Made by a program: the position numbers and the translations under genes
Part shown: in pieces, positions 1-64,000 of the stretch
How positions within the stretch are numbered: position 1 is the stretch's first letter
Layout of the letters: each line of letters starts with the position of its first letter
Source of the DNA: Bacteroidaceae bacterium
GTDB lineage: Bacteria; Bacteroidota; Bacteroidia; Bacteroidales; Bacteroidaceae
NCBI GenBank assembly: GCA_017442855.1
Contig: JAFSPM010000024.1
Span: 62,001-126,000, forward strand
DNA length: 64,000 nt
Direction: 5' to 3'
Notes under the pieces: model-generated
The model's input: the letters and a program-made list of their open reading frames with translations, nothing else
Told to the model about the DNA's origin: nothing
Databases searched by the model: none

Positions 1-1
1 T

Positions 2-727
2 TTCATCTATGGCATCTGCAATGCCATCGGCTCCAGCATTCCTCGTGCCACCGACACGGGTACTTATATCCACGTAGGGCCAGAAATTGGTGTGGCTTCT
101 ACCAAAGCTTTTACCGGACAGGTAACGGTGTTGTCTATGCTGGCACTCTGTCTGGCCGACAAACTGGGTACCATCACCAAGGAAGTCTATCAGCAGATGG
201 TGGCTGAGCTGACACGCATACCTAAGAAGATGGAGCAGGCACTGCAAGCCAATGAGCAGATAGAGCACCTGGCAAGGATATTCACCTATGCCAAGAACTG
301 TCTGTACCTGGGTCGTGGCTATAACTATCCTGTGGCGTTGGAGGGTGCGTTGAAACTGAAGGAAATCAGCTATATCCATGCCGAAGGCTATCCTGCTGCC
401 GAGATGAAACACGGTCCTATTGCCCTGATAGATTCCGAAATGCCTGTGTTCGTCATTGCTACCCGCGACCGCCTGTATGAAAAAGTCGTCTCCAATATTC
501 AGGAGGTGAGGGCTCGTGGTGGTAGGGTTACGGCTTTGGTGACAGCAGGCGATAAACAGATCAGCCAATATGCCGACCATGTGATTGAATTGCCAGATAC
601 GATGGAATGTTTCCAGCCGCTCATCGCCTCTATTCCATTGCAACTATTGGCTTATCATATTGCCGTTTGCAAGGGGAAGGATGTTGACCAGCCTCGTAAC
701 CTGGCGAAAAGTGTAACCGTTGAATAA
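2..727 (+). CDS. glmS: Glucosamine-6-phosphate synthase (isomerizing), C-terminal part
   Basis: This is the 3' end of glutamine--fructose-6-phosphate aminotransferase, which makes glucosamine-6-phosphate for peptidoglycan and LPS. The frame is open from base 2 and runs off the left edge, so the N-terminal glutaminase domain and part of the first SIS domain are missing; about 241 of the usual ~610 residues are visible. Family marks are GPEIGVASTKAFTGQ, where the first SIS domain ends, ALEGALKLKEISYIHAEGY and EMKHGPIALI in the second sugar-isomerase domain, and the C-terminal PRNLAKSVTVE that closes the active site. asnB begins 12 nt after the stop, so the two glutamine-dependent amidotransferases are probably co-transcribed. 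Identity is very secure. Confidence 0.97.
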   Translation, partial: FIYGICNAIGSSIPRATDTGTYIHVGPEIGVASTKAFTGQVTVLSMLALCLADKLGTITKEVYQQMVAELTRIPKKMEQALQANEQIEHLARIFTYAKNCLYLGRGYNYPVALEGALKLKEISYIHAEGYPAAEMKHGPIALIDSEMPVFVIATRDRLYEKVVSNIQEVRARGGRVTALVTAGDKQISQYADHVIELPDTMECFQPLIASIPLQLLAYHIAVCKGKDVDQPRNLAKSVTVE

Positions 728-739
728 AATACAAATACT

Positions 740-2404
740 ATGTGTGGAATTGCAGCCATATTGAACGTACAGCAACAAAGTGCTGAACTGAGACAGAAAG
801 CATTGAAGATGAGTCAGAAGATCCGTCATCGCGGACCCGACTGGAGTGGTATCTATTGTGGCGGCAGTGCCATCCTCGCCCATGAGCGACTGAGCATCGT
901 GGATCCAGAGAGTGGCAAGCAACCGCTGTTCTCACCTGACCGTAAACAGATTCTGGCGGTGAATGGCGAGATATATAACCATCAGGAGATCCGCCGACGC
1001 TTTGCTGGGCAGTACGAGTTCCAGACGGGTAGCGACTGTGAGGTAATCTTGGCACTGTATCGTGAGAAAGGCATCCATTTCCTCGAAGACCTGAGTGGTA
1101 TCTTTGCCTTTGTGTTGTACGACGAGGAGAAAGATGCGTTCTTGATTGCCCGCGACCCTATTGGCGTGATACCGCTGTATATCGGTTATGACAGCGATGG
1201 CACCGTGTATGTGGCCTCCGAACTGAAGGCCCTTGAAGGACAGTGCGAACGCTATGAACCTTTCCTTCCGGGTCATTACTACTGGAGTGTCGCCCCAGGC
1301 TTGAAGCGTTATTACCAACGCGATTGGATGCAGTATGAGGCAGTAAAGGACAATGAAGCAGATGTAACCGCCCTCCATGATGCCCTCAACGATGCAGTCA
1401 AGCGACAACTGATGAGCGATGTGCCTTACGGCGTACTGCTTTCGGGTGGCCTCGATTCGTCGGTCATCTCTGCCATTGCAGAGAAATATGCCGAGATGCG
1501 TATTGAGGATGACTCTCGCACCAAGGCTTATTGGCCACGCCTGCACTCGTTTGCCGTAGGACTGAAAGGGGCACCCGACTTGGCAAAGGCGAAATTGGTG
1601 GCCAACCATATTGGTACGGTTCACCACGAAATCAACTATACCATACAGGAGGGTCTCGATGCTATCCGCGATGTCATTTACTATATTGAGACCTACGATG
1701 TGACCACCGTACGTGCCTCCACGCCTATGTATCTGCTGGCACGTGTCATCAAGTCGATGGGTATCAAGATGGTACTCTCAGGTGAGGGGGCCGACGAGAT
1801 ATTCGGTGGCTATCTCTATTTCCACAAGGCGCCTGATGCCAGGGCTTTCCATGAGGAGACCGTGCGTAAGCTCAGTAAGCTCTACCTCTACGATTGCCTG
1901 CGTGCCAACAAGAGCTTGTCGGCTTGGGGTGTTGAAGGTCGTGTGCCGTTCCTCGACAAGGAGTTCCTCGATGTGGCCATGCACACCAATCCTCAAGCGA
2001 AGATGTGTCCTGGCCCGACCATAGAAAAGAAGATTGTCCGCGAAGCGTTTGCCGACATGCTGCCCGCAGAGATAGCTTGGCGACAGAAGGAGCAGTTCAG
2101 CGATGGTGTGGGCTATTCCTGGATTGACACGCTGAAACAAATCACTGCTGAGGCTGTATCCGACGAACAGATGGCACATGCTGCAGAGCGTTTCCCTATC
2201 AATCCTCCTAAGAACAAAGAAGAGTATTATTATCGCAGCATCTTTGCCGAGTACTTCCCCAGCGATTCTGCCGCCCTTAGTGTCCCCAGCGAAGCCTCTG
2301 TTGCCTGCTCTACTGCTATTGCCCTTGAGTGGGATGCCGCCTTCAAGAACATGAATGACCCTTCTGGCCGTGCTGTCAAAGGCGTACACGAACAGGCATA
2401 CTAA
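740..2404 (+). CDS. asnB: Asparagine synthase B (glutamine-hydrolysing)
   Basis: Cytosolic enzyme that converts aspartate, glutamine and ATP to asparagine. The 554 residues match the usual length. The start MCGIAAIL places the nucleophilic Cys2 of the class II glutaminase domain directly after Met1, which fixes the start codon. The glutaminase domain spans about residues 2-200, with RHRGPDWSG near 30. The synthetase domain has the PP-loop SGGLDSS at 235-241 and later SGEGADEIFGGY and GVEGRVPFLD. It follows glmS by 12 nt. The last ~50 residues are low in conservation, but no frameshift is seen. Confidence 0.97.
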   Translation: MCGIAAILNVQQQSAELRQKALKMSQKIRHRGPDWSGIYCGGSAILAHERLSIVDPESGKQPLFSPDRKQILAVNGEIYNHQEIRRRFAGQYEFQTGSDCEVILALYREKGIHFLEDLSGIFAFVLYDEEKDAFLIARDPIGVIPLYIGYDSDGTVYVASELKALEGQCERYEPFLPGHYYWSVAPGLKRYYQRDWMQYEAVKDNEADVTALHDALNDAVKRQLMSDVPYGVLLSGGLDSSVISAIAEKYAEMRIEDDSRTKAYWPRLHSFAVGLKGAPDLAKAKLVANHIGTVHHEINYTIQEGLDAIRDVIYYIETYDVTTVRASTPMYLLARVIKSMGIKMVLSGEGADEIFGGYLYFHKAPDARAFHEETVRKLSKLYLYDCLRANKSLSAWGVEGRVPFLDKEFLDVAMHTNPQAKMCPGPTIEKKIVREAFADMLPAEIAWRQKEQFSDGVGYSWIDTLKQITAEAVSDEQMAHAAERFPINPPKNKEEYYYRSIFAEYFPSDSAALSVPSEASVACSTAIALEWDAAFKNMNDPSGRAVKGVHEQAY

Positions 2405-2661
2405 AGAAATATGATGGGGATATCTCCCATGAGCAAAGGGAAAGTATGCTACAAGTGAAAGGAGAACTTGCTATCAGCTGACGGAAAGTTTCCTACCACT
2501 GGCCGCAATATCTGCTATGGGTCGTCGCAGTATCTGCCATACCCCCAAAGGAGATACTGCGTTCAGTAATAGGAGATACTGCGACGGGTGATAGCAAAGC
2601 CTCCGACAAGTGATAGAAGGCATTGCCGTGAAAAGAGGCAGAAAGAAGGCGTTTTAATGGA
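2405..2661. repeat. Non-coding spacer with short direct and inverted repeats
   Basis: No gene is seen between asnB and the downstream end of the export operon. The spacer has a perfect 13-bp inverted repeat, CGTCGCAGTATCT at 2523-2535 and its complement at 2574-2586. A further direct copy of GGAGATACTGCG lies at 2550-2561, between the arms. The core AGTATCT/AGATACT therefore occurs three times in about 65 bp. Function unknown; it could be a decayed repeat element or a structured 3' UTR. Confidence 0.5.
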
Positions 2662-2699
2662 AAGACCCCTTATCACCTTACTGGGTTGATAAGAGGTCT
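2662..2699. terminator. Hairpin between convergent asnB and export operon
   Basis: AGACCCCTTATCA and TGATAAGAGGTCT can pair around the loop CCTTACTGGGT, with one mismatch. The genes on both sides converge here, so it may end both transcripts. The following T-run (TGTTTTA) is modest on the plus strand and weaker on the minus strand. Confidence 0.6.
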
Positions 2700-2724
2700 G
2701 ACCTGTTTTATAAAGAAAAAGTTA

Positions 2725-5118
2725 TTATTCCGTCCGCAGGTTCTCTGTGGGGTTGGCACGAGAGGCCTGCCACACCAAGTAGGCTGACACCAGCAACACC
2801 AAGCAGAGCACGGCAACGGTGCATCCACCAAAGAGCCAGGTTGTGAGGGCTATCTTTACCTCGAAAAGCTGCAAGACCTGCTGACTGACATACCAAGCCA
2901 AGAGCAAACCAATCAACATGGCTGGCAAGGCAATTATAGATAAGTCGCGTTGGAAGATACGCTGTACATCCATCACCGTTGCCCCTACAATCTTACGAAT
3001 AGCTATCTCGCTCTTTCTGCGGTTCACTTCATCCATCAGGTAGGCTATCAGTCCTATCATGGCAATGATGAAGATGGAAAGGCCTGCCAAGAGTACGGCA
3101 TTGCGCACATGCTTGAAACCCTCGTAGTTATTGCCCACCAGCATACGCATCGGCATCACCGTCACCTGCTCTGTGGTCATGGTTTGGTTCACAATCTCCT
3201 GCACACGATTAACCCCCTCATCTGTATAATTATTCAAACGAACATAGAGGCGCTGGATAAATGGATGGCCTACAGAGCCATAGTACATCACCGACGGGCG
3301 ATGATCGGTACCATCCACAAAAGAGCCTAACTTCAAGTCTTCATATACCCCTACAATGGTGGTGGGTGCCTTTTCATGCGAAGTGATGAACACCTCTTTA
3401 CCGATGCCGGAACCTTCCCAGCCGGCTATCTCACGCATACGCTCTACAAAGCTGCGACTCACCATGATCTCAGTTTGTATACTGTCGTTCAAGCCTGGCG
3501 TAAACGCCTTGCCTTCTATGATAGGTATGCCCATCACCTCATGGAAGTCGTCACCCACCTCAAACAAATCGGCTATGTTCATATAGGCTTCATTTGTCTC
3601 TGTGTTGATAACGTTGTCACCACTGCCACCGTTCTCCATCGACTGGTAAGCCCAAGAGACACCGGCCACCAGTGGGTCGCGCTTCAGCTCCTGCACAGCT
3701 CTCTCTGCCTCATTATCAGGAATGCCACGCAAAGAAATAGCCAAAGTATTCTGGTAGTCGAAGCCCAGGTCGTAGTTGGTCATCTTGCTGTATTGCAGTC
3801 CTAAAACCACCAGCATATTCACAAAGAACGCTGCCAACAGGAACTGTGCGAACAGCAAGCCCAACTTCCAATGACGCTTGTTCTCGCTATAACGGCGATA
3901 GGCGTATGTCACTGGTATCTTGGTATAAAGATAGCCTGGCATCAGGCCGCAAACCAGCGTTACCGCTAAGGTTATGATTACACAAACAATAATGGTGGAT
4001 ACTGGGAAAAGGCTCTTCAGTGAGTGAGCTATGTTCTCTTGGATAAAGTCTTGCAGCGAGAGCATAATCAGTATGGCAATGGGCAAGCTGATGCAAACCA
4101 CATGCAGGAACGACTCACTCAATATCATCTTATAGATGTTCCACCCCGAAGCGCCATAGCAACGATAGGTGGCGATGCTCTTGGCACGGTTCACCATCGA
4201 TGAAACCACTAACAAGATGTAGTTCAAGATGGAAACAGCCAACATAATGATACCGAAAGCCATGAACACATAGTTCATCATGCGGTTATAGTCGGATTCC
4301 GTGAGGATGATGTTCCTGATAGGCTTCAGTGTCAGTTTATAACCCACTTTGGCTTGACGCAAGGCCTCACCAATATGGTCCTCCACCATCTGGTCGATGC
4401 GCGACTGCAAAGCCTCTGGTTTTACTCCTGGCGCCAATCGTACATAGCTTCTATATCTGTCGTTGCCCAGCCAGTTGTTGGCACTATCGTATGTACCCCC
4501 TTGCAGCAGCTTGTAGGTAGGCAGTGACAGCAGGATATCCATCTGAGGCAGATGGGTATTCTCTGGGAAGGCTTCAAAGGCACCTACAATTTGGCAGTGT
4601 ATAGCTTCATTCGCCTTATACCTCACCGTCTTGCCGATGATGTCGGTGCCTAATGTTTCCAATAACTTGCTGGAAATATACGCTTGATACACCTCGTTCA
4701 GACCTTTATGTGGATCCTCGCCAAACAGTATCTTGCGGGGGAACACATCGAAAAACGACGAGTCTGTCATGATGATATTACCCTTGAAGGCCAGATTATC
4801 TTCTGTCAGGAAGGTCCCATCATCGGCAGTCAACCAGGTATAGCGGGTAGCAGCCTCCACTTCGGGGCAGACATTCTTGATGCCTGGGGCATGAGCGCCT
4901 GATGTCTGGTTAAATTCTTTGGGGTCTCCCTCCTGCATCTGATAGGTAGCTGTCACTCGATAGGTGTCATCTAAGCGAGGTATATAGTTATCGTAGCTTC
5001 GCTCAAAGATGACTTCGGCTATCATCAACAGGCCCAAGGCGAGTCCAATGCTCAGGCATATAATCTTCACCACATTGGCCTGCCCTTTCCTAAATAAAGA
5101 GTTGATTGCTTGTTTCAT
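2725..5118 (-). CDS. ABC transporter permease, MacB/FtsX type (third in operon)
   Basis: Inner-membrane permease of 797 residues with the architecture of large Bacteroidetes FtsX/MacB proteins: an N-terminal membrane helix (about 19-38), a MacB-like periplasmic domain, a mid-protein group of helices (about 283-430), a second periplasmic domain, and C-terminal FtsX helices that include the RRKSEIAIRKIVGA motif. It ends NPTENLRTE; the two sister permeases end NPVNNLKTE and NPVNSIKTE, so the tail is conserved. It is the last gene of the operon, 29 nt after the only ATPase. Such systems export lipids, peptides or drugs or act mechanically; the substrate is unknown. Confidence 0.9.
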   Translation of the reverse strand: MKQAINSLFRKGQANVVKIICLSIGLALGLLMIAEVIFERSYDNYIPRLDDTYRVTATYQMQEGDPKEFNQTSGAHAPGIKNVCPEVEAATRYTWLTADDGTFLTEDNLAFKGNIIMTDSSFFDVFPRKILFGEDPHKGLNEVYQAYISSKLLETLGTDIIGKTVRYKANEAIHCQIVGAFEAFPENTHLPQMDILLSLPTYKLLQGGTYDSANNWLGNDRYRSYVRLAPGVKPEALQSRIDQMVEDHIGEALRQAKVGYKLTLKPIRNIILTESDYNRMMNYVFMAFGIIMLAVSILNYILLVVSSMVNRAKSIATYRCYGASGWNIYKMILSESFLHVVCISLPIAILIMLSLQDFIQENIAHSLKSLFPVSTIIVCVIITLAVTLVCGLMPGYLYTKIPVTYAYRRYSENKRHWKLGLLFAQFLLAAFFVNMLVVLGLQYSKMTNYDLGFDYQNTLAISLRGIPDNEAERAVQELKRDPLVAGVSWAYQSMENGGSGDNVINTETNEAYMNIADLFEVGDDFHEVMGIPIIEGKAFTPGLNDSIQTEIMVSRSFVERMREIAGWEGSGIGKEVFITSHEKAPTTIVGVYEDLKLGSFVDGTDHRPSVMYYGSVGHPFIQRLYVRLNNYTDEGVNRVQEIVNQTMTTEQVTVMPMRMLVGNNYEGFKHVRNAVLLAGLSIFIIAMIGLIAYLMDEVNRRKSEIAIRKIVGATVMDVQRIFQRDLSIIALPAMLIGLLLAWYVSQQVLQLFEVKIALTTWLFGGCTVAVLCLVLLVSAYLVWQASRANPTENLRTE

Positions 5119-5147
5119 ATTTTCAATTGAGAATTGAGAATTGAAAA

Positions 5148-5825
5148 TTATAAGCCTTCTGCTGTACTTACAACTTGTCCGTCGAACAGGTTGATGACAC
5201 GTCCTGCAAAACCTGCATCACGCTGACTGTGTGTTACCATCACAATGGTAGTACCCTCCTTGTTCAGTTCGGTGAGCAGCTGCATCACCTCAAGACCATT
5301 CTTGGAGTCGAGGTTACCCGTTGGCTCATCGGCCAGGATAATCTTAGGCTCGCACACCACGGCTCTTGCTATTGCCACACGCTGCTGCTGACCACCGCTG
5401 AGCTGTTGCGGATAGTGCTTGGCACGATGACTGATGGCCATGCGCTTTAATATTTCATTTACCTTGCGTTTGCGTTCATCAGCTGGAATGCCCAGATAAG
5501 TCAATGGCAACTCCACATTCTCATACACATTCAGTTCGTCAATCAGGTTAAAGCTCTGGAACACGAAACCAATGTTGCCCTTGCGCACCTTCGTGCGGTC
5601 TTTCTCCTTGAGGTGCCCCACTTCCTGGTTGCCCAAGTAATAGTCGCCCGACGTAGGGTTGTCTAATAGTCCCATGATGTTCAGCAAGGTTGACTTGCCG
5701 CAACCTGACGGGCCCATGATAGCCACAAACTCCTTGTCGGCCACTTCCAGACTTACATTGTTCAATGCAATCGTCTCAACTTCTGTTGTCGTGAACTTCT
5801 TCACTAAGTTTTCAATCTTAATCAT
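5148..5825 (-). CDS. ABC transporter ATP-binding protein, MacB/LolD type
   Basis: Cytoplasmic ATPase of 225 residues, the normal size for a free-standing MacB/LolD nucleotide-binding domain. Walker A is GPSGCGKST at 38-46, the signature LSGGQQQRV at 142-150, and Walker [12 protein letters not shown] at 163-173. The Q-loop region [10 protein letters not shown] is typical of the MacB/LolD/FtsE group. It lies between two permease genes and is the only ATPase in the operon, so it probably powers all three permeases or alternative pairs of them. The start follows [11 protein letters not shown] with no better upstream start. Confidence 0.95.
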
Positions 5826-5867
5826 AATCGTATTGTTTATTAGTTATTATTATTCAAGTAATTATTT

Positions 5868-5923
5868 CAATTATCCATTATCAATTATCCATTATCAATT
5901 ATCCATTATCAATTATCCATTAT
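5868..5923. repeat. Four tandem copies of a 14-bp repeat
   Basis: CAATTATCCATTAT is repeated four times without change, directly before the stop codon of the next permease (minus strand, stop at 5925-5927). Similar AATTGATAATTGA-type strings occur at 5127-5147, 12300-12335 and 58130-58165. Too short and without spacers to be CRISPR. Copy number could vary by slippage. Confidence 0.85.
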
Positions 5924-5924
5924 C

Positions 5925-8300
5925 TTACTCCGTCTTCAGGTTATTCACTGGATTCTCCTCCGTAGCCTGCTTGCTGATTACAAACACAGAGAGGAGGGAA
6001 ACCAATGCCACAATGGCAAAGCCTGCTAATGGAGTCCACCAAGGCATGGAGAAGCCCTCGATGGGCAGGATGTCTTGTATCTTCTTCACACCCATCCATA
6101 TCAGCGGAATGGCAATCACCAGGCTTGCCAGCAGGCTCTGTCCGGTGAAGCGTATCAGGCGAAGCATCTCATTGCGGTTAGTAGAGCCGAACACCTTGCG
6201 GATGGCGATGTCACGCTTGCGCTGGGCAATGAAATAGATGCTCATAGCAGTCAGGCCTAAGATTGATATCACCAAAGCAGCGAAGGTGAACACGACTATC
6301 AGATTGCGGGTCTGTGAAATCGGTTCGTATTCCTGCTCCATCTGATCTTCATACCAGTCGGAGCCGAATGGTGTTTCACCCGCCAGTTTCTTGTAAATGA
6401 GTTCCACCTCTTCTCGTTGCGCTGCCTTATCGCCTCCGGGAGAGAAGCGCACACTCACATTCCAAGGCTCAAATCTGCCCGTCATCTTTTCCTCTGGAAG
6501 TATTTGCATCAATATAGGTCTTGTTCCCCCAGGATTCATCATTGAGAAAGGACGGAAATGACGGAACTGTCCAGCAATATTGAAATTATAAGTCTTAGGA
6601 CTGAGTACTTTATCCTCGTAGCCGGCATTACGCAGCATCAGCATGGTACTGTCGCTCACCAGAAAATTAGGATCTTCTGACTTTGAAAGATGGCGGTCTT
6701 CCAAGATATCAATGTCATATACCTTGAGGAAAGCGCTGTCCACCATAAACACCTGGAAGCTGAAAATCTCCTCTTCGCCTGTCTTCAGGTTCTGCACACT
6801 CATGGTATTGTTATTGCCGCCACTACCGGGAGTACCCAACGAGCAACTCACATCCATCACGTATGGCAACTGCTTCAGTTCGTTACGCAACGTACTATAT
6901 CCACCCTCATCCAGTACGGCATCCAGCACCAGGATGTCCTGCTGATTATATCCCAACGGCTTGTTAACGGCATAGTGTAACAGCAGCATCATAGTCAGCG
7001 CACAGGTAAGCAGACCCACCGTCATGCCACTCTGGAAGATATTGAGCAGCCTCAGCCACAGGGCCTTGGTCTTGCGACGGAATGTTCCCTTCACCACATC
7101 CATCGGGTTATACTGGCTCAACATGGTGGCAGGGAAGAAGCCTGCCACGTATGCTAAGGCACATACGCCAACCAGATAGATAAGGATGGTGTAGATATTG
7201 AGGTCGCCCACGATGTCAAACGAAGTACGGAACAAGTCAGCAGCGTATGGCTCCACAGCCTTAGCCAGCAGGAATCCCAGCAGGAAGGCTACCAGCGTCA
7301 TAAAGAACGATTCGCCTATCATGCGCCAGAAGATATCCCGTTTGTTGCTGCCCAACAGACGACGCGTCGCCATTTCCTTGGCACGATAACTGGTTTGCGC
7401 CACCGCCATGCTGATATAGTTGAATACCGCCATAAGGAGTATAAGGATGCCCACCACAATATAGACAATCACCTGGGTCATGCTGTATTGGTTCAGGTTC
7501 TGGGTACCGAGAGTCTCACTGAAATAGAAGTCACGCATCGGGATAAACCTCACTTCCTGCATCACATTCTGATTGTAAATCCAGAAGAAAGTCTTCAGGT
7601 ATTCCTTGATTTCCTGCGCCTTGTCGTTCAGGTCAACGCCCTGCGGAGTCTTGAGGAACAGTTCGGTACCAGCTGCATTGTTCATAAAGGTCTGTTCTTC
7701 GGCACACGACTCATTATAATACTTCATGTTCTCGAAGGGGATGATCACATCCGTATCATGAGGGAAGATAGAATTGTTGAAATCATCCATCACTGCCGTC
7801 ACGGTATAGGTCTGATTATCGAATGCAGGTATCTGGAAAGTTTTACCAACAGCCTGTTCCGTTCCGAACAGCCTCTTGGCACCATACTTGGTCAGCACCA
7901 CATCGGTAGCTGCCTTCATGGCATCCTGCGCCCCGTCTGTCACCTGATATCCAAAGAAATCAAGGAAGTTCTTTTTGGCAATGAAAGCTTTAAAGTTTAT
8001 ATTATGTTCGTTAATGCGGGCAGAATATGTATCTTCAACTACCGAGCTAACGGCAGTCCAGTCTTCTATCTCCGGATAGCGGCTCTGCAAATGGTTACCT
8101 AAGTTGTAGTGTGCTCCTGCCCAGTTTTCATTGGCAAACACGCTGATACGGTCTGCATCAGGCACGTTGCTATCTACGGTGAGCTGACGCGTCACCATGT
8201 TGCTGATGAGCAGGACGAACATCAGACTGATGCTCAGTCCTGCCACATTCACCAAAGTAAAGAGTTTGTTTCTATTCAAAAAAGTCAAATATGTCTTCAT
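5925..8300 (-). CDS. ABC transporter permease, MacB/FtsX type (second in operon)
   Basis: Permease of 791 residues with the same plan as its neighbours: first helix near residues 14-33, large periplasmic domain, FtsX helices in the middle (about 280-430), second periplasmic domain, and C-terminal helices with the typical RKRDIAIRKVFGST loop. It ends NPVNNLKTE. It starts 2 nt after the stop of the upstream permease (8303), so translation is probably coupled. Sequence identity to the other two permeases is low by eye, so they are old paralogs with likely distinct roles. Substrate unknown. Confidence 0.9.
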   Translation of the reverse strand: MKTYLTFLNRNKLFTLVNVAGLSISLMFVLLISNMVTRQLTVDSNVPDADRISVFANENWAGAHYNLGNHLQSRYPEIEDWTAVSSVVEDTYSARINEHNINFKAFIAKKNFLDFFGYQVTDGAQDAMKAATDVVLTKYGAKRLFGTEQAVGKTFQIPAFDNQTYTVTAVMDDFNNSIFPHDTDVIIPFENMKYYNESCAEEQTFMNNAAGTELFLKTPQGVDLNDKAQEIKEYLKTFFWIYNQNVMQEVRFIPMRDFYFSETLGTQNLNQYSMTQVIVYIVVGILILLMAVFNYISMAVAQTSYRAKEMATRRLLGSNKRDIFWRMIGESFFMTLVAFLLGFLLAKAVEPYAADLFRTSFDIVGDLNIYTILIYLVGVCALAYVAGFFPATMLSQYNPMDVVKGTFRRKTKALWLRLLNIFQSGMTVGLLTCALTMMLLLHYAVNKPLGYNQQDILVLDAVLDEGGYSTLRNELKQLPYVMDVSCSLGTPGSGGNNNTMSVQNLKTGEEEIFSFQVFMVDSAFLKVYDIDILEDRHLSKSEDPNFLVSDSTMLMLRNAGYEDKVLSPKTYNFNIAGQFRHFRPFSMMNPGGTRPILMQILPEEKMTGRFEPWNVSVRFSPGGDKAAQREEVELIYKKLAGETPFGSDWYEDQMEQEYEPISQTRNLIVVFTFAALVISILGLTAMSIYFIAQRKRDIAIRKVFGSTNRNEMLRLIRFTGQSLLASLVIAIPLIWMGVKKIQDILPIEGFSMPWWTPLAGFAIVALVSLLSVFVISKQATEENPVNNLKTE

Positions 8301-8302
8301 CG

Positions 8303-10687
8303 TTATTCTGTCTTTATAGAATTTACAGGGTTCTCACTGGCATTCTTCCAGCTCTGATAGGTGACCGTCAGCATGGTGATGAGGGTAACCAACAAGAAAG
8401 ATACCAAGAACAACAGTGGATTGATGGCAGTGCGGACGGCAAAGCCTTCGAGCCAATGCTGCCCCAAGAGATAGCCCACAGGAGCAGCTACCACGAAGCA
8501 ACCCAACAATATATACAGGTATCGCTTATTGAACATCTGGAGGATTTCAGCTGTGGAACTGCCGAACACCTTGCGGATGCCTATCTCCTTGCGGCGATAC
8601 TCGCTCTCAAACATCGTGAGTCCGAACACACCGATGATGCTGATGAGAATGGCCAGCAACGAGAAGAGCAATATCTGCTTGGTGAAGAGGGATTCTTGCT
8701 GGTAGGCATTCTCCAATGCCTCGTCCATATAACGTAGCCCGCTGATGTCAAGAGGGGAGCCTTTCTCAAACTTATTGACTGCTGCCATCACTTTCTGCTT
8801 CGCCTCTTGCTTGTCCACGCCTTTTGACACACGCACCATCAGGTGGTTGCGCCATGAACCGCCCACCCAATACACTTTATCAGCAGGGCTTGGCACAAAA
8901 AAGGCGATAGGCAACTCAGAGTCATCCACACGAAGGGTGGAATACTTGATATCCTTAAAGAAACCCACTACAGGGAATCCGCCATCTGCTTCAGGCTGGT
9001 CCACAGCCAGCCAAGGGTATTTCTTTTTGGCAGATTCATTGAACACATACACATCACCGTCACTTTCCTTGAAGCCTCTGCCCTCGGTAATCTCTATACC
9101 CATTACATCCAAGAACCGCCAGTCCACAAAGATGCAGGTAAAGTTCAGGTGCTTGTCGGCACTGCCCCTGCCCCACACCTGATAACGGTCTCCACTGCCA
9201 AGTATATCCTGTGCCAAGCTGGCTCCTTCCACTCCTGGTATGGTACGCAGTTCCGCATTGATGGCATCTATCTGTTCCCGTGTATCAGGAGCAGTTGCTA
9301 CCACCAACACCTCATCTTTGTCGAAACCATAATCGGTATGGTAAATGAGATAACTCTGCAGATACATGATGCCCACGCCAATCACCAGCATGAATGACAC
9401 CACGAACTGCAGGCAGATGAGCACGCTTCGCAACAACCTGCCCTTGGGTGATAAGCCAAACGAGCCTTTCAGCACCAGTGCCGGAGGGAAGGAGGTGACA
9501 TAATAGGACGGATAGGCACCAGCCAAAATGCCCACTCCGATGCTCAATGCTAACGTGATGGCTATCAGTATAGGATGGTCTTGCAGCAGGATACTTGCCT
9601 GCACCAGTTCCTGCAAACCAAAGTCGTGAGCCAGATATACAATCACCAATGCCACCATAAAGGCTATCAGACTGATGATGACAGCCTCTACCAGTAAGCT
9701 GGCTCTCAGTTTAGCTGCCGTTGCTCCCAATACTTTCTGGGTATTGATGCTGCGGATGCGCATCGGGGTTTCTGCCAGCGTGAAGTTCATGAAGTTCACT
9801 GCAGCAATCACCACTATCAGTAGTGAGAAGCAAATCAGCAGATAGACAGAGCTTCTGCCCGGGGCAGACTTGTCCAGGTCTTTGGAGAAATGGGCGTCAG
9901 CCACATTGGTAAAGATTACCTGCAAGGCATTTGCCTCTTCCTGAGTTGTCAGGTTGTACTTTTCCTTACAGATGTCTATTAACATCTTGCGCAAGGTTTC
10001 CTGCACAGTCGGCAGGTTCTTGGCATCATCCACCCGAATATAGGCATCGTAGTTCCAGTTGTTGTAGCTGCCTTCGTTGGAATTAACGCCAACAAAGCAA
10101 GCACCATGCAGAAAATTGTTGTCAGGATAATCTTCAATCACGGCACATATATTTAGGTAGGTACCATCCTCCCACTTGTATTTCAAGGTCTGTCCCACCA
10201 CATCAGTAGTACCAAACAGGCGCATCGCCTCTGATCGGGGCAACACAATGATGCCGCCATTATTACTTTTACTCAAACCCTCCACATCACCGGCAATGAC
10301 CGTCGGCTTGAACACGCTGAGGAAGTCATGGATGCCATATACCAGATTCAGCGAGAACTCCTGTCCGTCCACGATATACTGGTCGAAGTTAGTCCATCCC
10401 TGCATGACGTTATACCCGGTAATGTGAGGCGATGCAGCCGCCAGACGCTCTACTACAGGACGGGGCAGTGTGGCGCCATAGTCTTCTTCCTCAGCACCGA
10501 GGTACCAAGTCATGCGGAACAGGTTCTCGTGCTCTGTAAAGCTCTTGTTGTAGCTTAGGTCGTAGTTTACCTGCGTCATGATGACGAAGAAAGAAGCGAA
10601 TGCCAAGCTCAGTCCTAACAGGTTTAGTAGGTTTGCCGTAACAAACTTCTTGAAAATAGAAGTAAAGTTTCTAACTATTGTCTTCAT
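8303..10687 (-). CDS. ABC transporter permease, MacB/FtsX type (first in operon)
   Basis: Permease of 794 residues. The first helix is at about 17-36, followed by a MacB-like periplasmic domain, a mid-protein FtsX helix group (about 280-430), a second periplasmic domain, and C-terminal FtsX helices with YRRKEIGIRKVFGSS. The C-terminus NPVNSIKTE matches the family tail of its two sisters. The gene is 3 nt downstream of the small 114-aa gene. With the membrane-fusion protein and TolC homologue upstream it fits a MacAB-TolC-like tripartite exporter. Confidence 0.9.
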   Translation of the reverse strand: MKTIVRNFTSIFKKFVTANLLNLLGLSLAFASFFVIMTQVNYDLSYNKSFTEHENLFRMTWYLGAEEEDYGATLPRPVVERLAAASPHITGYNVMQGWTNFDQYIVDGQEFSLNLVYGIHDFLSVFKPTVIAGDVEGLSKSNNGGIIVLPRSEAMRLFGTTDVVGQTLKYKWEDGTYLNICAVIEDYPDNNFLHGACFVGVNSNEGSYNNWNYDAYIRVDDAKNLPTVQETLRKMLIDICKEKYNLTTQEEANALQVIFTNVADAHFSKDLDKSAPGRSSVYLLICFSLLIVVIAAVNFMNFTLAETPMRIRSINTQKVLGATAAKLRASLLVEAVIISLIAFMVALVIVYLAHDFGLQELVQASILLQDHPILIAITLALSIGVGILAGAYPSYYVTSFPPALVLKGSFGLSPKGRLLRSVLICLQFVVSFMLVIGVGIMYLQSYLIYHTDYGFDKDEVLVVATAPDTREQIDAINAELRTIPGVEGASLAQDILGSGDRYQVWGRGSADKHLNFTCIFVDWRFLDVMGIEITEGRGFKESDGDVYVFNESAKKKYPWLAVDQPEADGGFPVVGFFKDIKYSTLRVDDSELPIAFFVPSPADKVYWVGGSWRNHLMVRVSKGVDKQEAKQKVMAAVNKFEKGSPLDISGLRYMDEALENAYQQESLFTKQILLFSLLAILISIIGVFGLTMFESEYRRKEIGIRKVFGSSTAEILQMFNKRYLYILLGCFVVAAPVGYLLGQHWLEGFAVRTAINPLLFLVSFLLVTLITMLTVTYQSWKNASENPVNSIKTE

Positions 10688-10690
10688 AGT

Positions 10691-11035
10691 TTATTGGTCT
10701 TTCCATTCGATAATCTTATCCTTATCCTCGTTGGTAACCACCTGTGCTGTGCGCTTCACCTTGGTGCCATCCTTTGCTACTACATAGTATTCAACAGTGG
10801 CTGAATAGCGCACTTCGCCATTTTCTTTGTAGTCGTTGCTATTATACTTGGTGCCAAACTCCACCGTTTCGCCATTAGTCAGCTGAGAAGCGACATAGTT
10901 CACCACTGCTTCCTGCAAGTTCTTTTGCTCTCTGTTGCCATGTCCTGGCAAGTTGATGTGTCCAGCTTGTGCATATAACAACAGCAATACCACTACGATA
11001 ATGCCTATAGCCTTGATAATCTTATTCTTTTCCAT
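10691..11035 (-). CDS. Small membrane-anchored protein, function unknown
   Basis: A protein of 114 residues: a basic N-terminus (MEKNKIIK), one hydrophobic helix (about 9-23), and a polar outer domain rich in Lys, Glu and beta-strand pattern (VRYSATVEYYVVAKDGTKVK). I do not recognise a family. It sits between the membrane-fusion protein (8 nt upstream) and the first permease (3 nt downstream), so it is co-expressed and probably an accessory subunit of the exporter. That role is inference from position only. Confidence 0.8.
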   Translation of the reverse strand: MEKNKIIKAIGIIVVVLLLLYAQAGHINLPGHGNREQKNLQEAVVNYVASQLTNGETVEFGTKYNSNDYKENGEVRYSATVEYYVVAKDGTKVKRTAQVVTNEDKDKIIEWKDQ

Positions 11036-11043
11036 ATTGTTTT

Positions 11044-12294
11044 TTAATTAAGTACCAACACTTCATTATCCTTAAAGCCCTCATAGCCGCTCACGATGAC
11101 ACGCTCACCTCGCTCCAAGCCTTCCAGCACTTCGTAGTACTGCGGATTCTGGCGTCCGATGCGGATGGTGCGGCGATAAGCCTTCTTGCCATCCTTATCC
11201 ACAACGAAGATCCAGTTGCCACCAGTGACCTGGAAGAAGGTGCCTTTAGGAATCAGCACACTCTCAGTAGGCTCACCCAGCTGCAGGTCGATGTAGTAGG
11301 TCTGTCCGCTTCGGATATTGTCAGGACGCTCACCAGTAAACACAAAGTCGGTACGGAACCTGCCTTCGCGTACTTCAGGATACACCTTGCGTACCTTTAA
11401 TCCAAAAGACGTATTTTGACGCTGAAAAGTTGCAGGCAAGCCATTAATTACTCTATCAATATAATGCTCATCCACCTGTGCCTCCACCTTGAAGTCGCTC
11501 AGGTCGTTGATTTGTCCCACCATTTGTCCGGCACTGATGTTCTGTCCTAACTCAGCGTCCAACAGGCCCAACTCACCACTGATGGTAGCACGCACCTCCA
11601 ACTTGTTCTTGCGTTCACGAATCATCGCCACGTTCTGCCGCATGTTTTGCAGGTTGTCCTCCATCTGGTCCATCTGTACGGTGCGGTAAATACTGTCCTG
11701 CTCCAAACGCTGAGACACCAAGCTGTGTTTACGCTGTGCCAACTCGAAGTCCTCTTTGGCCTGCATATACTCTTCCTTGCTCACCAGCTTCTCCTGGTAC
11801 AGGCGTTCCATCTGCTTGTAGGTGCGCTGCTTGCGCTGGGTGTCAATATCGAGGGTAGCCTTCTCCGTCTCATTAGTCAGCTTGTCTTGCTGCATCGCCA
11901 CCTGGGTATTGCGCAAGAGGTTCTGTTTCTCTGCCAGTTCACTCTCAGCGTTAAGGATGGAGAGGTCGAGGTTGGAGTTGGCGAGGCGCAGGATGACATC
12001 GCCCTTCTTCACCTGGGCACCTTCCTCCACCACTTTCTCCATCACGATGCCGCCTTCCTCCGGGCTTATCTGCACGATGCTGATGGGCTGCACGCGTCCG
12101 TTCAGGCGGATATAGTCGTTAAACTCTCCGTAAGTTACATCTGCGATATTAATTGATTTGCTATCCACACGCATGGTAGCTGCATGGTTACCAAAGATAA
12201 CCCATGCCAATAGCAGAATGATGACACTGCCTCCTGCGATGTATGGCAGGTGCTTCTTCTGAATGCCTTTTTTCTTTTCTAATTGTATGTCCAT
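11044..12294 (-). CDS. Membrane-fusion (periplasmic adaptor) protein, MacA/HlyD type
   Basis: Adaptor of 416 residues that should link the inner-membrane permeases to the outer-membrane channel. It has an N-terminal anchor helix (about 18-38), a lipoyl-like half motif (VQISPEEGGIVMEKVVEEGA, near 80-100), a long alpha-helical hairpin rich in Glu, Lys and Gln (about 105-225), the second lipoyl half (KLEVRATISGELGLLDAELG), and C-terminal beta-barrel and membrane-proximal domains. It lies between the TolC-type gene and the permeases in one operon, which matches the MacAB-TolC order of function. Confidence 0.93.
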   Translation of the reverse strand: MDIQLEKKKGIQKKHLPYIAGGSVIILLLAWVIFGNHAATMRVDSKSINIADVTYGEFNDYIRLNGRVQPISIVQISPEEGGIVMEKVVEEGAQVKKGDVILRLANSNLDLSILNAESELAEKQNLLRNTQVAMQQDKLTNETEKATLDIDTQRKQRTYKQMERLYQEKLVSKEEYMQAKEDFELAQRKHSLVSQRLEQDSIYRTVQMDQMEDNLQNMRQNVAMIRERKNKLEVRATISGELGLLDAELGQNISAGQMVGQINDLSDFKVEAQVDEHYIDRVINGLPATFQRQNTSFGLKVRKVYPEVREGRFRTDFVFTGERPDNIRSGQTYYIDLQLGEPTESVLIPKGTFFQVTGGNWIFVVDKDGKKAYRRTIRIGRQNPQYYEVLEGLERGERVIVSGYEGFKDNEVLVLN

Positions 12295-12340
12295 ATTCTA
12301 ATTGATAATTGACAGTTGATAATTGATAATTGAAAAAAAT

Positions 12341-13693
12341 TTATTCTTTTATGATGCCTTCGCCTTGGTAGTAGTCAACCAGTCGGCACTTCAGGTAATA
12401 AGTGAGCTTGCTCTGCAAAAGGCTTGCCTGACTCTCCAACCAAGTGGCGGCATTGTTCTGCACATCAAGCGATGTCATCAAGCCTTCCTCATACTTGCGC
12501 TTCGTCACCTGATAGGCCAACTTGTCTGATGCTACTTTCTTCTCCATCTGGATGCTCTCTTTCAAGTAGCCCTCACGATCCATCACCGCCTGCTCTACCA
12601 ACTTACGCAGCTCCAACTTCTGCTCTTCGTACTGCTCTTGTGCTATTCGATAGCTGTTGCGAGCCTTGCGGATACCGGAAACGCCTTTCAACTGGTTAAA
12701 GATGGGTAAACTAAGTGAAACACCCACATAGGAACCGAAATTGTCGCGAAACTGGTTGCCAAACGAAGGATAAGTACTTACATGCAATTGCTTAAAATAA
12801 GAGGTGCTAAGACCTGCAAACAGACTGATGCTGGGCAGCAGGTCGCCCCATGCCATGTGGCTCTGCATCTTCTGTGCCTGTGCATTGAGCAGGCTCTTCC
12901 GCAAGGTAGGATTCACTGCCAATGCCTGGTTTACTACCAGTTCCTTGTCAATCAACTCTAAGCTTGCCTGCTCCATTACAGGACTATCTAACAAAGTGGA
13001 ATCGAGCAACAGCTCGTCTTCCATCGGATAGTTCATCTTCTGCTTCAACTCCAGCACCGCCGTTTCAAAGAGATGCTGCTGGTGGGTATAGTTATAAGCA
13101 TCAGTGGCTTGTTGGGCCTCCATCTGTGCCACATCCGCCATACCCTTGATGCCCAGTTCCTCTTGCAGGCGCGTCTTATATAATATAGAGTCGCTCTCTG
13201 CCAGTTTCTGCTTTGCCATGCGTGTGGTACCCATACAGTAAAGCGCTTGGATATATGCCTGGAAGGTATCCAGTGCCGTATTATCCTGCGCTTCCTGCAG
13301 GGCAGCCTTACCCATCTTCAAGTTGGCTTGCGCCTTGCGCACCTGGTTTACCAGACTACCCCCACGGAAGATGGGCATCGTGGCCTCAATGAAATAGTTA
13401 TTATGAAAGGTAGAGATATTGTCATATACGTTGGTCTCAGGGTCAATGCCTCGACCAAAGCTGTAACGGGCACTTACCCCGCCATCCACCATCGGCATGA
13501 AACTGCCGATGGCACTGAGCTTGTCCATCTGGTTGTTCTTCATCTCCCACTCACGCTGCCGCACCTGATGGTTGTGTTCCACAGCGTAGGCCATGCATTG
13601 GTCAACTGTCCAGACTTCTTGCCCAATTGATAGTTGAGAATTGCCTATCAACAATGCCAGTAAGCCTATTGCTTTTATGTTTATCTTCTTCAT
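12341..13693 (-). CDS. TolC-family outer-membrane channel protein
   Basis: Outer-membrane efflux protein of 450 residues and the first gene of the export operon. A signal peptide (about 1-24) is followed by two long helical OEP repeats; WTVDQCMAYAVEHNHQV is the usual family start (W..cv.yA..nN..i). The region coding the end of the signal peptide (IGNSQLSIG) resembles the AATTCTCAACTATCAATT microrepeat found in spacers here. The start codon lies about 22 nt after the transcription start predicted from the sigma-54 promoter at 13726-13742. Confidence 0.92.
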   Translation of the reverse strand: MKKINIKAIGLLALLIGNSQLSIGQEVWTVDQCMAYAVEHNHQVRQREWEMKNNQMDKLSAIGSFMPMVDGGVSARYSFGRGIDPETNVYDNISTFHNNYFIEATMPIFRGGSLVNQVRKAQANLKMGKAALQEAQDNTALDTFQAYIQALYCMGTTRMAKQKLAESDSILYKTRLQEELGIKGMADVAQMEAQQATDAYNYTHQQHLFETAVLELKQKMNYPMEDELLLDSTLLDSPVMEQASLELIDKELVVNQALAVNPTLRKSLLNAQAQKMQSHMAWGDLLPSISLFAGLSTSYFKQLHVSTYPSFGNQFRDNFGSYVGVSLSLPIFNQLKGVSGIRKARNSYRIAQEQYEEQKLELRKLVEQAVMDREGYLKESIQMEKKVASDKLAYQVTKRKYEEGLMTSLDVQNNAATWLESQASLLQSKLTYYLKCRLVDYYQGEGIIKE

Positions 13694-13725
13694 CGTTAAA
13701 AAATTAATTCTTTCGCTTTTACTAA

Positions 13726-13742
13726 AACAAATGCCGTGCCAA
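13726..13742 (-). promoter_or_regulatory. Predicted sigma-54 (-24/-12) promoter of the export operon
   Basis: The minus strand reads TTGGCACGGCATTTGTT. The consensus is YTGGCACG-N4-TTGCW; only the C of TTGC differs (T here). The GG and GT are 12 nt apart as required. The predicted start is near 13715, 22 nt before the tolC-type gene. A sigma-54 activator is encoded divergently next door. Confidence 0.75.
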
Positions 13743-13794
13743 AAACATATCTTATTGAACTTGAAGTACTTGCATTTTCATCCCCTTCCAGGAG

Positions 13795-13833
13795 TGTCTA
13801 ATTATTAGACAGTGGTTGTCTAATTAATTGACA
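13795..13833. promoter_or_regulatory. Two tandem dyads, likely activator-binding sites (UAS)
   Basis: A perfect 17-bp palindrome TGTCTAATTATTAGACA lies at 13795-13811 and a related TGTCTAATTAATTGACA at 13817-13833; both fit TGTC-N9-GACA. The centres are 22 bp apart, about two helical turns, so both face the same side. They lie about 88 and 110 bp upstream of the predicted sigma-54 start, a normal enhancer distance. A further TAGACA half-site follows at about 13840. Confidence 0.7.
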
Positions 13834-13906
13834 CAGGCTTAGACACCCCAAAAGAAATATGAGCAGTTTATGTGGCGAGTGCTTCACACATCCAAAAACT
13901 TTTTAT

Positions 13907-13914
13907 TACCTTTG
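13907..13914 (+). promoter_or_regulatory. Candidate -7 element for the regulator gene
   Basis: TACCTTTG matches the Bacteroidetes -7 consensus TAnnTTTG, 23 nt before the chosen ATG. No good -33 TTTG is seen at the right distance, so this is a weaker call. Confidence 0.4.
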
Positions 13915-13937
13915 CTTCACTAAGCAAACAAGCTAAT

Positions 13938-15305
13938 ATGAACAGACAAGGTACATTGATTGTTGTTGATGACAACAAGAACATTCTCACATCGCTGCAT
14001 TACCTGCTGAACAGCTATTTCGACCAGATAGTGACGCTCAGTAGTCCGGTGGCGTTGCCTACTACTATTCAACAGAAACGTCCCGACGTGATTTTATTAG
14101 ACATGAATTTCTCGGCAGGACTAAACACTGGCAACGAGGGACTTTACTGGCTACGAGAAATCAAACGCATACGTCCACAGACCCAGGTGGTGCTATTCAC
14201 TGCATACGCTGACATTAACTTAGCAGTGACAGGCCTTAAAGAGGGAGCCACTGACTTTGTGGTGAAGCCCTGGGACAATAACCAACTGGTGCAAACACTC
14301 TTAGATGCGCTGGAAAAGGCACGTCAGGAAAAGCCCAGGCAGAAAAAAGTGACTCCTGCCAATAATGAAGGTACTGAAATGTACTGGGGAAGCTCTGAGG
14401 CTATCAGTCAGCTGAAATTGATGGTAGAACGCATCAGTGCCACCGATGCCAGCATCTTGATTACGGGTGAGAACGGCACTGGTAAAGACATGCTGGCGCA
14501 TGAGATTCACCGATTGAGCAACCGCCATGAGGGGCCTTTCGTGTCGGTAGATATGGGTGCTATTACCGAAACACTGTTTGAAAGCGAACTGTTTGGGCAT
14601 GTGAAGGGCTCGTTTACCGATGCTCATGCTGATAGAATTGGACGTTTTGAAGCTGCCAACGGTGGCACACTATTCTTAGATGAGATTGCCAACTTGCCAC
14701 TGCACATGCAGCCCAAGCTACTCACTGCTATCCAAAAGCGTACCTTTGTAAAAGTGGGAAGTAACTTGCCTCAGCCAACCGATATACGCTTGATTTGTGC
14801 CACTAACCGAGATTTGGCATTGATGGTACAACAAGGTGTTTTTCGTGAGGACTTGCTCTACCGCATCAACACCATCCATCTGCACCTGCCTTCCCTGCGT
14901 GAGCGCAAGGAAGACATCATACCTTTGGCAGAACGATTCTTGCAGCAATTCAATACGCAATACGGGCGTCAGTTGGAAGCCATCTCACCAGAGGCAGCCA
15001 AGAAGTTGCAGTCACATCCTTGGTACGGCAACGTACGCGAATTACAACATGCGATGGAGAAAGCGGTCATCATGGCTGACGGCCGTATACTGAAGCCTGA
15101 GCACATAGAACTGAATGCTGCCATAACTGCCAACACATCTACTGACGGCAAGCAAGGTATGACCACACAGACTTTGGAGGCTACTGAATGTGAGGCCATC
15201 CGCCATGCTATGCAAGAATATGGCGGTAATGTGTCGCAAGTGGCAAATGCGTTGGGCATCACTCGGCAGACCCTCTATAGCAAACTGAAACGATATGGCA
15301 TCTAA
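13938..15305 (+). CDS. Sigma-54-dependent response regulator, NtrC family
   Basis: Two-component activator of 455 residues. The receiver domain (about 5-125) has DD at 11-12, phospho-acceptor Asp55, Thr88 and Lys110. The AAA+ domain (about 150-380) has Walker A GENGTGKD at 177-184, ESELFGHVKGSFTDA with GSFTDA at 224-229 in place of GAFTGA, and Walker B GTLFLDEI at 243-250. A FIS-type helix-turn-helix ends the protein. I chose the ATG at 13938; the open frame reaches 13872 but would add 22 residues outside the receiver fold. Next to the sigma-54 promoter of the exporter, it is its probable activator. Confidence 0.95.
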   Translation: MNRQGTLIVVDDNKNILTSLHYLLNSYFDQIVTLSSPVALPTTIQQKRPDVILLDMNFSAGLNTGNEGLYWLREIKRIRPQTQVVLFTAYADINLAVTGLKEGATDFVVKPWDNNQLVQTLLDALEKARQEKPRQKKVTPANNEGTEMYWGSSEAISQLKLMVERISATDASILITGENGTGKDMLAHEIHRLSNRHEGPFVSVDMGAITETLFESELFGHVKGSFTDAHADRIGRFEAANGGTLFLDEIANLPLHMQPKLLTAIQKRTFVKVGSNLPQPTDIRLICATNRDLALMVQQGVFREDLLYRINTIHLHLPSLRERKEDIIPLAERFLQQFNTQYGRQLEAISPEAAKKLQSHPWYGNVRELQHAMEKAVIMADGRILKPEHIELNAAITANTSTDGKQGMTTQTLEATECEAIRHAMQEYGGNVSQVANALGITRQTLYSKLKRYGI

Positions 15306-16599
15306 GTGGGTCAATACTACGGCTATGCGTGCCATATTGCTGGTGGCAGGCACGGCTTTGCTAACCTGGGGCATTGCCCAAAGGCAGTATCTGCTGGCAG
15401 GTATCGGCCTTGTGGTCCTCCTTTTTACTATTATAAACTATAGACAAGGAGTTAAGAAACTGGAGGAGAAATGCTACCTGATGCTGGAGGCTATTCGCAA
15501 TAACGACTACAGTTTCCGCTTGCCAACCACCTATCATTCTGCCAGTGAGCAAGTGCTGCAAGACACCATCAACCAGTTCGGCAGTTTGATGAACGAACAG
15601 AAACAAATGATGGTGCAACATGAGAAATTTTACGAACAAATCATGTCCTCTGTGAGTACAGGCATTATTGTGATTGACGAACAGGAAAGGATTGTACAAG
15701 CCAACCCTGCGTCTGCTCGACTGATGGGTTTGCCCATACTTAGTAACATCCGTCAACTGGAACGATATGGAAACGATGTGGCTGACCTTTTCAGGAATAT
15801 ACAGGCAAGAGAACGAAAACAATTGCATCTGCAAACGGATAAGGGGGAGGTGGATTTGTCGATTACCTGCGTGCGTACAGAACTAAATAAACAATCTGTA
15901 CGAATATTAATCATAAATGATATTCACAACGAACTTGACGAAAAGGAATTGGATTCATGGATTAGGCTAACTCGTGTGCTAACTCACGAAATCATGAACA
16001 GTATGGCACCCATATCTTCCATCAGCGATACTTTCATGCAGAGGGAAGATGTAAAAGGCAGTGAACTTTATGACGGCATACGTGCCATACATGAAACATC
16101 CTCAGGCCTTATATCATTTGTAGATAGTTATCGCAAATTCTCTGCTTTGCAGCAACCTCAGCCAGAGCCTTTCTATATCCAGGAGATGATGAAACAAATT
16201 AGCAGCTTGAGTTTGGTGCCTGACAATATCACTCTTAACATTCAGGTGGAGCCAGATGGCTTGATGCTGTATGCCGACCCTAATCTGATACGCCAACTGC
16301 TTATCAATCTACTGAAGAATGCAGTGCAGGCTATAGGCGACAATCAAGGTCGCATACTAGTGCATGCCTATGCGGACAAGGACGAGCATGTGTTTATCAA
16401 TGTCAGCAACAATGGTCCTGCAATCTCAAATGAACTGGCACGTCAGATATTCGTGCCGTTCTTTACCACCAAACAAGAAGGTAGCGGCATAGGACTTTCC
16501 CTGGCTCGCCAAATCATGAAACTATCTGGCGGCACCATCACCTTACTAAAGACTGGCACCAACAACTGGCCCGTCACTTTCCAGCTGGAGTTTACGTGA
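15295..16599 (+). CDS. Sensor histidine kinase (NtrY-like partner)
   Basis: Membrane kinase of 434 residues whose start overlaps the response-regulator gene by 11 nt, so the pair is translationally coupled. Two hydrophobic helices (about 12-27 and 32-48) with almost no external loop suggest sensing within or at the membrane. A PAS-like domain (about 110-210) precedes the H-box RVLTHEIMNSMAPI with His231, the N-box LINLLKNAVQAI (Asn342) and the G-box GSGIGLSLA near 397. It should phosphorylate Asp55 of the regulator and so control the exporter; the signal is unknown but may be envelope stress. Confidence 0.94.
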   Translation: MASKWVNTTAMRAILLVAGTALLTWGIAQRQYLLAGIGLVVLLFTIINYRQGVKKLEEKCYLMLEAIRNNDYSFRLPTTYHSASEQVLQDTINQFGSLMNEQKQMMVQHEKFYEQIMSSVSTGIIVIDEQERIVQANPASARLMGLPILSNIRQLERYGNDVADLFRNIQARERKQLHLQTDKGEVDLSITCVRTELNKQSVRILIINDIHNELDEKELDSWIRLTRVLTHEIMNSMAPISSISDTFMQREDVKGSELYDGIRAIHETSSGLISFVDSYRKFSALQQPQPEPFYIQEMMKQISSLSLVPDNITLNIQVEPDGLMLYADPNLIRQLLINLLKNAVQAIGDNQGRILVHAYADKDEHVFINVSNNGPAISNELARQIFVPFFTTKQEGSGIGLSLARQIMKLSGGTITLLKTGTNNWPVTFQLEFT

Positions 16600-16648
16600 A
16601 GGTAACATGATATACAATCAAAGCGCCTGACCTGTCGAAGGAAGAAAA

Positions 16649-16670
16649 CCGAACGACGAACAGTAGAACA
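16649..16670 (+). repeat. 22-nt dispersed repeat, copy 1
   Basis: CCGAACGACGAACAGTAGAA followed by CA occurs here and, with one change, at 33910-33931. Both copies lie in spacers downstream of plus-strand genes. The rest of this 184-bp spacer holds no recognisable gene. Confidence 0.7.
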
Positions 16671-16783
16671 GTATAATTTCCGCATCCTGTAGATAGCGCC
16701 AAACAAGACAATTTTAAGTAGGTACTTGTTACTTCCAGCAATTTTGCTTAATATTGCAGCTGGAAAACTTAAAACGAGAAATC

Positions 16784-17185
16784 ATGATTAATCACAATAC
16801 CGATCATCTGAAGACCAATAAGCAGTTTATGCTGGGCAACGGACTGCTGGCGTTTGCCGTGTTTATTATTGTGGCACTGTTTTTCTACCTCAGTTTCCGT
16901 GAACAGGGAAAGAAGGAGGAGCACAGGTATGCAGAATCGTATGCCATATCGCTGGTAAAGGGCTTTACGGGTAGCGACATGCAGGTGCTGGTGAACGACA
17001 GCGTGCTGTATAACGGTGCTGTGCAAAGTGAGCCACTGACCTTCAGCATCACTCGCTTTGCTGAAAACAGCTCTGTCATCATAGTGGATAACGCTACCGA
17101 GCAAATGGCAGTGTTTGAACTGAGCGAACAGGGAGGGGTGTATAACTTCGAACGGAAAGACGGCGAGGTGGAGCAGATGGAATAA
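16784..17185 (+). CDS. Small membrane protein, function unknown
   Basis: A protein of 133 residues with a polar N-terminus, one strong hydrophobic helix (about 20-40, LLAFAVFIIVALFFYLSF), then a polar domain of beta character that ends in an acidic stretch. I chose the ATG at 16784 (preceded by AAAACGAGAA); a longer frame from 16754 would start with TTG. No family recognised. It follows the histidine kinase after 184 bp that include a dispersed repeat, so it is probably a separate unit. A tRNA gene lies convergent just after it. Confidence 0.7.
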   Translation: MINHNTDHLKTNKQFMLGNGLLAFAVFIIVALFFYLSFREQGKKEEHRYAESYAISLVKGFTGSDMQVLVNDSVLYNGAVQSEPLTFSITRFAENSSVIIVDNATEQMAVFELSEQGGVYNFERKDGEVEQME

Positions 17186-17190
17186 AAATG

Positions 17191-17272
17191 TGCGGGTAAA
17201 AGGACTCGAACCTTCACGGATTTCTCCACCAGATCCTAAGTCTGGCGCGGCTGCCAATTACGCCATACCCGC
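17191..17272 (-). tRNA. tRNA-Leu, anticodon UAG
   Basis: The minus strand folds as a class II tRNA: acceptor GCGGGTA with TACCCGC, discriminator A, anticodon stem CCAGA/TCTGG around CTTAGGA (anticodon TAG), a long variable arm, and T-arm with GGTTCGAGTCC. The 82-nt length fits tRNA-Leu without an encoded CCA. Confidence 0.95.
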
Positions 17273-17295
17273 AATGCTTACATTTGAATGCGTTG

Positions 17296-17327
17296 CAAAA
17301 TTAACGCTAATTGTGTGGATTTGCAAA
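17296..17327 (-). promoter_or_regulatory. Promoter of tRNA-Leu (sigma-ABfr type)
   Basis: On the minus strand TTTG (17324-17327), 20 nt, then TAATTTTG (17296-17303) fits the Bacteroidetes consensus fully. The tRNA 5' end lies 24 nt further on. Confidence 0.75.
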
Positions 17328-17331
17328 TTTC

Positions 17332-18330
17332 TTATGATTTTTTATTCAAAAAGGCACGGGCGGCTTCTATAATAGTGTCGATGCCTTGTGCTTGGTCAGC
17401 TGGGTCGAGACCTACCTGTATATTTGGCTCTATACCAAATTCTATCTGCTGCATCTCTGCATCGAACATCGGACAGGCACTGAAGCGAACGCCCCATCCG
17501 TTGGGTAGTTCCGAACTGAACGGCATACCTGACCCACCGCCTGTATGGTCGCCCATGATGATGGCCTGTGGCATGTAGCGCATGGAGTTGACAAAGTCGT
17601 TGGTGGCACTGTAACTATGGCGGTTGGCAAGTACCACCACGGGCTTCTGCCAACGCACACCATCGGAAGGTTCGATATACATAGGTTCTGGCTCAGAGAA
17701 GTCGCTATGTCCCTTACCTGTCTTGTGGCACATGTACCCTACAAGTAATTTCTCGTTGGTGAAACGCCCTGCCAGTCGGTCGGCATTGGTAAGATCGCCT
17801 CCTCCGTTATTGCGCACATCGATGATGAGACTATTGCAGATATCGAGGTAGCGTAGCATCTCATTCAGCGCATTGTTGCCGATGCCAGACGAAAAGCTGG
17901 TACACGACACATAGCCGATGTTGTCATCCAGGATGCGGTAGCGCAAGCCGCCACCGATACGATATTCGTGTCCTAAGTATTTCTCTATCAACTCTTCACT
18001 GTAGTTGCGGGGGTAGTCCTCATACCAGTTCCAATAACGTGCCGTGTTGTGGTTGGCATAGAGGTTCACATGTCCGTCTTTCAGCTCAGCCAGCATATTG
18101 CCCAGTATCTGGAAGAGCTTGTCGTTGCTCAGGTCTTCGGTGATATAGGGTTGGTACTGCCTTTTGACAGCATCCCAATCCACCTGTTTGTAGTCGAGGA
18201 AACAGTAATGTTCGTCGATAATCTGCCACAACGCCTCGAAGTTGCCTATGGGCGAATTGGCATGGTTTTCCTCATGCACGCACGAGGAGAGCAACAACAA
18301 CGACACGATCAATAACAACCAACGTCTCAT
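17332..18330 (-). CDS. S41-family peptidase, lipoprotein
   Basis: Predicted lipoprotein of 332 residues (lipobox LLLSSC, Cys17) with a C-terminal S41 (tail-specific protease/interphotoreceptor-binding) fold. IIDVRNNGGGDL and the catalytic-serine region NRHSYSATNDF are typical, followed by GDHTGGG. No PDZ domain is evident, unlike the larger S41 protein at 38572. The start overlaps the stop of the upstream DUF3316 gene by 4 nt (ATGA), so they are coupled. Likely periplasmic; substrate unknown. Confidence 0.9.
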   Translation of the reverse strand: MRRWLLLIVSLLLLSSCVHEENHANSPIGNFEALWQIIDEHYCFLDYKQVDWDAVKRQYQPYITEDLSNDKLFQILGNMLAELKDGHVNLYANHNTARYWNWYEDYPRNYSEELIEKYLGHEYRIGGGLRYRILDDNIGYVSCTSFSSGIGNNALNEMLRYLDICNSLIIDVRNNGGGDLTNADRLAGRFTNEKLLVGYMCHKTGKGHSDFSEPEPMYIEPSDGVRWQKPVVVLANRHSYSATNDFVNSMRYMPQAIIMGDHTGGGSGMPFSSELPNGWGVRFSACPMFDAEMQQIEFGIEPNIQVGLDPADQAQGIDTIIEAARAFLNKKS

Positions 18331-19124
18331 AGTTTCTGGAAGCGTTTGACTACGCCAATCATAAAGATATGGCTGTAGATGTGTGACTTAATCTCGTTGA
18401 TATGCGCCTGTTGCATATCCCAGACATAGGTGAAGCGCAGGGTGACCTTGCCAATGGGGTAGTCGGCTGAGAGCATCTGACGGAGTGATGGCGTGCTGAA
18501 AGGGGTGGTGACTTTTACCGTACCACCACGCTCGCCGATGGAGAATATCTCATAGTATGACTGTCCGTAGTGCGGCATGAACATCAAGCCCAACAACGGC
18601 ATACTGGCTTGGTAGCGGAGGGAAAGCGGCCGGTTCTTGATTTGCAAATTCCACAACGCCATGACAGAGACATCGATAGAGCCATGTACCCTCAATGACA
18701 CAGGGTTGTTGCCGTTGCGCATGTTGTAGGTAAAGCCTCCGTTGAGGTCGGCTGCCCCACCCATAAGTACGTCGAAGTTGTGGGATAGCGGCTGACGGTA
18801 GTACCAACCGTAATTCCAGTTGGCGAGGGCAGTAGCCGTCTTGTTGTTCTCGGCACGGTTGTCGGTATAGCCAAAGTTGCCCTGAAAGTAGGTCTGCTGC
18901 CATATCTTTCCCTGCATCAGCTTCGTTTGGTGCAATGTCTCGCGAGAGATACGAAACTCCCAACCCTTGTAGGTTTCGGGCGAGAGGTAAGTGTCTTGCA
19001 AAGAGGTGAAGCCGAGGCCGTAGGAGGTAGCACGGGTATAAACAATACCGTCTTGTGCATGAGCCTGCAAGCAGGTCCCTATACACAACAACCCAATACC
19101 CCATATTATCTCTTTAATTCTCAA
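18327..19124 (-). CDS. DUF3316-like exported protein
   Basis: A protein of 265 residues with a signal peptide cleaved near LQAHA-Q (about residue 23). The rest is rich in aromatic beta-strands (YGWYYRQPL, GGFTYNMRNG, MPLLGLMFMPHYGQSYYEIF) and ends in a strand finishing FQKL, which suggests an outer-membrane beta-barrel. From memory it resembles the Bacteroidetes DUF3316 family. It lies 1 nt after parC and overlaps the S41 gene, so it is part of the parC transcript. Function unknown. Confidence 0.8.
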   Translation of the reverse strand: MRIKEIIWGIGLLCIGTCLQAHAQDGIVYTRATSYGLGFTSLQDTYLSPETYKGWEFRISRETLHQTKLMQGKIWQQTYFQGNFGYTDNRAENNKTATALANWNYGWYYRQPLSHNFDVLMGGAADLNGGFTYNMRNGNNPVSLRVHGSIDVSVMALWNLQIKNRPLSLRYQASMPLLGLMFMPHYGQSYYEIFSIGERGGTVKVTTPFSTPSLRQMLSADYPIGKVTLRFTYVWDMQQAHINEIKSHIYSHIFMIGVVKRFQKL

Positions 19125-19125
19125 T

Positions 19126-21801
19126 TTAATCGAAGAGTTTCATTTGCCCAGTCAATTCATCTAAGATATCGCCTTGGCTTTTGTCAGCATCAGGATTCTC
19201 CATCTCTATTGCCTCATCAGCGGGAGCAGGAGCTGCAGGAGGCTCTGGGAAGCGGGTTGGCTCCAGCTCCTTGACGCTTTTGATAGTATAGGTAGTGAGG
19301 CGTTTGCCCTTGGCTTTGTAGCCCTTGATGGCGATAAACTCATCGGCATCCACCTCTATCTTGCCACGGAAGGCATCACCGCCTCCGAATGTAACTAAGA
19401 AGCGAGCGTAATACTGGTCGCTGAGCAAAAGCAAACGGTTTTCAGGGTTGTCGCCCAAGTAGTTCTGCTTGCGGTTGGTGGCCTCGAAGTTGAAGCGCTT
19501 TACGTATGGGAATCCCTTCTGCGACTCATCGTACAGCACAGCCGTCCATACCTTGTGAGGATCGAACTTCTCGATGACACGGATATTGTCATCATAGTGG
19601 TTGTTGGTGTCGAAGTCGGTGGTATAGAAATCGCCGTTCTCCAGCACAACCAGTATCAGCTCTCCATCCAGGAACTCGCCCAGCTGCTTGCCATGACCAT
19701 CGTAGTTGAGGCGTCGCACATCCTCGTCGAACCATACCTCACGGCCGCCTAACGTAGAGACACCATGCGCTTTGAGGGTGATGCGGTGGATGGGGAATTT
19801 GGTAAGGATGTTACCCATTGCCTGACGACCCTTGATGAGAATCTGACTAAAGTCTTGGTCAATCACCAGGTTCTTCAAACGTGGGTTAGGCTTGAGTGTC
19901 ACCTTGATGGTTTCAGCCTCACCGTTGGGGTTGGCAGTGAAATACAGCATACGGGAACCCTCTTTACCTTGCGTGATGGTATATTCGCGGTCATGTACTA
20001 CTGCTGTTATCGCAAAGCGTTTGATGAAGTTCCATCCATTCTTGCCATCTCGATATACCACGTTGTAGATGGTACGCTTGTCGTTCTTGTTGAAGAGCGC
20101 AATGTAATAGATGTCCTTGCCGATAAACTTCTTGTCGGCTACAGCAGTCACCACATAGCGTCCATCGCGGAAGAACACAATTACATCGTCGAGGTTAGAG
20201 CAGTTGCATACAAACTCTTCCTTCTTCATCTGTGAGCCATAGCCGATGAAACCTTCCTCACGGTTGACATACAGCTTCTCTGTGGCCTCGATGACGCGAG
20301 CAGAGTCAATGACGTCGAAGTTGCGTACCTCCGTACGGCGAGGGAACTGTGCCCCATATTTCTTCTTCAGCTTAAGGAACCAGTTGGCGGTATATTCTAC
20401 CAAGTTAGCCAGCAGCTTGTCAATCTCCTCAATGTCGGCCTTCATCTTCACAATGGCCTCTTCTGCCTTGTCGGAGTTGAACTTCAGGATGCGTCCCATC
20501 TTGATCTCCAAGAGTTTCAGAATATCCTCCTTGGTCACCTCACGCACCATGTAAGGATAGAACGGCGTGAGACGGTCGTCAATATGTTCGCAGGCAGCAT
20601 CGATGCTTTGTGCCTCCTCAAATTTCTTGTCTTTATAGATACGCTCTTCGATGAAGATCTTTTCTAATGAAGCAAAATGCAACTGTTCGAGGATTTCGCC
20701 CTTCTTGATTTCCAATTCCCTGCGTAACAGTTCCTTCGTGTTGTCAACCGAACGACGCAGTACATCGCTGACGGTAAGGAATTGTGGTTTGCGCTCGTCG
20801 ATGACGCAGCAGTTGGGGGAGATATTGATTTCGCAGTCGGTAAAGGCATAGAGTGCATCAATGGTCTTGTCGGACGATACACCACTCTGCAGGTGTACCA
20901 ATATCTCTACGTTGGCAGAGGTAAGGTCTTCCACCTGTTTTACCTTAATCTTGCCCTTGTCGTTGGCTTTCACGATAGAGTCGCACACATTGGCTACCGT
21001 GCGACCGAAAGGCAGTTCACGGATGGCGAGGGTATGGTTATCTACTTTCTCTATCTTGGCACGCACACGCACACTGCCGCCACGCTCGCCGTCGTTGTAT
21101 TTCGACACCTCAATGGCACCACCCGTCTGGAAGTCGGGGTAGAGCTTGAAATCCTCATTGTGGAGGTAGCCCACGGCAGCATCGCATATCTCGTTGAAAT
21201 TATGTGGTAAAATCTTGGACGAAAGACCTACGGCAATGCCCTCCACACCCTGTGCCAGCAGCAACGGGAACTTGACTGGCAGGTTCACCGGCTCTTCGTT
21301 ACGGCCATCGTAGGAGAACTGCCATTCAGTGGTTTTGGGGTTGAACACTACTTCTTTAGCAAAGCTGGTGAGACGAGCTTCTATATATCGAGGTGCAGCT
21401 GCTCCATCGCCGGTAAGTATGTTTCCCCAGTTACCCTGCGTGTCAATCAGCATTTCCTTCTGTCCTAACTGCACCAGGGCATCACCGATAGACGCGTCGC
21501 CATGGGGGTGAAATTTCATGGTTTCGCCCACAATACCTGCTACCTTGTTGTAGCGTCCGTCTTCCATACGCCACATGGTGTGCAGGATACGACGTTGTAC
21601 TGGCTTGAGGCCGTCGATGATATGAGGTACGGCTCGCTCGAGGATAACATACGATGCATAATCGAGGAACCAGTTCTCATACATGCCGCTCAATTGATGC
21701 TTGGCATTGGCATCATGGGTGTCGGTAGGTTTGTAGTCAGAGTGCCCTGTAGCTTCGTCTGTTGCGAAGTCATCGATGGGCTTGTCAGTGTCTTTACTCA
21801 T
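19126..21801 (-). CDS. parC: DNA topoisomerase IV subunit A
   Basis: GyrA/ParC-type subunit of 891 residues that cuts and rejoins DNA for chromosome decatenation. The quinolone-resistance region is HPHGDASIGDALV (98-110) and the catalytic tyrosine is Tyr139 in APRYIEARL. The breakage-reunion and coiled-coil domains run to about residue 500; the C-terminal beta-pinwheel lacks an obvious GyrA box, which favours ParC. The tail is acidic. The partner parE lies separately at 36144. parC diverges from glyS, and two downstream genes (DUF3316, S41) follow with 1-nt spacing and overlap. Confidence 0.93.
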   Translation of the reverse strand: MSKDTDKPIDDFATDEATGHSDYKPTDTHDANAKHQLSGMYENWFLDYASYVILERAVPHIIDGLKPVQRRILHTMWRMEDGRYNKVAGIVGETMKFHPHGDASIGDALVQLGQKEMLIDTQGNWGNILTGDGAAAPRYIEARLTSFAKEVVFNPKTTEWQFSYDGRNEEPVNLPVKFPLLLAQGVEGIAVGLSSKILPHNFNEICDAAVGYLHNEDFKLYPDFQTGGAIEVSKYNDGERGGSVRVRAKIEKVDNHTLAIRELPFGRTVANVCDSIVKANDKGKIKVKQVEDLTSANVEILVHLQSGVSSDKTIDALYAFTDCEINISPNCCVIDERKPQFLTVSDVLRRSVDNTKELLRRELEIKKGEILEQLHFASLEKIFIEERIYKDKKFEEAQSIDAACEHIDDRLTPFYPYMVREVTKEDILKLLEIKMGRILKFNSDKAEEAIVKMKADIEEIDKLLANLVEYTANWFLKLKKKYGAQFPRRTEVRNFDVIDSARVIEATEKLYVNREEGFIGYGSQMKKEEFVCNCSNLDDVIVFFRDGRYVVTAVADKKFIGKDIYYIALFNKNDKRTIYNVVYRDGKNGWNFIKRFAITAVVHDREYTITQGKEGSRMLYFTANPNGEAETIKVTLKPNPRLKNLVIDQDFSQILIKGRQAMGNILTKFPIHRITLKAHGVSTLGGREVWFDEDVRRLNYDGHGKQLGEFLDGELILVVLENGDFYTTDFDTNNHYDDNIRVIEKFDPHKVWTAVLYDESQKGFPYVKRFNFEATNRKQNYLGDNPENRLLLLSDQYYARFLVTFGGGDAFRGKIEVDADEFIAIKGYKAKGKRLTTYTIKSVKELEPTRFPEPPAAPAPADEAIEMENPDADKSQGDILDELTGQMKLFD

Positions 21802-21821
21802 AAAATAGTTCTAAATTTGTG

Positions 21822-21829
21822 CAAATATA
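21822..21829 (-). promoter_or_regulatory. Candidate -7 element of the parC operon
   Basis: The minus strand reads TATATTTG, which fits TAnnTTTG, 20 nt before the parC start. The -33 region is only a poor match. Confidence 0.45.
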
Positions 21830-21863
21830 CAGAAAATTGTAGAATTATTTGAACGGAAAGCAG

Positions 21864-21871
21864 TATCTTTG
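21864..21871 (+). promoter_or_regulatory. Candidate -7 element of glyS
   Basis: TATCTTTG fits TAnnTTTG, 37 nt before the chosen ATG of glyS. It lies back to back with the parC element; no perfect -33 is seen. Confidence 0.45.
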
Positions 21872-21908
21872 TGGCAATTTTATGAATTATGTGTAAAAAT
21901 TGAAGGTT

Positions 21909-23450
21909 ATGGCACAAGAAGATGTTTTCAAGAAGATTGTTGCACATTGCAAGGAATATGGCTTTGTTTTCCCCAGCAGTGATATTTATGACGGCCTGGC
22001 TGCAGTGTACGACTATGGTCAGAATGGTGTAGAACTGAAAAACAACATCAAGCAGTATTGGTGGCAGAGTATGGTACTGTTGCATGACAATATCGTGGGT
22101 ATCGACTCAGCTATCTTTATGCATCCAACTATATGGAAAGCCAGCGGACACGTTGACGCATTTAACGACCCTTTGATTGACAACCGTGACTCAAAGAAGC
22201 GCTATCGTGCCGATGTGCTGATTGAGGATGAGATTGCCAAATATGACGATAAGATTGAAAAGGAGGTAGCCAAGGCTGCCAAGCGATTCAAGGAAGACTT
22301 TGATGAGGCTAAGTATCGTGCAACCAGTCCAAAAGTGCTGGAATTGCAAGAGAAACGTGATGCGTTGCATGCTCGCTATAGTGCAGCCATGAACGCTATG
22401 GACCTGGAGGAGTTGCGTCAGATTATATTGGACGAAGAGATTGTTTGTCCTATCAGCGGTACGAGAAACTGGACAGAGGTTCGACAGTTCAACCTGATGT
22501 TCTCGACCGAGATGGGTTCTACTGCTGATGGTGCCATGAAGGTATATCTGCGTCCTGAGACGGCTCAGGGAATCTTTGTGAACTACCTGAACGTGCAGAA
22601 GACCGGTCGTATGAAGGTGCCTTTCGGTATCGCTCAGATAGGTAAGGCTTTCCGCAACGAGATTGTGGCTCGTCAGTTCATCTTCCGTATGAGGGAGTTT
22701 GAGCAGATGGAGATGCAGTTCTTCGTACGTCCTGGCACTGAGATGGAGTGGTTCAGCAAGTGGAAGGAAACCCGTATGAAGTGGCATCAGGCACTGGGCT
22801 TTGGTGCTGATCACTATCGTTTCCACGACCATGAGAAGCTGGCTCACTATGCCAACGCTGCTACTGACGTAGAATTCCTCATGCCGTTTGGTTTCAAGGA
22901 GGTGGAGGGTATTCACTCTCGTACCAACTTCGACCTCAGTCAGCATGAGAAGTATTCTGGCAAGAGCATCAAGTATTTCGATCCAGAAACCAACGAAAGC
23001 TATACTCCGTTTGTGATCGAGACCAGTATTGGTGTTGACCGTATGTTCTTGAGCGTGATGAGCGCAGCTTATACCGAGGAACAGTTGGAGAATGGTGAGA
23101 CCCGCGTGGTACTGAAGTTGCCTGCTGCTTTGGCTCCTGTGAAGTTGGCTGTGTTGCCTTTGGTGAAGAAGGATGGTCTGCCTGAGAAGGCACGCGAGAT
23201 TGTGAACGATCTGAAGTTCCACTTCAACACCATCTACGACGAGAAGGATAGCATCGGTAAGCGCTATCGTCGTCAGGATGCTGTGGGTACTCCTTACTGC
23301 GTAACCGTTGACCACGACACGTTGAACGACAATTGTGTAACCTTGCGTAATCGTGACACCATGCAGCAGGAGCGCGTGGCTATCAGTGAACTGAACAGTA
23401 TCATTGCTGACCGTGTGAGCATCACCAGTTTGTTGAAGAAATTACAATAA
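21909..23450 (+). CDS. glyS: Glycyl-tRNA synthetase, single-chain type
   Basis: Class II synthetase of 513 residues that charges tRNA-Gly. This is the eukaryote-like alpha2 form. Motifs include CPISGTRNWTEVRQFNLMF, the LRPETAQGIFVNYLN loop, motif 2 GKAFRNEI with the following REFEQMEMQFF, and motif 3 near IGVDRMFL. The anticodon-binding domain occupies the last ~130 residues. I use the ATG at 21909; an in-frame TTG at 21900 would add only MKV. An FKBP-like gene follows after 3 nt. Confidence 0.96.
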   Translation: MAQEDVFKKIVAHCKEYGFVFPSSDIYDGLAAVYDYGQNGVELKNNIKQYWWQSMVLLHDNIVGIDSAIFMHPTIWKASGHVDAFNDPLIDNRDSKKRYRADVLIEDEIAKYDDKIEKEVAKAAKRFKEDFDEAKYRATSPKVLELQEKRDALHARYSAAMNAMDLEELRQIILDEEIVCPISGTRNWTEVRQFNLMFSTEMGSTADGAMKVYLRPETAQGIFVNYLNVQKTGRMKVPFGIAQIGKAFRNEIVARQFIFRMREFEQMEMQFFVRPGTEMEWFSKWKETRMKWHQALGFGADHYRFHDHEKLAHYANAATDVEFLMPFGFKEVEGIHSRTNFDLSQHEKYSGKSIKYFDPETNESYTPFVIETSIGVDRMFLSVMSAAYTEEQLENGETRVVLKLPAALAPVKLAVLPLVKKDGLPEKAREIVNDLKFHFNTIYDEKDSIGKRYRRQDAVGTPYCVTVDHDTLNDNCVTLRNRDTMQQERVAISELNSIIADRVSITSLLKKLQ

Positions 23451-23453
23451 CCT

Positions 23454-24098
23454 ATGAATAGATACGCAAGACACATATTCCGTGCGGTGTCGCAGGTACT
23501 GCTGCTGGGTTTTGTGGTGGGTGCCATCATTGCCTGTGAGGAAATCAAGGAGCCGAGCATATATGACAACTGGGAAGAAAAGAACAAGTTGTTTGTTGAC
23601 TCCATCAGTGATTTGGCTGCGGGCAGGGTAGTGGCTACAGCTGCTGAGGCTGACGCCATGCAGATAGGTACTTATTACGCTATCGAGACCAATACCAGTA
23701 CCAACTATCAGTTGCAGTATATTTATGTAAAGAAACTGTTGTCGAATACTGATGGTATCCGAGCATATTTTACTGATGCAGCTACGGTGTATTATTATGG
23801 TACCGACATCACGGGTGCTCGTTTCGATGGTAACTTCACCGGCTATTCGGCCATTGACAACAGGACTCTTGACGGCAACGATAATTTGCCCACCTTGTTT
23901 AATACACCTTCTACGTTCACTATCAGCGGTAATATCATACAGGGATGGAAAACAGCTTTGCAGTATATGCGTGAAGGGGAACGCTGGATGGTGTTCATTC
24001 CTTATCAGAGTGCCTATGGCAAGAATGGCAGTGGCAGCATCATAGGGTATTCGACACTTTGTTTCGACATTATTGTCGATGAAGTAATAAGACAATAA
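23454..24098 (+). CDS. FKBP-type peptidyl-prolyl isomerase-like lipoprotein
   Basis: Protein of 214 residues with a lipoprotein signal (lipobox GAIIAC, Cys28). The C-terminal part follows the FKBP pattern: GWKTALQYMREGERWMVFIP, then AYGKNGSGSIIGYSTLCFDI, which aligns with the usual GW..al..M..G....iP..laYG...g.ip..stL.F. The middle is more divergent than typical FKBPs. It begins 3 nt after glyS and ends at a strong terminator, so it is the last gene of that unit. Probable envelope folding factor (inference). Confidence 0.85.
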   Translation: MNRYARHIFRAVSQVLLLGFVVGAIIACEEIKEPSIYDNWEEKNKLFVDSISDLAAGRVVATAAEADAMQIGTYYAIETNTSTNYQLQYIYVKKLLSNTDGIRAYFTDAATVYYYGTDITGARFDGNFTGYSAIDNRTLDGNDNLPTLFNTPSTFTISGNIIQGWKTALQYMREGERWMVFIPYQSAYGKNGSGSIIGYSTLCFDIIVDEVIRQ

Positions 24099-24103
24099 AA
24101 AGA

Positions 24104-24127
24104 AAACCCCGCTAATTGGCGGGGTTT
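24104..24127. terminator. Bidirectional terminator after the FKBP gene
   Basis: AAACCCCGC and GCGGGGTTT form a perfect 9-bp stem around TAATTG, with A-rich sequence before and T-rich sequence after. It separates convergent genes and can serve both. Confidence 0.9.
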
Positions 24128-24134
24128 CTTATTG

Positions 24135-24905
24135 TCAGACAATCAGTTTCGAATTGGTGATGAACTGAATAATGTTCTCCACTTCCGGACAACTCTCAAT
24201 CTCACTCTTGATACGGATGGCCGCATCCTGTGGACTGATATTAGAGTGATACAAGATGAGGTAGGCGTTCATGACGTGACGCAGTGTTGTATCATTCATT
24301 GGCTGGAACGTGTTCTTCTGCAAGATGACGGTGTTCACACCATGATAAGTAGCAGGGTTGCCCTTCACCATAATATATGGAGGTACATCCTTACGCAGAC
24401 GGGTACCAGAGAGGATGAGCGTCCAATTACCAATGTGTACATTCTCGTAGAGGATGACAGCATTACTCAGCACATTGTAGCTTTCAATTACTGTGTTGCC
24501 ACCGATGATAGTCTTCAAGCCCACCATCACATAGTCTTTCAGTACGGCACCATGACAGATGTGTACACCATCCATCAAGTGACAGTTGCTGCCTATAGTA
24601 GTGGCATGTCCGGCATTTGTAGCACGTGCAATCACCACATTCTCACGGATATCGTTATCATCACCTATAATCAGTTCCGTCTTGTCACCCTTGTACTTCA
24701 GGTCTTGGGGTTCGGTGCCTAAGACAGCCCCTTGATGAATCTTGTTACGGTTGCCCATGCGGGTACCATCTAATATCGTTGCGTGCGCGTAGATGTAGCA
24801 ATCGTCGCCAATCACTACATCATCGGCTATATATGCGAAAGGCTCAACGGTAACGTTCTTGCCCAGCTTCGCACCTTTTCCTATATAAGCTAATTCACTA
24901 ATCAT
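24135..24905 (-). CDS. LpxA-like UDP-GlcNAc acyltransferase (divergent paralog)
   Basis: Left-handed beta-helix acyltransferase of 256 residues with hexapeptide repeats (about 5-165) and an LpxA-type C-terminal helical domain (VPPYIMVKGNPATYHGVN). DLKYKGDKTELIIGDDNDIR closely matches LpxA. His118 (VHICHGAV) corresponds to the catalytic His125 of E. coli LpxA and His115 to His122. Residues matching His144, His160 and Gln161 appear changed. No lpxC, fabZ or lpxD gene is nearby, so it may be a second, specialised copy. It lies 38 nt after the RND channel gene and could be co-transcribed. Confidence 0.85.
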   Translation of the reverse strand: MISELAYIGKGAKLGKNVTVEPFAYIADDVVIGDDCYIYAHATILDGTRMGNRNKIHQGAVLGTEPQDLKYKGDKTELIIGDDNDIRENVVIARATNAGHATTIGSNCHLMDGVHICHGAVLKDYVMVGLKTIIGGNTVIESYNVLSNAVILYENVHIGNWTLILSGTRLRKDVPPYIMVKGNPATYHGVNTVILQKNTFQPMNDTTLRHVMNAYLILYHSNISPQDAAIRIKSEIESCPEVENIIQFITNSKLIV

Positions 24906-24943
24906 AAGTAAAATGATTAATTATTAATTCTCAATTTTCATTT

Positions 24944-26326
24944 TCAATTCCTGCCACCACCTAATGCAGCATAGAGGTTGATGACAGCCTGCATGCGGTC
25001 GTAGGTGTCACTCACCTCAGACAGCTGTGCGCTGAGGTATGACTGTTGTGCGCTCAACACCTCCAGATAAGAAGAGGTACCTAACTTGAACAAATCAGCC
25101 GTATCTTCTGAAGCCTTCTTAGCTGAAACTACCTGTACCTTGCGTGATTCCGATTTCTCAGTATTCATCTGGTATTGGTAGAGGGCATTGCTCACTTCGT
25201 TACCAGCTTTCAGCAAAGCTGTTTGGAAAGTCATCTTAGCTTTCTCCTCATTGGCCTTGGCAGCTTTCAGACCAGCTATCAGTTTGCCTCTTGCAAACAG
25301 GGGCTGCGTAATGCCAGCCATGAGGGTAGTCATGAACTTGCCAGGGTTAACTACCTGTCCCAGGTTGTTGGTCCATGATTCCTGTGCATTGATAGTGAGC
25401 TGTGGGAAGAAAGCAGCACGTGCACTGTTGGTGTCGTAATAGCAAGCTGCCAACGACATCTCTGCAGCCTTGACATCCGGACGGTTAGCAAGCATCTGTA
25501 CAGGAATACCTGTCAGGAAGCTGGTCGGCAACTGTTGTTCGTCAAACGTAGTGCGAGGAATCTGCTGACCAGGTACATTCAGTATCAGACACAGCGAATT
25601 CTCCATCTCACGAATGCTTTGCTTAATACCAGGAAGCGAAGCCATTACTTGTGCATAGCCTGTGCGGCTCTGCTCAACGGCGGCACTGTTCGTCATGCCT
25701 GCGTCTTTCATGGCCTCCATAGTCTCTACCGTACGCTTCATCAGTCCGGCTGTTTCCTCAGAGATCTGATATTGACGGTCGAGCATCAGCAACGTGTAAT
25801 ACATGTTGGCTACAGCCGAGATGATGTTGGTCTGCACGGCCTGCTGGTAGTACTGTGACTGCTGGTAGGTGACCTTCGCCTTACGGTTGGGGTTCAGCAG
25901 CTGACCAAAGAGGTCAACTTGCCATGAGGCAGCCACAGGTACGGCATAGGTCCATACGCTGGTGTTCATGGCATAGTTGAAGGTACCTTGTGGAGAGAGC
26001 GTCAGACTGGGCAGGTAAGCCAAACGGGCTGCTGTCAGTGATGCTTGTGCCTGCTCAACCGTCAGCTGTGCACTGCGAATGTCGGCATTGTTCTCTAATG
26101 CCTGTTCGATGAGTGCCTGAAGTTGTACGTCAGTAAAAACATCACGCCAAGGCAAATCACCAAAAGTCTCTCCAGCCACAGCATTGAGCGTATCAGTATC
26201 GGATAGCGGGTCGCGATACAAACCCTCAGTCACCAGGTCCTCTGGCCTTTCATAGGCTTTGTAGATGCGGCAGCTGCTCATCATGACTGCCGCGCCTACC
26301 ATACATATAATAATACTTTTCTTCAT
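24944..26326 (-). CDS. RND efflux outer-membrane lipoprotein (OprM/NodT family)
   Basis: Outer-membrane channel of 460 residues with a lipobox (MMSSC, Cys19). Typical OprM features are the early LPWRDVFTDVQLQALIEQAL block, two OEP helical repeats, LANRPDVKAAEMSLAACYYD, and the GGITQ-like MAGITQPLFARGKL near residue 340. It is the third gene of an adaptor-pump-channel operon and starts 9 nt after the pump stop, so it is the dedicated channel of this system, separate from the TolC homologue of the ABC operon. Confidence 0.95.
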   Translation of the reverse strand: MKKSIIICMVGAAVMMSSCRIYKAYERPEDLVTEGLYRDPLSDTDTLNAVAGETFGDLPWRDVFTDVQLQALIEQALENNADIRSAQLTVEQAQASLTAARLAYLPSLTLSPQGTFNYAMNTSVWTYAVPVAASWQVDLFGQLLNPNRKAKVTYQQSQYYQQAVQTNIISAVANMYYTLLMLDRQYQISEETAGLMKRTVETMEAMKDAGMTNSAAVEQSRTGYAQVMASLPGIKQSIREMENSLCLILNVPGQQIPRTTFDEQQLPTSFLTGIPVQMLANRPDVKAAEMSLAACYYDTNSARAAFFPQLTINAQESWTNNLGQVVNPGKFMTTLMAGITQPLFARGKLIAGLKAAKANEEKAKMTFQTALLKAGNEVSNALYQYQMNTEKSESRKVQVVSAKKASEDTADLFKLGTSSYLEVLSAQQSYLSAQLSEVSDTYDRMQAVINLYAALGGGRN

Positions 26327-26335
26327 AGATAGTCC

Positions 26336-29300
26336 TTATTTAGTATATTGTGCAATCTCAGGAGTAGCGTCAGAATTGTCGATATCCGACCATTCAATTG
26401 GCTTCACCTTCTCCTGCAAATGCTGGAATACAACGAACAACATCGGTACGAAGAAAATCTGCAGGATCATACCGATTAACATACCGCCCACAGCTGCGGC
26501 ACCTAATGTGCGGTTACCATGAGCACCTACACCGAATGCAAACATCAAAGGCAACAGACCCACAATCATGGCGAGTGAGGTCATCAAGATAGGACGCAAA
26601 CGAGCTGCGGCACCTAAGATGGCTGCTTTCGTCAAGCTCATGCCTTGCTTACGACGGTCGAGGGCAAACTCCACAATCAGGATGGCGTTCTTTGCCAACA
26701 GACCCATCAGCATGATCAACGCAATCTGCATATAGATATCGTTGGACATAGAGCCCATGATCATCTGCAAGATAGAGAATGAGCCGATAGCACTCATGAT
26801 GTTGACGAAGATGAAACTACCCATCAAACCGAATGGCACCGACAGCAATACGGCCAACGGCAGGATGTAGCTCTCATACTGCGCACTCAGCAACAGATAA
26901 ACGAATACGAAGCAGAGCAGGAAGATGATGGCAGTGGTGCTGCCACTGGTCTCTGCTTCCTCACGTGCCAGACCACCTAATTCATAGCCGAAGCCTGGAG
27001 GCAGGGTCTCAGCAACTTCTGCAATGGCATTCAAAGCCTCACCAGAAGTATAGCCAGCAGCTGGAGACACCATAACGGTCATGGCCGTGTACATGTTGAA
27101 ACGGTTGATCACGTCAGGGCCATACACTTTCTTCATACTGAAGAACTGGGTAATAGGAGCCATCTCACCAGCGTTATTCTTAATCTTGATGTTCTTCAAA
27201 GATTCCACATCCTTGGTGTCCTCTGGCTCTGCCTGCACCATGACACGGTACATACGTCCGAAACGGTTGAAGTTGGAGGCGTATAAACCGCCATAATAGC
27301 CTTGCATGGCACTCAGGATGGTAGCAGGACTTACGCCTGCACGCTTACAAGCAGCAGCATCGATATCTATCTCGTACTGAGGGAAGTCTGGGCTGAAGGA
27401 AGTACGAGCGGAGTTGATTTCCGGACGTGCCTCCAAAGCAGCATCGTATTCGTTCACCACGTTAAAGAAATTGTCCAATGAACCACCAGTCTTGTCCTGC
27501 ATATACAGCTGAATATCACTTGACATAGAATAACCCTGAATCATAGGTGGCTGGAAGAACAGCACCTGTGCCTCTGGGATAATCTTCTGCGCACGCATGT
27601 AGAGAGTAATAAATACAATCTGGGAGTTCTCCATTAAGCCACGTTCCTCAAAGTCCTTCAGCTTGATGATGAACGAACCGTAGGAAGGACCGCTGCCACC
27701 AGTGAAGCTGAAACCAGAAATCATGGTACGGCTCTGAACAGCTGGCTCAGCGGCGATAAGGCTATCCACACGCAACATAATTTCAATAGAACGCTCCTGT
27801 GAGGTACCTGCGGGCAGAGTTACCGTACCCATCAATGTACCTGTATCTTCATTTGGTACCATACCTGTTGGGGTGGTCTGCATCAGCAGTACTAAAGCGA
27901 TGATGGAAGCAGCCACAATGCCCCAAGAGAGTTTAGGATGGTCGATGAAGTAAGCAACTCTTTTCTTATATTTCTCTAAAATATTGTCATACCATCGGTT
28001 GAAACCACGGTGGAATTTCTCTACGCGGCTCACCTTCTCCTCTTCCTCGCCATGCTCTTTCTTTTGATGAGGCTTCAGGAAAATGGCACAAAGCGCAGGA
28101 CTCAATGTCAAAGCGTTGATAGCAGAGAAACCGATGGCGATGGCCATGGTCAAGCCAAATTGCTGGTAGAATGCACCTGCTGTACCGCTCATGAAACTCA
28201 CGGGGATGAACACTGACATCATAACCAAGGTGATGGAAACGATAGCACTTGCCAACTCGCGCATGGCGTCGATACTTGCCTGCTTGGCTGAAGTATAGCC
28301 TTGATCGAGCTTGGCGTGGACACCCTCCACCACCACGATCGCATCATCGACCACAATAGCGATAGCGAGCACCAATGCCGATAGGGTCAGCAGGTTCAAG
28401 CTGAAGCCGATGACGTACAGCAGGAAGAATGTACCAATCAATGCCACAGGAATGGCGATGGCAGGTATCAGTGTAGAGCGGAAGTCCTGCAAGAAGATAT
28501 ACACTACGATGAACACCAAAATAAACGCCTCTATCAAGGTTTTAATTACCTCGTAGATAGATGCGAACAAGAATTCGTTCACACTTTGTGCAATGTTAAT
28601 CTTCAAACCGGCAGGTAAACGACCTTCGTAGCCAGCCAATGTTTCCTCAATACCTTGCACAGCTTCCGTCGCGTTAGAGCCTGGCAACTGCATGGCGATG
28701 GCAGTCACCGCCTTGTGTCCGTTCACACGGTTGAAGAACGAGTAGGTGGTACGACCCATCTCTATACGTGCCACATCCTTCATGCGCAACAGGCTACCAT
28801 CGTCAAGCGACTTGAGCACAATGTCCTCAAATTCTTCTGGTGTCTGCAAACGTCCTTTGTAGCGGATGGTGTATTGGTAGGTCTGGTTAGATTGCTGACC
28901 AAACTGACCAGGAGCTGCCTCCACATTCTGTTCAGCCAAGGCATTGGAAATATCACTTGGCATCAGGCCATATTGAGCCATGATGTTAGGCTTCAGCCAG
29001 ATGCGCATAGAGTAGTCAACACCCATAACCTGGGTATCACCCACACCTTTGATACGTTGAACCTCAGGCAAAATATTGATGGATGCATAGTTTTCAATAA
29101 ACTCGGTAGTGTAGGTATCGCTCTCGTCATAAAGTGAGAAAATCAACAACATGGAAGTTTGGCGCTTCATGGTGGTGATACCCACACGGGTTACCTCGGC
29201 AGGCATCAAGCCCTGTGCCATAGATACACGGTTCTGTACGTGAATGGCTGCCATATCTGGGTCGGTACCCTGCTTGAAGGTAATCGTAATCTGTGCCGTT

Positions 29301-29560
29301 CCACTGTTGGAAGCGGATGAGCTCATGTACATCATGTTCTCCACACCGTTGATCTGGTTCTCCAGAGGAGCCACCACCGTATTCAACACCGTCTGGGCAT
29401 TCGCACCAGGGTAGTTGGTATATACCATGATGGTAGGCGGTGCGATGTTCGGGTACTGGGTAATAGGTAGCTGTGACAACCCGATGAAACCCAATATCAC
29501 AATAAGGATAGAGATCACCGTACTGAGTACCGGCCTATTTATAAATCTATCTAAATTCAT
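26336..29560 (-). CDS. RND efflux pump, AcrB/MexB (HAE1) type
   Basis: Proton-driven inner-membrane pump of 1074 residues, close to the family length. It starts with the standard FINRPVLSTVISILIV helix; TM4 carries the proton-relay Asp pair in AIAIVVDDAIVVVEG; the second half repeats the fold with MGLLAKNAILIVEFA. Large porter loops follow TM1 and TM7. The C-terminal tail is short and acidic. The gene lies between the adaptor and the channel. Substrates cannot be told from sequence; drugs, bile acids and detergents are usual for the family. Confidence 0.96.
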   Translation of the reverse strand: MNLDRFINRPVLSTVISILIVILGFIGLSQLPITQYPNIAPPTIMVYTNYPGANAQTVLNTVVAPLENQINGVENMMYMSSSASNSGTAQITITFKQGTDPDMAAIHVQNRVSMAQGLMPAEVTRVGITTMKRQTSMLLIFSLYDESDTYTTEFIENYASINILPEVQRIKGVGDTQVMGVDYSMRIWLKPNIMAQYGLMPSDISNALAEQNVEAAPGQFGQQSNQTYQYTIRYKGRLQTPEEFEDIVLKSLDDGSLLRMKDVARIEMGRTTYSFFNRVNGHKAVTAIAMQLPGSNATEAVQGIEETLAGYEGRLPAGLKINIAQSVNEFLFASIYEVIKTLIEAFILVFIVVYIFLQDFRSTLIPAIAIPVALIGTFFLLYVIGFSLNLLTLSALVLAIAIVVDDAIVVVEGVHAKLDQGYTSAKQASIDAMRELASAIVSITLVMMSVFIPVSFMSGTAGAFYQQFGLTMAIAIGFSAINALTLSPALCAIFLKPHQKKEHGEEEEKVSRVEKFHRGFNRWYDNILEKYKKRVAYFIDHPKLSWGIVAASIIALVLLMQTTPTGMVPNEDTGTLMGTVTLPAGTSQERSIEIMLRVDSLIAAEPAVQSRTMISGFSFTGGSGPSYGSFIIKLKDFEERGLMENSQIVFITLYMRAQKIIPEAQVLFFQPPMIQGYSMSSDIQLYMQDKTGGSLDNFFNVVNEYDAALEARPEINSARTSFSPDFPQYEIDIDAAACKRAGVSPATILSAMQGYYGGLYASNFNRFGRMYRVMVQAEPEDTKDVESLKNIKIKNNAGEMAPITQFFSMKKVYGPDVINRFNMYTAMTVMVSPAAGYTSGEALNAIAEVAETLPPGFGYELGGLAREEAETSGSTTAIIFLLCFVFVYLLLSAQYESYILPLAVLLSVPFGLMGSFIFVNIMSAIGSFSILQMIMGSMSNDIYMQIALIMLMGLLAKNAILIVEFALDRRKQGMSLTKAAILGAAARLRPILMTSLAMIVGLLPLMFAFGVGAHGNRTLGAAAVGGMLIGMILQIFFVPMLFVVFQHLQEKVKPIEWSDIDNSDATPEIAQYTK

Positions 29561-29589
29561 TTACTGTTAAATTAAACTAGTTCAATAAT

Positions 29590-29608
29590 CACTTTTCGGA
29601 GCAGCGAG
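29590..29608 (+). repeat. Dispersed repeat motif in the RND operon spacer
   Basis: CACTTTTCGGAGCAGCGAG lies in the 113-bp spacer between adaptor and pump genes. It recurs with one change on the minus strand at 58277-58295, inside a methyltransferase gene. Similar TCGCGA-containing sequence follows both copies. Confidence 0.6.
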
Positions 29609-29673
29609 GGCAGAGCTAAGTTGACATTAGCTATGCCGAATCGCGATGAAATTGGAGCGAATCCCAATTCTCT

Positions 29674-30855
29674 TTATTGCATAGCGCTCTGCATATTACC
29701 GTCCTTCTGGTCCTTCAGGTTCTGCTGGTAGATTTCCTCTTTCTCAGCAGAAGTGATAGGTTGGATGGTCGCACCATCACGCAAGGTCTGGATGCCCTCG
29801 ATAGCAATCTTGTCGCCAGCCTTCAGGCCGCTCAGCACAACGAAATTCTTTCCGTCGGCTACCGGGTGACAAACAATCTCAGTAGTCTTTACCGTATTAT
29901 CCGATTGCAACAGATATACGAAACGCTTGTCTTGCACTTCGAACGTAGCGCTTTGAGGAACCAAGATGATATTCTCCAGATTGTTAGGGAATACCACGTT
30001 GACGGTAGAACCACGACGCAGCACCTTCTTAGGATTTGGGAAGAGGGCACGCAGGTTCACTGAGCCGGTTGTCATGTCGATATCGCCACTGATGGTCTCC
30101 ACATGACCTGTTTCTCCATACATAGAACCATCGATCAACTGGAGTTGCACCTCAGGGAAACTCTTGATGATGTCTTCCGCACTGTTGCTCTCAGTCATCT
30201 GCAGCAACTCGCGCTCTGTCATGCTGAAGTAAGCGTACATGTTGCTCAAGTCGCTCACAGTGGTCAGTGGCTGCGCCGATGACGGACTTACCAAACTGCC
30301 CAAACGGTAAGGAATCTGACCTACCACACCGTCGGTAGGACTGGTAACGGTAGTATATTGTAAGTTTTTCTGTGCATTTGTCAATGCAGCTTCGGCTTGA
30401 GCCAAACCTGCCTTTGCACTTGCTAACTGGTTCTCCTGCATCTGCAGGTCGTAGTCGCTGGTGATTTCTTTCTGATTCAGTAATCTGCGATTATCAACAG
30501 TCAGCTGTTGGGTAGCCACAGTAGCCTTGGCACTTTCAACGGCAGCTTTTGCCTGATTCACCGCTGCTTGATACTGGGTCTGATCGATGGTGAATAGCAC
30601 TTGTCCGCGTCTTACATAAGAACCTTCATCTACATGCAGATGAGTGATAAATCCGCTTACCATAGGGCGGATGTCAACGTCTTGCTTACCTTTGATGGTA
30701 GCAGGATAAGAGTTTGTCAGGTGTGAGGTGGTAGTGCTCAATGTCATCACAGTAATCTTTGGTGCATTGCCACCAGCCTGTGAACTGCCTCCACCTCCGC
30801 AGCTGCTCAGCAAAGCTATACAGCTGGCAGCCAAAAGAATCAATCTACTCTTCAT
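29674..30855 (-). CDS. RND periplasmic adaptor (AcrA/MexA family)
   Basis: Membrane-fusion lipoprotein of 393 residues (lipobox LLSSC, Cys19, then a Gly-rich linker). It has the split lipoyl domain (VSGFITHLHVDEGSYVRRGQ and TSPTDGVVGQIPYRLG), a helical hairpin rich in Ala and Gln between them, then barrel and membrane-proximal domains. It is the first gene of the operon, with the pump 113 bp downstream across a spacer that contains a dispersed repeat. It should couple the pump to the channel at 24944. Confidence 0.95.
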   Translation of the reverse strand: MKSRLILLAASCIALLSSCGGGGSSQAGGNAPKITVMTLSTTTSHLTNSYPATIKGKQDVDIRPMVSGFITHLHVDEGSYVRRGQVLFTIDQTQYQAAVNQAKAAVESAKATVATQQLTVDNRRLLNQKEITSDYDLQMQENQLASAKAGLAQAEAALTNAQKNLQYTTVTSPTDGVVGQIPYRLGSLVSPSSAQPLTTVSDLSNMYAYFSMTERELLQMTESNSAEDIIKSFPEVQLQLIDGSMYGETGHVETISGDIDMTTGSVNLRALFPNPKKVLRRGSTVNVVFPNNLENIILVPQSATFEVQDKRFVYLLQSDNTVKTTEIVCHPVADGKNFVVLSGLKAGDKIAIEGIQTLRDGATIQPITSAEKEEIYQQNLKDQKDGNMQSAMQ

Positions 30856-30935
30856 AAATTCAATGTATTGTTTTGTTACTATTAATATGCTGCTTGTCGG
30901 GAAACTATATATGGTTCCATAGTTTATTTAAGTTA

Positions 30936-30966
30936 CAAAGGTACTTAATTTCTCCTTCATTACAAT
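30936..30966 (-). promoter_or_regulatory. Promoter of the RND efflux operon
   Basis: On the minus strand ATTG (30963-30966), 19 nt, then TACCTTTG (30936-30943) fits the sigma-ABfr pattern with one change in -33. This leaves a leader of about 75 nt. Confidence 0.65.
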
Positions 30967-31003
30967 GACTTTAAACTTATTTCACTAAATTTTCTAACTT
31001 TTA

Positions 31004-31018
31004 GAGCAAATTTTGCTC
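31004..31018. promoter_or_regulatory. 15-bp palindrome, possible operator
   Basis: GAGCAAA-T-TTTGCTC is a perfect dyad in the divergent spacer between the RND operon and the plus-strand lipoprotein gene. It lies 38 bp upstream of the RND -33 element. A regulator site is plausible, but no regulator gene is adjacent. Confidence 0.45.
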
Positions 31019-31060
31019 CAGATGGAACAATAATTCAGCAAGAACCTTTATTTTTGCACC

Positions 31061-33019
31061 ATGTTTTATTTCAACTTCAAATATGCAACCCGTTTACTGA
31101 AGCGTGGCACACTGCCTATGGCTGTAGTGACAGCGTTTCTTTATTCGTGTGCCAGTGTGGGCACATTGGGAGGTGGCGATTACGATGAAACGCCTCCTAA
31201 ATTCCTTAAAGGTAAGCCCATGCCCAATGAACTAAACGCCTCACAAAAGCGCATCACCATCGAGTTTGATGAATACTTGAAGTTGGATAAGCCCCAAGAG
31301 AAAATCGTTATTTCTCCTCCTCAGGTGCAACAAGCCAATGTTCGAGCCAGCGGTAAGAAGGTGCTGATTGACCTACAAGATACCTTAATCGCCAATACTA
31401 CTTATACCATCGATTTTGGCGATGCCATACAGGACAACAACGAGGGCAATCCGTTGGAGAATTTCGTATATACCTTCTCTACTGGTGAGCGCCTAGATAC
31501 GATGGAAGTAGCAGGTACCGTACTGAATGCCATGAACCTCGAACCTATCAAGGGTATGATGGTGGGTTTGCATGCTGATTTACGCGACTCGGCTTTCATC
31601 TCCAAACCATTTGACCGTGTAGGACGCACGGATAGTCGAGGTCGTTTCACTATCAAGGGTGTGGCTCCAGGCGAATACCATATCTTTGCTTTGCAGGAGA
31701 GCGACCAGAACTACTATTATTCTCAACCGACTGAGATGGTGGCGTTTGACGATTCGTTGGTGATACCTACCTTTGAGTTGCGCATGCGTCAGGATACCAC
31801 ATGGATCGACTCACTGGTGATTGACACCATCGTCGAGCGTCAATACACGCACTATTTGCCCGACAAACTGATACTGCGGGCATTTGTAAACAACAAGAAG
31901 GAGCAACGCTTGGCCAAGTCAGAGCGCACCACCAAGAAAGATTTCACCTTGTATTTTACAGCTCCAGCTGATACTTTCCCCTCCATTCGAGGCATCAACT
32001 TCGATGAAAAGGACGCTTTTGTTATCGAACGACTCACTGATCGTATCGATACACTCAAGTATTGGATCAAGGATTCGCTCATCTATCAGCTCGATACTCT
32101 TCAGATGGAGGTTACTTATCTTTACACCGACTCATTGAAGCAGTTGGTGCCTCGTACCGACACCTTGCGCTTGGCTTCAAGAGAAAGGCCAAAGAGTGAA
32201 CGAGAACAGCAAAAGGAGATAGAAGAGAAGGAAAAAGAGGAGAAACGCCGTCGCGAACGTGGCGATACCCTTGACGTGCAACCCAAGATAGAGTTTCTGC
32301 CTATCGATATTTATGCGCCCTCCAGCGTTGATGTTTATGACTACCTCACGCTCACCTTCCCCGAGCCAGTGGCCAGTCTTGACTCTACGGGCTTCCACCT
32401 CAAACAGAAGGTAGATACACTGTGGTACGATGTTCCTTTCGAGCTCCAACCCGATAGCATCGATATCAGGGTTTTCAATATCTATGCCGACTGGAAACCA
32501 GGAGAGAGTTATTCGCTTCAAGCAGATAGTGCCGCAGTATTTGGTATCTATGGACGTTTTATAGATAAACAGAAGAAGGACTTCAAGGTGAAGACCCTCG
32601 ACAGTTATGGTCAAGTGTTCTTTAATATCAATGGTGCCCAGGAGGGAGATATTGTTGAGTTGCTCGACACCAAGGATGCGGTAGTGCGTACTGAGAGTGT
32701 GGTGAATGGCAGAGCTGATTTCTATTACCTCGCACCAGGTAGGTATGCTGCTCGTTTGGTAAGGGATGTCAACCGCAACGGGAAATGGGATACTGGCGAC
32801 TATGAGCAGCACCTGCAACCCGAAGAGGTGTTCTATTATCCGCAGATGATAGAGTTTAAGGCCAACTTCGATGTTTTACAGGACTGGGATCTTAATGGCA
32901 AGGCACCTGATCTCCAGAAACCTGATGAAATAAAGAAACAGAAGCCTGACCAGCCGCAGAACCGTATCCGTAACCGGAACAACAACAATAATAACAACAA
33001 TCGTAATAATAGAAGATAA
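31061..33019 (+). CDS. Ig-like-domain lipoprotein, function unknown
   Basis: Protein of 652 residues. A basic N-terminus and hydrophobic stretch lead to the lipobox LYSC (Cys30). DETPPKFLKGKPMPNELNAS and the following strands resemble the SbsA-type Ig-like domain (about 42-140). A carboxypeptidase-regulatory-like beta domain follows (AGTVLNAMNLEPIKGMMVGL). A charged Glu/Lys/Arg segment is at about 375-400, and the C-terminus is a low-complexity Asn/Arg run. A TAnnTTTG-like element sits only 4 nt before this ATG, so a start at the ATG at 31118 is possible, but it would lose the positive signal residues. Probably envelope-anchored. Confidence 0.8.
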   Translation: MFYFNFKYATRLLKRGTLPMAVVTAFLYSCASVGTLGGGDYDETPPKFLKGKPMPNELNASQKRITIEFDEYLKLDKPQEKIVISPPQVQQANVRASGKKVLIDLQDTLIANTTYTIDFGDAIQDNNEGNPLENFVYTFSTGERLDTMEVAGTVLNAMNLEPIKGMMVGLHADLRDSAFISKPFDRVGRTDSRGRFTIKGVAPGEYHIFALQESDQNYYYSQPTEMVAFDDSLVIPTFELRMRQDTTWIDSLVIDTIVERQYTHYLPDKLILRAFVNNKKEQRLAKSERTTKKDFTLYFTAPADTFPSIRGINFDEKDAFVIERLTDRIDTLKYWIKDSLIYQLDTLQMEVTYLYTDSLKQLVPRTDTLRLASRERPKSEREQQKEIEEKEKEEKRRRERGDTLDVQPKIEFLPIDIYAPSSVDVYDYLTLTFPEPVASLDSTGFHLKQKVDTLWYDVPFELQPDSIDIRVFNIYADWKPGESYSLQADSAAVFGIYGRFIDKQKKDFKVKTLDSYGQVFFNINGAQEGDIVELLDTKDAVVRTESVVNGRADFYYLAPGRYAARLVRDVNRNGKWDTGDYEQHLQPEEVFYYPQMIEFKANFDVLQDWDLNGKAPDLQKPDEIKKQKPDQPQNRIRNRNNNNNNNNRNNRR

Positions 33020-33071
33020 AGATTTAATAATTGTGAGTTATTATTTTTGATGAATAAAAGACAAGGGAAGG

Positions 33072-33887
33072 ATGAAAAAATTTATTATCATAGGATTGTT
33101 AATGGCATTATTGCCTTTGAACCTGCAAGCACAGCTCTGTGAGGTGGAGAATACCGCCTTTAAGGCAGGTGAGTATGTGGACTACGACCTTTATTTCGAC
33201 TGGGGCATTATCTGGAAGAAAGTGGGAAGCGCTTCGTTGAGTACCGAGAAGACCATTTATAACGGTCAGCCAGCCTATGATATCCGCCTTATGGCTCTTG
33301 GCAGTAAGGAAGCCGATATGCTGATGAAGTTGCGTGACACCCTGCAGGTATATATGAGCGAACGCTTGGAACCTCTCTACTATAAGAAAGCAGCCGAGGA
33401 AGGAAGTTATTATAGTGTGGATGAGGCTTGGTATAGTCGTGAAAATGGTGTAAGCAAAGTACACCAGCGCCGTACCCGTCCGGGTGTAGCGGATTATACT
33501 CCTTTAATCAATGATATTGAAGACAGCCGTTGCATTTACGATATGCTGAGCATCATTGCCCGTGCCCGCAATTTTTCTGTAGAACATTTCTATGAGGGTC
33601 ACAAAACCACCTTACCTTTGGCTACAGGTCGCGCGGTGGATGATGAAACCCTCACTTGCTTAGGCGATGCCATTATAAAGGCTAAGGACGGACACAAATA
33701 TGCTTGCAAGGGCTTCTCTCTTTATGCAATAACAAAAGGCGAAAAGAGAGAAATCCTTCGTTTTTACATTACCGACGATGCCAACCGTCTCCCTGTTCGT
33801 ATTGATATTGATCTCAAGGTTGGTTCTGCCAAAGCCTATCTGAAAGGAGTGAAGGGTAATGCCCATCCGTTGACACCTGTCAAATAA
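33072..33887 (+). CDS. DUF3108 exported protein
   Basis: Protein of 271 residues with a signal peptide (MKKFIIIGLLMALLPLNLQA, cleavage near 20-21). AFKAGEYVDYDLYFDWGIIWKK..GSASLS matches the start of DUF3108 proteins as I remember them, and the rest is a beta-rich domain ending in a strand IDIDLKVGSAKAYLKGV. It starts 52 nt after the Ig-like lipoprotein and shares its direction, so both may act in the envelope. The family has no settled function. Confidence 0.85.
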   Translation: MKKFIIIGLLMALLPLNLQAQLCEVENTAFKAGEYVDYDLYFDWGIIWKKVGSASLSTEKTIYNGQPAYDIRLMALGSKEADMLMKLRDTLQVYMSERLEPLYYKKAAEEGSYYSVDEAWYSRENGVSKVHQRRTRPGVADYTPLINDIEDSRCIYDMLSIIARARNFSVEHFYEGHKTTLPLATGRAVDDETLTCLGDAIIKAKDGHKYACKGFSLYAITKGEKREILRFYITDDANRLPVRIDIDLKVGSAKAYLKGVKGNAHPLTPVK

Positions 33888-33909
33888 ATGCAGGTTTTTG
33901 CCACAAAAT

Positions 33910-33931
33910 CCGAACAACGAACAGTAGAACA
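33910..33931 (+). repeat. 22-nt dispersed repeat, copy 2
   Basis: CCGAACAACGAACAGTAGAA followed by CA repeats the sequence at 16649-16670 with one change. A small hairpin CAGATG-CAAAA-CATCTG follows at 33944-33960. Confidence 0.7.
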
Positions 33932-34008
33932 ATAAAAATCGGGCAGATGCAAAACATCTGTGGCAACATTGTTACGCAAAAACATAGCAGAGATTAAAAA
34001 TATTTTAT

Positions 34009-34016
34009 TATCTTTG
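34009..34016 (+). promoter_or_regulatory. Candidate -7 element upstream of the antiporter operon
   Basis: TATCTTTG fits TAnnTTTG, 22 nt before the antiporter start. No good -33 element at the right distance. Confidence 0.4.
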
Positions 34017-34038
34017 CTCCCAAATGTAAAACTGGCAA

Positions 34039-34992
34039 ATGGATATTTTGTGCTTGCTTGGTGGATTGGTGTTGATTCTGTTGGGAGCAAATTACCTGAC
34101 AGATGGGGCATCATCACTTGCCAAAAGATTTAAAATTTCTGATCTGGTCATAGGATTGACCGTAGTAGCCTTCGGAACATCAGCTCCAGAATTGACTGTG
34201 TCTATCTCTTCTGCCATCAAGGGCAGTGCCGACATTGCCATCGGTAATGTTGTAGGTAGTAATATGTTCAACACCTTGATGATTGTGGGTTGTACAGCTT
34301 TTTTTGCTCCTATTGTTGTAACCAGGAATACCTTGTTAAAAGAGATTCCTCTTTGTATCCTTGCCTCCGTTGCCTTACTCGCTATTAGCAATGATATGCT
34401 ACTTGATAAGCAGCCACTGGATGTGGTGAGCCGTACTGATGGATTCCTATTATTGCTGTTTTTCATCATCTTCATGGTTTACACCTTTTCTATTGCCCGA
34501 CAACACGGTGATGAGGAGGCCGAGGAAGTGAAACAGATACCATTGTGGTTATCCCTTATATATATAATAGGAGGATTGGCAGCTTTGGTGTTTGGTGGAA
34601 ATATCTTTGTTGATGGAGCCACTGGCATAGCCCGCAGTTTAGGCGTAAGTGAGTCGGTAATTGGCTTGACGCTGGTAGCAGGAGGAACATCGCTGCCAGA
34701 ATTAGCGACATCGGTAGTAGCAGCCTTGAAAAAGAATCCTGAAATGGCGATAGGCAACGTAGTGGGTAGCAACCTGTTCAATATTTTCCTTGTGTTGGGC
34801 GCATCTGCCACTATCACTCCATTAAACCTGATAGGTATCACAAATTTCGATCTTCTTTCGTTGGTGATAGCTAGTGTGATATTGTGGTTCTTCGGCGTTT
34901 TCTACAAGAAGCGCACCATTACGCGTGTCGAGGGCACCATTTTGGTAGTGTGCTATATTGCATACACTACAGCATTGATATTAATGAGTTAA
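34039..34992 (+). CDS. Calcium/sodium antiporter (CaCA family, YrbG-like)
   Basis: Inner-membrane exchanger of 317 residues with about ten helices. The two inverted alpha-repeats are clear: VAFGTSAPELTVSISSAIKG near 55-75 with IGNVVGSNMFNTL, and VAGGTSLPELATSVVAALKK near 213-232 with IGNVVGSNLFNIF. The acidic Glu of each PEL motif binds the cation in this family. It begins what looks like a five-gene run (antiporter, GNAT-like, parE, coaD, S41 protease) with 6, 2 and -4 nt spacings in the first four genes. Confidence 0.94.
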   Translation: MDILCLLGGLVLILLGANYLTDGASSLAKRFKISDLVIGLTVVAFGTSAPELTVSISSAIKGSADIAIGNVVGSNMFNTLMIVGCTAFFAPIVVTRNTLLKEIPLCILASVALLAISNDMLLDKQPLDVVSRTDGFLLLLFFIIFMVYTFSIARQHGDEEAEEVKQIPLWLSLIYIIGGLAALVFGGNIFVDGATGIARSLGVSESVIGLTLVAGGTSLPELATSVVAALKKNPEMAIGNVVGSNLFNIFLVLGASATITPLNLIGITNFDLLSLVIASVILWFFGVFYKKRTITRVEGTILVVCYIAYTTALILMS

Positions 34993-34998
34993 GGAATT

Positions 34999-36141
34999 AT
35001 GATAAAGATAAAAAAAGTTGAGAATAAAAGAGAGTTGAAGAAATTCATCCGTTTCAACTACGAGATGTATAAGGACAACCCTTATTCTGTCCCAGATTTG
35101 TATGAGGATATGCTCAATACCTTTGACCGTAAGAAGAATGGGGCATTTGAGTTCTGTGAGGCTGATTACTTTCTGGCTTACAAAGACGGGAAGCTGGTGG
35201 GACGTGTAGCCGCTATCATCAATCGCAAGGCCAACCAGATATGGAACACTAAGAATGTTCGTTTCGGATGGATTGACTTTATCGATGATCCAGAAGTGTC
35301 AAAAGCGTTGATCAACACTGTCGAGCAGTGGGGCAAGGAGCGTGGTATGACGCATATCCAAGGTCCTTTGGGCTTTACTGATATGGATGCTGAAGGCATG
35401 CTGATTGAGGGCTTCGACCAGTTAGGCACAATGGCCACCATCTATAACTACCCTTATTATCCACAGCACATGGAGAAGTTGGGTTTTGCCAAGGAAGCCG
35501 ACTGGATAGAGATGCAGCTGTTCATGCCCGAAGACGGTCAGGTGCCTGAGAAGCACAAGCGCATCTCCGAGATGGTGATGAAACGTTACAACCTGCGTAT
35601 CAAGAAATACACCTCCAGCAAGAAAATACGTGAAGAATATGGTGAAGCCATCTTCGAACTGGTGAACGAAGCTTTTGCACCTCTCTATGGCTACTCAGCC
35701 CTCTCATCCCGACAGATTAAGCAGTATATCGACATGTATCTGCCTATCGTCGATCTGCGCATGATTACCTTGATCATAGATGAGAATGACAAACTGGTAG
35801 GCGCCGGACTTTCTATGCCATCGCTGTCGAAAGCCCTTCAGAAGGCCAAGGGCAAACTCTTCCCATTTGGTTGGTACCATCTGGCCAAGGTACTTTATTT
35901 GCACAAGTATGGCGATTGCCTCGACCTACTGCTTGTGGCCGTGAAGCCAGAATACCAGAACAAGGGTGTGAATGCACTGCTGTTCTACGATCTGATTCCT
36001 GCTTATGCCAAGATAGGTTTCAAATATGCCGAGAGCAATGTAGAATTGGAGACCAACGACAAGGTACAGGCACAATGGAGTTATTTCGACCATAAAGTAC
36101 ATAAACGCAGAAGAGCATTTATCAAAGAAATAGAAAATTGA
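34999..36141 (+). CDS. GNAT-like N-acetyltransferase family protein
   Basis: Protein of 380 residues. The N-terminal part ([19 protein letters not shown], then [21 protein letters not shown]) and a later segment ([20 protein letters not shown], near 310-330, with the Q/RxxGxx/A-like acetyl-CoA loop) suggest two GNAT-like folds in one chain. Substrate unknown; similar Bacteroidetes proteins are annotated only as hypothetical or acetyltransferase. It follows the antiporter by 6 nt and precedes parE by 2 nt. Confidence 0.8.
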
Positions 36142-36143
36142 AG

Positions 36144-38027
36144 ATGAGCGAAGAAATCAATTTTAATCAAATACCAGTAGATTACACAGACGAAAACATC
36201 CGCCACTTGGATGACATGGATCATATCCGCATGCGTTCGGGTATGTATATCGGTCGCTTGGGCGATGGCTCACAGGCTGACGATGGTATCTACGTCCTGC
36301 TGAAGGAGACGGTTGACAACAGTATCGACGAGTTCAAGATGGGAGCGGGCAACCGTATAGAAGTGACCATCGAGGATAACCTTCGTGTGAGTGTGCGCGA
36401 CTATGGCCGTGGCATTCCGCAAGGAAAGATGGTTGAGGCCGTGAGCAAGTTGAACACCGGTGGCAAGTATGACAGCAAGGCGTTCAAGAAAAGTGTGGGC
36501 TTGAATGGTGTGGGCTTAAAGGCTGTCAATGCCCTCAGTACCCATTTCGAGGTGCGCAGTTTTCGCGATGGAATGGCGCGAATTGCCCAGTTCGAGTGTG
36601 GCAAATTGGTGAGTGATGTCACCGAACCTACCACCGAACCTACCGGTACTTATATCTATTTCGAGCCCGACAATACCCTCTTCACTGGCTATACCTATCA
36701 CAACGACACTGTGGAGAACCTGCTCAAGAACTATACCTACCTGAACACAGGTCTTTCCATTCTGTATAACGGACAGAAGATCCTGTCTCGTCATGGGTTG
36801 GAAGATTTGCTTAAGGACAACATGACGATGGATGGACTTTACGATATCGTCCATCTGAAAGGTACCGACATTGAATTAGCTTTCACTCATACTAACCAGT
36901 ATGGCGAAGAGTATTACTCGTTCGTCAACGGTCAACACACCACCCAGGGCGGTACGCACCAGAGTGCTTTGAAAGAACATCTGGCTCGTACCATCAAGGA
37001 GTTCTACAACAAGAATTTTGAATACAGCGACATCCGTAACGGTTTGGTAGCTGCCATCGCCATCAATGTGGAGGAACCGCAGTTTGAGGGACAGACCAAG
37101 ACGAAATTGGGTTCTACGCTGATGGAGCCCGATGGCGTGACCATCAACAAATACATAGCCGACTTCGTAAAGCAGGAGGTAGATAACTACCTGCACAAAA
37201 ACCCGCTGATGACCGAAGCCATGCTGCAGAAGATACAGGCTTCCGAGAAAGAACGCAAGGCCATTGCCGGTGTTACCAAACTGGCGCGCGAGCGTGCCAA
37301 GAAAGCCAACCTGCACAACAGCAAGTTGCGCGATTGTCGTTATCACCTCAACGACGGCAAGGGTAAGCCTCAGGAAGAGCAGTCGTGCATCTTCATCACC
37401 GAGGGCTTGTCGGCCAGCGGATCTATCACCAAGAGCCGTGATGTCAATACCCAAGCGGTGTTCAGTTTGCGAGGCAAACCGCTCAACTCTTATGGCTTGA
37501 CTAAGAAGGTGGTCTATGAGAACGAAGAGTTCAACCTGTTGCAAGCAGCCCTTAACATTGAGGACGGACTCGATGGTTTACGTTACAACAAGGTGATTGT
37601 GGCTACCGATGCCGATGTGGACGGCATGCACATCCGTCTGCTGATGATAACTTTCTTCCTGCAGTTCTTCCCCGACCTCATCAAGAAAGGACATGTCTAT
37701 ATCTTGCAAACGCCGCTGTTCCGTGTGCGCAACAAGAAGAAGACTACCTATTGCTATACCGAGGACGAGCGTGTGAAGGCTATCAAGAAGTTGGGTCCGA
37801 AGCCAGAGATTACCCGTTTCAAAGGTCTGGGTGAAATCGACCCTGATGAGTTCAAGAACTTCATTGGCGATGATATGCGCTTGGAGCAGGTGAACCTGCA
37901 CAAGACCGATTTGGTGAAAGAACTGCTGGCGTTCTATATGGGTAAGAACACCATGGAGCGACAGTCTTTCATCATCAACAACCTGGTGATAGAAGAAGAT
38001 TTGGTAACCGAAGATTTCATGATATGA
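36144..38027 (+). CDS. parE: DNA topoisomerase IV subunit B
   Basis: GyrB/ParE-type ATPase subunit of 627 residues. It starts with the GHKL ATPase fold: [11 protein letters not shown], then [20 protein letters not shown], and [27 protein letters not shown]. The TOPRIM part has [17 protein letters not shown] and the metal site [12 protein letters not shown], and near the end [14 protein letters not shown]. The 627-residue length and separation from a gyrA support ParE rather than GyrB. I use the ATG at 36144; a TTG at 36138 would overlap the previous stop. coaD overlaps the end by 4 nt. Confidence 0.93.
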
Positions 38028-38479
38028 GCAAAGCGTTATTTCCCGGCACCTTCGACCCCTTCACCATTGGTCACGATGCCATCGTGAAGCGCACCCTTAC
38101 CTTTATGGACGGGGTGGTGATAGCCATTGTCAGCAATCCCGACAAGCAAGCCCTGTTCTCGGTAGAAGAGCGGGTACGTATGATTAGCGACCTCTATAAG
38201 GACGAGCCTCGTGTAAAGGTGATATCTTTTTCTGGTGCAACACCCGATATCGCTGTAGAGGTGGGCGCTAACGCCATCGTGCGTGGTGTGCGCAGTGTGA
38301 AGGACTTCGAATACGAGGAGAACCTGGCGTTCATCTATAAAAAGATGTGCGGCATCGAAACTGTCTTGCTCTATACCGACCCCGAACTGGCTTGCGTGAG
38401 TTCGTCGATCGTGCGCGAGATGATAAAGTTTGGGAAGGACCCAAGTGAATTTGTACCATTTAAATTAAAAAGAAATTAA
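38024..38479 (+). CDS. coaD: Phosphopantetheine adenylyltransferase
   Basis: Enzyme of 151 residues that makes dephospho-CoA from 4'-phosphopantetheine and ATP. The start [19 protein letters not shown] carries the T/HxGH nucleotidyltransferase motif (TIGH). [17 protein letters not shown] binds pantetheine and the C-terminal VSSSIVREM is the ISSTxVRE motif. The ATG overlaps the parE stop (ATGA). Length is normal for the family. Confidence 0.96.
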
Positions 38480-38482
38480 AAG

Positions 38483-38549
38483 TTGCCTTATTGATGTGTG
38501 TAGACGGCATATCTGCTCTCAGTCAGCCGTCGGCACATCCATAAGGCAA
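38483..38549. repeat. Long imperfect hairpin between coaD and S41 protease
   Basis: TTGCCTTAT, GATGTG and GACGGC on the left pair in order with GCCGTC, CACATC and ATAAGGCAA on the right, around a loop of about 15 nt, with small bulges. No T-run follows, so it is a poor intrinsic terminator. It may be an RNA processing or stability element, or a palindromic repeat. Confidence 0.6.
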
Positions 38550-38571
38550 GTCATATAGGCAGCTTAAAACA

Positions 38572-40188
38572 ATGAAAAGACTCCTATTCTTAGGATTATT
38601 GGGCGTATTGGTTTTGCCGCTTTTCTCGCAAACCACCTCCCGCATGGCCATGCGCAAACTCAATATGGCAGAATATGCCATCAGTCAGCTGTATGTTGAC
38701 AGCGTTGATGAAACCAGTCTGGTAGAGAGCGCCATCACCAAGATGCTACAACAGCTCGACCCACATTCTACCTATAGCAATCCCGATGAGGTGAAAGAGA
38801 TGAATGAACCCCTACAGGGCAACTTCGATGGTATCGGTGTGCAGTTTCAGATGATGGAAGACACCCTGCTGGTCATCCAACCCGTGAGTGGCGGTCCTTC
38901 CGAGAAGGTGGGCATTCTGGCGGGCGACCGTATTATTGCCGTCAACGACTCTACCATTGCGGGTGTGAAACTCAGCACCGAAGAAATCATGAAACGTCTG
39001 CGTGGTCCTAAGGGTACGCTCGTTGACCTTACTGTGCTGCGTCGCGATGTGAAAGACCTGCTGCACTTCACCGTGAAGCGCGACAAGATACCTCTCTACA
39101 GCCTTGATGCCGCCTATATGATTGAACCGGGCATCGGCTATATCCGCATAAGCCGTTTTGCGATGACCACAGGAAAGGAATTCCTCGAAGCCCTGCAGAA
39201 ACTGCAAGCCAAGGGTATGATCGACCTAATCCTCGATCTGCAGGGCAATGGAGGCGGTTACCTGAATGCAGCCATCGACTTGGCCAACGAATTCTTGGGA
39301 CAACGCGAACTGATTGTCTATACTGAAGGTCGCTCAGAGAAACGCAGTAACTTCTTTGCCAAGGGCAACGGTCATTTTCAAAAAGGACGCCTTGTACTTT
39401 TGGTGGATGAGTATTCTGCCTCGGCATCAGAGATTGTGGCAGGTGCCATGCAAGATTGGGACAGGGCCGTTATCGTGGGGCGCCGTTCGTTTGGCAAGGG
39501 CTTGGTGCAACGCCCCATCGATCTGCCCGATGGTTCGATGATTCGTCTTACGGTAGCACGCTATTACACCCCTTCAGGACGTAGCATCCAGAAGCCATAC
39601 ACTAAATCTGCCAAAGGCGACGGCAAAGCTGTGGAGGTGGATTACGAGCAGTACCGCTCCGACCTCATTGCCCGCTACAACAACGGCGAACTGATGCATG
39701 CCGACAGCATCCACTTCCCCGACTCGCTGAAATATACTACCCTGCGCTTACGACGTACCGTCTATGGCGGTGGCGGCATCATGCCCGACTACTTCGTGCC
39801 CATTGACACCACGTCTTACACCAATGTGCATCGCAACCTAGTGGCCAAGGGCGTTGTCAACAAGGCAGCAGCTGTCTATATCGACCAACATCGCAAGGAA
39901 CTGCAGCGCAAGTACAAGATTTTCGATGCGTTCAATGCCAACTACCAAGTAGGGCAGGAGGTGCTGACCCTCCTCCAACAAGAAGCCGAGAAACTGAAGA
40001 TTGAGCTGAAAGAAGATGAATACCAGCAGTCGCTGCCCCTTATCTGTACCCAGCTCAAGGCCCTCATGGCGCGCGACCTTTGGGACATTAGCGAATACTA
40101 CCAAATCATCAACGTTACCAACGAGAGCGTGAAGCAGGCGCTTCGCATTCTCAACAACGACTATGAACATTACCTTCGGGTAAATTGA
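38572..40188 (+). CDS. S41 carboxy-terminal processing protease with PDZ domain
   Basis: CtpA/Prc-like periplasmic protease of 538 residues. Signal peptide 1-20; a helical N-terminal region with DPHSTYSNPDE; a PDZ domain (about 85-160) with the GIGVQF start; and the S41 core with LDLQGNGGGYL, catalytic Ser284 in SASASEI and Lys309 in RSFGKG, the Ser-Lys dyad. A long C-terminal helical part follows (390-538). Members cut proteins at C-termini and help regulate envelope enzymes. It follows coaD after a 92-nt spacer that holds a long hairpin. Confidence 0.93.
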   Translation: MKRLLFLGLLGVLVLPLFSQTTSRMAMRKLNMAEYAISQLYVDSVDETSLVESAITKMLQQLDPHSTYSNPDEVKEMNEPLQGNFDGIGVQFQMMEDTLLVIQPVSGGPSEKVGILAGDRIIAVNDSTIAGVKLSTEEIMKRLRGPKGTLVDLTVLRRDVKDLLHFTVKRDKIPLYSLDAAYMIEPGIGYIRISRFAMTTGKEFLEALQKLQAKGMIDLILDLQGNGGGYLNAAIDLANEFLGQRELIVYTEGRSEKRSNFFAKGNGHFQKGRLVLLVDEYSASASEIVAGAMQDWDRAVIVGRRSFGKGLVQRPIDLPDGSMIRLTVARYYTPSGRSIQKPYTKSAKGDGKAVEVDYEQYRSDLIARYNNGELMHADSIHFPDSLKYTTLRLRRTVYGGGGIMPDYFVPIDTTSYTNVHRNLVAKGVVNKAAAVYIDQHRKELQRKYKIFDAFNANYQVGQEVLTLLQQEAEKLKIELKEDEYQQSLPLICTQLKALMARDLWDISEYYQIINVTNESVKQALRILNNDYEHYLRVN

Positions 40189-40248
40189 CCGTTGAAAAAT
40201 AAAAGGGCATACGTGGAAAGGCGTTAAGAATTTTCGAGTTTTTGCGTT

Positions 40249-40298
40249 AAGAGAAAAAATCAAATAAGAGTCGCGAAGCGCTCGTCTATTTTTTCTTA
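40249..40298. terminator. Long hairpin between convergent S41 and PAP2 genes
   Basis: AGAGAAAAAAT...GAGTCGCG and CGCTCG...ATTTTTTCTTA pair as an A-start/T-end stem, as expected of a bidirectional terminator. The same spacer has a direct repeat AATGGTCATTA at 40348-40358 and 40364-40374. Confidence 0.65.
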
Positions 40299-40383
40299 GC
40301 AAAAGCGAAATAATTTTAGCCTTGGAGCGTCAGCCCTTGTTTTTTCGAATGGTCATTACTTAAAATGGTCATTATTAAAAAGG

Positions 40384-40989
40384 TCAGTTGCCGAAAAGCA
40401 CCTTGTTCAGCCATTTTGAGGCATAGATGCTGCCAACAGCACAGCCAGCGCCAATGAGCGCCCCCGCAAAGACATCCGAAGGATAATGCACTCCCTCATG
40501 CATGCGCGATATGCCCACAGACACCGCATAGATGGCCGACGGGGCAATCACATACCACTTAGGATACCTGATACACAACGACGTACATAGCGCAAAGGCA
40601 GAAGCCGTATGCCCCGAAGGGAACGAAGGATCAGACTCCGTGCTGCGAGGAATGATATAACCCGGCCATTTCTGGTAAGGACGCGTACGGTGGAAGATAT
40701 ACTTCATGCCAAAGCCAAGGGCAAAGCCACCCGCCACACTCATACCGACATACAATGCATCCTTCTGCAACTTTTGGTCCTTTTTGATAAGTCCCACAAT
40801 GCCCATCACAGCAGGCACACCCAACGCCACGAAAGGCTCGGTATCAGAGATAAACCTGCTATAGTCATGCATAAACTGCGAATCCCATCCGTTGATGTCG
40901 TGCAGCATGTTCACCTCCCAGTTCTGGGCAGACACACAGACACACACCATCAGCAACATCAGAAATATGAAGTAGAATCTTTTATTCAT
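40384..40989 (-). CDS. PAP2-superfamily phosphatase
   Basis: Protein of 201 residues with a signal-like first helix (about 4-21). It carries the three acid-phosphatase motifs: KYIFHRTRPYQ (KxxxxxxRP), PSFPSGHTASAF (PSGH), and SRMHEGVHYPSDVFAG (SRxxxxxHxxxD). This predicts a lipid- or undecaprenyl-pyrophosphate phosphatase, or lipid A phosphatase, acting at the periplasmic face. I chose the ATG at 40989 (MNKRFYFIFL); an upstream in-frame start at 41016 would add nine polar residues and overlap the -7 element at 41014. Confidence 0.92.
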   Translation of the reverse strand: MNKRFYFIFLMLLMVCVCVSAQNWEVNMLHDINGWDSQFMHDYSRFISDTEPFVALGVPAVMGIVGLIKKDQKLQKDALYVGMSVAGGFALGFGMKYIFHRTRPYQKWPGYIIPRSTESDPSFPSGHTASAFALCTSLCIRYPKWYVIAPSAIYAVSVGISRMHEGVHYPSDVFAGALIGAGCAVGSIYASKWLNKVLFGN

Positions 40990-41013
40990 GTCAATATCTA
41001 TTGAATTCGTTTG

Positions 41014-41021
41014 CAAAGTTA
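41014..41021 (-). promoter_or_regulatory. Candidate -7 element of the PAP2 gene
   Basis: The minus strand reads TAACTTTG, which fits TAnnTTTG, 24 nt before the chosen start. The -33 element is not clear. Confidence 0.45.
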
Positions 41022-41072
41022 AGGAAAATGTTAAATAACATGCCTACAGAGCAGCAAATAATTTATATATGA

Positions 41073-41104
41073 TTTGCTAAATAATTGTTTTTAACGTATT
41101 TTTG
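41073..41104 (+). promoter_or_regulatory. Promoter of the fumarate reductase/succinate dehydrogenase operon
   Basis: TTTG (41073-41076), 20 nt, TATTTTTG (41097-41104): a full match to the Bacteroidetes consensus. Start near 41110 leaves a leader of about 65 nt before the first gene. Confidence 0.8.
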
Positions 41105-41176
41105 TAGCTACGTATGAAGTATTTTGCATATTGATACAGAATATAAACATTAAAAATATTTAAAACTCAATTATTT

Positions 41177-41854
41177 ATGTGGTTAAGTAATTCATCAGTA
41201 GGAAGGAAAGTGGTGATGAGCGTTACCGGCATCGCCCTGATCCTGTTTCTGACATTTCACTGTACGATGAACATCGTTGCCTTGATTTCGCCATCCGGTT
41301 ACAACTGGATTTGCGAGATGCTGGGTGCTAACTGGTATGCTGTGGCAGCCACTTTGGCCCTGGCCTTTTTGTTCATCCTTCATTTCATCTATGCTTTCTG
41401 GCTCACTTGGCAGAACAGAAAGGCGCGTGGTAGCGAGCGTTACGCTGTAACAGAAAAGCCTAAGACGGTAGAATGGGCATCACAGAATATGTTGGTGCTG
41501 GGCATCATCGTCATTCTGGGTATTGTGCTTCACCTCTTCAACTTCTGGGCAAAGATGATGTTGCCCGAGCTGATGGGCACCAACGACTTGCAGGTACTGA
41601 GCAATGCTACCAATGGTATCTATCACATCAAGATGACCTTCGGTAATGTGATTTATGTGGTGCTTTACCTCATCTGGCTCTGCGCCCTGTGGTTCCACCT
41701 CACTCACGGATTCTGGAGTGCTATGCAGACTCTTGGCTGGAACAACCGTGTATGGTTAGAGCGTTGGAGATGCATCGGCAATATCTTCAGCACCATCGTA
41801 GTTGCTTGCTTCGCTCTGGTGGTTATCGTATTCTATGTCAACTCTTTGTTATAA
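41177..41854 (+). CDS. frdC: Succinate dehydrogenase/fumarate reductase cytochrome b subunit
   Basis: Membrane anchor of 225 residues with five hydrophobic helices, as in the B-type (Wolinella/Bacteroides) enzymes that have a single diheme membrane subunit. Histidines fitting heme ligands lie in FLTFHCTMN (helix 1), FILHFIYAFW (helix 2), IVLHLFNFW, IYHIKMTFG and ALWFHLTHGFW. In these anaerobes the complex mainly reduces fumarate with menaquinol. It is the first gene of a three-gene operon with a perfect promoter. Confidence 0.93.
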   Translation: MWLSNSSVGRKVVMSVTGIALILFLTFHCTMNIVALISPSGYNWICEMLGANWYAVAATLALAFLFILHFIYAFWLTWQNRKARGSERYAVTEKPKTVEWASQNMLVLGIIVILGIVLHLFNFWAKMMLPELMGTNDLQVLSNATNGIYHIKMTFGNVIYVVLYLIWLCALWFHLTHGFWSAMQTLGWNNRVWLERWRCIGNIFSTIVVACFALVVIVFYVNSLL

Positions 41855-41884
41855 TTGACGTATAACTTTTAAACTGAATAAACT

Positions 41885-43864
41885 ATGACTAAGATAGATT
41901 CTAAGATTCCTGAAGGGCCAGTAGCTGAGAAATGGACCAACTATAAGGCTCATCAAAAATTGGTAAACCCAGCTAACAAGCGTCGTCTCGACATCATCGT
42001 GGTGGGTACAGGCTTGGCAGGTGCTTCTGCTGCCGCTTCACTCGGTGAGATGGGTTTCCGCGTACTGAATTTCTGTATTCAGGATAGCCCACGCCGTGCA
42101 CACTCTATCGCTGCACAGGGTGGTATCAATGCTGCTAAGAATTACCAGAATGACGGCGACTCTGTTTACCGTCTGTTTTACGATACCGTAAAGGGTGGTG
42201 ACTACCGTGCTCGTGAGGCCAACGTTTATCGTCTGGCTGAGGTGTCAAACAGCATCATCGATCAGTGCGTGGCACAGGGTGTGCCTTTCGCACGTGAGTA
42301 TGGTGGCTTGTTGGCCAACCGTTCATTCGGTGGTGCACAGGTAAGTCGTACGTTCTACGCCCGCGGTCAAACGGGTCAGCAGCTGTTGCTGGGTGCTTAC
42401 TCTGCACTGAGCTGTCAGGTAGCTGCCGGCACCGTGAAGCTCTACACCCGCTACGAGATGCTGGATGTGGTGCTCATCGACGGTCGTGCACGTGGTATCA
42501 TTGCCCGCAACCTGGTAACCGGTAAGCTGGAGCGCTTCGCTGCTCACGCTGTGGTCATCGCTACTGGTGGTTATGGAAATACTTACTTCCTGTCAACCAA
42601 CGCTATGGCTTGCAACGTATCAGCTGCTATGGCTTGCTACCGCAAGGGTGCTTGGTTTGCTAACCCTGCTTTCGTACAGATTCACCCAACCTGTATCCCT
42701 GTTCACGGCGACAAGCAGTCTAAGTTGACGCTGATGTCAGAGTCACTGCGTAACGATGGCCGTATCTGGGTACCTAAGAAGCTGGAAGACGCTAAGAAGT
42801 TGCAGGAAGGCACACTGCAAGGTGCCGACATTCCTGAGGAAGACCGCGACTATTACCTGGAGCGTCGTTATCCTGCATTTGGTAACCTCGTACCTCGTGA
42901 CGTGGCTTCTCGTGCTGCTAAGGAACGTTGCGACAAGGGCTTTGGTGTCAACAATACCGGTTTGGCTGTGTTCCTCGACTTCTCAGAGGCTATCGGTCGT
43001 CTGGGCATCGACGTGATCCGCCAGCGCTACGGCAACCTGTTCGATATGTATGAGGAGATTACCGACGTTAATCCTGGTAAGGTGGCTAACGAGATCAATG
43101 GTGTGAAGTACTACTACCCAATGATGATCTATCCAGCTATCCACTACACCATGGGTGGTATCTGGGTTGACTACGAGCTGCAGACCAGCGTGAAGGGCTT
43201 GTTCGCTATTGGTGAGGCCAACTTCTCTGACCACGGTGCTAACCGTCTGGGTGCTTCTGCTCTGATGCAGGGCTTGGCCGATGGTTACTTCGTATTGCCA
43301 TACACCATCCAGAACTACCTGAGCGACCAGATTACCGTTCCTCGCTTCAGCACCGACACTCCTGAGTTCGATGAGGCCGAGAAGGCTGTCCAGGCTAAGA
43401 TCGACCACCTGATGAACATCAAGGGCAAGCGCTCTGTTGACTCTATCCACAAGGAACTGGGCCACATCATGTGGGAATATGTTGGTATGGGCCGCACCGC
43501 TGAAGGTCTGAAGACTGGCTTGGAGAAGCTGAAAGAAGTTCGCAAGGTGTTCGAAACCGACTTGTTCATCCCTGGCACACAGAACGGTGTGAACGTTGAG
43601 CTCGAGAAGGCATTCCGTCTGAACGACTTCATCACCATGGGTGAGCTGATGGCACACGATGCATTGAGCCGTAACGAGAGCTGCGGTGGTCACTTCCGTG
43701 AGGAATACCAAACCGAGGAAGGCGAGGCATTGCGTGACGATAAGAACTACTTCTATGTAGGTTGCTGGGAATACCAGGGCTCTGACGACAAGGAACCTGT
43801 CATGATGAAGGAACCTCTGGAATATGAGGCTATCAAGGTACAGACCCGTAACTACAAGAGCTAA
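41885..43864 (+). CDS. frdA: Fumarate reductase/succinate dehydrogenase flavoprotein subunit
   Basis: Catalytic subunit of 659 residues. The FAD-binding fold starts [20 protein letters not shown] (about 36-55); [18 protein letters not shown] carries the His that binds FAD covalently. The active-site region includes [11 protein letters not shown] and [12 protein letters not shown], and [17 protein letters not shown] lies near FAD. The gene follows the cytochrome b gene by 30 nt. Codon choice is strongly biased, as for a highly expressed gene. Confidence 0.95.
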
Positions 43865-43901
43865 TTTGGGAAGTTGAACATTTTAAAGAACAAAGAAAAC
43901 T

Positions 43902-44657
43902 ATGGATAAGAATATATCATTTAAATTGAGAATTTGGCGTCAGAACGGTCCGAAGGAGAAAGGACATTTCGACGAGTTCCAGATGAACGATATACCAGGT
44001 GATACCTCATTCCTCGAAATGCTCGACATCCTGAATGAGCAGATCGTGAGCTCAGGCAACGAGCCTGTGGTGTTCGACCACGACTGCCGTGAGGGTATCT
44101 GCGGTATGTGTTCACTCTATATCAACGGTCATCCTCATGGCCCAGCTACTGGCGCTACTACCTGCCAGATCTACATGCGTCGTTTCAAGGATGGCGACAC
44201 CATCACCGTTGAGCCTTGGCGCTCAGCAGGCTTCCCTGTTATCAAGGACCTGATGGTTGACCGCTCTGCCTTCGACAAGATCATGCAGGCTGGTGGTTAT
44301 GTTACCGTACGTACAGGTGCTCCACAGGATGCCAACGCCCTGCCTATTCCTAAGGATGTAGCAGAAGAGGCTATGGACGCTGCTGCCTGCATCGGTTGCG
44401 GTGCTTGCGTAGCTGCCTGCAAGAACGGTTCAGCCATGCTGTTCGTTTCATCTAAGATTACACAGCTCAACCTGCTGCCACAGGGCAAGCCCGAGGCTTT
44501 GCGCCGTGCTAAGGCCATGCTGAGCAAGATGGACGAGCTGGGCTTCGGTAACTGCACCAACACCCGCGCTTGCGAGGCTGAGTGCCCGAAGAACGAGACC
44601 ATCATCAACATCGCGCACCTGAACCGCGATTTCATCAAGGCTAAACTGAAAGACTGA
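43902..44657 (+). CDS. frdB: Fumarate reductase/succinate dehydrogenase iron-sulfur subunit
   Basis: Electron-transfer subunit of 251 residues. The N-terminal 2Fe-2S domain has [17 protein letters not shown] plus a later TTC; the C-terminal domain has [14 protein letters not shown] and [14 protein letters not shown] for the 4Fe-4S and 3Fe-4S clusters. It links the flavoprotein to the heme subunit. It lies 37 nt after the flavoprotein gene and ends at a strong terminator, so it closes the operon. Confidence 0.95.
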
Positions 44658-44681
44658 TCTCTTACACATAGCTGACTCAAT

Positions 44682-44705
44682 GAGGCGGGGCACATGCTCC
44701 GCCTC
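44682..44705 (+). terminator. Terminator of the fumarate reductase operon
   Basis: GAGGCGGG and TCCGCCTC pair around GCACATGC and are followed by TTGTTTTTCT. It lies 24 nt after the frdB stop. Confidence 0.88.
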
Positions 44706-44818
44706 TTGTTTTTCTGAAAAAATGCAATGAAGTGTTGGTGTAATAATCGAAAAGTATACCACTATAATAAATGAGTACTTTACTACAGGAGAGTATTTTT
44801 AAAAATGCTATGCAATTG

Positions 44819-44850
44819 TTTGCAGGTCTCGAAAAAGGTACTTATATTTG
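44819..44850 (+). promoter_or_regulatory. Promoter of two small membrane-protein genes
   Basis: TTTG (44819-44822), 20 nt, TATATTTG (44843-44850): a full consensus match. The start near 44857 gives a short leader before 44890. Confidence 0.78.
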
Positions 44851-44889
44851 CAGAGTTAATTCATTATTAACAATGTAAATTTATACAAT

Positions 44890-45177
44890 ATGAAAGAAAG
44901 GAACAAAAATGAACAGCTACAGCAAGCTGCAGTGATTCAACAGCCATTGGCTGTAGCAGGACAAAAGAAACCTAACGAGAAAGACGAGTTTTCATTTGAA
45001 TTGGGGAAATTTTTCTTGGATTTGTCAAAGTTGGCATTTGCAGGTATATTTCTTACAGGAATTAGAGACTACTCGATAAATACAAGTTTACTCGTAGGTA
45101 TAGGAGCAGTAATTATTGGATTGTTGGCTTTTGTGGGGTTTAGATTCATAAGAATTGGTGTTAACAAAAAAGATTAA
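44890..45177 (+). CDS. Small two-helix membrane protein, DUF6722-like
   Basis: Protein of 95 residues: a polar, Gln/Lys-rich N-terminus (1-35), then FELGKFFLDLSKLAFAGIFL and a second hydrophobic helix (about 67-85), and a basic C-terminus GVNKKD. From memory it looks like the Bacteroidetes DUF6722 family; function unknown. It has its own perfect promoter and is followed after 5 nt by a 31-residue membrane peptide gene, ending in a strong terminator, so the two form a compact unit. Confidence 0.75.
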   Translation: MKERNKNEQLQQAAVIQQPLAVAGQKKPNEKDEFSFELGKFFLDLSKLAFAGIFLTGIRDYSINTSLLVGIGAVIIGLLAFVGFRFIRIGVNKKD

Positions 45178-45182
45178 GTATT

Positions 45183-45278
45183 ATGGCACTATTGTATTTT
45201 TTAATAGCTACAGGAATCGTTGCGATTATTATGCTCGTTTACTCGTTTGTTCTCGAAAAGCGAGAAAAACAATCATAA
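45183..45278 (+). CDS. 31-residue single-helix membrane peptide
   Basis: A very short open frame, ATG at 45183, encodes a hydrophobic helix (LLYFLIATGIVAIIMLVYSF) and a charged tail EKREKQS. Spacing of 5 nt from the DUF6722-like gene and the terminator 55 nt later make it a likely real gene. Such peptides are often partners of the preceding small protein; this is inference. Confidence 0.6.
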   Translation: MALLYFLIATGIVAIIMLVYSFVLEKREKQS

Positions 45279-45333
45279 TTTGATTTATATATTTCAGATG
45301 ACTAAAATAGAATAGTATTTATGAACCAAAGAT

Positions 45334-45358
45334 AAATCCCTCGCTTTGCGAGGGATTT
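45334..45358 (+). terminator. Terminator after the small membrane-protein genes
   Basis: AAATCCCTCGC and GCGAGGGATTT pair perfectly around TTT and are followed by CTTCTTTT. Confidence 0.92.
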
Positions 45359-45371
45359 CTTCTTTTAGATG

Positions 45372-45467
45372 CTAATGGGACCAAACCCCATACAGCTTGT
45401 TGTGCTCATAGCAGTCAATGCTGCCGTCAGTATTTGAGAAGCGTGTCTTATTTCCTAACCAGAAAAG
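45372..45467 (-). pseudogene. Possible remnant of a protein-coding 3' end
   Basis: In the 347-bp spacer the minus strand is open for 31 codons between stops and reads LFWLGNKTRFSNTDGSIDCY then EHNKLYGVWSH, without a start codon. The composition looks protein-like, but the stretch is short. It may be the decayed end of an old gene or chance. The rest of the spacer (45279-45625) holds only two hairpins. Confidence 0.25.
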
Positions 45468-45519
45468 TCAATTGTCGTAAAATTAGCTTCATAATTAAAT
45501 GAAATGATAGGAAAAAGCA

Positions 45520-45549
45520 AGAGGGGACATCCTCACGGATATTCCCTCT
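45520..45549 (-). terminator. Hairpin downstream of left SusC/SusD operon
   Basis: AGAGGG and CCCTCT pair, with an inner ATCC/GGAT stem. It lies 77 bp after the SusD stop (minus strand). It resembles the hairpin at 50371-50402 in sequence (TCCTCA-GGAT core). Confidence 0.65.
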
Positions 45550-45625
45550 TCATTTTAGTAATTTAAAGTTATTGTGTTTAAGAAAACACAACTAACCTTT
45601 TTCTTCCCTATAAGTCTACAACTAA

Positions 45626-47014
45626 TTAATAGCCTGGGTTTTGAACCATTGCAGAGTTCAGGTCGATCTCACGCTGTGGGATAGGCATGATGGCACGCAT
45701 GTTGTCAGCCATAATCTCATCACCTAAAGAATTGATAACTGCCTTGCCATTGCGCCAGTAAGCGAATGCAATCTGGTTCTCAGCGAACAGTTCCTTGGTA
45801 TATTCAAAGATGATGTCATCAATAGTAACTGAAGCTACATCAGTATAACCTTCAACACGGTTCTTCTCAATCTCGTTGATGAATGAAGCTGCAGCAGCAC
45901 CACCAGAGAGATAGAATGAAGCTTCGGCAGCAATCAGATACACTTCTGAGAGACGGATGATCTTAGGATTGTTCACATAGATAGAACCTCCACGACCAGG
46001 ATACTTAGCTGGATAATAACCAGGAGCATCTTTATGAGAAGTCTGATCTTTGATTAATTTTGAACGAACATCCTCTGGATGAGTTGAAAGATACTTATAC
46101 AGTTTGCCATTAACATTGAATGCACATTCTGCATATCCACTTGCATCTGTGTAATAGCCTGGAGAATAACGCTGAGCATTATAGTTATCGGTAGTCAGGA
46201 ATTCAAAGATTGACTCAGAAGTTCCCTCAGCTCCCCAAACGCTTACATAGTTAGAAGGAGTGTAGAGGTCATAAACACCGCTGTTGATAACTGCGTTAGC
46301 GTCTGCCAAGGCGTTAGCATACTCACCCATATACAAGTAAGCACGTGCACGAAGTGCAGTAGCTGCCCACTTATCCATATAACCTACACCGTTATTATCA
46401 TCCAACATACCGATAGCTTGTGTGAAGTCAGCGATAATCTGGTTATAAGTTTCAGCCAAAGTAGCACGAGTTGGCTTGTACTCAGGATCATACACCTCAG
46501 TTGCCAAAGGAATACCTGAATTTGCTTCAGAAGTATTTGCTACAGTAGAAGGGATGTGTGCAAACATACGAGCCAGGTCGAAATGCAGTAAAGCACGCCA
46601 AGCATACAGCTGACCCTGCAAGTTCTTCACTCTGGCGTCGTTCAACTGAGAAGAAGTCTCCAGAGCCTTATTAACATTTGCAATAGCCTGATAGTGTACA
46701 CGATAAGGGTTGGTAGCCAGTTCGTCATACTTAGTCAAGTTGTAACTTGAGATAGGCACACTCTGGTTGTTGCTCTTGATTACAGCAAACTCATTGGTCA
46801 ACAGGTCTGCATAAAGTGTAAACTCAGCGCCATAAGTACCTCTTTTACCTGATACAACATAGCCGATACCATTAACGGTATTCTGCAAGTCTTCAAAAGA
46901 AGTTATCGCACCATCTACAGGCAGAGCGGTTGAAGGTTCCTTATCCAGGAAACCACTGCATGAAGCTAGTGCTAAACTGGATACAATACCTAAAGTTAAA
47001 TATACTTTTTTCAT
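45626..47014 (-). CDS. SusD/RagB-family nutrient-binding lipoprotein (left pair)
   Basis: Surface lipoprotein of 462 residues (lipobox LALASC, Cys19). CSGFLDKEPSTALPVDGAITSFEDLQNTVNG is the typical SusD start, and GQLYAWRALLHFDLARMF and RLSEVYLIAAEASFYLSGG are TPR-like helices of the family. The C-terminus has MPIPQREIDLNSAMVQNPGY, as usual. It forms the lid over the SusC barrel encoded 19 nt upstream. Ligand unknown; no glycosidase or other PUL enzyme is nearby, so the substrate may be a peptide or small glycan. Confidence 0.94.
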   Translation of the reverse strand: MKKVYLTLGIVSSLALASCSGFLDKEPSTALPVDGAITSFEDLQNTVNGIGYVVSGKRGTYGAEFTLYADLLTNEFAVIKSNNQSVPISSYNLTKYDELATNPYRVHYQAIANVNKALETSSQLNDARVKNLQGQLYAWRALLHFDLARMFAHIPSTVANTSEANSGIPLATEVYDPEYKPTRATLAETYNQIIADFTQAIGMLDDNNGVGYMDKWAATALRARAYLYMGEYANALADANAVINSGVYDLYTPSNYVSVWGAEGTSESIFEFLTTDNYNAQRYSPGYYTDASGYAECAFNVNGKLYKYLSTHPEDVRSKLIKDQTSHKDAPGYYPAKYPGRGGSIYVNNPKIIRLSEVYLIAAEASFYLSGGAAAASFINEIEKNRVEGYTDVASVTIDDIIFEYTKELFAENQIAFAYWRNGKAVINSLGDEIMADNMRAIMPIPQREIDLNSAMVQNPGY

Positions 47015-47033
47015 ATTAATTCCTCTTTTATAA

Positions 47034-50000
47034 TTATAATTCGATGTTCAAACCAAATACAAACGAACGGGTAGGAGGAGTATCTGTCTGACGATATCCA
47101 TTCACATCCACGTCTGGATCAGCATTCTTGGTTGCATTGTAAATCAAGAACGGATTAGTTGCACGGAAGTAAACACGAAGGTTATTGATAACGTTCTTCT
47201 TCACAGGGATTCTGTAACCGAAGGTAATATCACGCATGCGGATATTGTCGGTAGAACGGATGGTACGAGAAGAGAAACGGTCAGAACGATATGGGTTACC
47301 ATAGATAGGACGAGGATACTTAGCACCTGTGTTAGTAGGAGTCCAATAGTTTCCAGCCACCTCTTCTACTACATTGAATGAACCTACACGTACACCATCA
47401 GAGAACTGCAGGAAGTAACCTGGATAGTCGAACATGCTTGCACCACTCTGGAATGAAATCATGAATGACAGGTCGAAGTTCTTCCAAGTGAAGCGGTTGG
47501 TGATACCACCGAGGAAATCTGGAATAGCCTTACCTACGATGGTGCTACCAGCTTGTGTATAGTAGTTGGTTACGCCCTTAGAGTGGTCTTCTGGGTCAAT
47601 CCAGAATTCACCCAAACCGGTTTCCTTGTTTACACCGATATACTCTGGTAAATAGAAGGTATGCATAGACTCGCCTTCACGCAAGATATACATGCTACCG
47701 TCACCGTACTGAACATCCTCACCATTAGGCAACTCTTTGATCTTATTGCTCTGGAAGGTGATGTTGAAGTCGGTTGACCAAGTGAAGTTCTTAGAAACGA
47801 TGTTCTGTGAACTGATAGAAACCTCAAGACCCTTGTTGGTCAACTTACCGAGGTTAGATGTCATGCTATCGAAACCAGTTACCCAAGAGATAGGAGTTGC
47901 GAACAACATATCCTTGGTCAGCTTGCTATAGTATTCAACGGTCAAACCAACACGGCCGAACAGGTTCCAATCCAAACCGATGTTGAAGTTCTGTGACTTC
48001 TCCCAACCCAAGTTGGTGTTAGAAAGCTGTGACCAGTAATAAGCTGAGTTAGTACCATAACCACCAGTGGTTGAGTACAGACCCATGTATGAGTAGTTAC
48101 CAGTTGGCAGGTTACCGTTAGTACCGTATGATACACGCAGCTTCAGGTCGTTGAACCAAGGATTATCCTTCAGGAATTCCTCGCCACTGATACGCCATGC
48201 ACCAGATACTGACCAGAAGTTTGACCAGCGGTTGCCTGATGCCAGACGAGAAGAACCGTCACGACGGAATGAAGCTGACAGGTAGTACTTGTTATCATAG
48301 TTGTAGTTAGCGTTAGCCAACCAAGACAAGATAGAGTTCTCGCTAAAAGAGCTACCAGTTCCGTAAGTCTGACCGTTAGACAGTTCAGGCAACTTATAGG
48401 TTACGAACTGCTTAGCAGAAGCGGTCATGTAATCATACTGACGCTTTTCAGCCTCAAAACCAGCCAATACCTGCAAGTTGTGCTTGCCGAAGTTGTTAGC
48501 ATAGTTCAAAGTGGTTGAAGAGGTCATGGTACGGTTGGTGTAGTCCCAACGCTGTGACAGACCAGTGAGTGATTCACCGTTCACAGAAGCAGGTGCCCAG
48601 AACTCATGTACCTTATTATTAATAAAGTCATAGCCGAATACTGAACGAGCTGTAAAGTTGAAAGGCAACTTAATCTCAACGTCAGCATTGGTCATACTAC
48701 GCATGGTCTTGGTCTTCACAAACTCTGAATATTGATTCAGTTCCTTGCTCAGCATCAGGTTAGGATTTGCTACCTTGCCGAAAGCTGTGTCAGGATTGTA
48801 CTCGCCATTTGGTAATTTAACAGCAGCTGTTGGGTCACTTGAGAACATGATTGACAGAGGAGCAGTAGTACCAAAACCCTGTTCCTGATCACCCTGGTCA
48901 CGGAAACCTTCGGTACTTGTGTAAGAAATCATCTGCTTAACACCTACCTTCAACCAGTTGGTTACCTGATGGTCTAAATTGATACGACCACTATAACGCT
49001 CAAATTCACTGTTCTTCACAGTACCGTTCACCTTGTTATAACCAAAGCTTGCATAGAACTGGGTACGGTCAGAACCACCGCTTACACCCACCTGATGGTT
49101 GGTAGTGAAGCCAGTACGATAAACCTCCTTGCTCCAGTCGGTGTAAGTGTTGGCAGAAGGATCGTGGAACCAGCCGCCTTCATCCCATGCTGTATCAACT
49201 TCCTGTTGAGCAGCTGCTTCTGCATCAGCAGGATCCATCTTAGCACGGATTTCAAAGTAGCCAGCCAAAGCATCTTTATAGTATTGTTTCAACTGCTTAG
49301 AGTTCATCATCTTCAATGCCTTCTTTACAGCAACATCACTCCAACCGAACTCTGCGTCATAAGTAACCTTAGTACGGCCGATAGCACCCTTCTTAGTGGT
49401 GATGATGATGACACCGTTAGCAGCACGAGAACCATACAGAGAAGATGCAGCAGCATCCTTCAATACAGTCATGCTCTCAATATCGTCAGGGTTGATGGTT
49501 GACAGCACTGACTGTGAACGTACGCCTGAGCTAATCATGCTATCATTAGTGATAGGCACACCATCGACAACATACAGAGGCTGGGTAGAACCGTTAACAG
49601 AACCAATACCACGGATAGTAATACGCTGGTCAGAACCTGGGTCACCAGTAGATGCACCTACACGCACACCAGCTACTTTACCTTCGAATGATTTCACCAG
49701 TGACTGACGCTGTGCTGACATGTCTGTATCACGCATCACAGATGCAGAACCGGTAAATGATGCCTTTGTGGTTGTACCGTAAGCTACGACCATCACTTCG
49801 TCGAGGACTTCGGCATCATTCTTCATAACAATCTGAATATCACCTGTTGTGATGGGAACTAACTGAGTTCTCATACCAACGAAAGATACCTGCAAGTTCT
49901 TAGCAGATGCAGGTACACTGGAAATGGTGAACTTACCTTCTATATCAGTAATGGTACCTCTTGCAGTACCTTCCACCAAGATAGAAGCACCGATAACAGG

Positions 50001-50108
50001 CTCGTTGTTTTCATCAACAACTGTACCTCTTACGGTAAGATTCTGAGCCATTGCCAATGTGAAGCTTGCAAATAAGCAAGCCAAAAGCACTAATACTCTT
50101 TGTTTCAT
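47034..50108 (-). CDS. SusC/RagA-family TonB-dependent transporter (left pair)
   Basis: Outer-membrane transporter of 1024 residues. Signal peptide 1-22 (cleaved after AMA), a carboxypeptidase-like domain with GTVVDENNEPVIGASILVEG (about 28-105), a TonB-box-like DEVMVVAYGT, the plug with IRGIGSVNGSTQPLYVVDGV and VLKDAAASSLYGSRAANGV, and the barrel to the C-terminal FVFGLNIEL. I use the ATG at 50108; a GTG at 50114 would add MF. The first 66 nt are identical, but for one base, to those of the divergent susC at 52384, forming an inverted repeat. No consensus promoter faces this gene. Confidence 0.94.
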   Translation of the reverse strand: MKQRVLVLLACLFASFTLAMAQNLTVRGTVVDENNEPVIGASILVEGTARGTITDIEGKFTISSVPASAKNLQVSFVGMRTQLVPITTGDIQIVMKNDAEVLDEVMVVAYGTTTKASFTGSASVMRDTDMSAQRQSLVKSFEGKVAGVRVGASTGDPGSDQRITIRGIGSVNGSTQPLYVVDGVPITNDSMISSGVRSQSVLSTINPDDIESMTVLKDAAASSLYGSRAANGVIIITTKKGAIGRTKVTYDAEFGWSDVAVKKALKMMNSKQLKQYYKDALAGYFEIRAKMDPADAEAAAQQEVDTAWDEGGWFHDPSANTYTDWSKEVYRTGFTTNHQVGVSGGSDRTQFYASFGYNKVNGTVKNSEFERYSGRINLDHQVTNWLKVGVKQMISYTSTEGFRDQGDQEQGFGTTAPLSIMFSSDPTAAVKLPNGEYNPDTAFGKVANPNLMLSKELNQYSEFVKTKTMRSMTNADVEIKLPFNFTARSVFGYDFINNKVHEFWAPASVNGESLTGLSQRWDYTNRTMTSSTTLNYANNFGKHNLQVLAGFEAEKRQYDYMTASAKQFVTYKLPELSNGQTYGTGSSFSENSILSWLANANYNYDNKYYLSASFRRDGSSRLASGNRWSNFWSVSGAWRISGEEFLKDNPWFNDLKLRVSYGTNGNLPTGNYSYMGLYSTTGGYGTNSAYYWSQLSNTNLGWEKSQNFNIGLDWNLFGRVGLTVEYYSKLTKDMLFATPISWVTGFDSMTSNLGKLTNKGLEVSISSQNIVSKNFTWSTDFNITFQSNKIKELPNGEDVQYGDGSMYILREGESMHTFYLPEYIGVNKETGLGEFWIDPEDHSKGVTNYYTQAGSTIVGKAIPDFLGGITNRFTWKNFDLSFMISFQSGASMFDYPGYFLQFSDGVRVGSFNVVEEVAGNYWTPTNTGAKYPRPIYGNPYRSDRFSSRTIRSTDNIRMRDITFGYRIPVKKNVINNLRVYFRATNPFLIYNATKNADPDVDVNGYRQTDTPPTRSFVFGLNIEL

Positions 50109-50111
50109 AAA
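50042..50111. repeat. Left inverted repeat (IR-L) of predicted susC inversion switch
   Basis: 70 bp spanning the start and signal-peptide codons of the left susC. It matches 52381-52450 in opposite orientation with one mismatch (CAA versus GAA in codon 3). Similarity drops at both edges: base -4 upstream, and right after the signal-peptide CAG A downstream. Confidence 0.9.
50064..50081. other. Candidate recombination core in IR-L
   Basis: Reading with susC, GCTTGC-TTATTT-GCAAGC: 6-bp inverted arms around a 6-bp asymmetric spacer, the usual layout of tyrosine-recombinase crossover sites. The same site is at 52411-52428 in the opposite direction. Prediction only. Confidence 0.5.
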
Positions 50112-50154
50112 CACATTATTAAAGTTAATACAATCTCAATTATCTTTGTAAATA

Positions 50155-50206
50155 ATTTTTACCCCATGTAGATTCTATTTTCTTGCAGTAATTCGTGATT
50201 ATTACA
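50155..50206 (-). promoter_or_regulatory. Conserved leader element of left susC
   Basis: Read with the gene, a dyad of form TGNANTAAT-CACGA-ATTANTNCA (50184-50206), 18 nt, then GGGGTAAAAA. The right susC leader has the same dyad (21/23 identical), the same 18-nt spacing and TGGGTAAAAA. The dyad ends 75 nt before this ATG. Confidence 0.7.
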
Positions 50207-50213
50207 AGGCGAC

Positions 50214-50290
50214 TATTCCTCTCGGTTTTATCAAATTCAGGTCATTTATTCCTCTCGGTTTTATCAATTTTAATACATTTATTCCTTTAT
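50214..50290. repeat. Direct repeats with 33-bp period in left susC leader
   Basis: TATTCCTCTCGGTTTTATCA starts at 50214 and 50247, and a shorter copy TATTCCTTTA at 50280. The period of exactly 33 bp (about three helical turns) suggests protein-binding sites on one DNA face. They lie only on the left side of the segment. Confidence 0.75.
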
Positions 50291-50370
50291 TTGCTATATC
50301 CAATTTATATAAACAAGCTATCAGTTAATAGTGTATAAGGTTTTCTGGCAACGTATATAGAATTAAATAG

Positions 50371-50402
50371 AAGGGGAGATGTCCTCATGGATCTCTCCCC
50401 TT
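50371..50402. terminator. Hairpin downstream of the recombinase gene
   Basis: AAGGGGAGAT and ATCTCTCCCCTT pair around GTCCTCATGG. It lies 31 bp after the recombinase stop. On the plus strand a T-run follows (TTTTTT). It would insulate the left susC from recombinase transcription. Confidence 0.75.
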
Positions 50403-50432
50403 TTTTATGTATAAGGAGGAATCTAGTTAAAA

Positions 50433-51818
50433 TTAAGGATTAGTGTTAACGATGTGAAAACAACGATCATCCATTTTCAAAATAGTTTCAACTATTTCTT
50501 TTTCATTTTTGAGTAACAGTGCGTTATATGCTTTGGCCTTTTCAAGAGAGATTCTTCCAATATATTTATGAGTGATAGATTTGTTTAAGCTATGTCCCAT
50601 GCTTTCGCTGATATAGTCGGTTGGCACTTCGGCATGACTTAATACTGTGGCGAAAGAATGACGTGCCCATGTTTCACTTAGGGAGACATCCAATCCCATC
50701 ATCTCCTTTGCCACCATTTTTAGATATTGGTTGTTTATGCTATGCCATTTGGCGATTTCATGACGTTGCTCAGCTTCCGTTCTTGCTCCTTGTAGAATAA
50801 AAGGAAAGACAAGTCCATTCTTTTCATATGGGACACCTATTTCCCTAATAACAGTCCTCAACTCAGGAATGATAGGTACTACAATTCCGTTCGGACTAAC
50901 TGTTCTGTCACGTGTCTTAGTACGATAGAATAAAAAGGCTTCTCCCTTGTTCAGCAAATAATAGTCGTCATATCTTAATCGTGCCAGATCTACAAAGTTC
51001 ATCCCATTGCCAAGATACATACCTAAGAAAATGCCTACAACCTTCTTGGCGATGGATTTCCGTTTACTTGTCCACGTATTGGGATAATTGTCTTTCACGA
51101 ACCTATCATATAGGATTCGCCATTGGTCAACTGTCAGATTCATGTGATTTCGGCTTTTTCCTACAGGCAATAACACCTTGTCTTTAGACAAATTACTGAA
51201 CATGTTTTGTGACATCTGCATCAAACCTTCTTTAATACAGAGGTTGACAATAATCCTTAAAGTTTGGAGCCTCATACAGATGGTTGTGTTGCTGTATCCG
51301 TGTTCTTCCATTCTCTTTTTCCAATCGTTGACGGTTTTTGCCGTGATTAGAAAGCCGTCTTCAGCCCTATATCCACTGAAGCTCCTGAAATCTTTCAGTG
51401 CATTCAGGTAAATGACTTTGGTTCCAGGCTTTTTACCAGAAGCATAGTCCTCCCAAATAGCAAACAGGTTCTTCCAGACCATGCCTTTACCGTACAGAAC
51501 GGCTCTAATGGCATCAAGAGATAATGGTTGGATGCATGCTATGTCGTTGACTCTTTTAGCATAATTATCCAACAACTCGCTCCAATGTGTTCTCATGGCA
51601 GCCTTTTTGCTGATTCTGCCCTTCTGGCCTTTGGCCACTTCAATTCTTCTTACTTCTTCAAATTCCGCTGGAGTCAGCAATGCGCCTAAATGCCAGTAAA
51701 GCACCCTGCGGTTAAGCGTAAATCGCACACACAGTTTATATTTACCTGCGTAGCATTTTCGCTTGTCCAACCCAATGGAAATGTAGCAATCACCTACTAC
51801 TTGTCTAAGATTTCCCAT
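50433..51818 (-). CDS. Tyrosine recombinase (integrase), probable susC invertase
   Basis: Site-specific recombinase of 461 residues: an N-terminal arm/SAM-like region (about 1-215) and a C-terminal catalytic domain. The box II region is ETWARHSFAT (Arg386, His387), then SMGHSLN with His409 and the nucleophile Tyr419 in HKYIGR; TKTRDR is the beta-hairpin Lys region. The box I Arg position reads GNGMNFVDL, with Asn where many relatives have Arg. It sits between two divergent susC genes whose 5' ends form a 70-bp inverted repeat, so it probably inverts that segment. It has no other phage or transposon genes beside it. Confidence 0.92.
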   Translation of the reverse strand: MGNLRQVVGDCYISIGLDKRKCYAGKYKLCVRFTLNRRVLYWHLGALLTPAEFEEVRRIEVAKGQKGRISKKAAMRTHWSELLDNYAKRVNDIACIQPLSLDAIRAVLYGKGMVWKNLFAIWEDYASGKKPGTKVIYLNALKDFRSFSGYRAEDGFLITAKTVNDWKKRMEEHGYSNTTICMRLQTLRIIVNLCIKEGLMQMSQNMFSNLSKDKVLLPVGKSRNHMNLTVDQWRILYDRFVKDNYPNTWTSKRKSIAKKVVGIFLGMYLGNGMNFVDLARLRYDDYYLLNKGEAFLFYRTKTRDRTVSPNGIVVPIIPELRTVIREIGVPYEKNGLVFPFILQGARTEAEQRHEIAKWHSINNQYLKMVAKEMMGLDVSLSETWARHSFATVLSHAEVPTDYISESMGHSLNKSITHKYIGRISLEKAKAYNALLLKNEKEIVETILKMDDRCFHIVNTNP

Positions 51819-51861
51819 TTTGATTAATTTTAAATGATTAAATGAATACTATTTCGGGGAA

Positions 51862-51883
51862 ACAACATGAAAACAAATGTTGT
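51862..51883. promoter_or_regulatory. Small dyad in the recombinase leader
   Basis: ACAACAT and ATGTTGT are 7-bp arms around GAAAACAA, 44-65 nt before the recombinase start. It could be an operator or an RNA hairpin. The rest of 51819-52080 is AT-rich with no gene seen. Confidence 0.4.
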
Positions 51884-52084
51884 AATAAAGTCTTATTAAG
51901 CCATATTTCTTTGTTTCCTGATGATATACCCTTCCTTTCAATTATGCATAATAATATATATTTGAAGTTCTCTCATCCTACACCTTATTTATATATAAAG
52001 AGATGAAATATGAAGGAGATAGGGACTTAATTGTAACAATACGAATGAATTCTTGACATTTTTTTAAATTTATGCGTAAAAAAA

Positions 52085-52115
52085 TTTGTATTTATTAATA
52101 TTATAACTAACTTTG
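52085..52115 (+). promoter_or_regulatory. Promoter facing the right susC
   Basis: TTTG (52085-52088), 19 nt, TAACTTTG (52108-52115): a full consensus match. The start near 52121 gives a leader of about 260 nt. No equivalent exists before the left susC. Confidence 0.8.
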
Positions 52116-52173
52116 CCCCCGATTTGCGTTCAATAGGTTCTTATAAGGATTACAGAAAAATTCGCTGTTTAGA

Positions 52174-52224
52174 TGTAGTAATCACGAATTATTGCAGATG
52201 ATTCAGAGAATATTTGGGTAAAAA
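52174..52224 (+). promoter_or_regulatory. Conserved leader element of right susC
   Basis: A TGNANTAAT-CACGA-ATTANTNCA dyad (52174-52196), 18 nt, then TGGGTAAAAA. It matches the left susC leader in sequence and spacing. Here it lies downstream of the predicted start of transcription, so it may act in RNA or as a roadblock operator. Confidence 0.7.
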
Positions 52225-52256
52225 GAATTAAAAACTTTTAAGGCGAATATTGAATT

Positions 52257-52277
52257 GCACTTCACAGCTGAATGTGC
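52257..52277 (+). promoter_or_regulatory. Stem-loop in the right susC leader
   Basis: GCACTTCA and TGAA(T)GTGC pair around CAGC with one bulged T. It is about 105 nt before the susC start, without a T-run, so a leader structure rather than a terminator. Confidence 0.5.
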
Positions 52278-52380
52278 TTAACGCTTTACAAGCAGAATAC
52301 ACAGAAGCTGGTGGTGCAAGTGTTTTTTACCATTTCGCAACGATGTAAAATTTTTTGATAGTTATTTATAAATTATTTGT

Positions 52381-52450
52381 TTTATGAAAGAAAGAGTATT
52401 AGTGCTTTTGGCTTGCTTATTTGCAAGCTTCACATTGGCAATGGCTCAGA
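52381..52450. repeat. Right inverted repeat (IR-R) of predicted susC inversion switch
   Basis: 70 bp from base -3 to the end of the signal-peptide codons of the right susC; 69/70 identical to IR-L in opposite orientation. The candidate core GCTTGC-TTATTT-GCAAGC is at 52411-52428. Confidence 0.9.
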
Positions 52451-55400
52451 CACGTAGAGTGACTGGTAACGTTGTTGATGAGGATGGAAGCCCTATTATT
52501 GGTGCTTCCGTATTGGTAAAAGGAACTAACACAGGTACTATCACTGACGTGGAAGGTAACTTCGTTTTGGCTGCCGTTCCTACTTCAGCAAACACATTGG
52601 TAGTGTCTTTCGTTGGTTATTCTACTCAAGAAGTCGCTATCTCAACTAACATGACTGTCATCTTGGCTGCCGACAACGAAATGTTGGACGAGGTCATCGT
52701 GGTTGGTTATGGTACTCAGAGAAAGAAAGATGTGACCAGCTCCATCTCTCGCGTGGGCGGTGATGAAATTGCTAATTTGGCAACCTCTTCATTTGATACC
52801 CAGTTGGCTGGTCGTGCAGCTGGTGTACAGGTGCTCACCCCAAGTGGTGTCCTGGGCTCTACCCCAACCTACCGCATCCGTGGTGTTGCCACGGTGAACT
52901 CAGGCACACAGCCTCTGATTGTTGTGGACGGTATGCCTATTGTTTCTGGTAACATTGCTGAGGGATCTGCTTCTTATAACGCAATGACCGATATCAACCC
53001 AAGCGATATCGAGTCAGTGGAAATCCTGAAGGACGGTGCCGCAACCGCTATCTACGGTTCTCGCGCTGCCAACGGTGTTGTGCTGATTACTACCAAGAAG
53101 GGTAAGGTTGGTCAGACCAAGGTTACATACGACGGTATGTTTACTATCGCCTCTCCATTCAAGACTCACGAACTGCTGAATGCAAGTGAATTTGTGACCA
53201 TCATGGATGAAATTTACGGCAACTGGGGTATGGAGAGTCCTGCTAAGAACACCGGTGTTGAAACCGACTGGATGAAGGAAGTGTTCAGAACCGGTTTCCA
53301 GCACTCTCATACTATCAACGCTAGCGGTGGTACTGACAAGAGCCAGTATTACTTCTCATTAGGTTACACCAACCAGGAAGGTATCATCCGCGCTAACGAC
53401 CTTCGCCGTTACAACGTAAAGGGTAACCTGACCCAGGAAGTGAACAAGTGGGTGAAGATCGGTTTGGATATCCAGGCTAACAAATCTGAAATCTCCGGTT
53501 GGAGTACTAACGCTTCTAACTCATTGTCAGGTGCCGGCTACGGTGCTATCGCCATGCTGCCTAACGTACCTGTTTACGACGCTAACGATCCTACAGGTTA
53601 CAACATCGACGCTCAGAACCGCAAGGCTTTGGGTCGTGGTGGTAACGATACTTATATTGACAACTCAATTCCTAACATCGTTTGGGTATTGGATCAGAAC
53701 AAGAACACCACAGAGAACCTGCACATCATGGCCAATGCATTCGTGGATGTTACCCTGCCTATCAAAGGTCTGACTTACCGTATGCAGGGCAGTGAGAACA
53801 TCTCAAAGGTGATGTCTCGTACTTATTGGAATCCAGCATCTGGTGACGGTTACAGCTACGGTGGTATCCTGGACGAGAGCTACGGTAACAACCGCGACTG
53901 GAACTGGCAGAACATCTTGAACTATAACGCTACTTTTGGCAAACACAACATTTCGGCTACTGCCGTTATGGAATATACCAAGAGCCACTACGACTATACC
54001 GAGGGTGAGGCTGAAGAGCTGTCTGATACTTATTTCACCAAGCATATCATCTCTAACACCTACGGTCAGCAGTATGTTTACGGTTCTGAGACCGAGTATG
54101 GTTTGGCTTCTTACCTGTTGCGTGCTAACTATAACTACAATAGCACTTACTACATAGGCGCTTCTATCCGTCGTGATGGTTTGTCAAAGCTGCACAAGGA
54201 TAACCGTTGGGGTACTTTCTGGGGCGTTTCCGGCGCTTACCGTATCTCTAACGAGAAGTTCTATGTGAACTCTGCATTGAAGAAGGTGGTGAACGATCTG
54301 CGTATCCGTGCTTCTTACGCTACACTGGGTAACTCTAACATCGGTAGCGGTAACTTCCCATACCTGGGTACTTACGGTGCCGGCAAGTATGGTGCTCAGA
54401 ACTCTATCGGTTGGACCCAGATGGGTAATGGTAATCTGAAGTGGGAGACCACTGAGACCTTCGATATCGGTCTGGACGGTGCTTTGTTCGACGGTCGCCT
54501 GAACTTCGAGTTCGCTTACTGGCAGAAGAATTCTAAGGACTTGGTGATGAACGTGCCTACTCCTCCATCATTGGGTATCCCTTATAACCGCTATGCTGAC
54601 AATATCGGTAAGATCAAGAACTCAGGTATCGAGTTTACTCTGGGTGCTTACATCTTCCAGAACAGAGACTTCACTTGGAAGGCTGACCTGAACTTCTCAA
54701 CTCTGAAGAACAAGGTAACTTCACTGTACGGTGGCAATGACATCATCAATACCTATACTATCATTCGTGAGGGTGAGTCATACAACGCTATCTACGGTTA
54801 CGACTACTACGGTGTGAACAAGACCAACGGTAACCCAATCTGGAGAAAGGCTGACGGTTCACTGGTACAGCTGGATACCTTCGGTGACTACGACTACCAT
54901 GTGTATGATCCTGCTAACCCAAGCGACGTTTCTCAGGATTCTTCTCTGAACACAAGCGACAAGAAAGTGCTGGGTAACTCAATTCCTACTTGGTTTGGTG
55001 GTTTGACCAATACTTTCACTTGGAAGAACTTCGACGCAAGCATCTTCATCCGCTTCTCTGGTGGTAACAAGATCATGAACGTTGACCGTCAGGAGATGTT
55101 GCTGAACCTCGGTTTCGAGAACCAGGGTAAGGAAGTCCTCGGCCGTTGGCAGAGTGAGGCTAATCCTGGTGATGGCATGACTCCAAAGATTGGTTACAAG
55201 GATGGTGACTACCTGTTCAATACAGACGCAGCTGACTCTCACTTCGTTGAGAATGGTGCTTACTTGAAGCTCGCTACCGTTACTGTGGGTTATACTTTCC
55301 CAAAGAAGTGGTTGGCTCCTCTGGGTGTAACCAAGGCTCGCGTTTATCTGCAGGGTCAGAACCTGCTGACTTGGACTGGCTTCTCTGGCTTGGATCCTGA

Positions 55401-55485
55401 AACTTTCGCAACGGATACCAGCTTCGAATATGCTTCCATGCCTGCTCAGCGTTCATTCACCTTCGGTGTAAACGTAACATTCTAA
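52384..55485 (+). CDS. SusC/RagA-family TonB-dependent transporter (right pair)
   Basis: Outer-membrane transporter of 1033 residues with the same plan as the left one: signal peptide 1-22, carboxypeptidase-like domain (GNVVDEDGSPIIGASVLVKG), TonB-box-like DEVIVVGYGTQ, plug with YRIRGVATVNSGTQPLIVVD and ILKDGAATAIYGSRAANGVV, and barrel ending SFTFGVNVTF. After the shared signal peptide it is clearly different from the left SusC, so the two should take up different ligands. A perfect promoter (52085-52115) faces it, so this copy should be ON in the sequenced state. Confidence 0.95.
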   Translation: MKERVLVLLACLFASFTLAMAQTRRVTGNVVDEDGSPIIGASVLVKGTNTGTITDVEGNFVLAAVPTSANTLVVSFVGYSTQEVAISTNMTVILAADNEMLDEVIVVGYGTQRKKDVTSSISRVGGDEIANLATSSFDTQLAGRAAGVQVLTPSGVLGSTPTYRIRGVATVNSGTQPLIVVDGMPIVSGNIAEGSASYNAMTDINPSDIESVEILKDGAATAIYGSRAANGVVLITTKKGKVGQTKVTYDGMFTIASPFKTHELLNASEFVTIMDEIYGNWGMESPAKNTGVETDWMKEVFRTGFQHSHTINASGGTDKSQYYFSLGYTNQEGIIRANDLRRYNVKGNLTQEVNKWVKIGLDIQANKSEISGWSTNASNSLSGAGYGAIAMLPNVPVYDANDPTGYNIDAQNRKALGRGGNDTYIDNSIPNIVWVLDQNKNTTENLHIMANAFVDVTLPIKGLTYRMQGSENISKVMSRTYWNPASGDGYSYGGILDESYGNNRDWNWQNILNYNATFGKHNISATAVMEYTKSHYDYTEGEAEELSDTYFTKHIISNTYGQQYVYGSETEYGLASYLLRANYNYNSTYYIGASIRRDGLSKLHKDNRWGTFWGVSGAYRISNEKFYVNSALKKVVNDLRIRASYATLGNSNIGSGNFPYLGTYGAGKYGAQNSIGWTQMGNGNLKWETTETFDIGLDGALFDGRLNFEFAYWQKNSKDLVMNVPTPPSLGIPYNRYADNIGKIKNSGIEFTLGAYIFQNRDFTWKADLNFSTLKNKVTSLYGGNDIINTYTIIREGESYNAIYGYDYYGVNKTNGNPIWRKADGSLVQLDTFGDYDYHVYDPANPSDVSQDSSLNTSDKKVLGNSIPTWFGGLTNTFTWKNFDASIFIRFSGGNKIMNVDRQEMLLNLGFENQGKEVLGRWQSEANPGDGMTPKIGYKDGDYLFNTDAADSHFVENGAYLKLATVTVGYTFPKKWLAPLGVTKARVYLQGQNLLTWTGFSGLDPETFATDTSFEYASMPAQRSFTFGVNVTF

Positions 55486-55508
55486 ACTAAACAGAAAGGA
55501 AAACAGAT

Positions 55509-57098
55509 ATGATAAACAATACAATCATTAAGAATGTGCGCAGAGTGGCTATGGTGGCTGCTTTAGCGCCTGCGATTGCACTTACGTCCTGTATAAAGGA
55601 CACATTGGATCTGGAACCTGCATATAGCCTTTCCGAGAACAACGGCTTTGATACTGCTGATCACGTGGCTTTATCAGTAGCAGGTGCCTATGACAGATGT
55701 CAGAATAGCCAGTATAACGGTAGTTATAGCCGTGGTTACCCATTTGGTGCAGCAAGCATCCTGCAGGGCGAGATGCGTGGTGAGGACTTCATGATGAGCC
55801 AGCAGTTCTTCCTGATTACTTTCCAAGGAACTTACAATGCTTCTTCTTTGAACAACTTGACCATGTGGGAGGCTTCTTTCGAGGCGCTGAACCGTGTGAA
55901 TATTGTTATGGAGGGTGCTAAGCAGGCAGGTGCTGAGGGTGTTATCGACGCTGCCACCGCTAACCAGTATGAGGGTGAGATGCTTTTCCTGCGCGCGTTG
56001 ATCTATCATAATTTGCTGACTCACTTCTCTGCACCTTATAACCTGACTGGTTATAACAACGACTATGGTTTGCCTCTCTATACTCACTCTATCACTACGA
56101 AAGATGAGATTGACGAAAGCTTGACCATTGGCCGCTCTACTGTAGCTCAGACATACGCTCAGATTATCAGTGACCTGAACCAGGCTGAGAGCCAGTTGCC
56201 AGAGACTAACGCTGACAACAACATCACCCGTGCTACCAAGTGGGCTGCTATCGCACTGAAGACCCGCGTTTACCTGCACATGCGTGACTGGAACAACGTT
56301 GTTACTGAGGCTAAGAAGTTTGACAATGCTCCTTATGCATTGGAGGCTGACCCAGCTACTCCGTTCTTGAGCTTCTCAAGCAACAAGGAGTCTATCTTCT
56401 CAATCGAGTGTACAGCTGATGACAACGCATCTGTAAACGGTAGTATGTCTTCTATGTTCAACCCATACCAGCGTTACATGTGCCCAATGTCTCCAGTGCT
56501 CTACAACAGCGCATTGTGGTTACCAGATGACAAGCGTCGTACTGAACTGGTTGAGATTTACGCTACCGATAACGTTCCTTACTGCTATAAGTATCAGAGT
56601 TCAGACCGTAGCGAGTATGCTCCAATGCTGCGTCTGGCTGAGGTTTATCTGAACTATGCTGAGGCTGCTTTGCGCAGTGGCGATCAGGCAACAGCACTGA
56701 CTTACCTGAACAAGGTTCGTGACCGTTCTTTGGCTGATCCTGCTACCCAGAGCTATAAGGCTGCTGACTTCGCAAGTGCCGCTGACATGCTGAACGCTAT
56801 CCTGTGGGAGAAGCGCTTTGAGACCTTCGGCGAGGGTTTGCGTTGGGGTGACATCCATCGTTTGACTGTTGACGATATGGCTCCTACAGGTGGCATACCT
56901 GCAAAGATCCAGTACAAGAAGGTGAACGGTGCTAACGCTGCTGATGTATTCGTAATCGGTAAGGCTATCGACGAGGCTTGGTACTTGGTAGGTGCATATC
57001 CTTATACCGACCGCCGCTTCTTGTGGCCTATCCCAACTAATGACTTGACTCGCAACCCAACTTTGGCTGCTCAGCAGAATGTTGGTTGGAGCAACTAA
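55509..57098 (+). CDS. SusD/RagB-family nutrient-binding lipoprotein (right pair)
   Basis: Surface lipoprotein of 529 residues (lipobox ALTSC, Cys28), the partner of the SusC encoded 23 nt upstream. Typical features are CIKDTLDLEPAYSLSENNGF at the start, EGEMLFLRALIYHNLLTHF, the LRLAEVYLNYAEAALRSGDQ helix, ILWEKRFETFGEGLRWGDIHR, and the end LWPIPTNDLTRNPTLAAQQN. It is longer than the left SusD and not closely similar. The operon ends at a strong terminator. Confidence 0.95.
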   Translation: MINNTIIKNVRRVAMVAALAPAIALTSCIKDTLDLEPAYSLSENNGFDTADHVALSVAGAYDRCQNSQYNGSYSRGYPFGAASILQGEMRGEDFMMSQQFFLITFQGTYNASSLNNLTMWEASFEALNRVNIVMEGAKQAGAEGVIDAATANQYEGEMLFLRALIYHNLLTHFSAPYNLTGYNNDYGLPLYTHSITTKDEIDESLTIGRSTVAQTYAQIISDLNQAESQLPETNADNNITRATKWAAIALKTRVYLHMRDWNNVVTEAKKFDNAPYALEADPATPFLSFSSNKESIFSIECTADDNASVNGSMSSMFNPYQRYMCPMSPVLYNSALWLPDDKRRTELVEIYATDNVPYCYKYQSSDRSEYAPMLRLAEVYLNYAEAALRSGDQATALTYLNKVRDRSLADPATQSYKAADFASAADMLNAILWEKRFETFGEGLRWGDIHRLTVDDMAPTGGIPAKIQYKKVNGANAADVFVIGKAIDEAWYLVGAYPYTDRRFLWPIPTNDLTRNPTLAAQQNVGWSN

Positions 57099-57139
57099 TA
57101 GTTGACTGCAACAAAAGGCTTTTAGCCTGCAATAATAGA

Positions 57140-57168
57140 AAAGGGTTCCACTTAGTGTGGAGCCCTTT
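57140..57168 (+). terminator. Terminator of the right SusC/SusD operon
   Basis: AAAGGGTTCCAC and GTGGAGCCCTTT pair (one G-T) around TTAGT and are followed by CTTT. It lies 42 nt after the SusD stop. Confidence 0.9.
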
Positions 57169-57248
57169 CTTTATGGCTAATGCCTCCTTTTAAAATGTGT
57201 CAAAAAGAGTTATACGCCTTATTTGACTCTTTTGAGCAAGGGAAAAAT

Positions 57249-57298
57249 CCACTTATTCCGTTTTTGCGATGCTGTTTTTGCCCACTTATTCCGTTTTT
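57249..57298. repeat. Two direct repeats with 33-bp period
   Basis: CCACTTATTCCGTTTTT occurs at 57249-57265 and 57282-57298, in the 250-bp spacer between the right SusD and the methyltransferase. No gene is seen there. Function unknown. Confidence 0.6.
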
Positions 57299-57348
57299 TA
57301 GTGTCTTTTCCCTCTAATTTGGGATTAGCGTAAGTAAAGAATTGTTCC

Positions 57349-58713
57349 TTATATAATTCGCTTGCACTTGATAAGTATCTTCTCTTCGGGATGCAGGGTG
57401 GTGGCAAAGAGATAGGTGTCACCCCCTTCTGAGAGATGGAGACGCTTGCGGAGCTCGGCCACGGAGGCGGGGAAGTTACGGATGGTGAGGTTGGCTTTGG
57501 TGATGTCGCCCAACAGGGATTTCAGCTCTTTCTTGCCAAAGCCGCTCACGGCTTCTACCTGAAAAATACGGCCAGGGAAGTCGGTGATGACTTGATTGGA
57601 GGTATAGAGGTGACTGTTGGTGTGCAGTTTTTGCAAGCTAAAGCGTTGGGCCAGGCAACGATGGGCTCCTGCTTTGAGCAGGGAGGCATTGGGCTCGTAA
57701 AGGGTTTGGCCGATGCTCTTGGCCAAGTCGGGGGCGCTTTGCTGCTCTTCGGCCTTGGTGAAAACAAACGCTTGTGTCTCTTCTTTCTTGATGTTGATGC
57801 AATGGATAGGGGTGTGGTCAATGTCGGTAGCAGTGTCTTTGGATAGTATCAGCAGCAGTTCCTTGCACTCGTTATCGACCGAAACGATGTGCGCCTCCTG
57901 AACGTGCTTGAGCTGGTGCAACGCCAAGTCGAGGTCGAGCATGGGGGATAGCTTCACCATCACTTTGTCTGCTTTCTGCACAAGGGTTTCTTCCAGCCTA
58001 CTCACATCTGGCTCGCAATTGCTGATAGCTACGGTCTTGCCGCCATGTCCGTCACGTCGGGCTGGGTCGAGATAGAGCCAGCTGACGAGGGAGGAATGCT
58101 GGGACAGCCATGCTTCACTATTAGAATTGATAATGGATAATTGATAATTGATAATTGACTGCGTCCTATTGGATAAACCGCTCACGCTCGGCCTAGTTGA
58201 TGCAAACATCGCTTGCCCTCGCTCAACTGCGATTTTCTGTCGCGACTCGCCAAAATCGTTGCCAGCATCTTTGGCACTCGCTGCTCCGGAAAGTGACCGT
58301 TGTATGTTGAGCGTTGAGAGTGCTTGGAAGTTGTGTTCTGCTATCCTGACAAGTTCTTCTTGGCGCTCTACGTAGGTGGTGTGCCGGAAGGCGTGTGACA
58401 TAAACCAGCAGTCGATGCCAAAGCCACCAGTGAGGTCGGCCAAAGAGTCGTGTTCGCCCATCTTTGCCACTACACCATATTTATAGGTAGCAGTAGCCTC
58501 GGACGAGCATTGTTCCAAGGGCAGGTGGGGCGGATAGATGATGTCATCGCAAGCTGCCCAGGTGGGTACTTTGTCACGAATGCTTTGCCAACCGGCTATC
58601 TGGGTGAGGGCAGTGGGCATATCGATAGCAGGGTAGCGGCTGGCTTGCAGGGCCAGCTGTCGGACATCATCTTCACGATGCTCTTTTATGAACTGCTTTA
58701 TCTCATTCTCCAT
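57349..58713 (-). CDS. THUMP-like class I SAM-dependent methyltransferase, with in-frame insert
   Basis: Protein of 454 residues. SAM motif I is LADLTGGFGIDCWF (91-104) and the catalytic-type motif is LYLDPARRDGHGG (213-225), followed by VMVKLSPMLD. The C-terminal ~90 residues look like the THUMP-like domain that ends these Bacteroidetes proteins. Likely acts on RNA. Residues ~139-199 appear to be an insertion: they are encoded by sequence that resembles intergenic repeats found elsewhere in this window (CGGAGCAGCGAG and ATAATTGATAATTGA), and they fall between motif I and the DPARR strand. The frame is kept. Confidence 0.85.
   Translation of the reverse strand: MENEIKQFIKEHREDDVRQLALQASRYPAIDMPTALTQIAGWQSIRDKVPTWAACDDIIYPPHLPLEQCSSEATATYKYGVVAKMGEHDSLADLTGGFGIDCWFMSHAFRHTTYVERQEELVRIAEHNFQALSTLNIQRSLSGAASAKDAGNDFGESRQKIAVERGQAMFASTRPSVSGLSNRTQSIINYQLSIINSNSEAWLSQHSSLVSWLYLDPARRDGHGGKTVAISNCEPDVSRLEETLVQKADKVMVKLSPMLDLDLALHQLKHVQEAHIVSVDNECKELLLILSKDTATDIDHTPIHCINIKKEETQAFVFTKAEEQQSAPDLAKSIGQTLYEPNASLLKAGAHRCLAQRFSLQKLHTNSHLYTSNQVITDFPGRIFQVEAVSGFGKKELKSLLGDITKANLTIRNFPASVAELRKRLHLSEGGDTYLFATTLHPEEKILIKCKRII
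58117..58299 (-). repeat. Repeat-derived in-frame insert in the methyltransferase gene
   Basis: On the minus strand the insert begins with CACTTTCCGGAGCAGCGAG (58277-58295), like 29590-29608, and ends with tandem AATTATCAATTATC-type units (about 58130-58165), like 5868-5923. It encodes low-conservation sequence including QSIINYQLSIINSNS. Edges are approximate. Confidence 0.6.
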
Positions 58714-58729
58714 TTTCCATCCTCCATTA

Positions 58730-59485
58730 TCAAGGTATCACCTTGTATTTTTCCCTTGCCTCCTGACGGCTCACTAAGTTGAAATGCCACCACTCTGAGG
58801 GCAATGAACGGAAACCTGCCTCGCGCATCACGCTTATGAGCAACCTACGGTTTTGCAACGCCTCTGCAGAGAGGGTGGTATAGTCGGTATGTGCCTCACG
58901 TCCCAGGTGATCGACAACGGTGCCCATAGGGATAGTGTCTCCCTGTGCGTTGGCAATGCTGATATCTACAGCCAAGCCGTAGTTGTGTAACCCGCCACCA
59001 TGAGCAGGATTCGACACATAGTTCTGTTGACGGGTGCCTTTCACCACATCCCACATCTGCTGTTGGATACGCATGGGACGGGCAGCGTCGAAGATGATCA
59101 GGTGGTAATCGGGGCGCTTTTTTTGCAACAGTTGTTGCGCCTTCAACAAGGGAGATATGGCATCGGGATGCACGTAGGCTTCTCGCAAATCGTCATACAG
59201 ACATTTGCCCATGAAATTATCGTCGCGGGCATACATCAGGCTTACAAGGATATTGCTATCTTGCTCGCTTACATTGATATAGCCCAACGAATCCAGGTAC
59301 TGGGCCGTTCTGCTAAGCTGCTGAACGGGTGTTGCCTCCAAGGTATCTATGGGCGCTACGACGATGTCCGTCATAGGCTCCTGCACTTGCTTTTTCCCTA
59401 AGGGCAGGAAGGCAAACAAGGCGGCAAGAATGACAACAAACGCAGTGCTGATGAATAGCTTGGTGTGTTGCTTTTGTTGCTTCAT
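58730..59485 (-). CDS. D-alanyl-D-alanine dipeptidase-like (VanX/DdpX, M15D)
   Basis: Exported or membrane-anchored zinc peptidase of 251 residues with an N-terminal helix (about 10-29). VanX-type marks are LMYARDDNFMG, FDAARP (Arg136), the zinc motif HNYGLAVD (His167, Asp174) and EWWHF (Glu231, His234). The predicted reaction is D-Ala-D-Ala hydrolysis, more likely for peptidoglycan recycling than vancomycin resistance, since no vanH/vanA genes are near. It lies 18 nt after nadB and 16 nt before the methyltransferase, so the three may form an operon. Confidence 0.9.
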   Translation of the reverse strand: MKQQKQHTKLFISTAFVVILAALFAFLPLGKKQVQEPMTDIVVAPIDTLEATPVQQLSRTAQYLDSLGYINVSEQDSNILVSLMYARDDNFMGKCLYDDLREAYVHPDAISPLLKAQQLLQKKRPDYHLIIFDAARPMRIQQQMWDVVKGTRQQNYVSNPAHGGGLHNYGLAVDISIANAQGDTIPMGTVVDHLGREAHTDYTTLSAEALQNRRLLISVMREAGFRSLPSEWWHFNLVSRQEAREKYKVIP

Positions 59486-59503
59486 GCCTTCCTGAATGTT
59501 AGG

Positions 59504-61093
59504 TTATTTCTTGTCGTATGCGTGCAGCGGGTAGTCGGTGGTGTAGTGCAAGCCTCGACATTCTTTGCGCTCCAACGCCTGACGGGTAATCAGGTATCCT
59601 ACGTTGATCATGTTACGCAGTTCGCAGATATCCTTGTCGGCCTTGCTCTTCTTGAACAGCTTCTCAGTTTCTTCGTAGAGCAGGTCGAGACGGTCCCAGG
59701 CACGCCACAGACGCAGGTCGCTGCGCACGATACCCACGTAGTTGCTCATGATCTCGCCCACCTCTCGCACACTCTGCGTAATAAGCACTTTCTCCTCGTT
59801 GGTCAGCGTGCCCTCATCGTTCCACTCGGGTACTGCCTCGTTGAAGTAGTACTCATCCACATGTGCCAACGAGTGCTTGGCAGCAGCATCAGCATAGACC
59901 ACCGCCTCTATGAGCGAGTTGGACGCCAGTCGGTTGCCACCATGCAAGCCCGTACAAGAACATTCGCCGATGGCATAGAGGCGTTTGATGGACGAACAAC
60001 CGTTCAGATCGACCTTGATGCCACCGCACATGTAATGCGCTGCCGGGCGGACGGGAATGTATTCTTTGGTGATGTCGATGCCGATGGAAAGGCACTTTTT
60101 GTAGATATTGGGGAAATGATGCTTGGTTTCCTCTGGGTCTTTGTGCGTTACATCCAAGCACACATGGTCGATGCCGTGAATCTTCATCTCCTTATCGATG
60201 GCACGTGCCACGATGTCACGAGGAGCCAACGACAAGCGCTCGTCGTATTTCTCCATGAACGTCTCGCCCGTAGGCAAACGCAAGATGCCGCCGTAGCCAC
60301 GCATGGCCTCGGTGATGAGGTAGGCGGGATGCGTTTCGCCCATGTGATAGAGGGAAGTGGGATGGAACTGCACAAACTCCATGTCCTGCACCGTACCCTT
60401 GGCACGATAGACCATTGCCTCACCATCGCCTGTAGCGATGACGGGGTTGGTGGTGGTTTGGTAAACAGCACCGCAACCGCCTGTACACATGAGCGTTACC
60501 TTGCTCAGGTAAGTATCTACCTTCTGGGTATCGGGGTTGAGGATATAAGCACCGTAACACTCGATGTTGGGCGTGCGGCGAGTAACCACACGTCCCAGAT
60601 GGTGCTGGGTGATAATTTCTACGGCAAAGTGGTTCTCTTTTACATCGATGTCAGGGTTGTTGCGTACCGCCTCCATCAAGCCACGCTGGATCTCGGCACC
60701 CGTATCATCAGCGTGGTGCAGGATACGGAACTCAGAATGGCCGCCTTCACGATGCAGGTCGAACTCGCCATCTTCCTTTCGGTCGAAGTTAACACCCCAC
60801 TGTACCAGTTCCTGGATCTGTGCCGGAGCGTTGCGCACCACTTGCTCCACCGCCTTGCGGTCGCTGATGTAGTCGCCGGCAATCATCGTATCCTCGATAT
60901 GTTTCTCGAAGTTGTCCAATTCGAGATTGGTCACACTGGCCACGCCACCTTGTGCATACTTGGTATTGGCCTCGTCTAACGTGGTTTTGCAGATAATACA
61001 CACCTTGCCTTTTTTAGCCCGTGCAATCTTGAGGGCATAGCTCATTCCGGCTACACCTGCTCCGATAATGAGAAAGTCGTACTTATAAATCAT
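59504..61093 (-). CDS. nadB: L-aspartate oxidase
   Basis: Flavoenzyme of 529 residues, the first step of de novo NAD synthesis (aspartate to iminoaspartate). The FAD fold is DFLIIGAGVAGMSYALKIA (about 6-24); KYAQGGVASV, the VQFHPTSLYH active-site region, and HYMCGGIKVDLNG plus GLHGGNRLASNSL match NadB. nadA and nadC are not in the window. A perfect sigma-ABfr promoter precedes it. Downstream are VanX-type and methyltransferase genes. Confidence 0.95.
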   Translation of the reverse strand: MIYKYDFLIIGAGVAGMSYALKIARAKKGKVCIICKTTLDEANTKYAQGGVASVTNLELDNFEKHIEDTMIAGDYISDRKAVEQVVRNAPAQIQELVQWGVNFDRKEDGEFDLHREGGHSEFRILHHADDTGAEIQRGLMEAVRNNPDIDVKENHFAVEIITQHHLGRVVTRRTPNIECYGAYILNPDTQKVDTYLSKVTLMCTGGCGAVYQTTTNPVIATGDGEAMVYRAKGTVQDMEFVQFHPTSLYHMGETHPAYLITEAMRGYGGILRLPTGETFMEKYDERLSLAPRDIVARAIDKEMKIHGIDHVCLDVTHKDPEETKHHFPNIYKKCLSIGIDITKEYIPVRPAAHYMCGGIKVDLNGCSSIKRLYAIGECSCTGLHGGNRLASNSLIEAVVYADAAAKHSLAHVDEYYFNEAVPEWNDEGTLTNEEKVLITQSVREVGEIMSNYVGIVRSDLRLWRAWDRLDLLYEETEKLFKKSKADKDICELRNMINVGYLITRQALERKECRGLHYTTDYPLHAYDKK

Positions 61094-61118
61094 ATAGGTT
61101 TATATTTCTTTGTTTCCA

Positions 61119-61149
61119 CAAAAATACGTAACTTAGCGGCAAAATCAAA
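61119..61149 (-). promoter_or_regulatory. Promoter of nadB
   Basis: On the minus strand TTTG (61146-61149), 19 nt, TATTTTTG (61119-61126): a full consensus match. The -33 element ends 5 bp before the start codon of the divergent PH-domain gene. Confidence 0.78.
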
Positions 61150-61154
61150 CAAAG

Positions 61155-61547
61155 ATGAATAGAATTTTTCATGCTCGCATCGCAATTGGGCAATATTTGT
61201 TTCTCTTGCTGGTTACAGGAGTGGTGATTTGGGCGTTGTGGGACAAGCAAATCGTACTGGCTGTGTTGATGGTCATCTTGTTGGTGTTGGGCATTGAAAA
61301 ACTGATACATACTACCTATACCCTGACCTCCGATGGGTTCCTAGTGTTGTATTACGGCAGGTTCATGGCGGGCAAGACCATTCCGTTGCAAGAGGTGACA
61401 GAGGTGGAAAGTGTGTGTCAGATAAGACTGTTTGGTGTGGGCTTGATGCGTTGTGTATTGGTGCATCACGGTGGCAAGACAGAAGCCTTGATGCCTGTTA
61501 AGGAAGAAGAATTCATTGAGGTGATCAATAAAAAAAGGAAACTATGA
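61155..61547 (+). CDS. PH-domain-like small membrane protein
   Basis: Protein of 130 residues with two hydrophobic helices (about 13-29 and 33-48) followed by a bacterial PH-like domain (TYTLTSDGFLVLYYGRFMAGKTIPLQEVTEVE...). This layout matches YdbS/bPH-type proteins. The end overlaps lpdA by 4 nt (ATGA), so the two are coupled, though no functional link is known. Confidence 0.82.
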   Translation: MNRIFHARIAIGQYLFLLLVTGVVIWALWDKQIVLAVLMVILLVLGIEKLIHTTYTLTSDGFLVLYYGRFMAGKTIPLQEVTEVESVCQIRLFGVGLMRCVLVHHGGKTEALMPVKEEEFIEVINKKRKL

Positions 61548-62890
61548 AATATAATGTAGCGATTATTGGTGGTGGTCCTGCAGGTTATACTGCTGCCGAA
61601 GCAGCTGGCAAGGCTGGCTTGAGCGTGGTGCTGTTTGAGAAGAACAATCTCGGTGGCGTTTGTCTGAACGAGGGTTGTATCCCTACTAAGACCTTGCTCT
61701 ACTCCGCCAAGACATACGACAATGCCGCACACGCTGCGAAATATGCGGTGAATGCTGGTGAGGTGAGCTTTGACTTGCCAAAGATCATTGCCCGCAAGCA
61801 GAAGGTGGTGCGCAAACTGGTACTGGGTGTGAAGGCAAAGCTAACACAACACCAGGTACAGATAGTCAGTGGCGAAGCGTTTATCGAAAACGCTCACCAA
61901 GTGCGTTGTGGCGAAGAAGTGTACGAGTGCGATCACCTCATTATCTGCACGGGCTCTGATACGTTTATCCCACCGATTCCTGGCGTTGACAAGACACCTT
62001 ACTGGACACACCGTGATGCCTTGGACAACAAAGAACTGCCTCAGTCGCTGGTCATCATCGGCGGTGGTGTGATAGGTATGGAGTTTGCATCGTTCTTCAA
62101 CAGTTTGGGCGTGAAGGTGACGGTGATTGAAATGATGGACGAGATACTGGGTGGCTTGGACAAGGAGATTGCTTCGCTGTTGCGTGCCGAGTATGCCAAG
62201 AAGGGTGTGATGTTCCACTTGAGTTCGAAGGTTACGTCAGTATCTTATGAAGAAGGACTGACTACAAAAGTGTTCTTCGAGAAGGACGGTGGTTTGGAAA
62301 CGGTGGAGGCCGACAAACTGCTGATGAGTGTGGGCAGACGACCGGTTACCAAGGGCTTTGGCTTGGAGAACCTGCAGCTGCAAACCGATGAGCGAGGTCG
62401 TATCGTGGTGAACGACAGGATGCAGACATCGGTGCCTGATGTGTATGTATGTGGCGACCTGACGGGCTTCTCGCTCTTGGCACATACAGCGGTGAGAGAG
62501 GCGGAGGTAGCTGTGAACGCTATTCTGGGGTTGCAGGATGCGATGAGTTACCGAGCTATTCCGGGTGTGGTTTATACTGTGCCAGAAGTGGCCAGTGTAG
62601 GCATGACCGAAGAAGCGTTGCAACAAAGTGGACGTTCCTATCAGGTGGTGAAGTTGCCGATGGCTTTCTCTGGTCGTTTCGTGGCAGAGAACGAAGGCGT
62701 GAATGGTGTTTGCAAGCTCCTTTTTGCCGATGATGATATGTTGTTGGGTGCCCATGTGTTGGGTAATCCCGCCTCTGAGATCATCACCTTGGCAGGTATG
62801 GCCATTGAACTGCGTCTCAAACGGGAGGAGTGGAAGAAGATTGTCTTCCCGCATCCTACTGTAGGCGAGATATTCCGCGAGGCATTGTAA
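61544..62890 (+). CDS. lpdA: Dihydrolipoyl dehydrogenase
   Basis: FAD-dependent disulfide oxidoreductase of 448 residues, the E3 of 2-oxoacid dehydrogenase or glycine-cleavage complexes. The FAD motif is VAIIGGGPAGYTAAEAAGKA, the redox disulfide GGVCLNEGCIPTK (Cys-x4-Cys), the NAD motif IIGGGVIGMEFASFFNSLG, and the C-terminal active-site His in FPHPTVGEIF. No E1 or E2 gene is adjacent, so its complex partner lies elsewhere. It overlaps the PH-domain gene by 4 nt. Confidence 0.95.
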   Translation: MKYNVAIIGGGPAGYTAAEAAGKAGLSVVLFEKNNLGGVCLNEGCIPTKTLLYSAKTYDNAAHAAKYAVNAGEVSFDLPKIIARKQKVVRKLVLGVKAKLTQHQVQIVSGEAFIENAHQVRCGEEVYECDHLIICTGSDTFIPPIPGVDKTPYWTHRDALDNKELPQSLVIIGGGVIGMEFASFFNSLGVKVTVIEMMDEILGGLDKEIASLLRAEYAKKGVMFHLSSKVTSVSYEEGLTTKVFFEKDGGLETVEADKLLMSVGRRPVTKGFGLENLQLQTDERGRIVVNDRMQTSVPDVYVCGDLTGFSLLAHTAVREAEVAVNAILGLQDAMSYRAIPGVVYTVPEVASVGMTEEALQQSGRSYQVVKLPMAFSGRFVAENEGVNGVCKLLFADDDMLLGAHVLGNPASEIITLAGMAIELRLKREEWKKIVFPHPTVGEIFREAL

Positions 62891-62926
62891 ACAAGAATAA
62901 TATAGTTGAATAATTAAAATAAAGCA

Positions 62927-64000
62927 ATGAAAAGTATTTGGATGAAAACCGTTTCATGTGTGGCTATCGCATTGGTAGTCATGACTGCATGTACTAAGAA
63001 ACAGGAGCCGATTGACCCCATTCTTTCTCACATAGACAATTCTGTCCGTCCGCAGGACGACTTCTTCGAGTATGCCAACGGCACTTGGTTCAAGCAGCAC
63101 CCTATCCCTGCTTCCGAGCAGAGTACGGGTATCTTTACCGCTGTAGATGATACGGTGCAGGCACAGGTGTATCAGATTTGCTTGGAGGCAGCTGTTACCG
63201 AGAACCCTAAGGGTAGCAACAAGCAGAAGATAGGCGACCTCTATGCTGCCGGTATGGATAGCGTGGCGCTCAATGCCAATGGTATCAATGAGTTGAAACC
63301 TGAGTTTGAGAAGATTGACGCGATGCAGTCATTGGCCGACTTGCCTGCTACGTTGGCTTATCTGCGTACGATTGGTGGTGGAGGTTTCTTCTATTTCGGC
63401 GTTTCTCAGGATGACAAGAACAGTAATGAAAACTCAGTGGGTCTGAGCCAGGGTGGTTTGAGTTTGCCCGATCGTCGTTTCTATATAGATGAAGATGAGA
63501 AATCGGCTGATATCCGTGCCAAGTTCGTGGATTATATGAAGGGCTTGTTCGTGACGATGGGCTATGCCGATGCGGAGGCTAAGGCATCAGCCGATAAGGT
63601 GATGGCACTGGAAATGGCAATGGCCAAGAGTTCTCGTAAGACGGAAGACACCCGTGACCCATTCAAGAACTACAATAAGATGTCGGTGGCGCAGGTAAGT
63701 AAACTGATGCCTGCGTTCAACTGGAACACGTATCTGAATGCTGTAGGACTGAGCAAGGTGGACAGTATCGTGGTGGGCCAGCCTGAGTTCTTCACGGCCC
63801 TCAACGGACACCTGAAGCAGTTTGATATCAAGGTACTGAAGGATTATCTGAAGGTGGGCTTGCTGGATGGTTATGCCAATTACCTGGATGATGCTACCTT
63901 CATGCAGTATTTCAATTTCTATTCCAAGACCTTGCGTGGCGTACAGGAGCCTCGTCCTCGTTGGAAGCGTGTGGTGGATGTAACCAACCGTGTATTAGGT
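62927..64000 (+). CDS. M13-family metallopeptidase (neprilysin/PepO-like), N-terminal part
   Basis: Lipoprotein (lipobox VMTAC, Cys22) with the M13 N-terminal domain: DNSVRPQDDFFEYANGTWFKQHPIPA is diagnostic, and LSLPDRRFYI follows at about 180-190. 358 codons are visible and the frame runs off the right edge; the family length is about 670, so the zinc site HExxH lies outside the window. The start codon at 62927 is 36 nt after the lpdA stop. Likely a periplasmic or surface endopeptidase for oligopeptides. Confidence 0.93.
   Translation, partial: MKSIWMKTVSCVAIALVVMTACTKKQEPIDPILSHIDNSVRPQDDFFEYANGTWFKQHPIPASEQSTGIFTAVDDTVQAQVYQICLEAAVTENPKGSNKQKIGDLYAAGMDSVALNANGINELKPEFEKIDAMQSLADLPATLAYLRTIGGGGFFYFGVSQDDKNSNENSVGLSQGGLSLPDRRFYIDEDEKSADIRAKFVDYMKGLFVTMGYADAEAKASADKVMALEMAMAKSSRKTEDTRDPFKNYNKMSVAQVSKLMPAFNWNTYLNAVGLSKVDSIVVGQPEFFTALNGHLKQFDIKVLKDYLKVGLLDGYANYLDDATFMQYFNFYSKTLRGVQEPRPRWKRVVDVTNRVLG

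Follow-up and report, generated by a model that had tools for sequence, protein, structure and literature searches.

The 64,000-nucleotide stretch of Bacteroidaceae DNA analysed here (the window) carries two divergent susC/susD operons around a putative tyrosine recombinase gene, a locus that probably works in two layers, a fast promoter flip at a pair of inner sites and a slow exchange of importers at the leader, the near-identical DNA with which both susC genes begin. In the fast switch, the resident recombinase would invert a segment of about 2 kb between inner 23-bp sites and thereby carry the promoter from the right susC to the left susC. Because this segment contains the recombinase and the only promoter, one susC/susD operon would be transcribed at a time, at present the right one. 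In the slow exchange, the leader would serve as a common crossover point, where homologous recombination moves unrelated susC bodies, together with their susD genes, from locus to locus and from species to species while the gene start stays constant. From the repeats, the position of the promoter motif and the comparison of related genomes, we infer that inversion occurs, that this enzyme acts at these sites and that the exchange runs via the leader. If so, the locus would be a compact and portable two-state importer switch whose enzyme, promoter and sites fit within about 2 kb, and would offer a testable account of turnover in the SusC/SusD repertoire, with a constant start and a variable body in a single chromosomal slot. 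According to passages in PMC10939037 and PMC8375218, phase variation of SusC proteins in gut Bacteroidales matters for the choice of nutrients, for susceptibility to phages and for recognition by the immune system.

Organisation of the locus

The features of the locus, by position in the window, are as follows.

45626..47014, minus strand: left susD (open reading frame; SusD-like_3 and SusD_RagB above cut-off)
47034..50108, minus strand: left susC (open reading frame; TIGR04056, 857 bits)
50042..50111, minus strand: left arm of the outer (leader) repeat, with start codon and signal-peptide codons (69/70 match)
50157..50163, minus strand: GGTAAAA motif lying 21 nt beyond the left inner site (motif comparison)
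50184..50206, minus strand: left inner site, 23 bp, proposed recombination site (repeat search)
50371..50402, minus strand: hairpin downstream of the recombinase gene (-20.3 kcal/mol, z -3.45)
50433..51818, minus strand: putative tyrosine recombinase, 461 aa (open reading frame; profile matches)
52085..52115, plus strand: predicted Bacteroides-type promoter TTTG-N19-TAACTTTG, facing the right susC (motif match)
52174..52196, plus strand: right inner site, 23 bp, proposed recombination site (repeat search)
52217..52223, plus strand: GGTAAAA motif lying 21 nt beyond the right inner site (motif comparison)
52381..52450, plus strand: right arm of the outer (leader) repeat (69/70 match)
52384..55485, plus strand: right susC, faced by the promoter in the present orientation (open reading frame; TIGR04056, 885 bits)
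55509..57098, plus strand: right susD (open reading frame; SusD_RagB and SusD-like_3)

Open reading frames and family profiles agree with the divergent susC pair around a putative tyrosine recombinase gene that the first-pass annotation had described, both susC products scoring far above the whole-protein cut-off of 368 bits for TIGR04056 (SusC/RagA). As it had also noted, the two proteins diverge past the leader, with 367 of 948 aligned residues in common (38.7%), and the codons of these common residues are identical at 209 of 367.

The recombinase scores above the cut-off for Phage_int_SAM_5 (27.5 bits against 22.3) and just below it for Phage_integrase (25.6 bits, E 1.2e-5, against 27.1), and it has no match among NCBIfam profiles at 1e-5 or in the PDB at 0.1. 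Lys300, Arg385, His408 and Tyr418 are invariant across 27 aligned recombinases, while two usual catalytic residues are missing, with Asn at Arg-I, as in 25 of the 27, and Thr at the His of HxxR. Close relatives were found in one of 11 pattern-matched stretches of genome_contigs (the locus L036), in two of 399 family genomes and, at 1e-70, in four of the 158 genus genomes, among them its own and probably that of L036; viral_contigs gave none. The ORFs of the more distant loci L004-L021 (about 30-38% identity) show no divergent susC pair around the recombinase and hence say little about function; the recombinases of L029 and L030 (28-30% identity) do sit between divergent susC genes.

Inner repeats and a proposed invertible promoter

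Between the arms of the leader repeat lies a second inverted repeat, absent from the first-pass annotation, of 23 bp with two mismatches (21/23 equal) and with 7-bp arms flanking an asymmetric 7-bp centre, TCACGAA. It is the best inverted repeat between the susC genes, none as good arising in a set of only 15 shuffles, and a search of the window allowing up to three mismatches returned its two copies and nothing in 100 shuffles. In the source genome assembly (2.76 Mb, 80% complete), a degenerate pattern of the site finds these two places exactly and one more, with three mismatches, on another contig (C8), short of the three or more sites of a shufflon in an assembly of that completeness. Two matches to the pattern in viral_contigs were taken as chance. 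The GGTAAAA motif outside each site, at equal spacing on the left, on the right and in L036, is a possible accessory site.

The inner repeat encloses the recombinase gene and a lone promoter match, the arrangement of inverted repeats around a promoter that is one mark of an invertible promoter (inverton). With the strict motif TTTG-N18-22-TAnnTTTG, six matches occur in the whole window against 0.87 expected, and exactly one of them, at 52085-52115, falls between the repeats, in agreement with the single promoter claimed earlier for the segment. The same search upstream of the left susC in its present orientation gave no match, and a scan for sigma-70-type promoters showed no excess (7 against 9.5 by chance). 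In both orientations the recombinase gene would point toward the silent susC with the hairpin at 50371-50402 in between, and this hairpin is a possible terminator shielding the silent gene; a simple terminator scan found none, which counts against that role. The inner 23-bp repeats are better candidates for the flip sites than the leader repeat, and both genes stay intact when the segment between them flips. A binary susC/susD switch, the earlier proposal, is still the best reading, with recombinase and promoter inside the segment; its sites are predicted to be the inner repeats and not the leader.

It is highly improbable that the locus is a frozen fossil, with repeats left by a past inversion and the right operon alone expressed now. 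A single orientation is seen, and the corresponding segments of four related genomes (G219, G027, G214 and G006) contain no recombinase, as a fossil would allow, but the recombinase frame here is open and under purifying selection (dN/dS 0.196 against its L036 counterpart), the left susC is intact (dN/dS 0.057) and the inner sites have stayed equal at 21 of 23 positions.

Comparable layouts occur in related species. G219 and G027 have an inner repeat of 16-17 bp, different from the one here, around a single promoter (0/100 shuffles each), and G114 has a 93-nt inner repeat around a promoter and another recombinase (0/15 shuffles). In G214, exact 16-bp arms of this same repeat flank seven Ns, and only 43 bases of the G027 segment are found elsewhere in G214; a gap with the segment missing is what would be expected if the assembler had met both orientations, and is only suggestive of them. 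Two genomes count against the pattern: G006 has only a weak inner repeat of 13 bp, equalled in 3 of 100 shuffles, and G057 has a 34-bp repeat that leaves the strict promoter outside. Divergent susC genes occupy the same chromosomal slot in G027 and G214 with the leader on one gene of each pair, and the layout can therefore do without the leader repeat.

The leader as a possible junction for importer exchange

The leader repeat itself is as the first-pass annotation reported, a 70-bp inverted repeat with one mismatch (69/70), which extends to 101 nt at 89% and whose sole difference gives Gln or Glu at codon 3. Its claim of identity at synonymous sites was also borne out, all 21 codons for the same amino acid being identical where codon usage in the four sus genes predicts 10.65 (P ~1.1e-7). 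That such sharp-edged identity reflects recombination stands in part: the leader does look like a recombination junction, but identity alone is no proof of recent recombination within this genome, since the left leader equals that of species G219 at 66/66 bases with bodies 80% identical in DNA.

Across related species, almost identical gene starts precede different importers, a pattern suggesting that this position gains and loses importers by exchange. Nine leaders from six species differ at no more than 4 of 66 bases, with four body types (L, R, 3 and 4) behind them that have about 35-39% of residues in common where compared, and leaders are as alike between species as within the source genome, behind unrelated bodies. 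Flanked by frdB and a THUMP-like gene, the slot is occupied by bodies L-R here, R-L in G219 and 5-4 in G027. At E <= 0.001, leader matches are present in 14 of 158 genus genomes, eight of them long and strong. The same signal-peptide DNA in many susC genes without recombinases had been named as evidence against the switch, and it is found in part: a recombinase gene adjoins the leader in three of the eight (G000, G223 and G114), and in the other five no such gene lies between the divergent starts or next to them.

The locus L036, whose sequence ends at the start of its recombinase gene, before the other side of the locus, has the left body behind a 5' region matching that of the right gene here (225/264 aligned bases, z 19) and keeps one inner site with its GGTAAAA spacing beside the recombinase; a leader query of its genome gave no second copy. 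Four of 36 pairs in the 5'-region comparison exceed z 3.5, of which two (z 4.0 and 4.3) were set aside as weak and A+T-rich. The L036 arrangement could also stem from old common ancestry instead of a swap, given that both genes of G114 have the same 5' region.

Inversion by the recombinase through the 70-bp leader repeat itself, exchanging leaders and 5' regions in frame as first proposed, is unlikely. The near-identity of the two leaders, the presence of leader DNA in the source genome at E <= 0.001 in these two susC genes and nowhere else, and a dyad within the leader (GCTTGC-N6-GCAAGC) all speak for it, and the L036 arrangement fits an odd number of leader crossovers combined with an inner flip. 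Against this, a compact repeat with the form of a recombinase site lies between the two leader arms and encloses the promoter, no copy of it occurs in the leader (the best place has 10/21 mismatches), the architecture persists without a leader pair in G027 and G214, and leader identity is equally high between species. Gene-altering programmed inversions, reportedly described by Milman in 2023, are said to use coding-sequence repeats of divergent genes with a recombinase between them; the leader repeat likewise lies within the genes, but it probably does not supply the enzyme's sites, the candidate sites being intergenic.

It is likewise improbable that leader identity reflects selection on the signal-peptide DNA or RNA, for instance on a conserved mRNA hairpin or on a site recognised by a small RNA, in place of recombination there. 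The leader is conserved above its neighbourhood, as the left gene and its G219 counterpart illustrate, the 6-bp stem of the dyad survives in 13 of 14 leaders, with wobble pairs in three of them, and other Bacteroides-group susC genes also have leader DNA in common. Yet variable sites in the stem are few, the 5' region beyond the leader is not conserved alike, and the 5'-region swap of L036 together with non-matching bodies behind matching leaders needs recombination nearby. For the two-layer reading, a wider form is put forward tentatively, in which the promoter switch would pick the importer in the short term, the leader would act as a socket for SusC/SusD exchange in the long term, and species would differ in the recombinase sites fitted to the locus.

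Relation to known inversion systems

SusC/SusD inversion is a known kind of switch, of which the nested, self-contained layout is a variant. Nakayama-Imaohji in 2009 reportedly described Tsr0667-controlled SusC/SusD inversions in Bacteroides fragilis, with a site consensus said to be AGTYYYN4GDACT. That consensus is absent from the inner sites and matches the window once, at 54257-54271 inside the right susC, at chance level; it is present at the inner repeats of L073 and L074 of G114. In passages of PMC4747536 and PMC11852207 on the Tsr0667 inversions, a tyrosine recombinase changes by inversion which SusC/SusD pair is expressed, as is proposed here, but one enzyme serves three clusters and nine other regions in shufflon fashion, whereas the present enzyme is encoded within the segment and its site is confined to this locus in an 80% complete genome. 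Passages of PMC8375218 describe inversions of TonB-dependent transporter/SusD clusters by dedicated integrases in B. intestinalis and B. thetaiotaomicron, alike in the genes concerned and in the adjoining recombinase gene; there whole gene clusters invert, in contrast to a promoter and recombinase segment between two complete operons, and nested repeats do not form part of that description. Neither a leader junction nor a nested layout was recognised in the literature searched, mostly open-access papers. Bacteroidales capsule-locus invertons similarly have short inverted repeats around one promoter, but these turn a single operon on or off, whereas a flip here would choose between two. The loci L029 (G085), L030 (G081) and L115 (G001) also have a recombinase between divergent susC genes, with an inverted repeat of 105-106 nt in L029 and L030; there, the open frame on one side lacks the signal-peptide portion, resembling a silent cassette, whereas both genes are whole here.

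Two nested inverted repeats between divergent susC genes

In the window, a gene encoding a 461-aa recombinase separates two divergent susC genes, each with a susD gene behind it, and the 70-bp inverted repeat that the first-pass annotation had read as the site of inversion between them was confirmed, with 69 of 70 bases equal and both susC start regions spanned. Same-residue codons of the two leaders, i.e. the DNA of the start codon and signal peptide, are identical in 21/21 cases against 10.65 expected (P ~1.1e-7), and past this stretch the SusC pair has 38.7% of aligned residues in common, so that synonymous-site identity within the leader and protein divergence past it were both borne out. 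No third copy of the leader DNA was found at E <= 0.001 in the window's own genome (80% complete). Inside this outer repeat lies a second inverted repeat of 23 bp with two mismatches, and between its two copies are located the recombinase gene and one strict Bacteroides-type promoter (TTTG-N18-22-TAnnTTTG), as had been claimed of the segment.

Features between the two susC genes
50042-50111 and 52381-52450, outer leader repeat, inverted
50184-50206 and 52174-52196, inner repeat, inverted
50433-51818, recombinase gene
52085-52115, strict promoter, facing the right susC

The inner repeat is the top inverted repeat between both susC start codons, equalled in 0/15 shuffles; at <=3 mismatches it has two matches in the window and none in 100 shuffles, and its degenerate pattern occurs in the whole genome at two exact places (the window pair) and at one 3-mismatch place on another contig. 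Both copies are shaped like a tyrosine-recombinase core, with G-Y-A-R-T-A-A around the 7-bp centre TCACGAA, and GGTAAAA is present 21 nt away on the outer side of each, as it is at the single copy in L036, the contig carrying the one close relative of the recombinase. From this arrangement we infer an inversion between the inner sites, which would leave both susC coding sequences untouched and place the promoter 157 nt ahead of the left susC (motif end to start codon; the present spacing to the right susC is 269 nt), turning the left gene on and the right gene off.

SusC/SusD inversion is an established phenomenon, described for B. fragilis with one master enzyme serving several clusters (PMC4747536, PMC11852207), for B. 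intestinalis with a dedicated integrase (PMC8375218) and as susC-proximal inversions varying in disease (PMC10939037). What seems to be new is that promoter and recombinase share one self-contained segment lying within a leader repeat, the latter seemingly serving exchange. Since the inner sites do not fit what we take to be the consensus of the B. fragilis Tsr0667 system, the proposed switch is regarded as a variant of the established kind.

Across 27 aligned recombinases, Lys300, Arg385, His408 and Tyr418 do not vary, and 25 of the proteins have Asn at the Arg-I position. In IntDOT-type enzymes this arginine is described at either of two places (PMC8138268), hence Asn there is not by itself a sign of an inactive enzyme. 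The HxxR His is replaced by Thr in the window recombinase; Thr, Tyr and the like occupy this position in most of the 27. Beyond the recombinase gene, on the left-susC side, a hairpin is predicted at 50371-50402 (-20.3 kcal/mol, z -3.45), though no terminator was called by a simple scan. Two tandem 33-nt copies, 85% alike, of TATTCCTCTCGGTTTTATCAA... lie at 50214-50279, immediately inward of the left inner site, and were not found in L036 or the loci of other genomes.

Recurrence of the architecture in related genomes

Among 158 genomes of the genus, 14 match the leader query at E <= 0.001, eight over a long stretch (own genome included) and six over just 23-24 bases. G219 carries the same two susC types as the window (L, left; R, right), 335 bp apart and without a recombinase between them, and G006 a left-type susC opposite a third type. 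In G027 and G214, a fourth-type susC with the window-type leader stands opposite a fifth type with another leader. A second leader variant is found in G114 and G057; in G114, a left-type susC, broken by one stop, and a fourth-type susC flank the gene for a different kind of recombinase, 392 aa long.

Inner repeats in related loci
G219: 17 bp exact; encloses the single strict promoter; 0/100 shuffles
G027: 16 bp exact, same motif as G219; encloses the single strict promoter; 0/100 shuffles
G214: same 16-bp arms as G027, flanking 7 Ns
G114: 93 nt; encloses promoter and recombinase; 0/15 shuffles
G114, second locus (L074), 6025-6196: 17-bp inverted repeat upstream of susC; 0/100 shuffles
G006: 13 bp; 3/100 shuffles as good; counts against the pattern
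G057 (L077), 6577-6850: perfect 34-bp inverted repeat upstream of susC, strict promoter outside; counts against the pattern

Thus, the layout is found repeatedly with differing sites, and G027 and G214 have it with no leader pair; of the 207-bp segment enclosed in G027, just 43 bases were matched elsewhere in G214. The inner end of one 93-nt arm in G114 carries what is presumably the Tsr0667 consensus, which the 17-bp repeat of L074, by the same assumption, also fits. At L074, susC and its neighbour do not diverge, and no strict promoter was found between the arms; the 392-aa recombinase, encoded on another contig, possibly inverts this upstream region.

Proposed exchange at the leader

Nine leaders from six species (G000, G223, G219, G006, G214, G027), a set leaving out the diverged second copy in G223, differ at 0 to 4 per 66 bases. 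Between the window and G219 the left leaders agree at 66/66 bases with bodies at 80% DNA identity, and the right leaders at 63/66 with bodies at 84%; within genomes, leader pairs differ at one base in the window and G114 and at two in G219 and G006. Therefore, identity within a genome is not higher than between species, with the exception of one base common to both G006 leaders and absent from the other seven. We take the leader to be a junction of exchange; the rival explanation is its conservation by selection on its RNA, and another leader DNA is likewise common to other susC genes of the genus. How sharply the identity ends depends on the pair: the DNA of types R, 3 and 4 is still 77-86% alike over the next 44 codons and then falls to ~50%.

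Exchange at the leader is also suggested by L036, a contig of 6829 bp from a Bacteroidaceae MAG. Its recombinase is identical to that of the window at 377/452 residues (dN/dS 0.196); the contig also holds the left susC/susD pair and a single inner site, and stops at the recombinase start. The 5' region ahead of its left susC body matches the window's right susC at 225/264 aligned bases (17 gap positions), as against 140/163 (107 gap positions) for the left susC, and the likeness to the right side outside the leader has a z of 19. Hence, the stretch between inner site and leader has a different partner in each of the two lineages. Such a change can arise from a crossover or conversion event at the leader, not from an inner flip alone. 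Alternatively, the pattern may be accounted for by common ancestry of identical 5' regions, such as G114 still shows in its 93-nt arms adjoining the leaders. Apart from this, the L036 tail past the left susD is 83% similar to ~77 bp at window 29588-29664, possibly a dispersed repeat.

On the chromosome, frdB and a THUMP-like gene flank the slot, with the order frdB-L-R in the window, frdB-5-4 in G027 and frdB-R-L in G219 (locus L071), where the two susC/susD pairs are on swapped sides relative to both boundary genes; in G006 the THUMP side alone is visible, adjoining type 3. In two near-duplicate G223 contigs (L105 and L106; C37 and C158), 4134 bp each and perhaps reflecting mixed strains, the THUMP-like gene, just past which they end, adjoins an antiporter-like gene and not susC/susD. 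Within the signal-peptide codons, the leader holds a dyad, GCTTGC-N6-GCAAGC (e.g. 52411-52428), which is possibly an mRNA hairpin or a protein-binding site and whose six pairs are all kept in 13/14 leaders, in three of these through one G-T pair.
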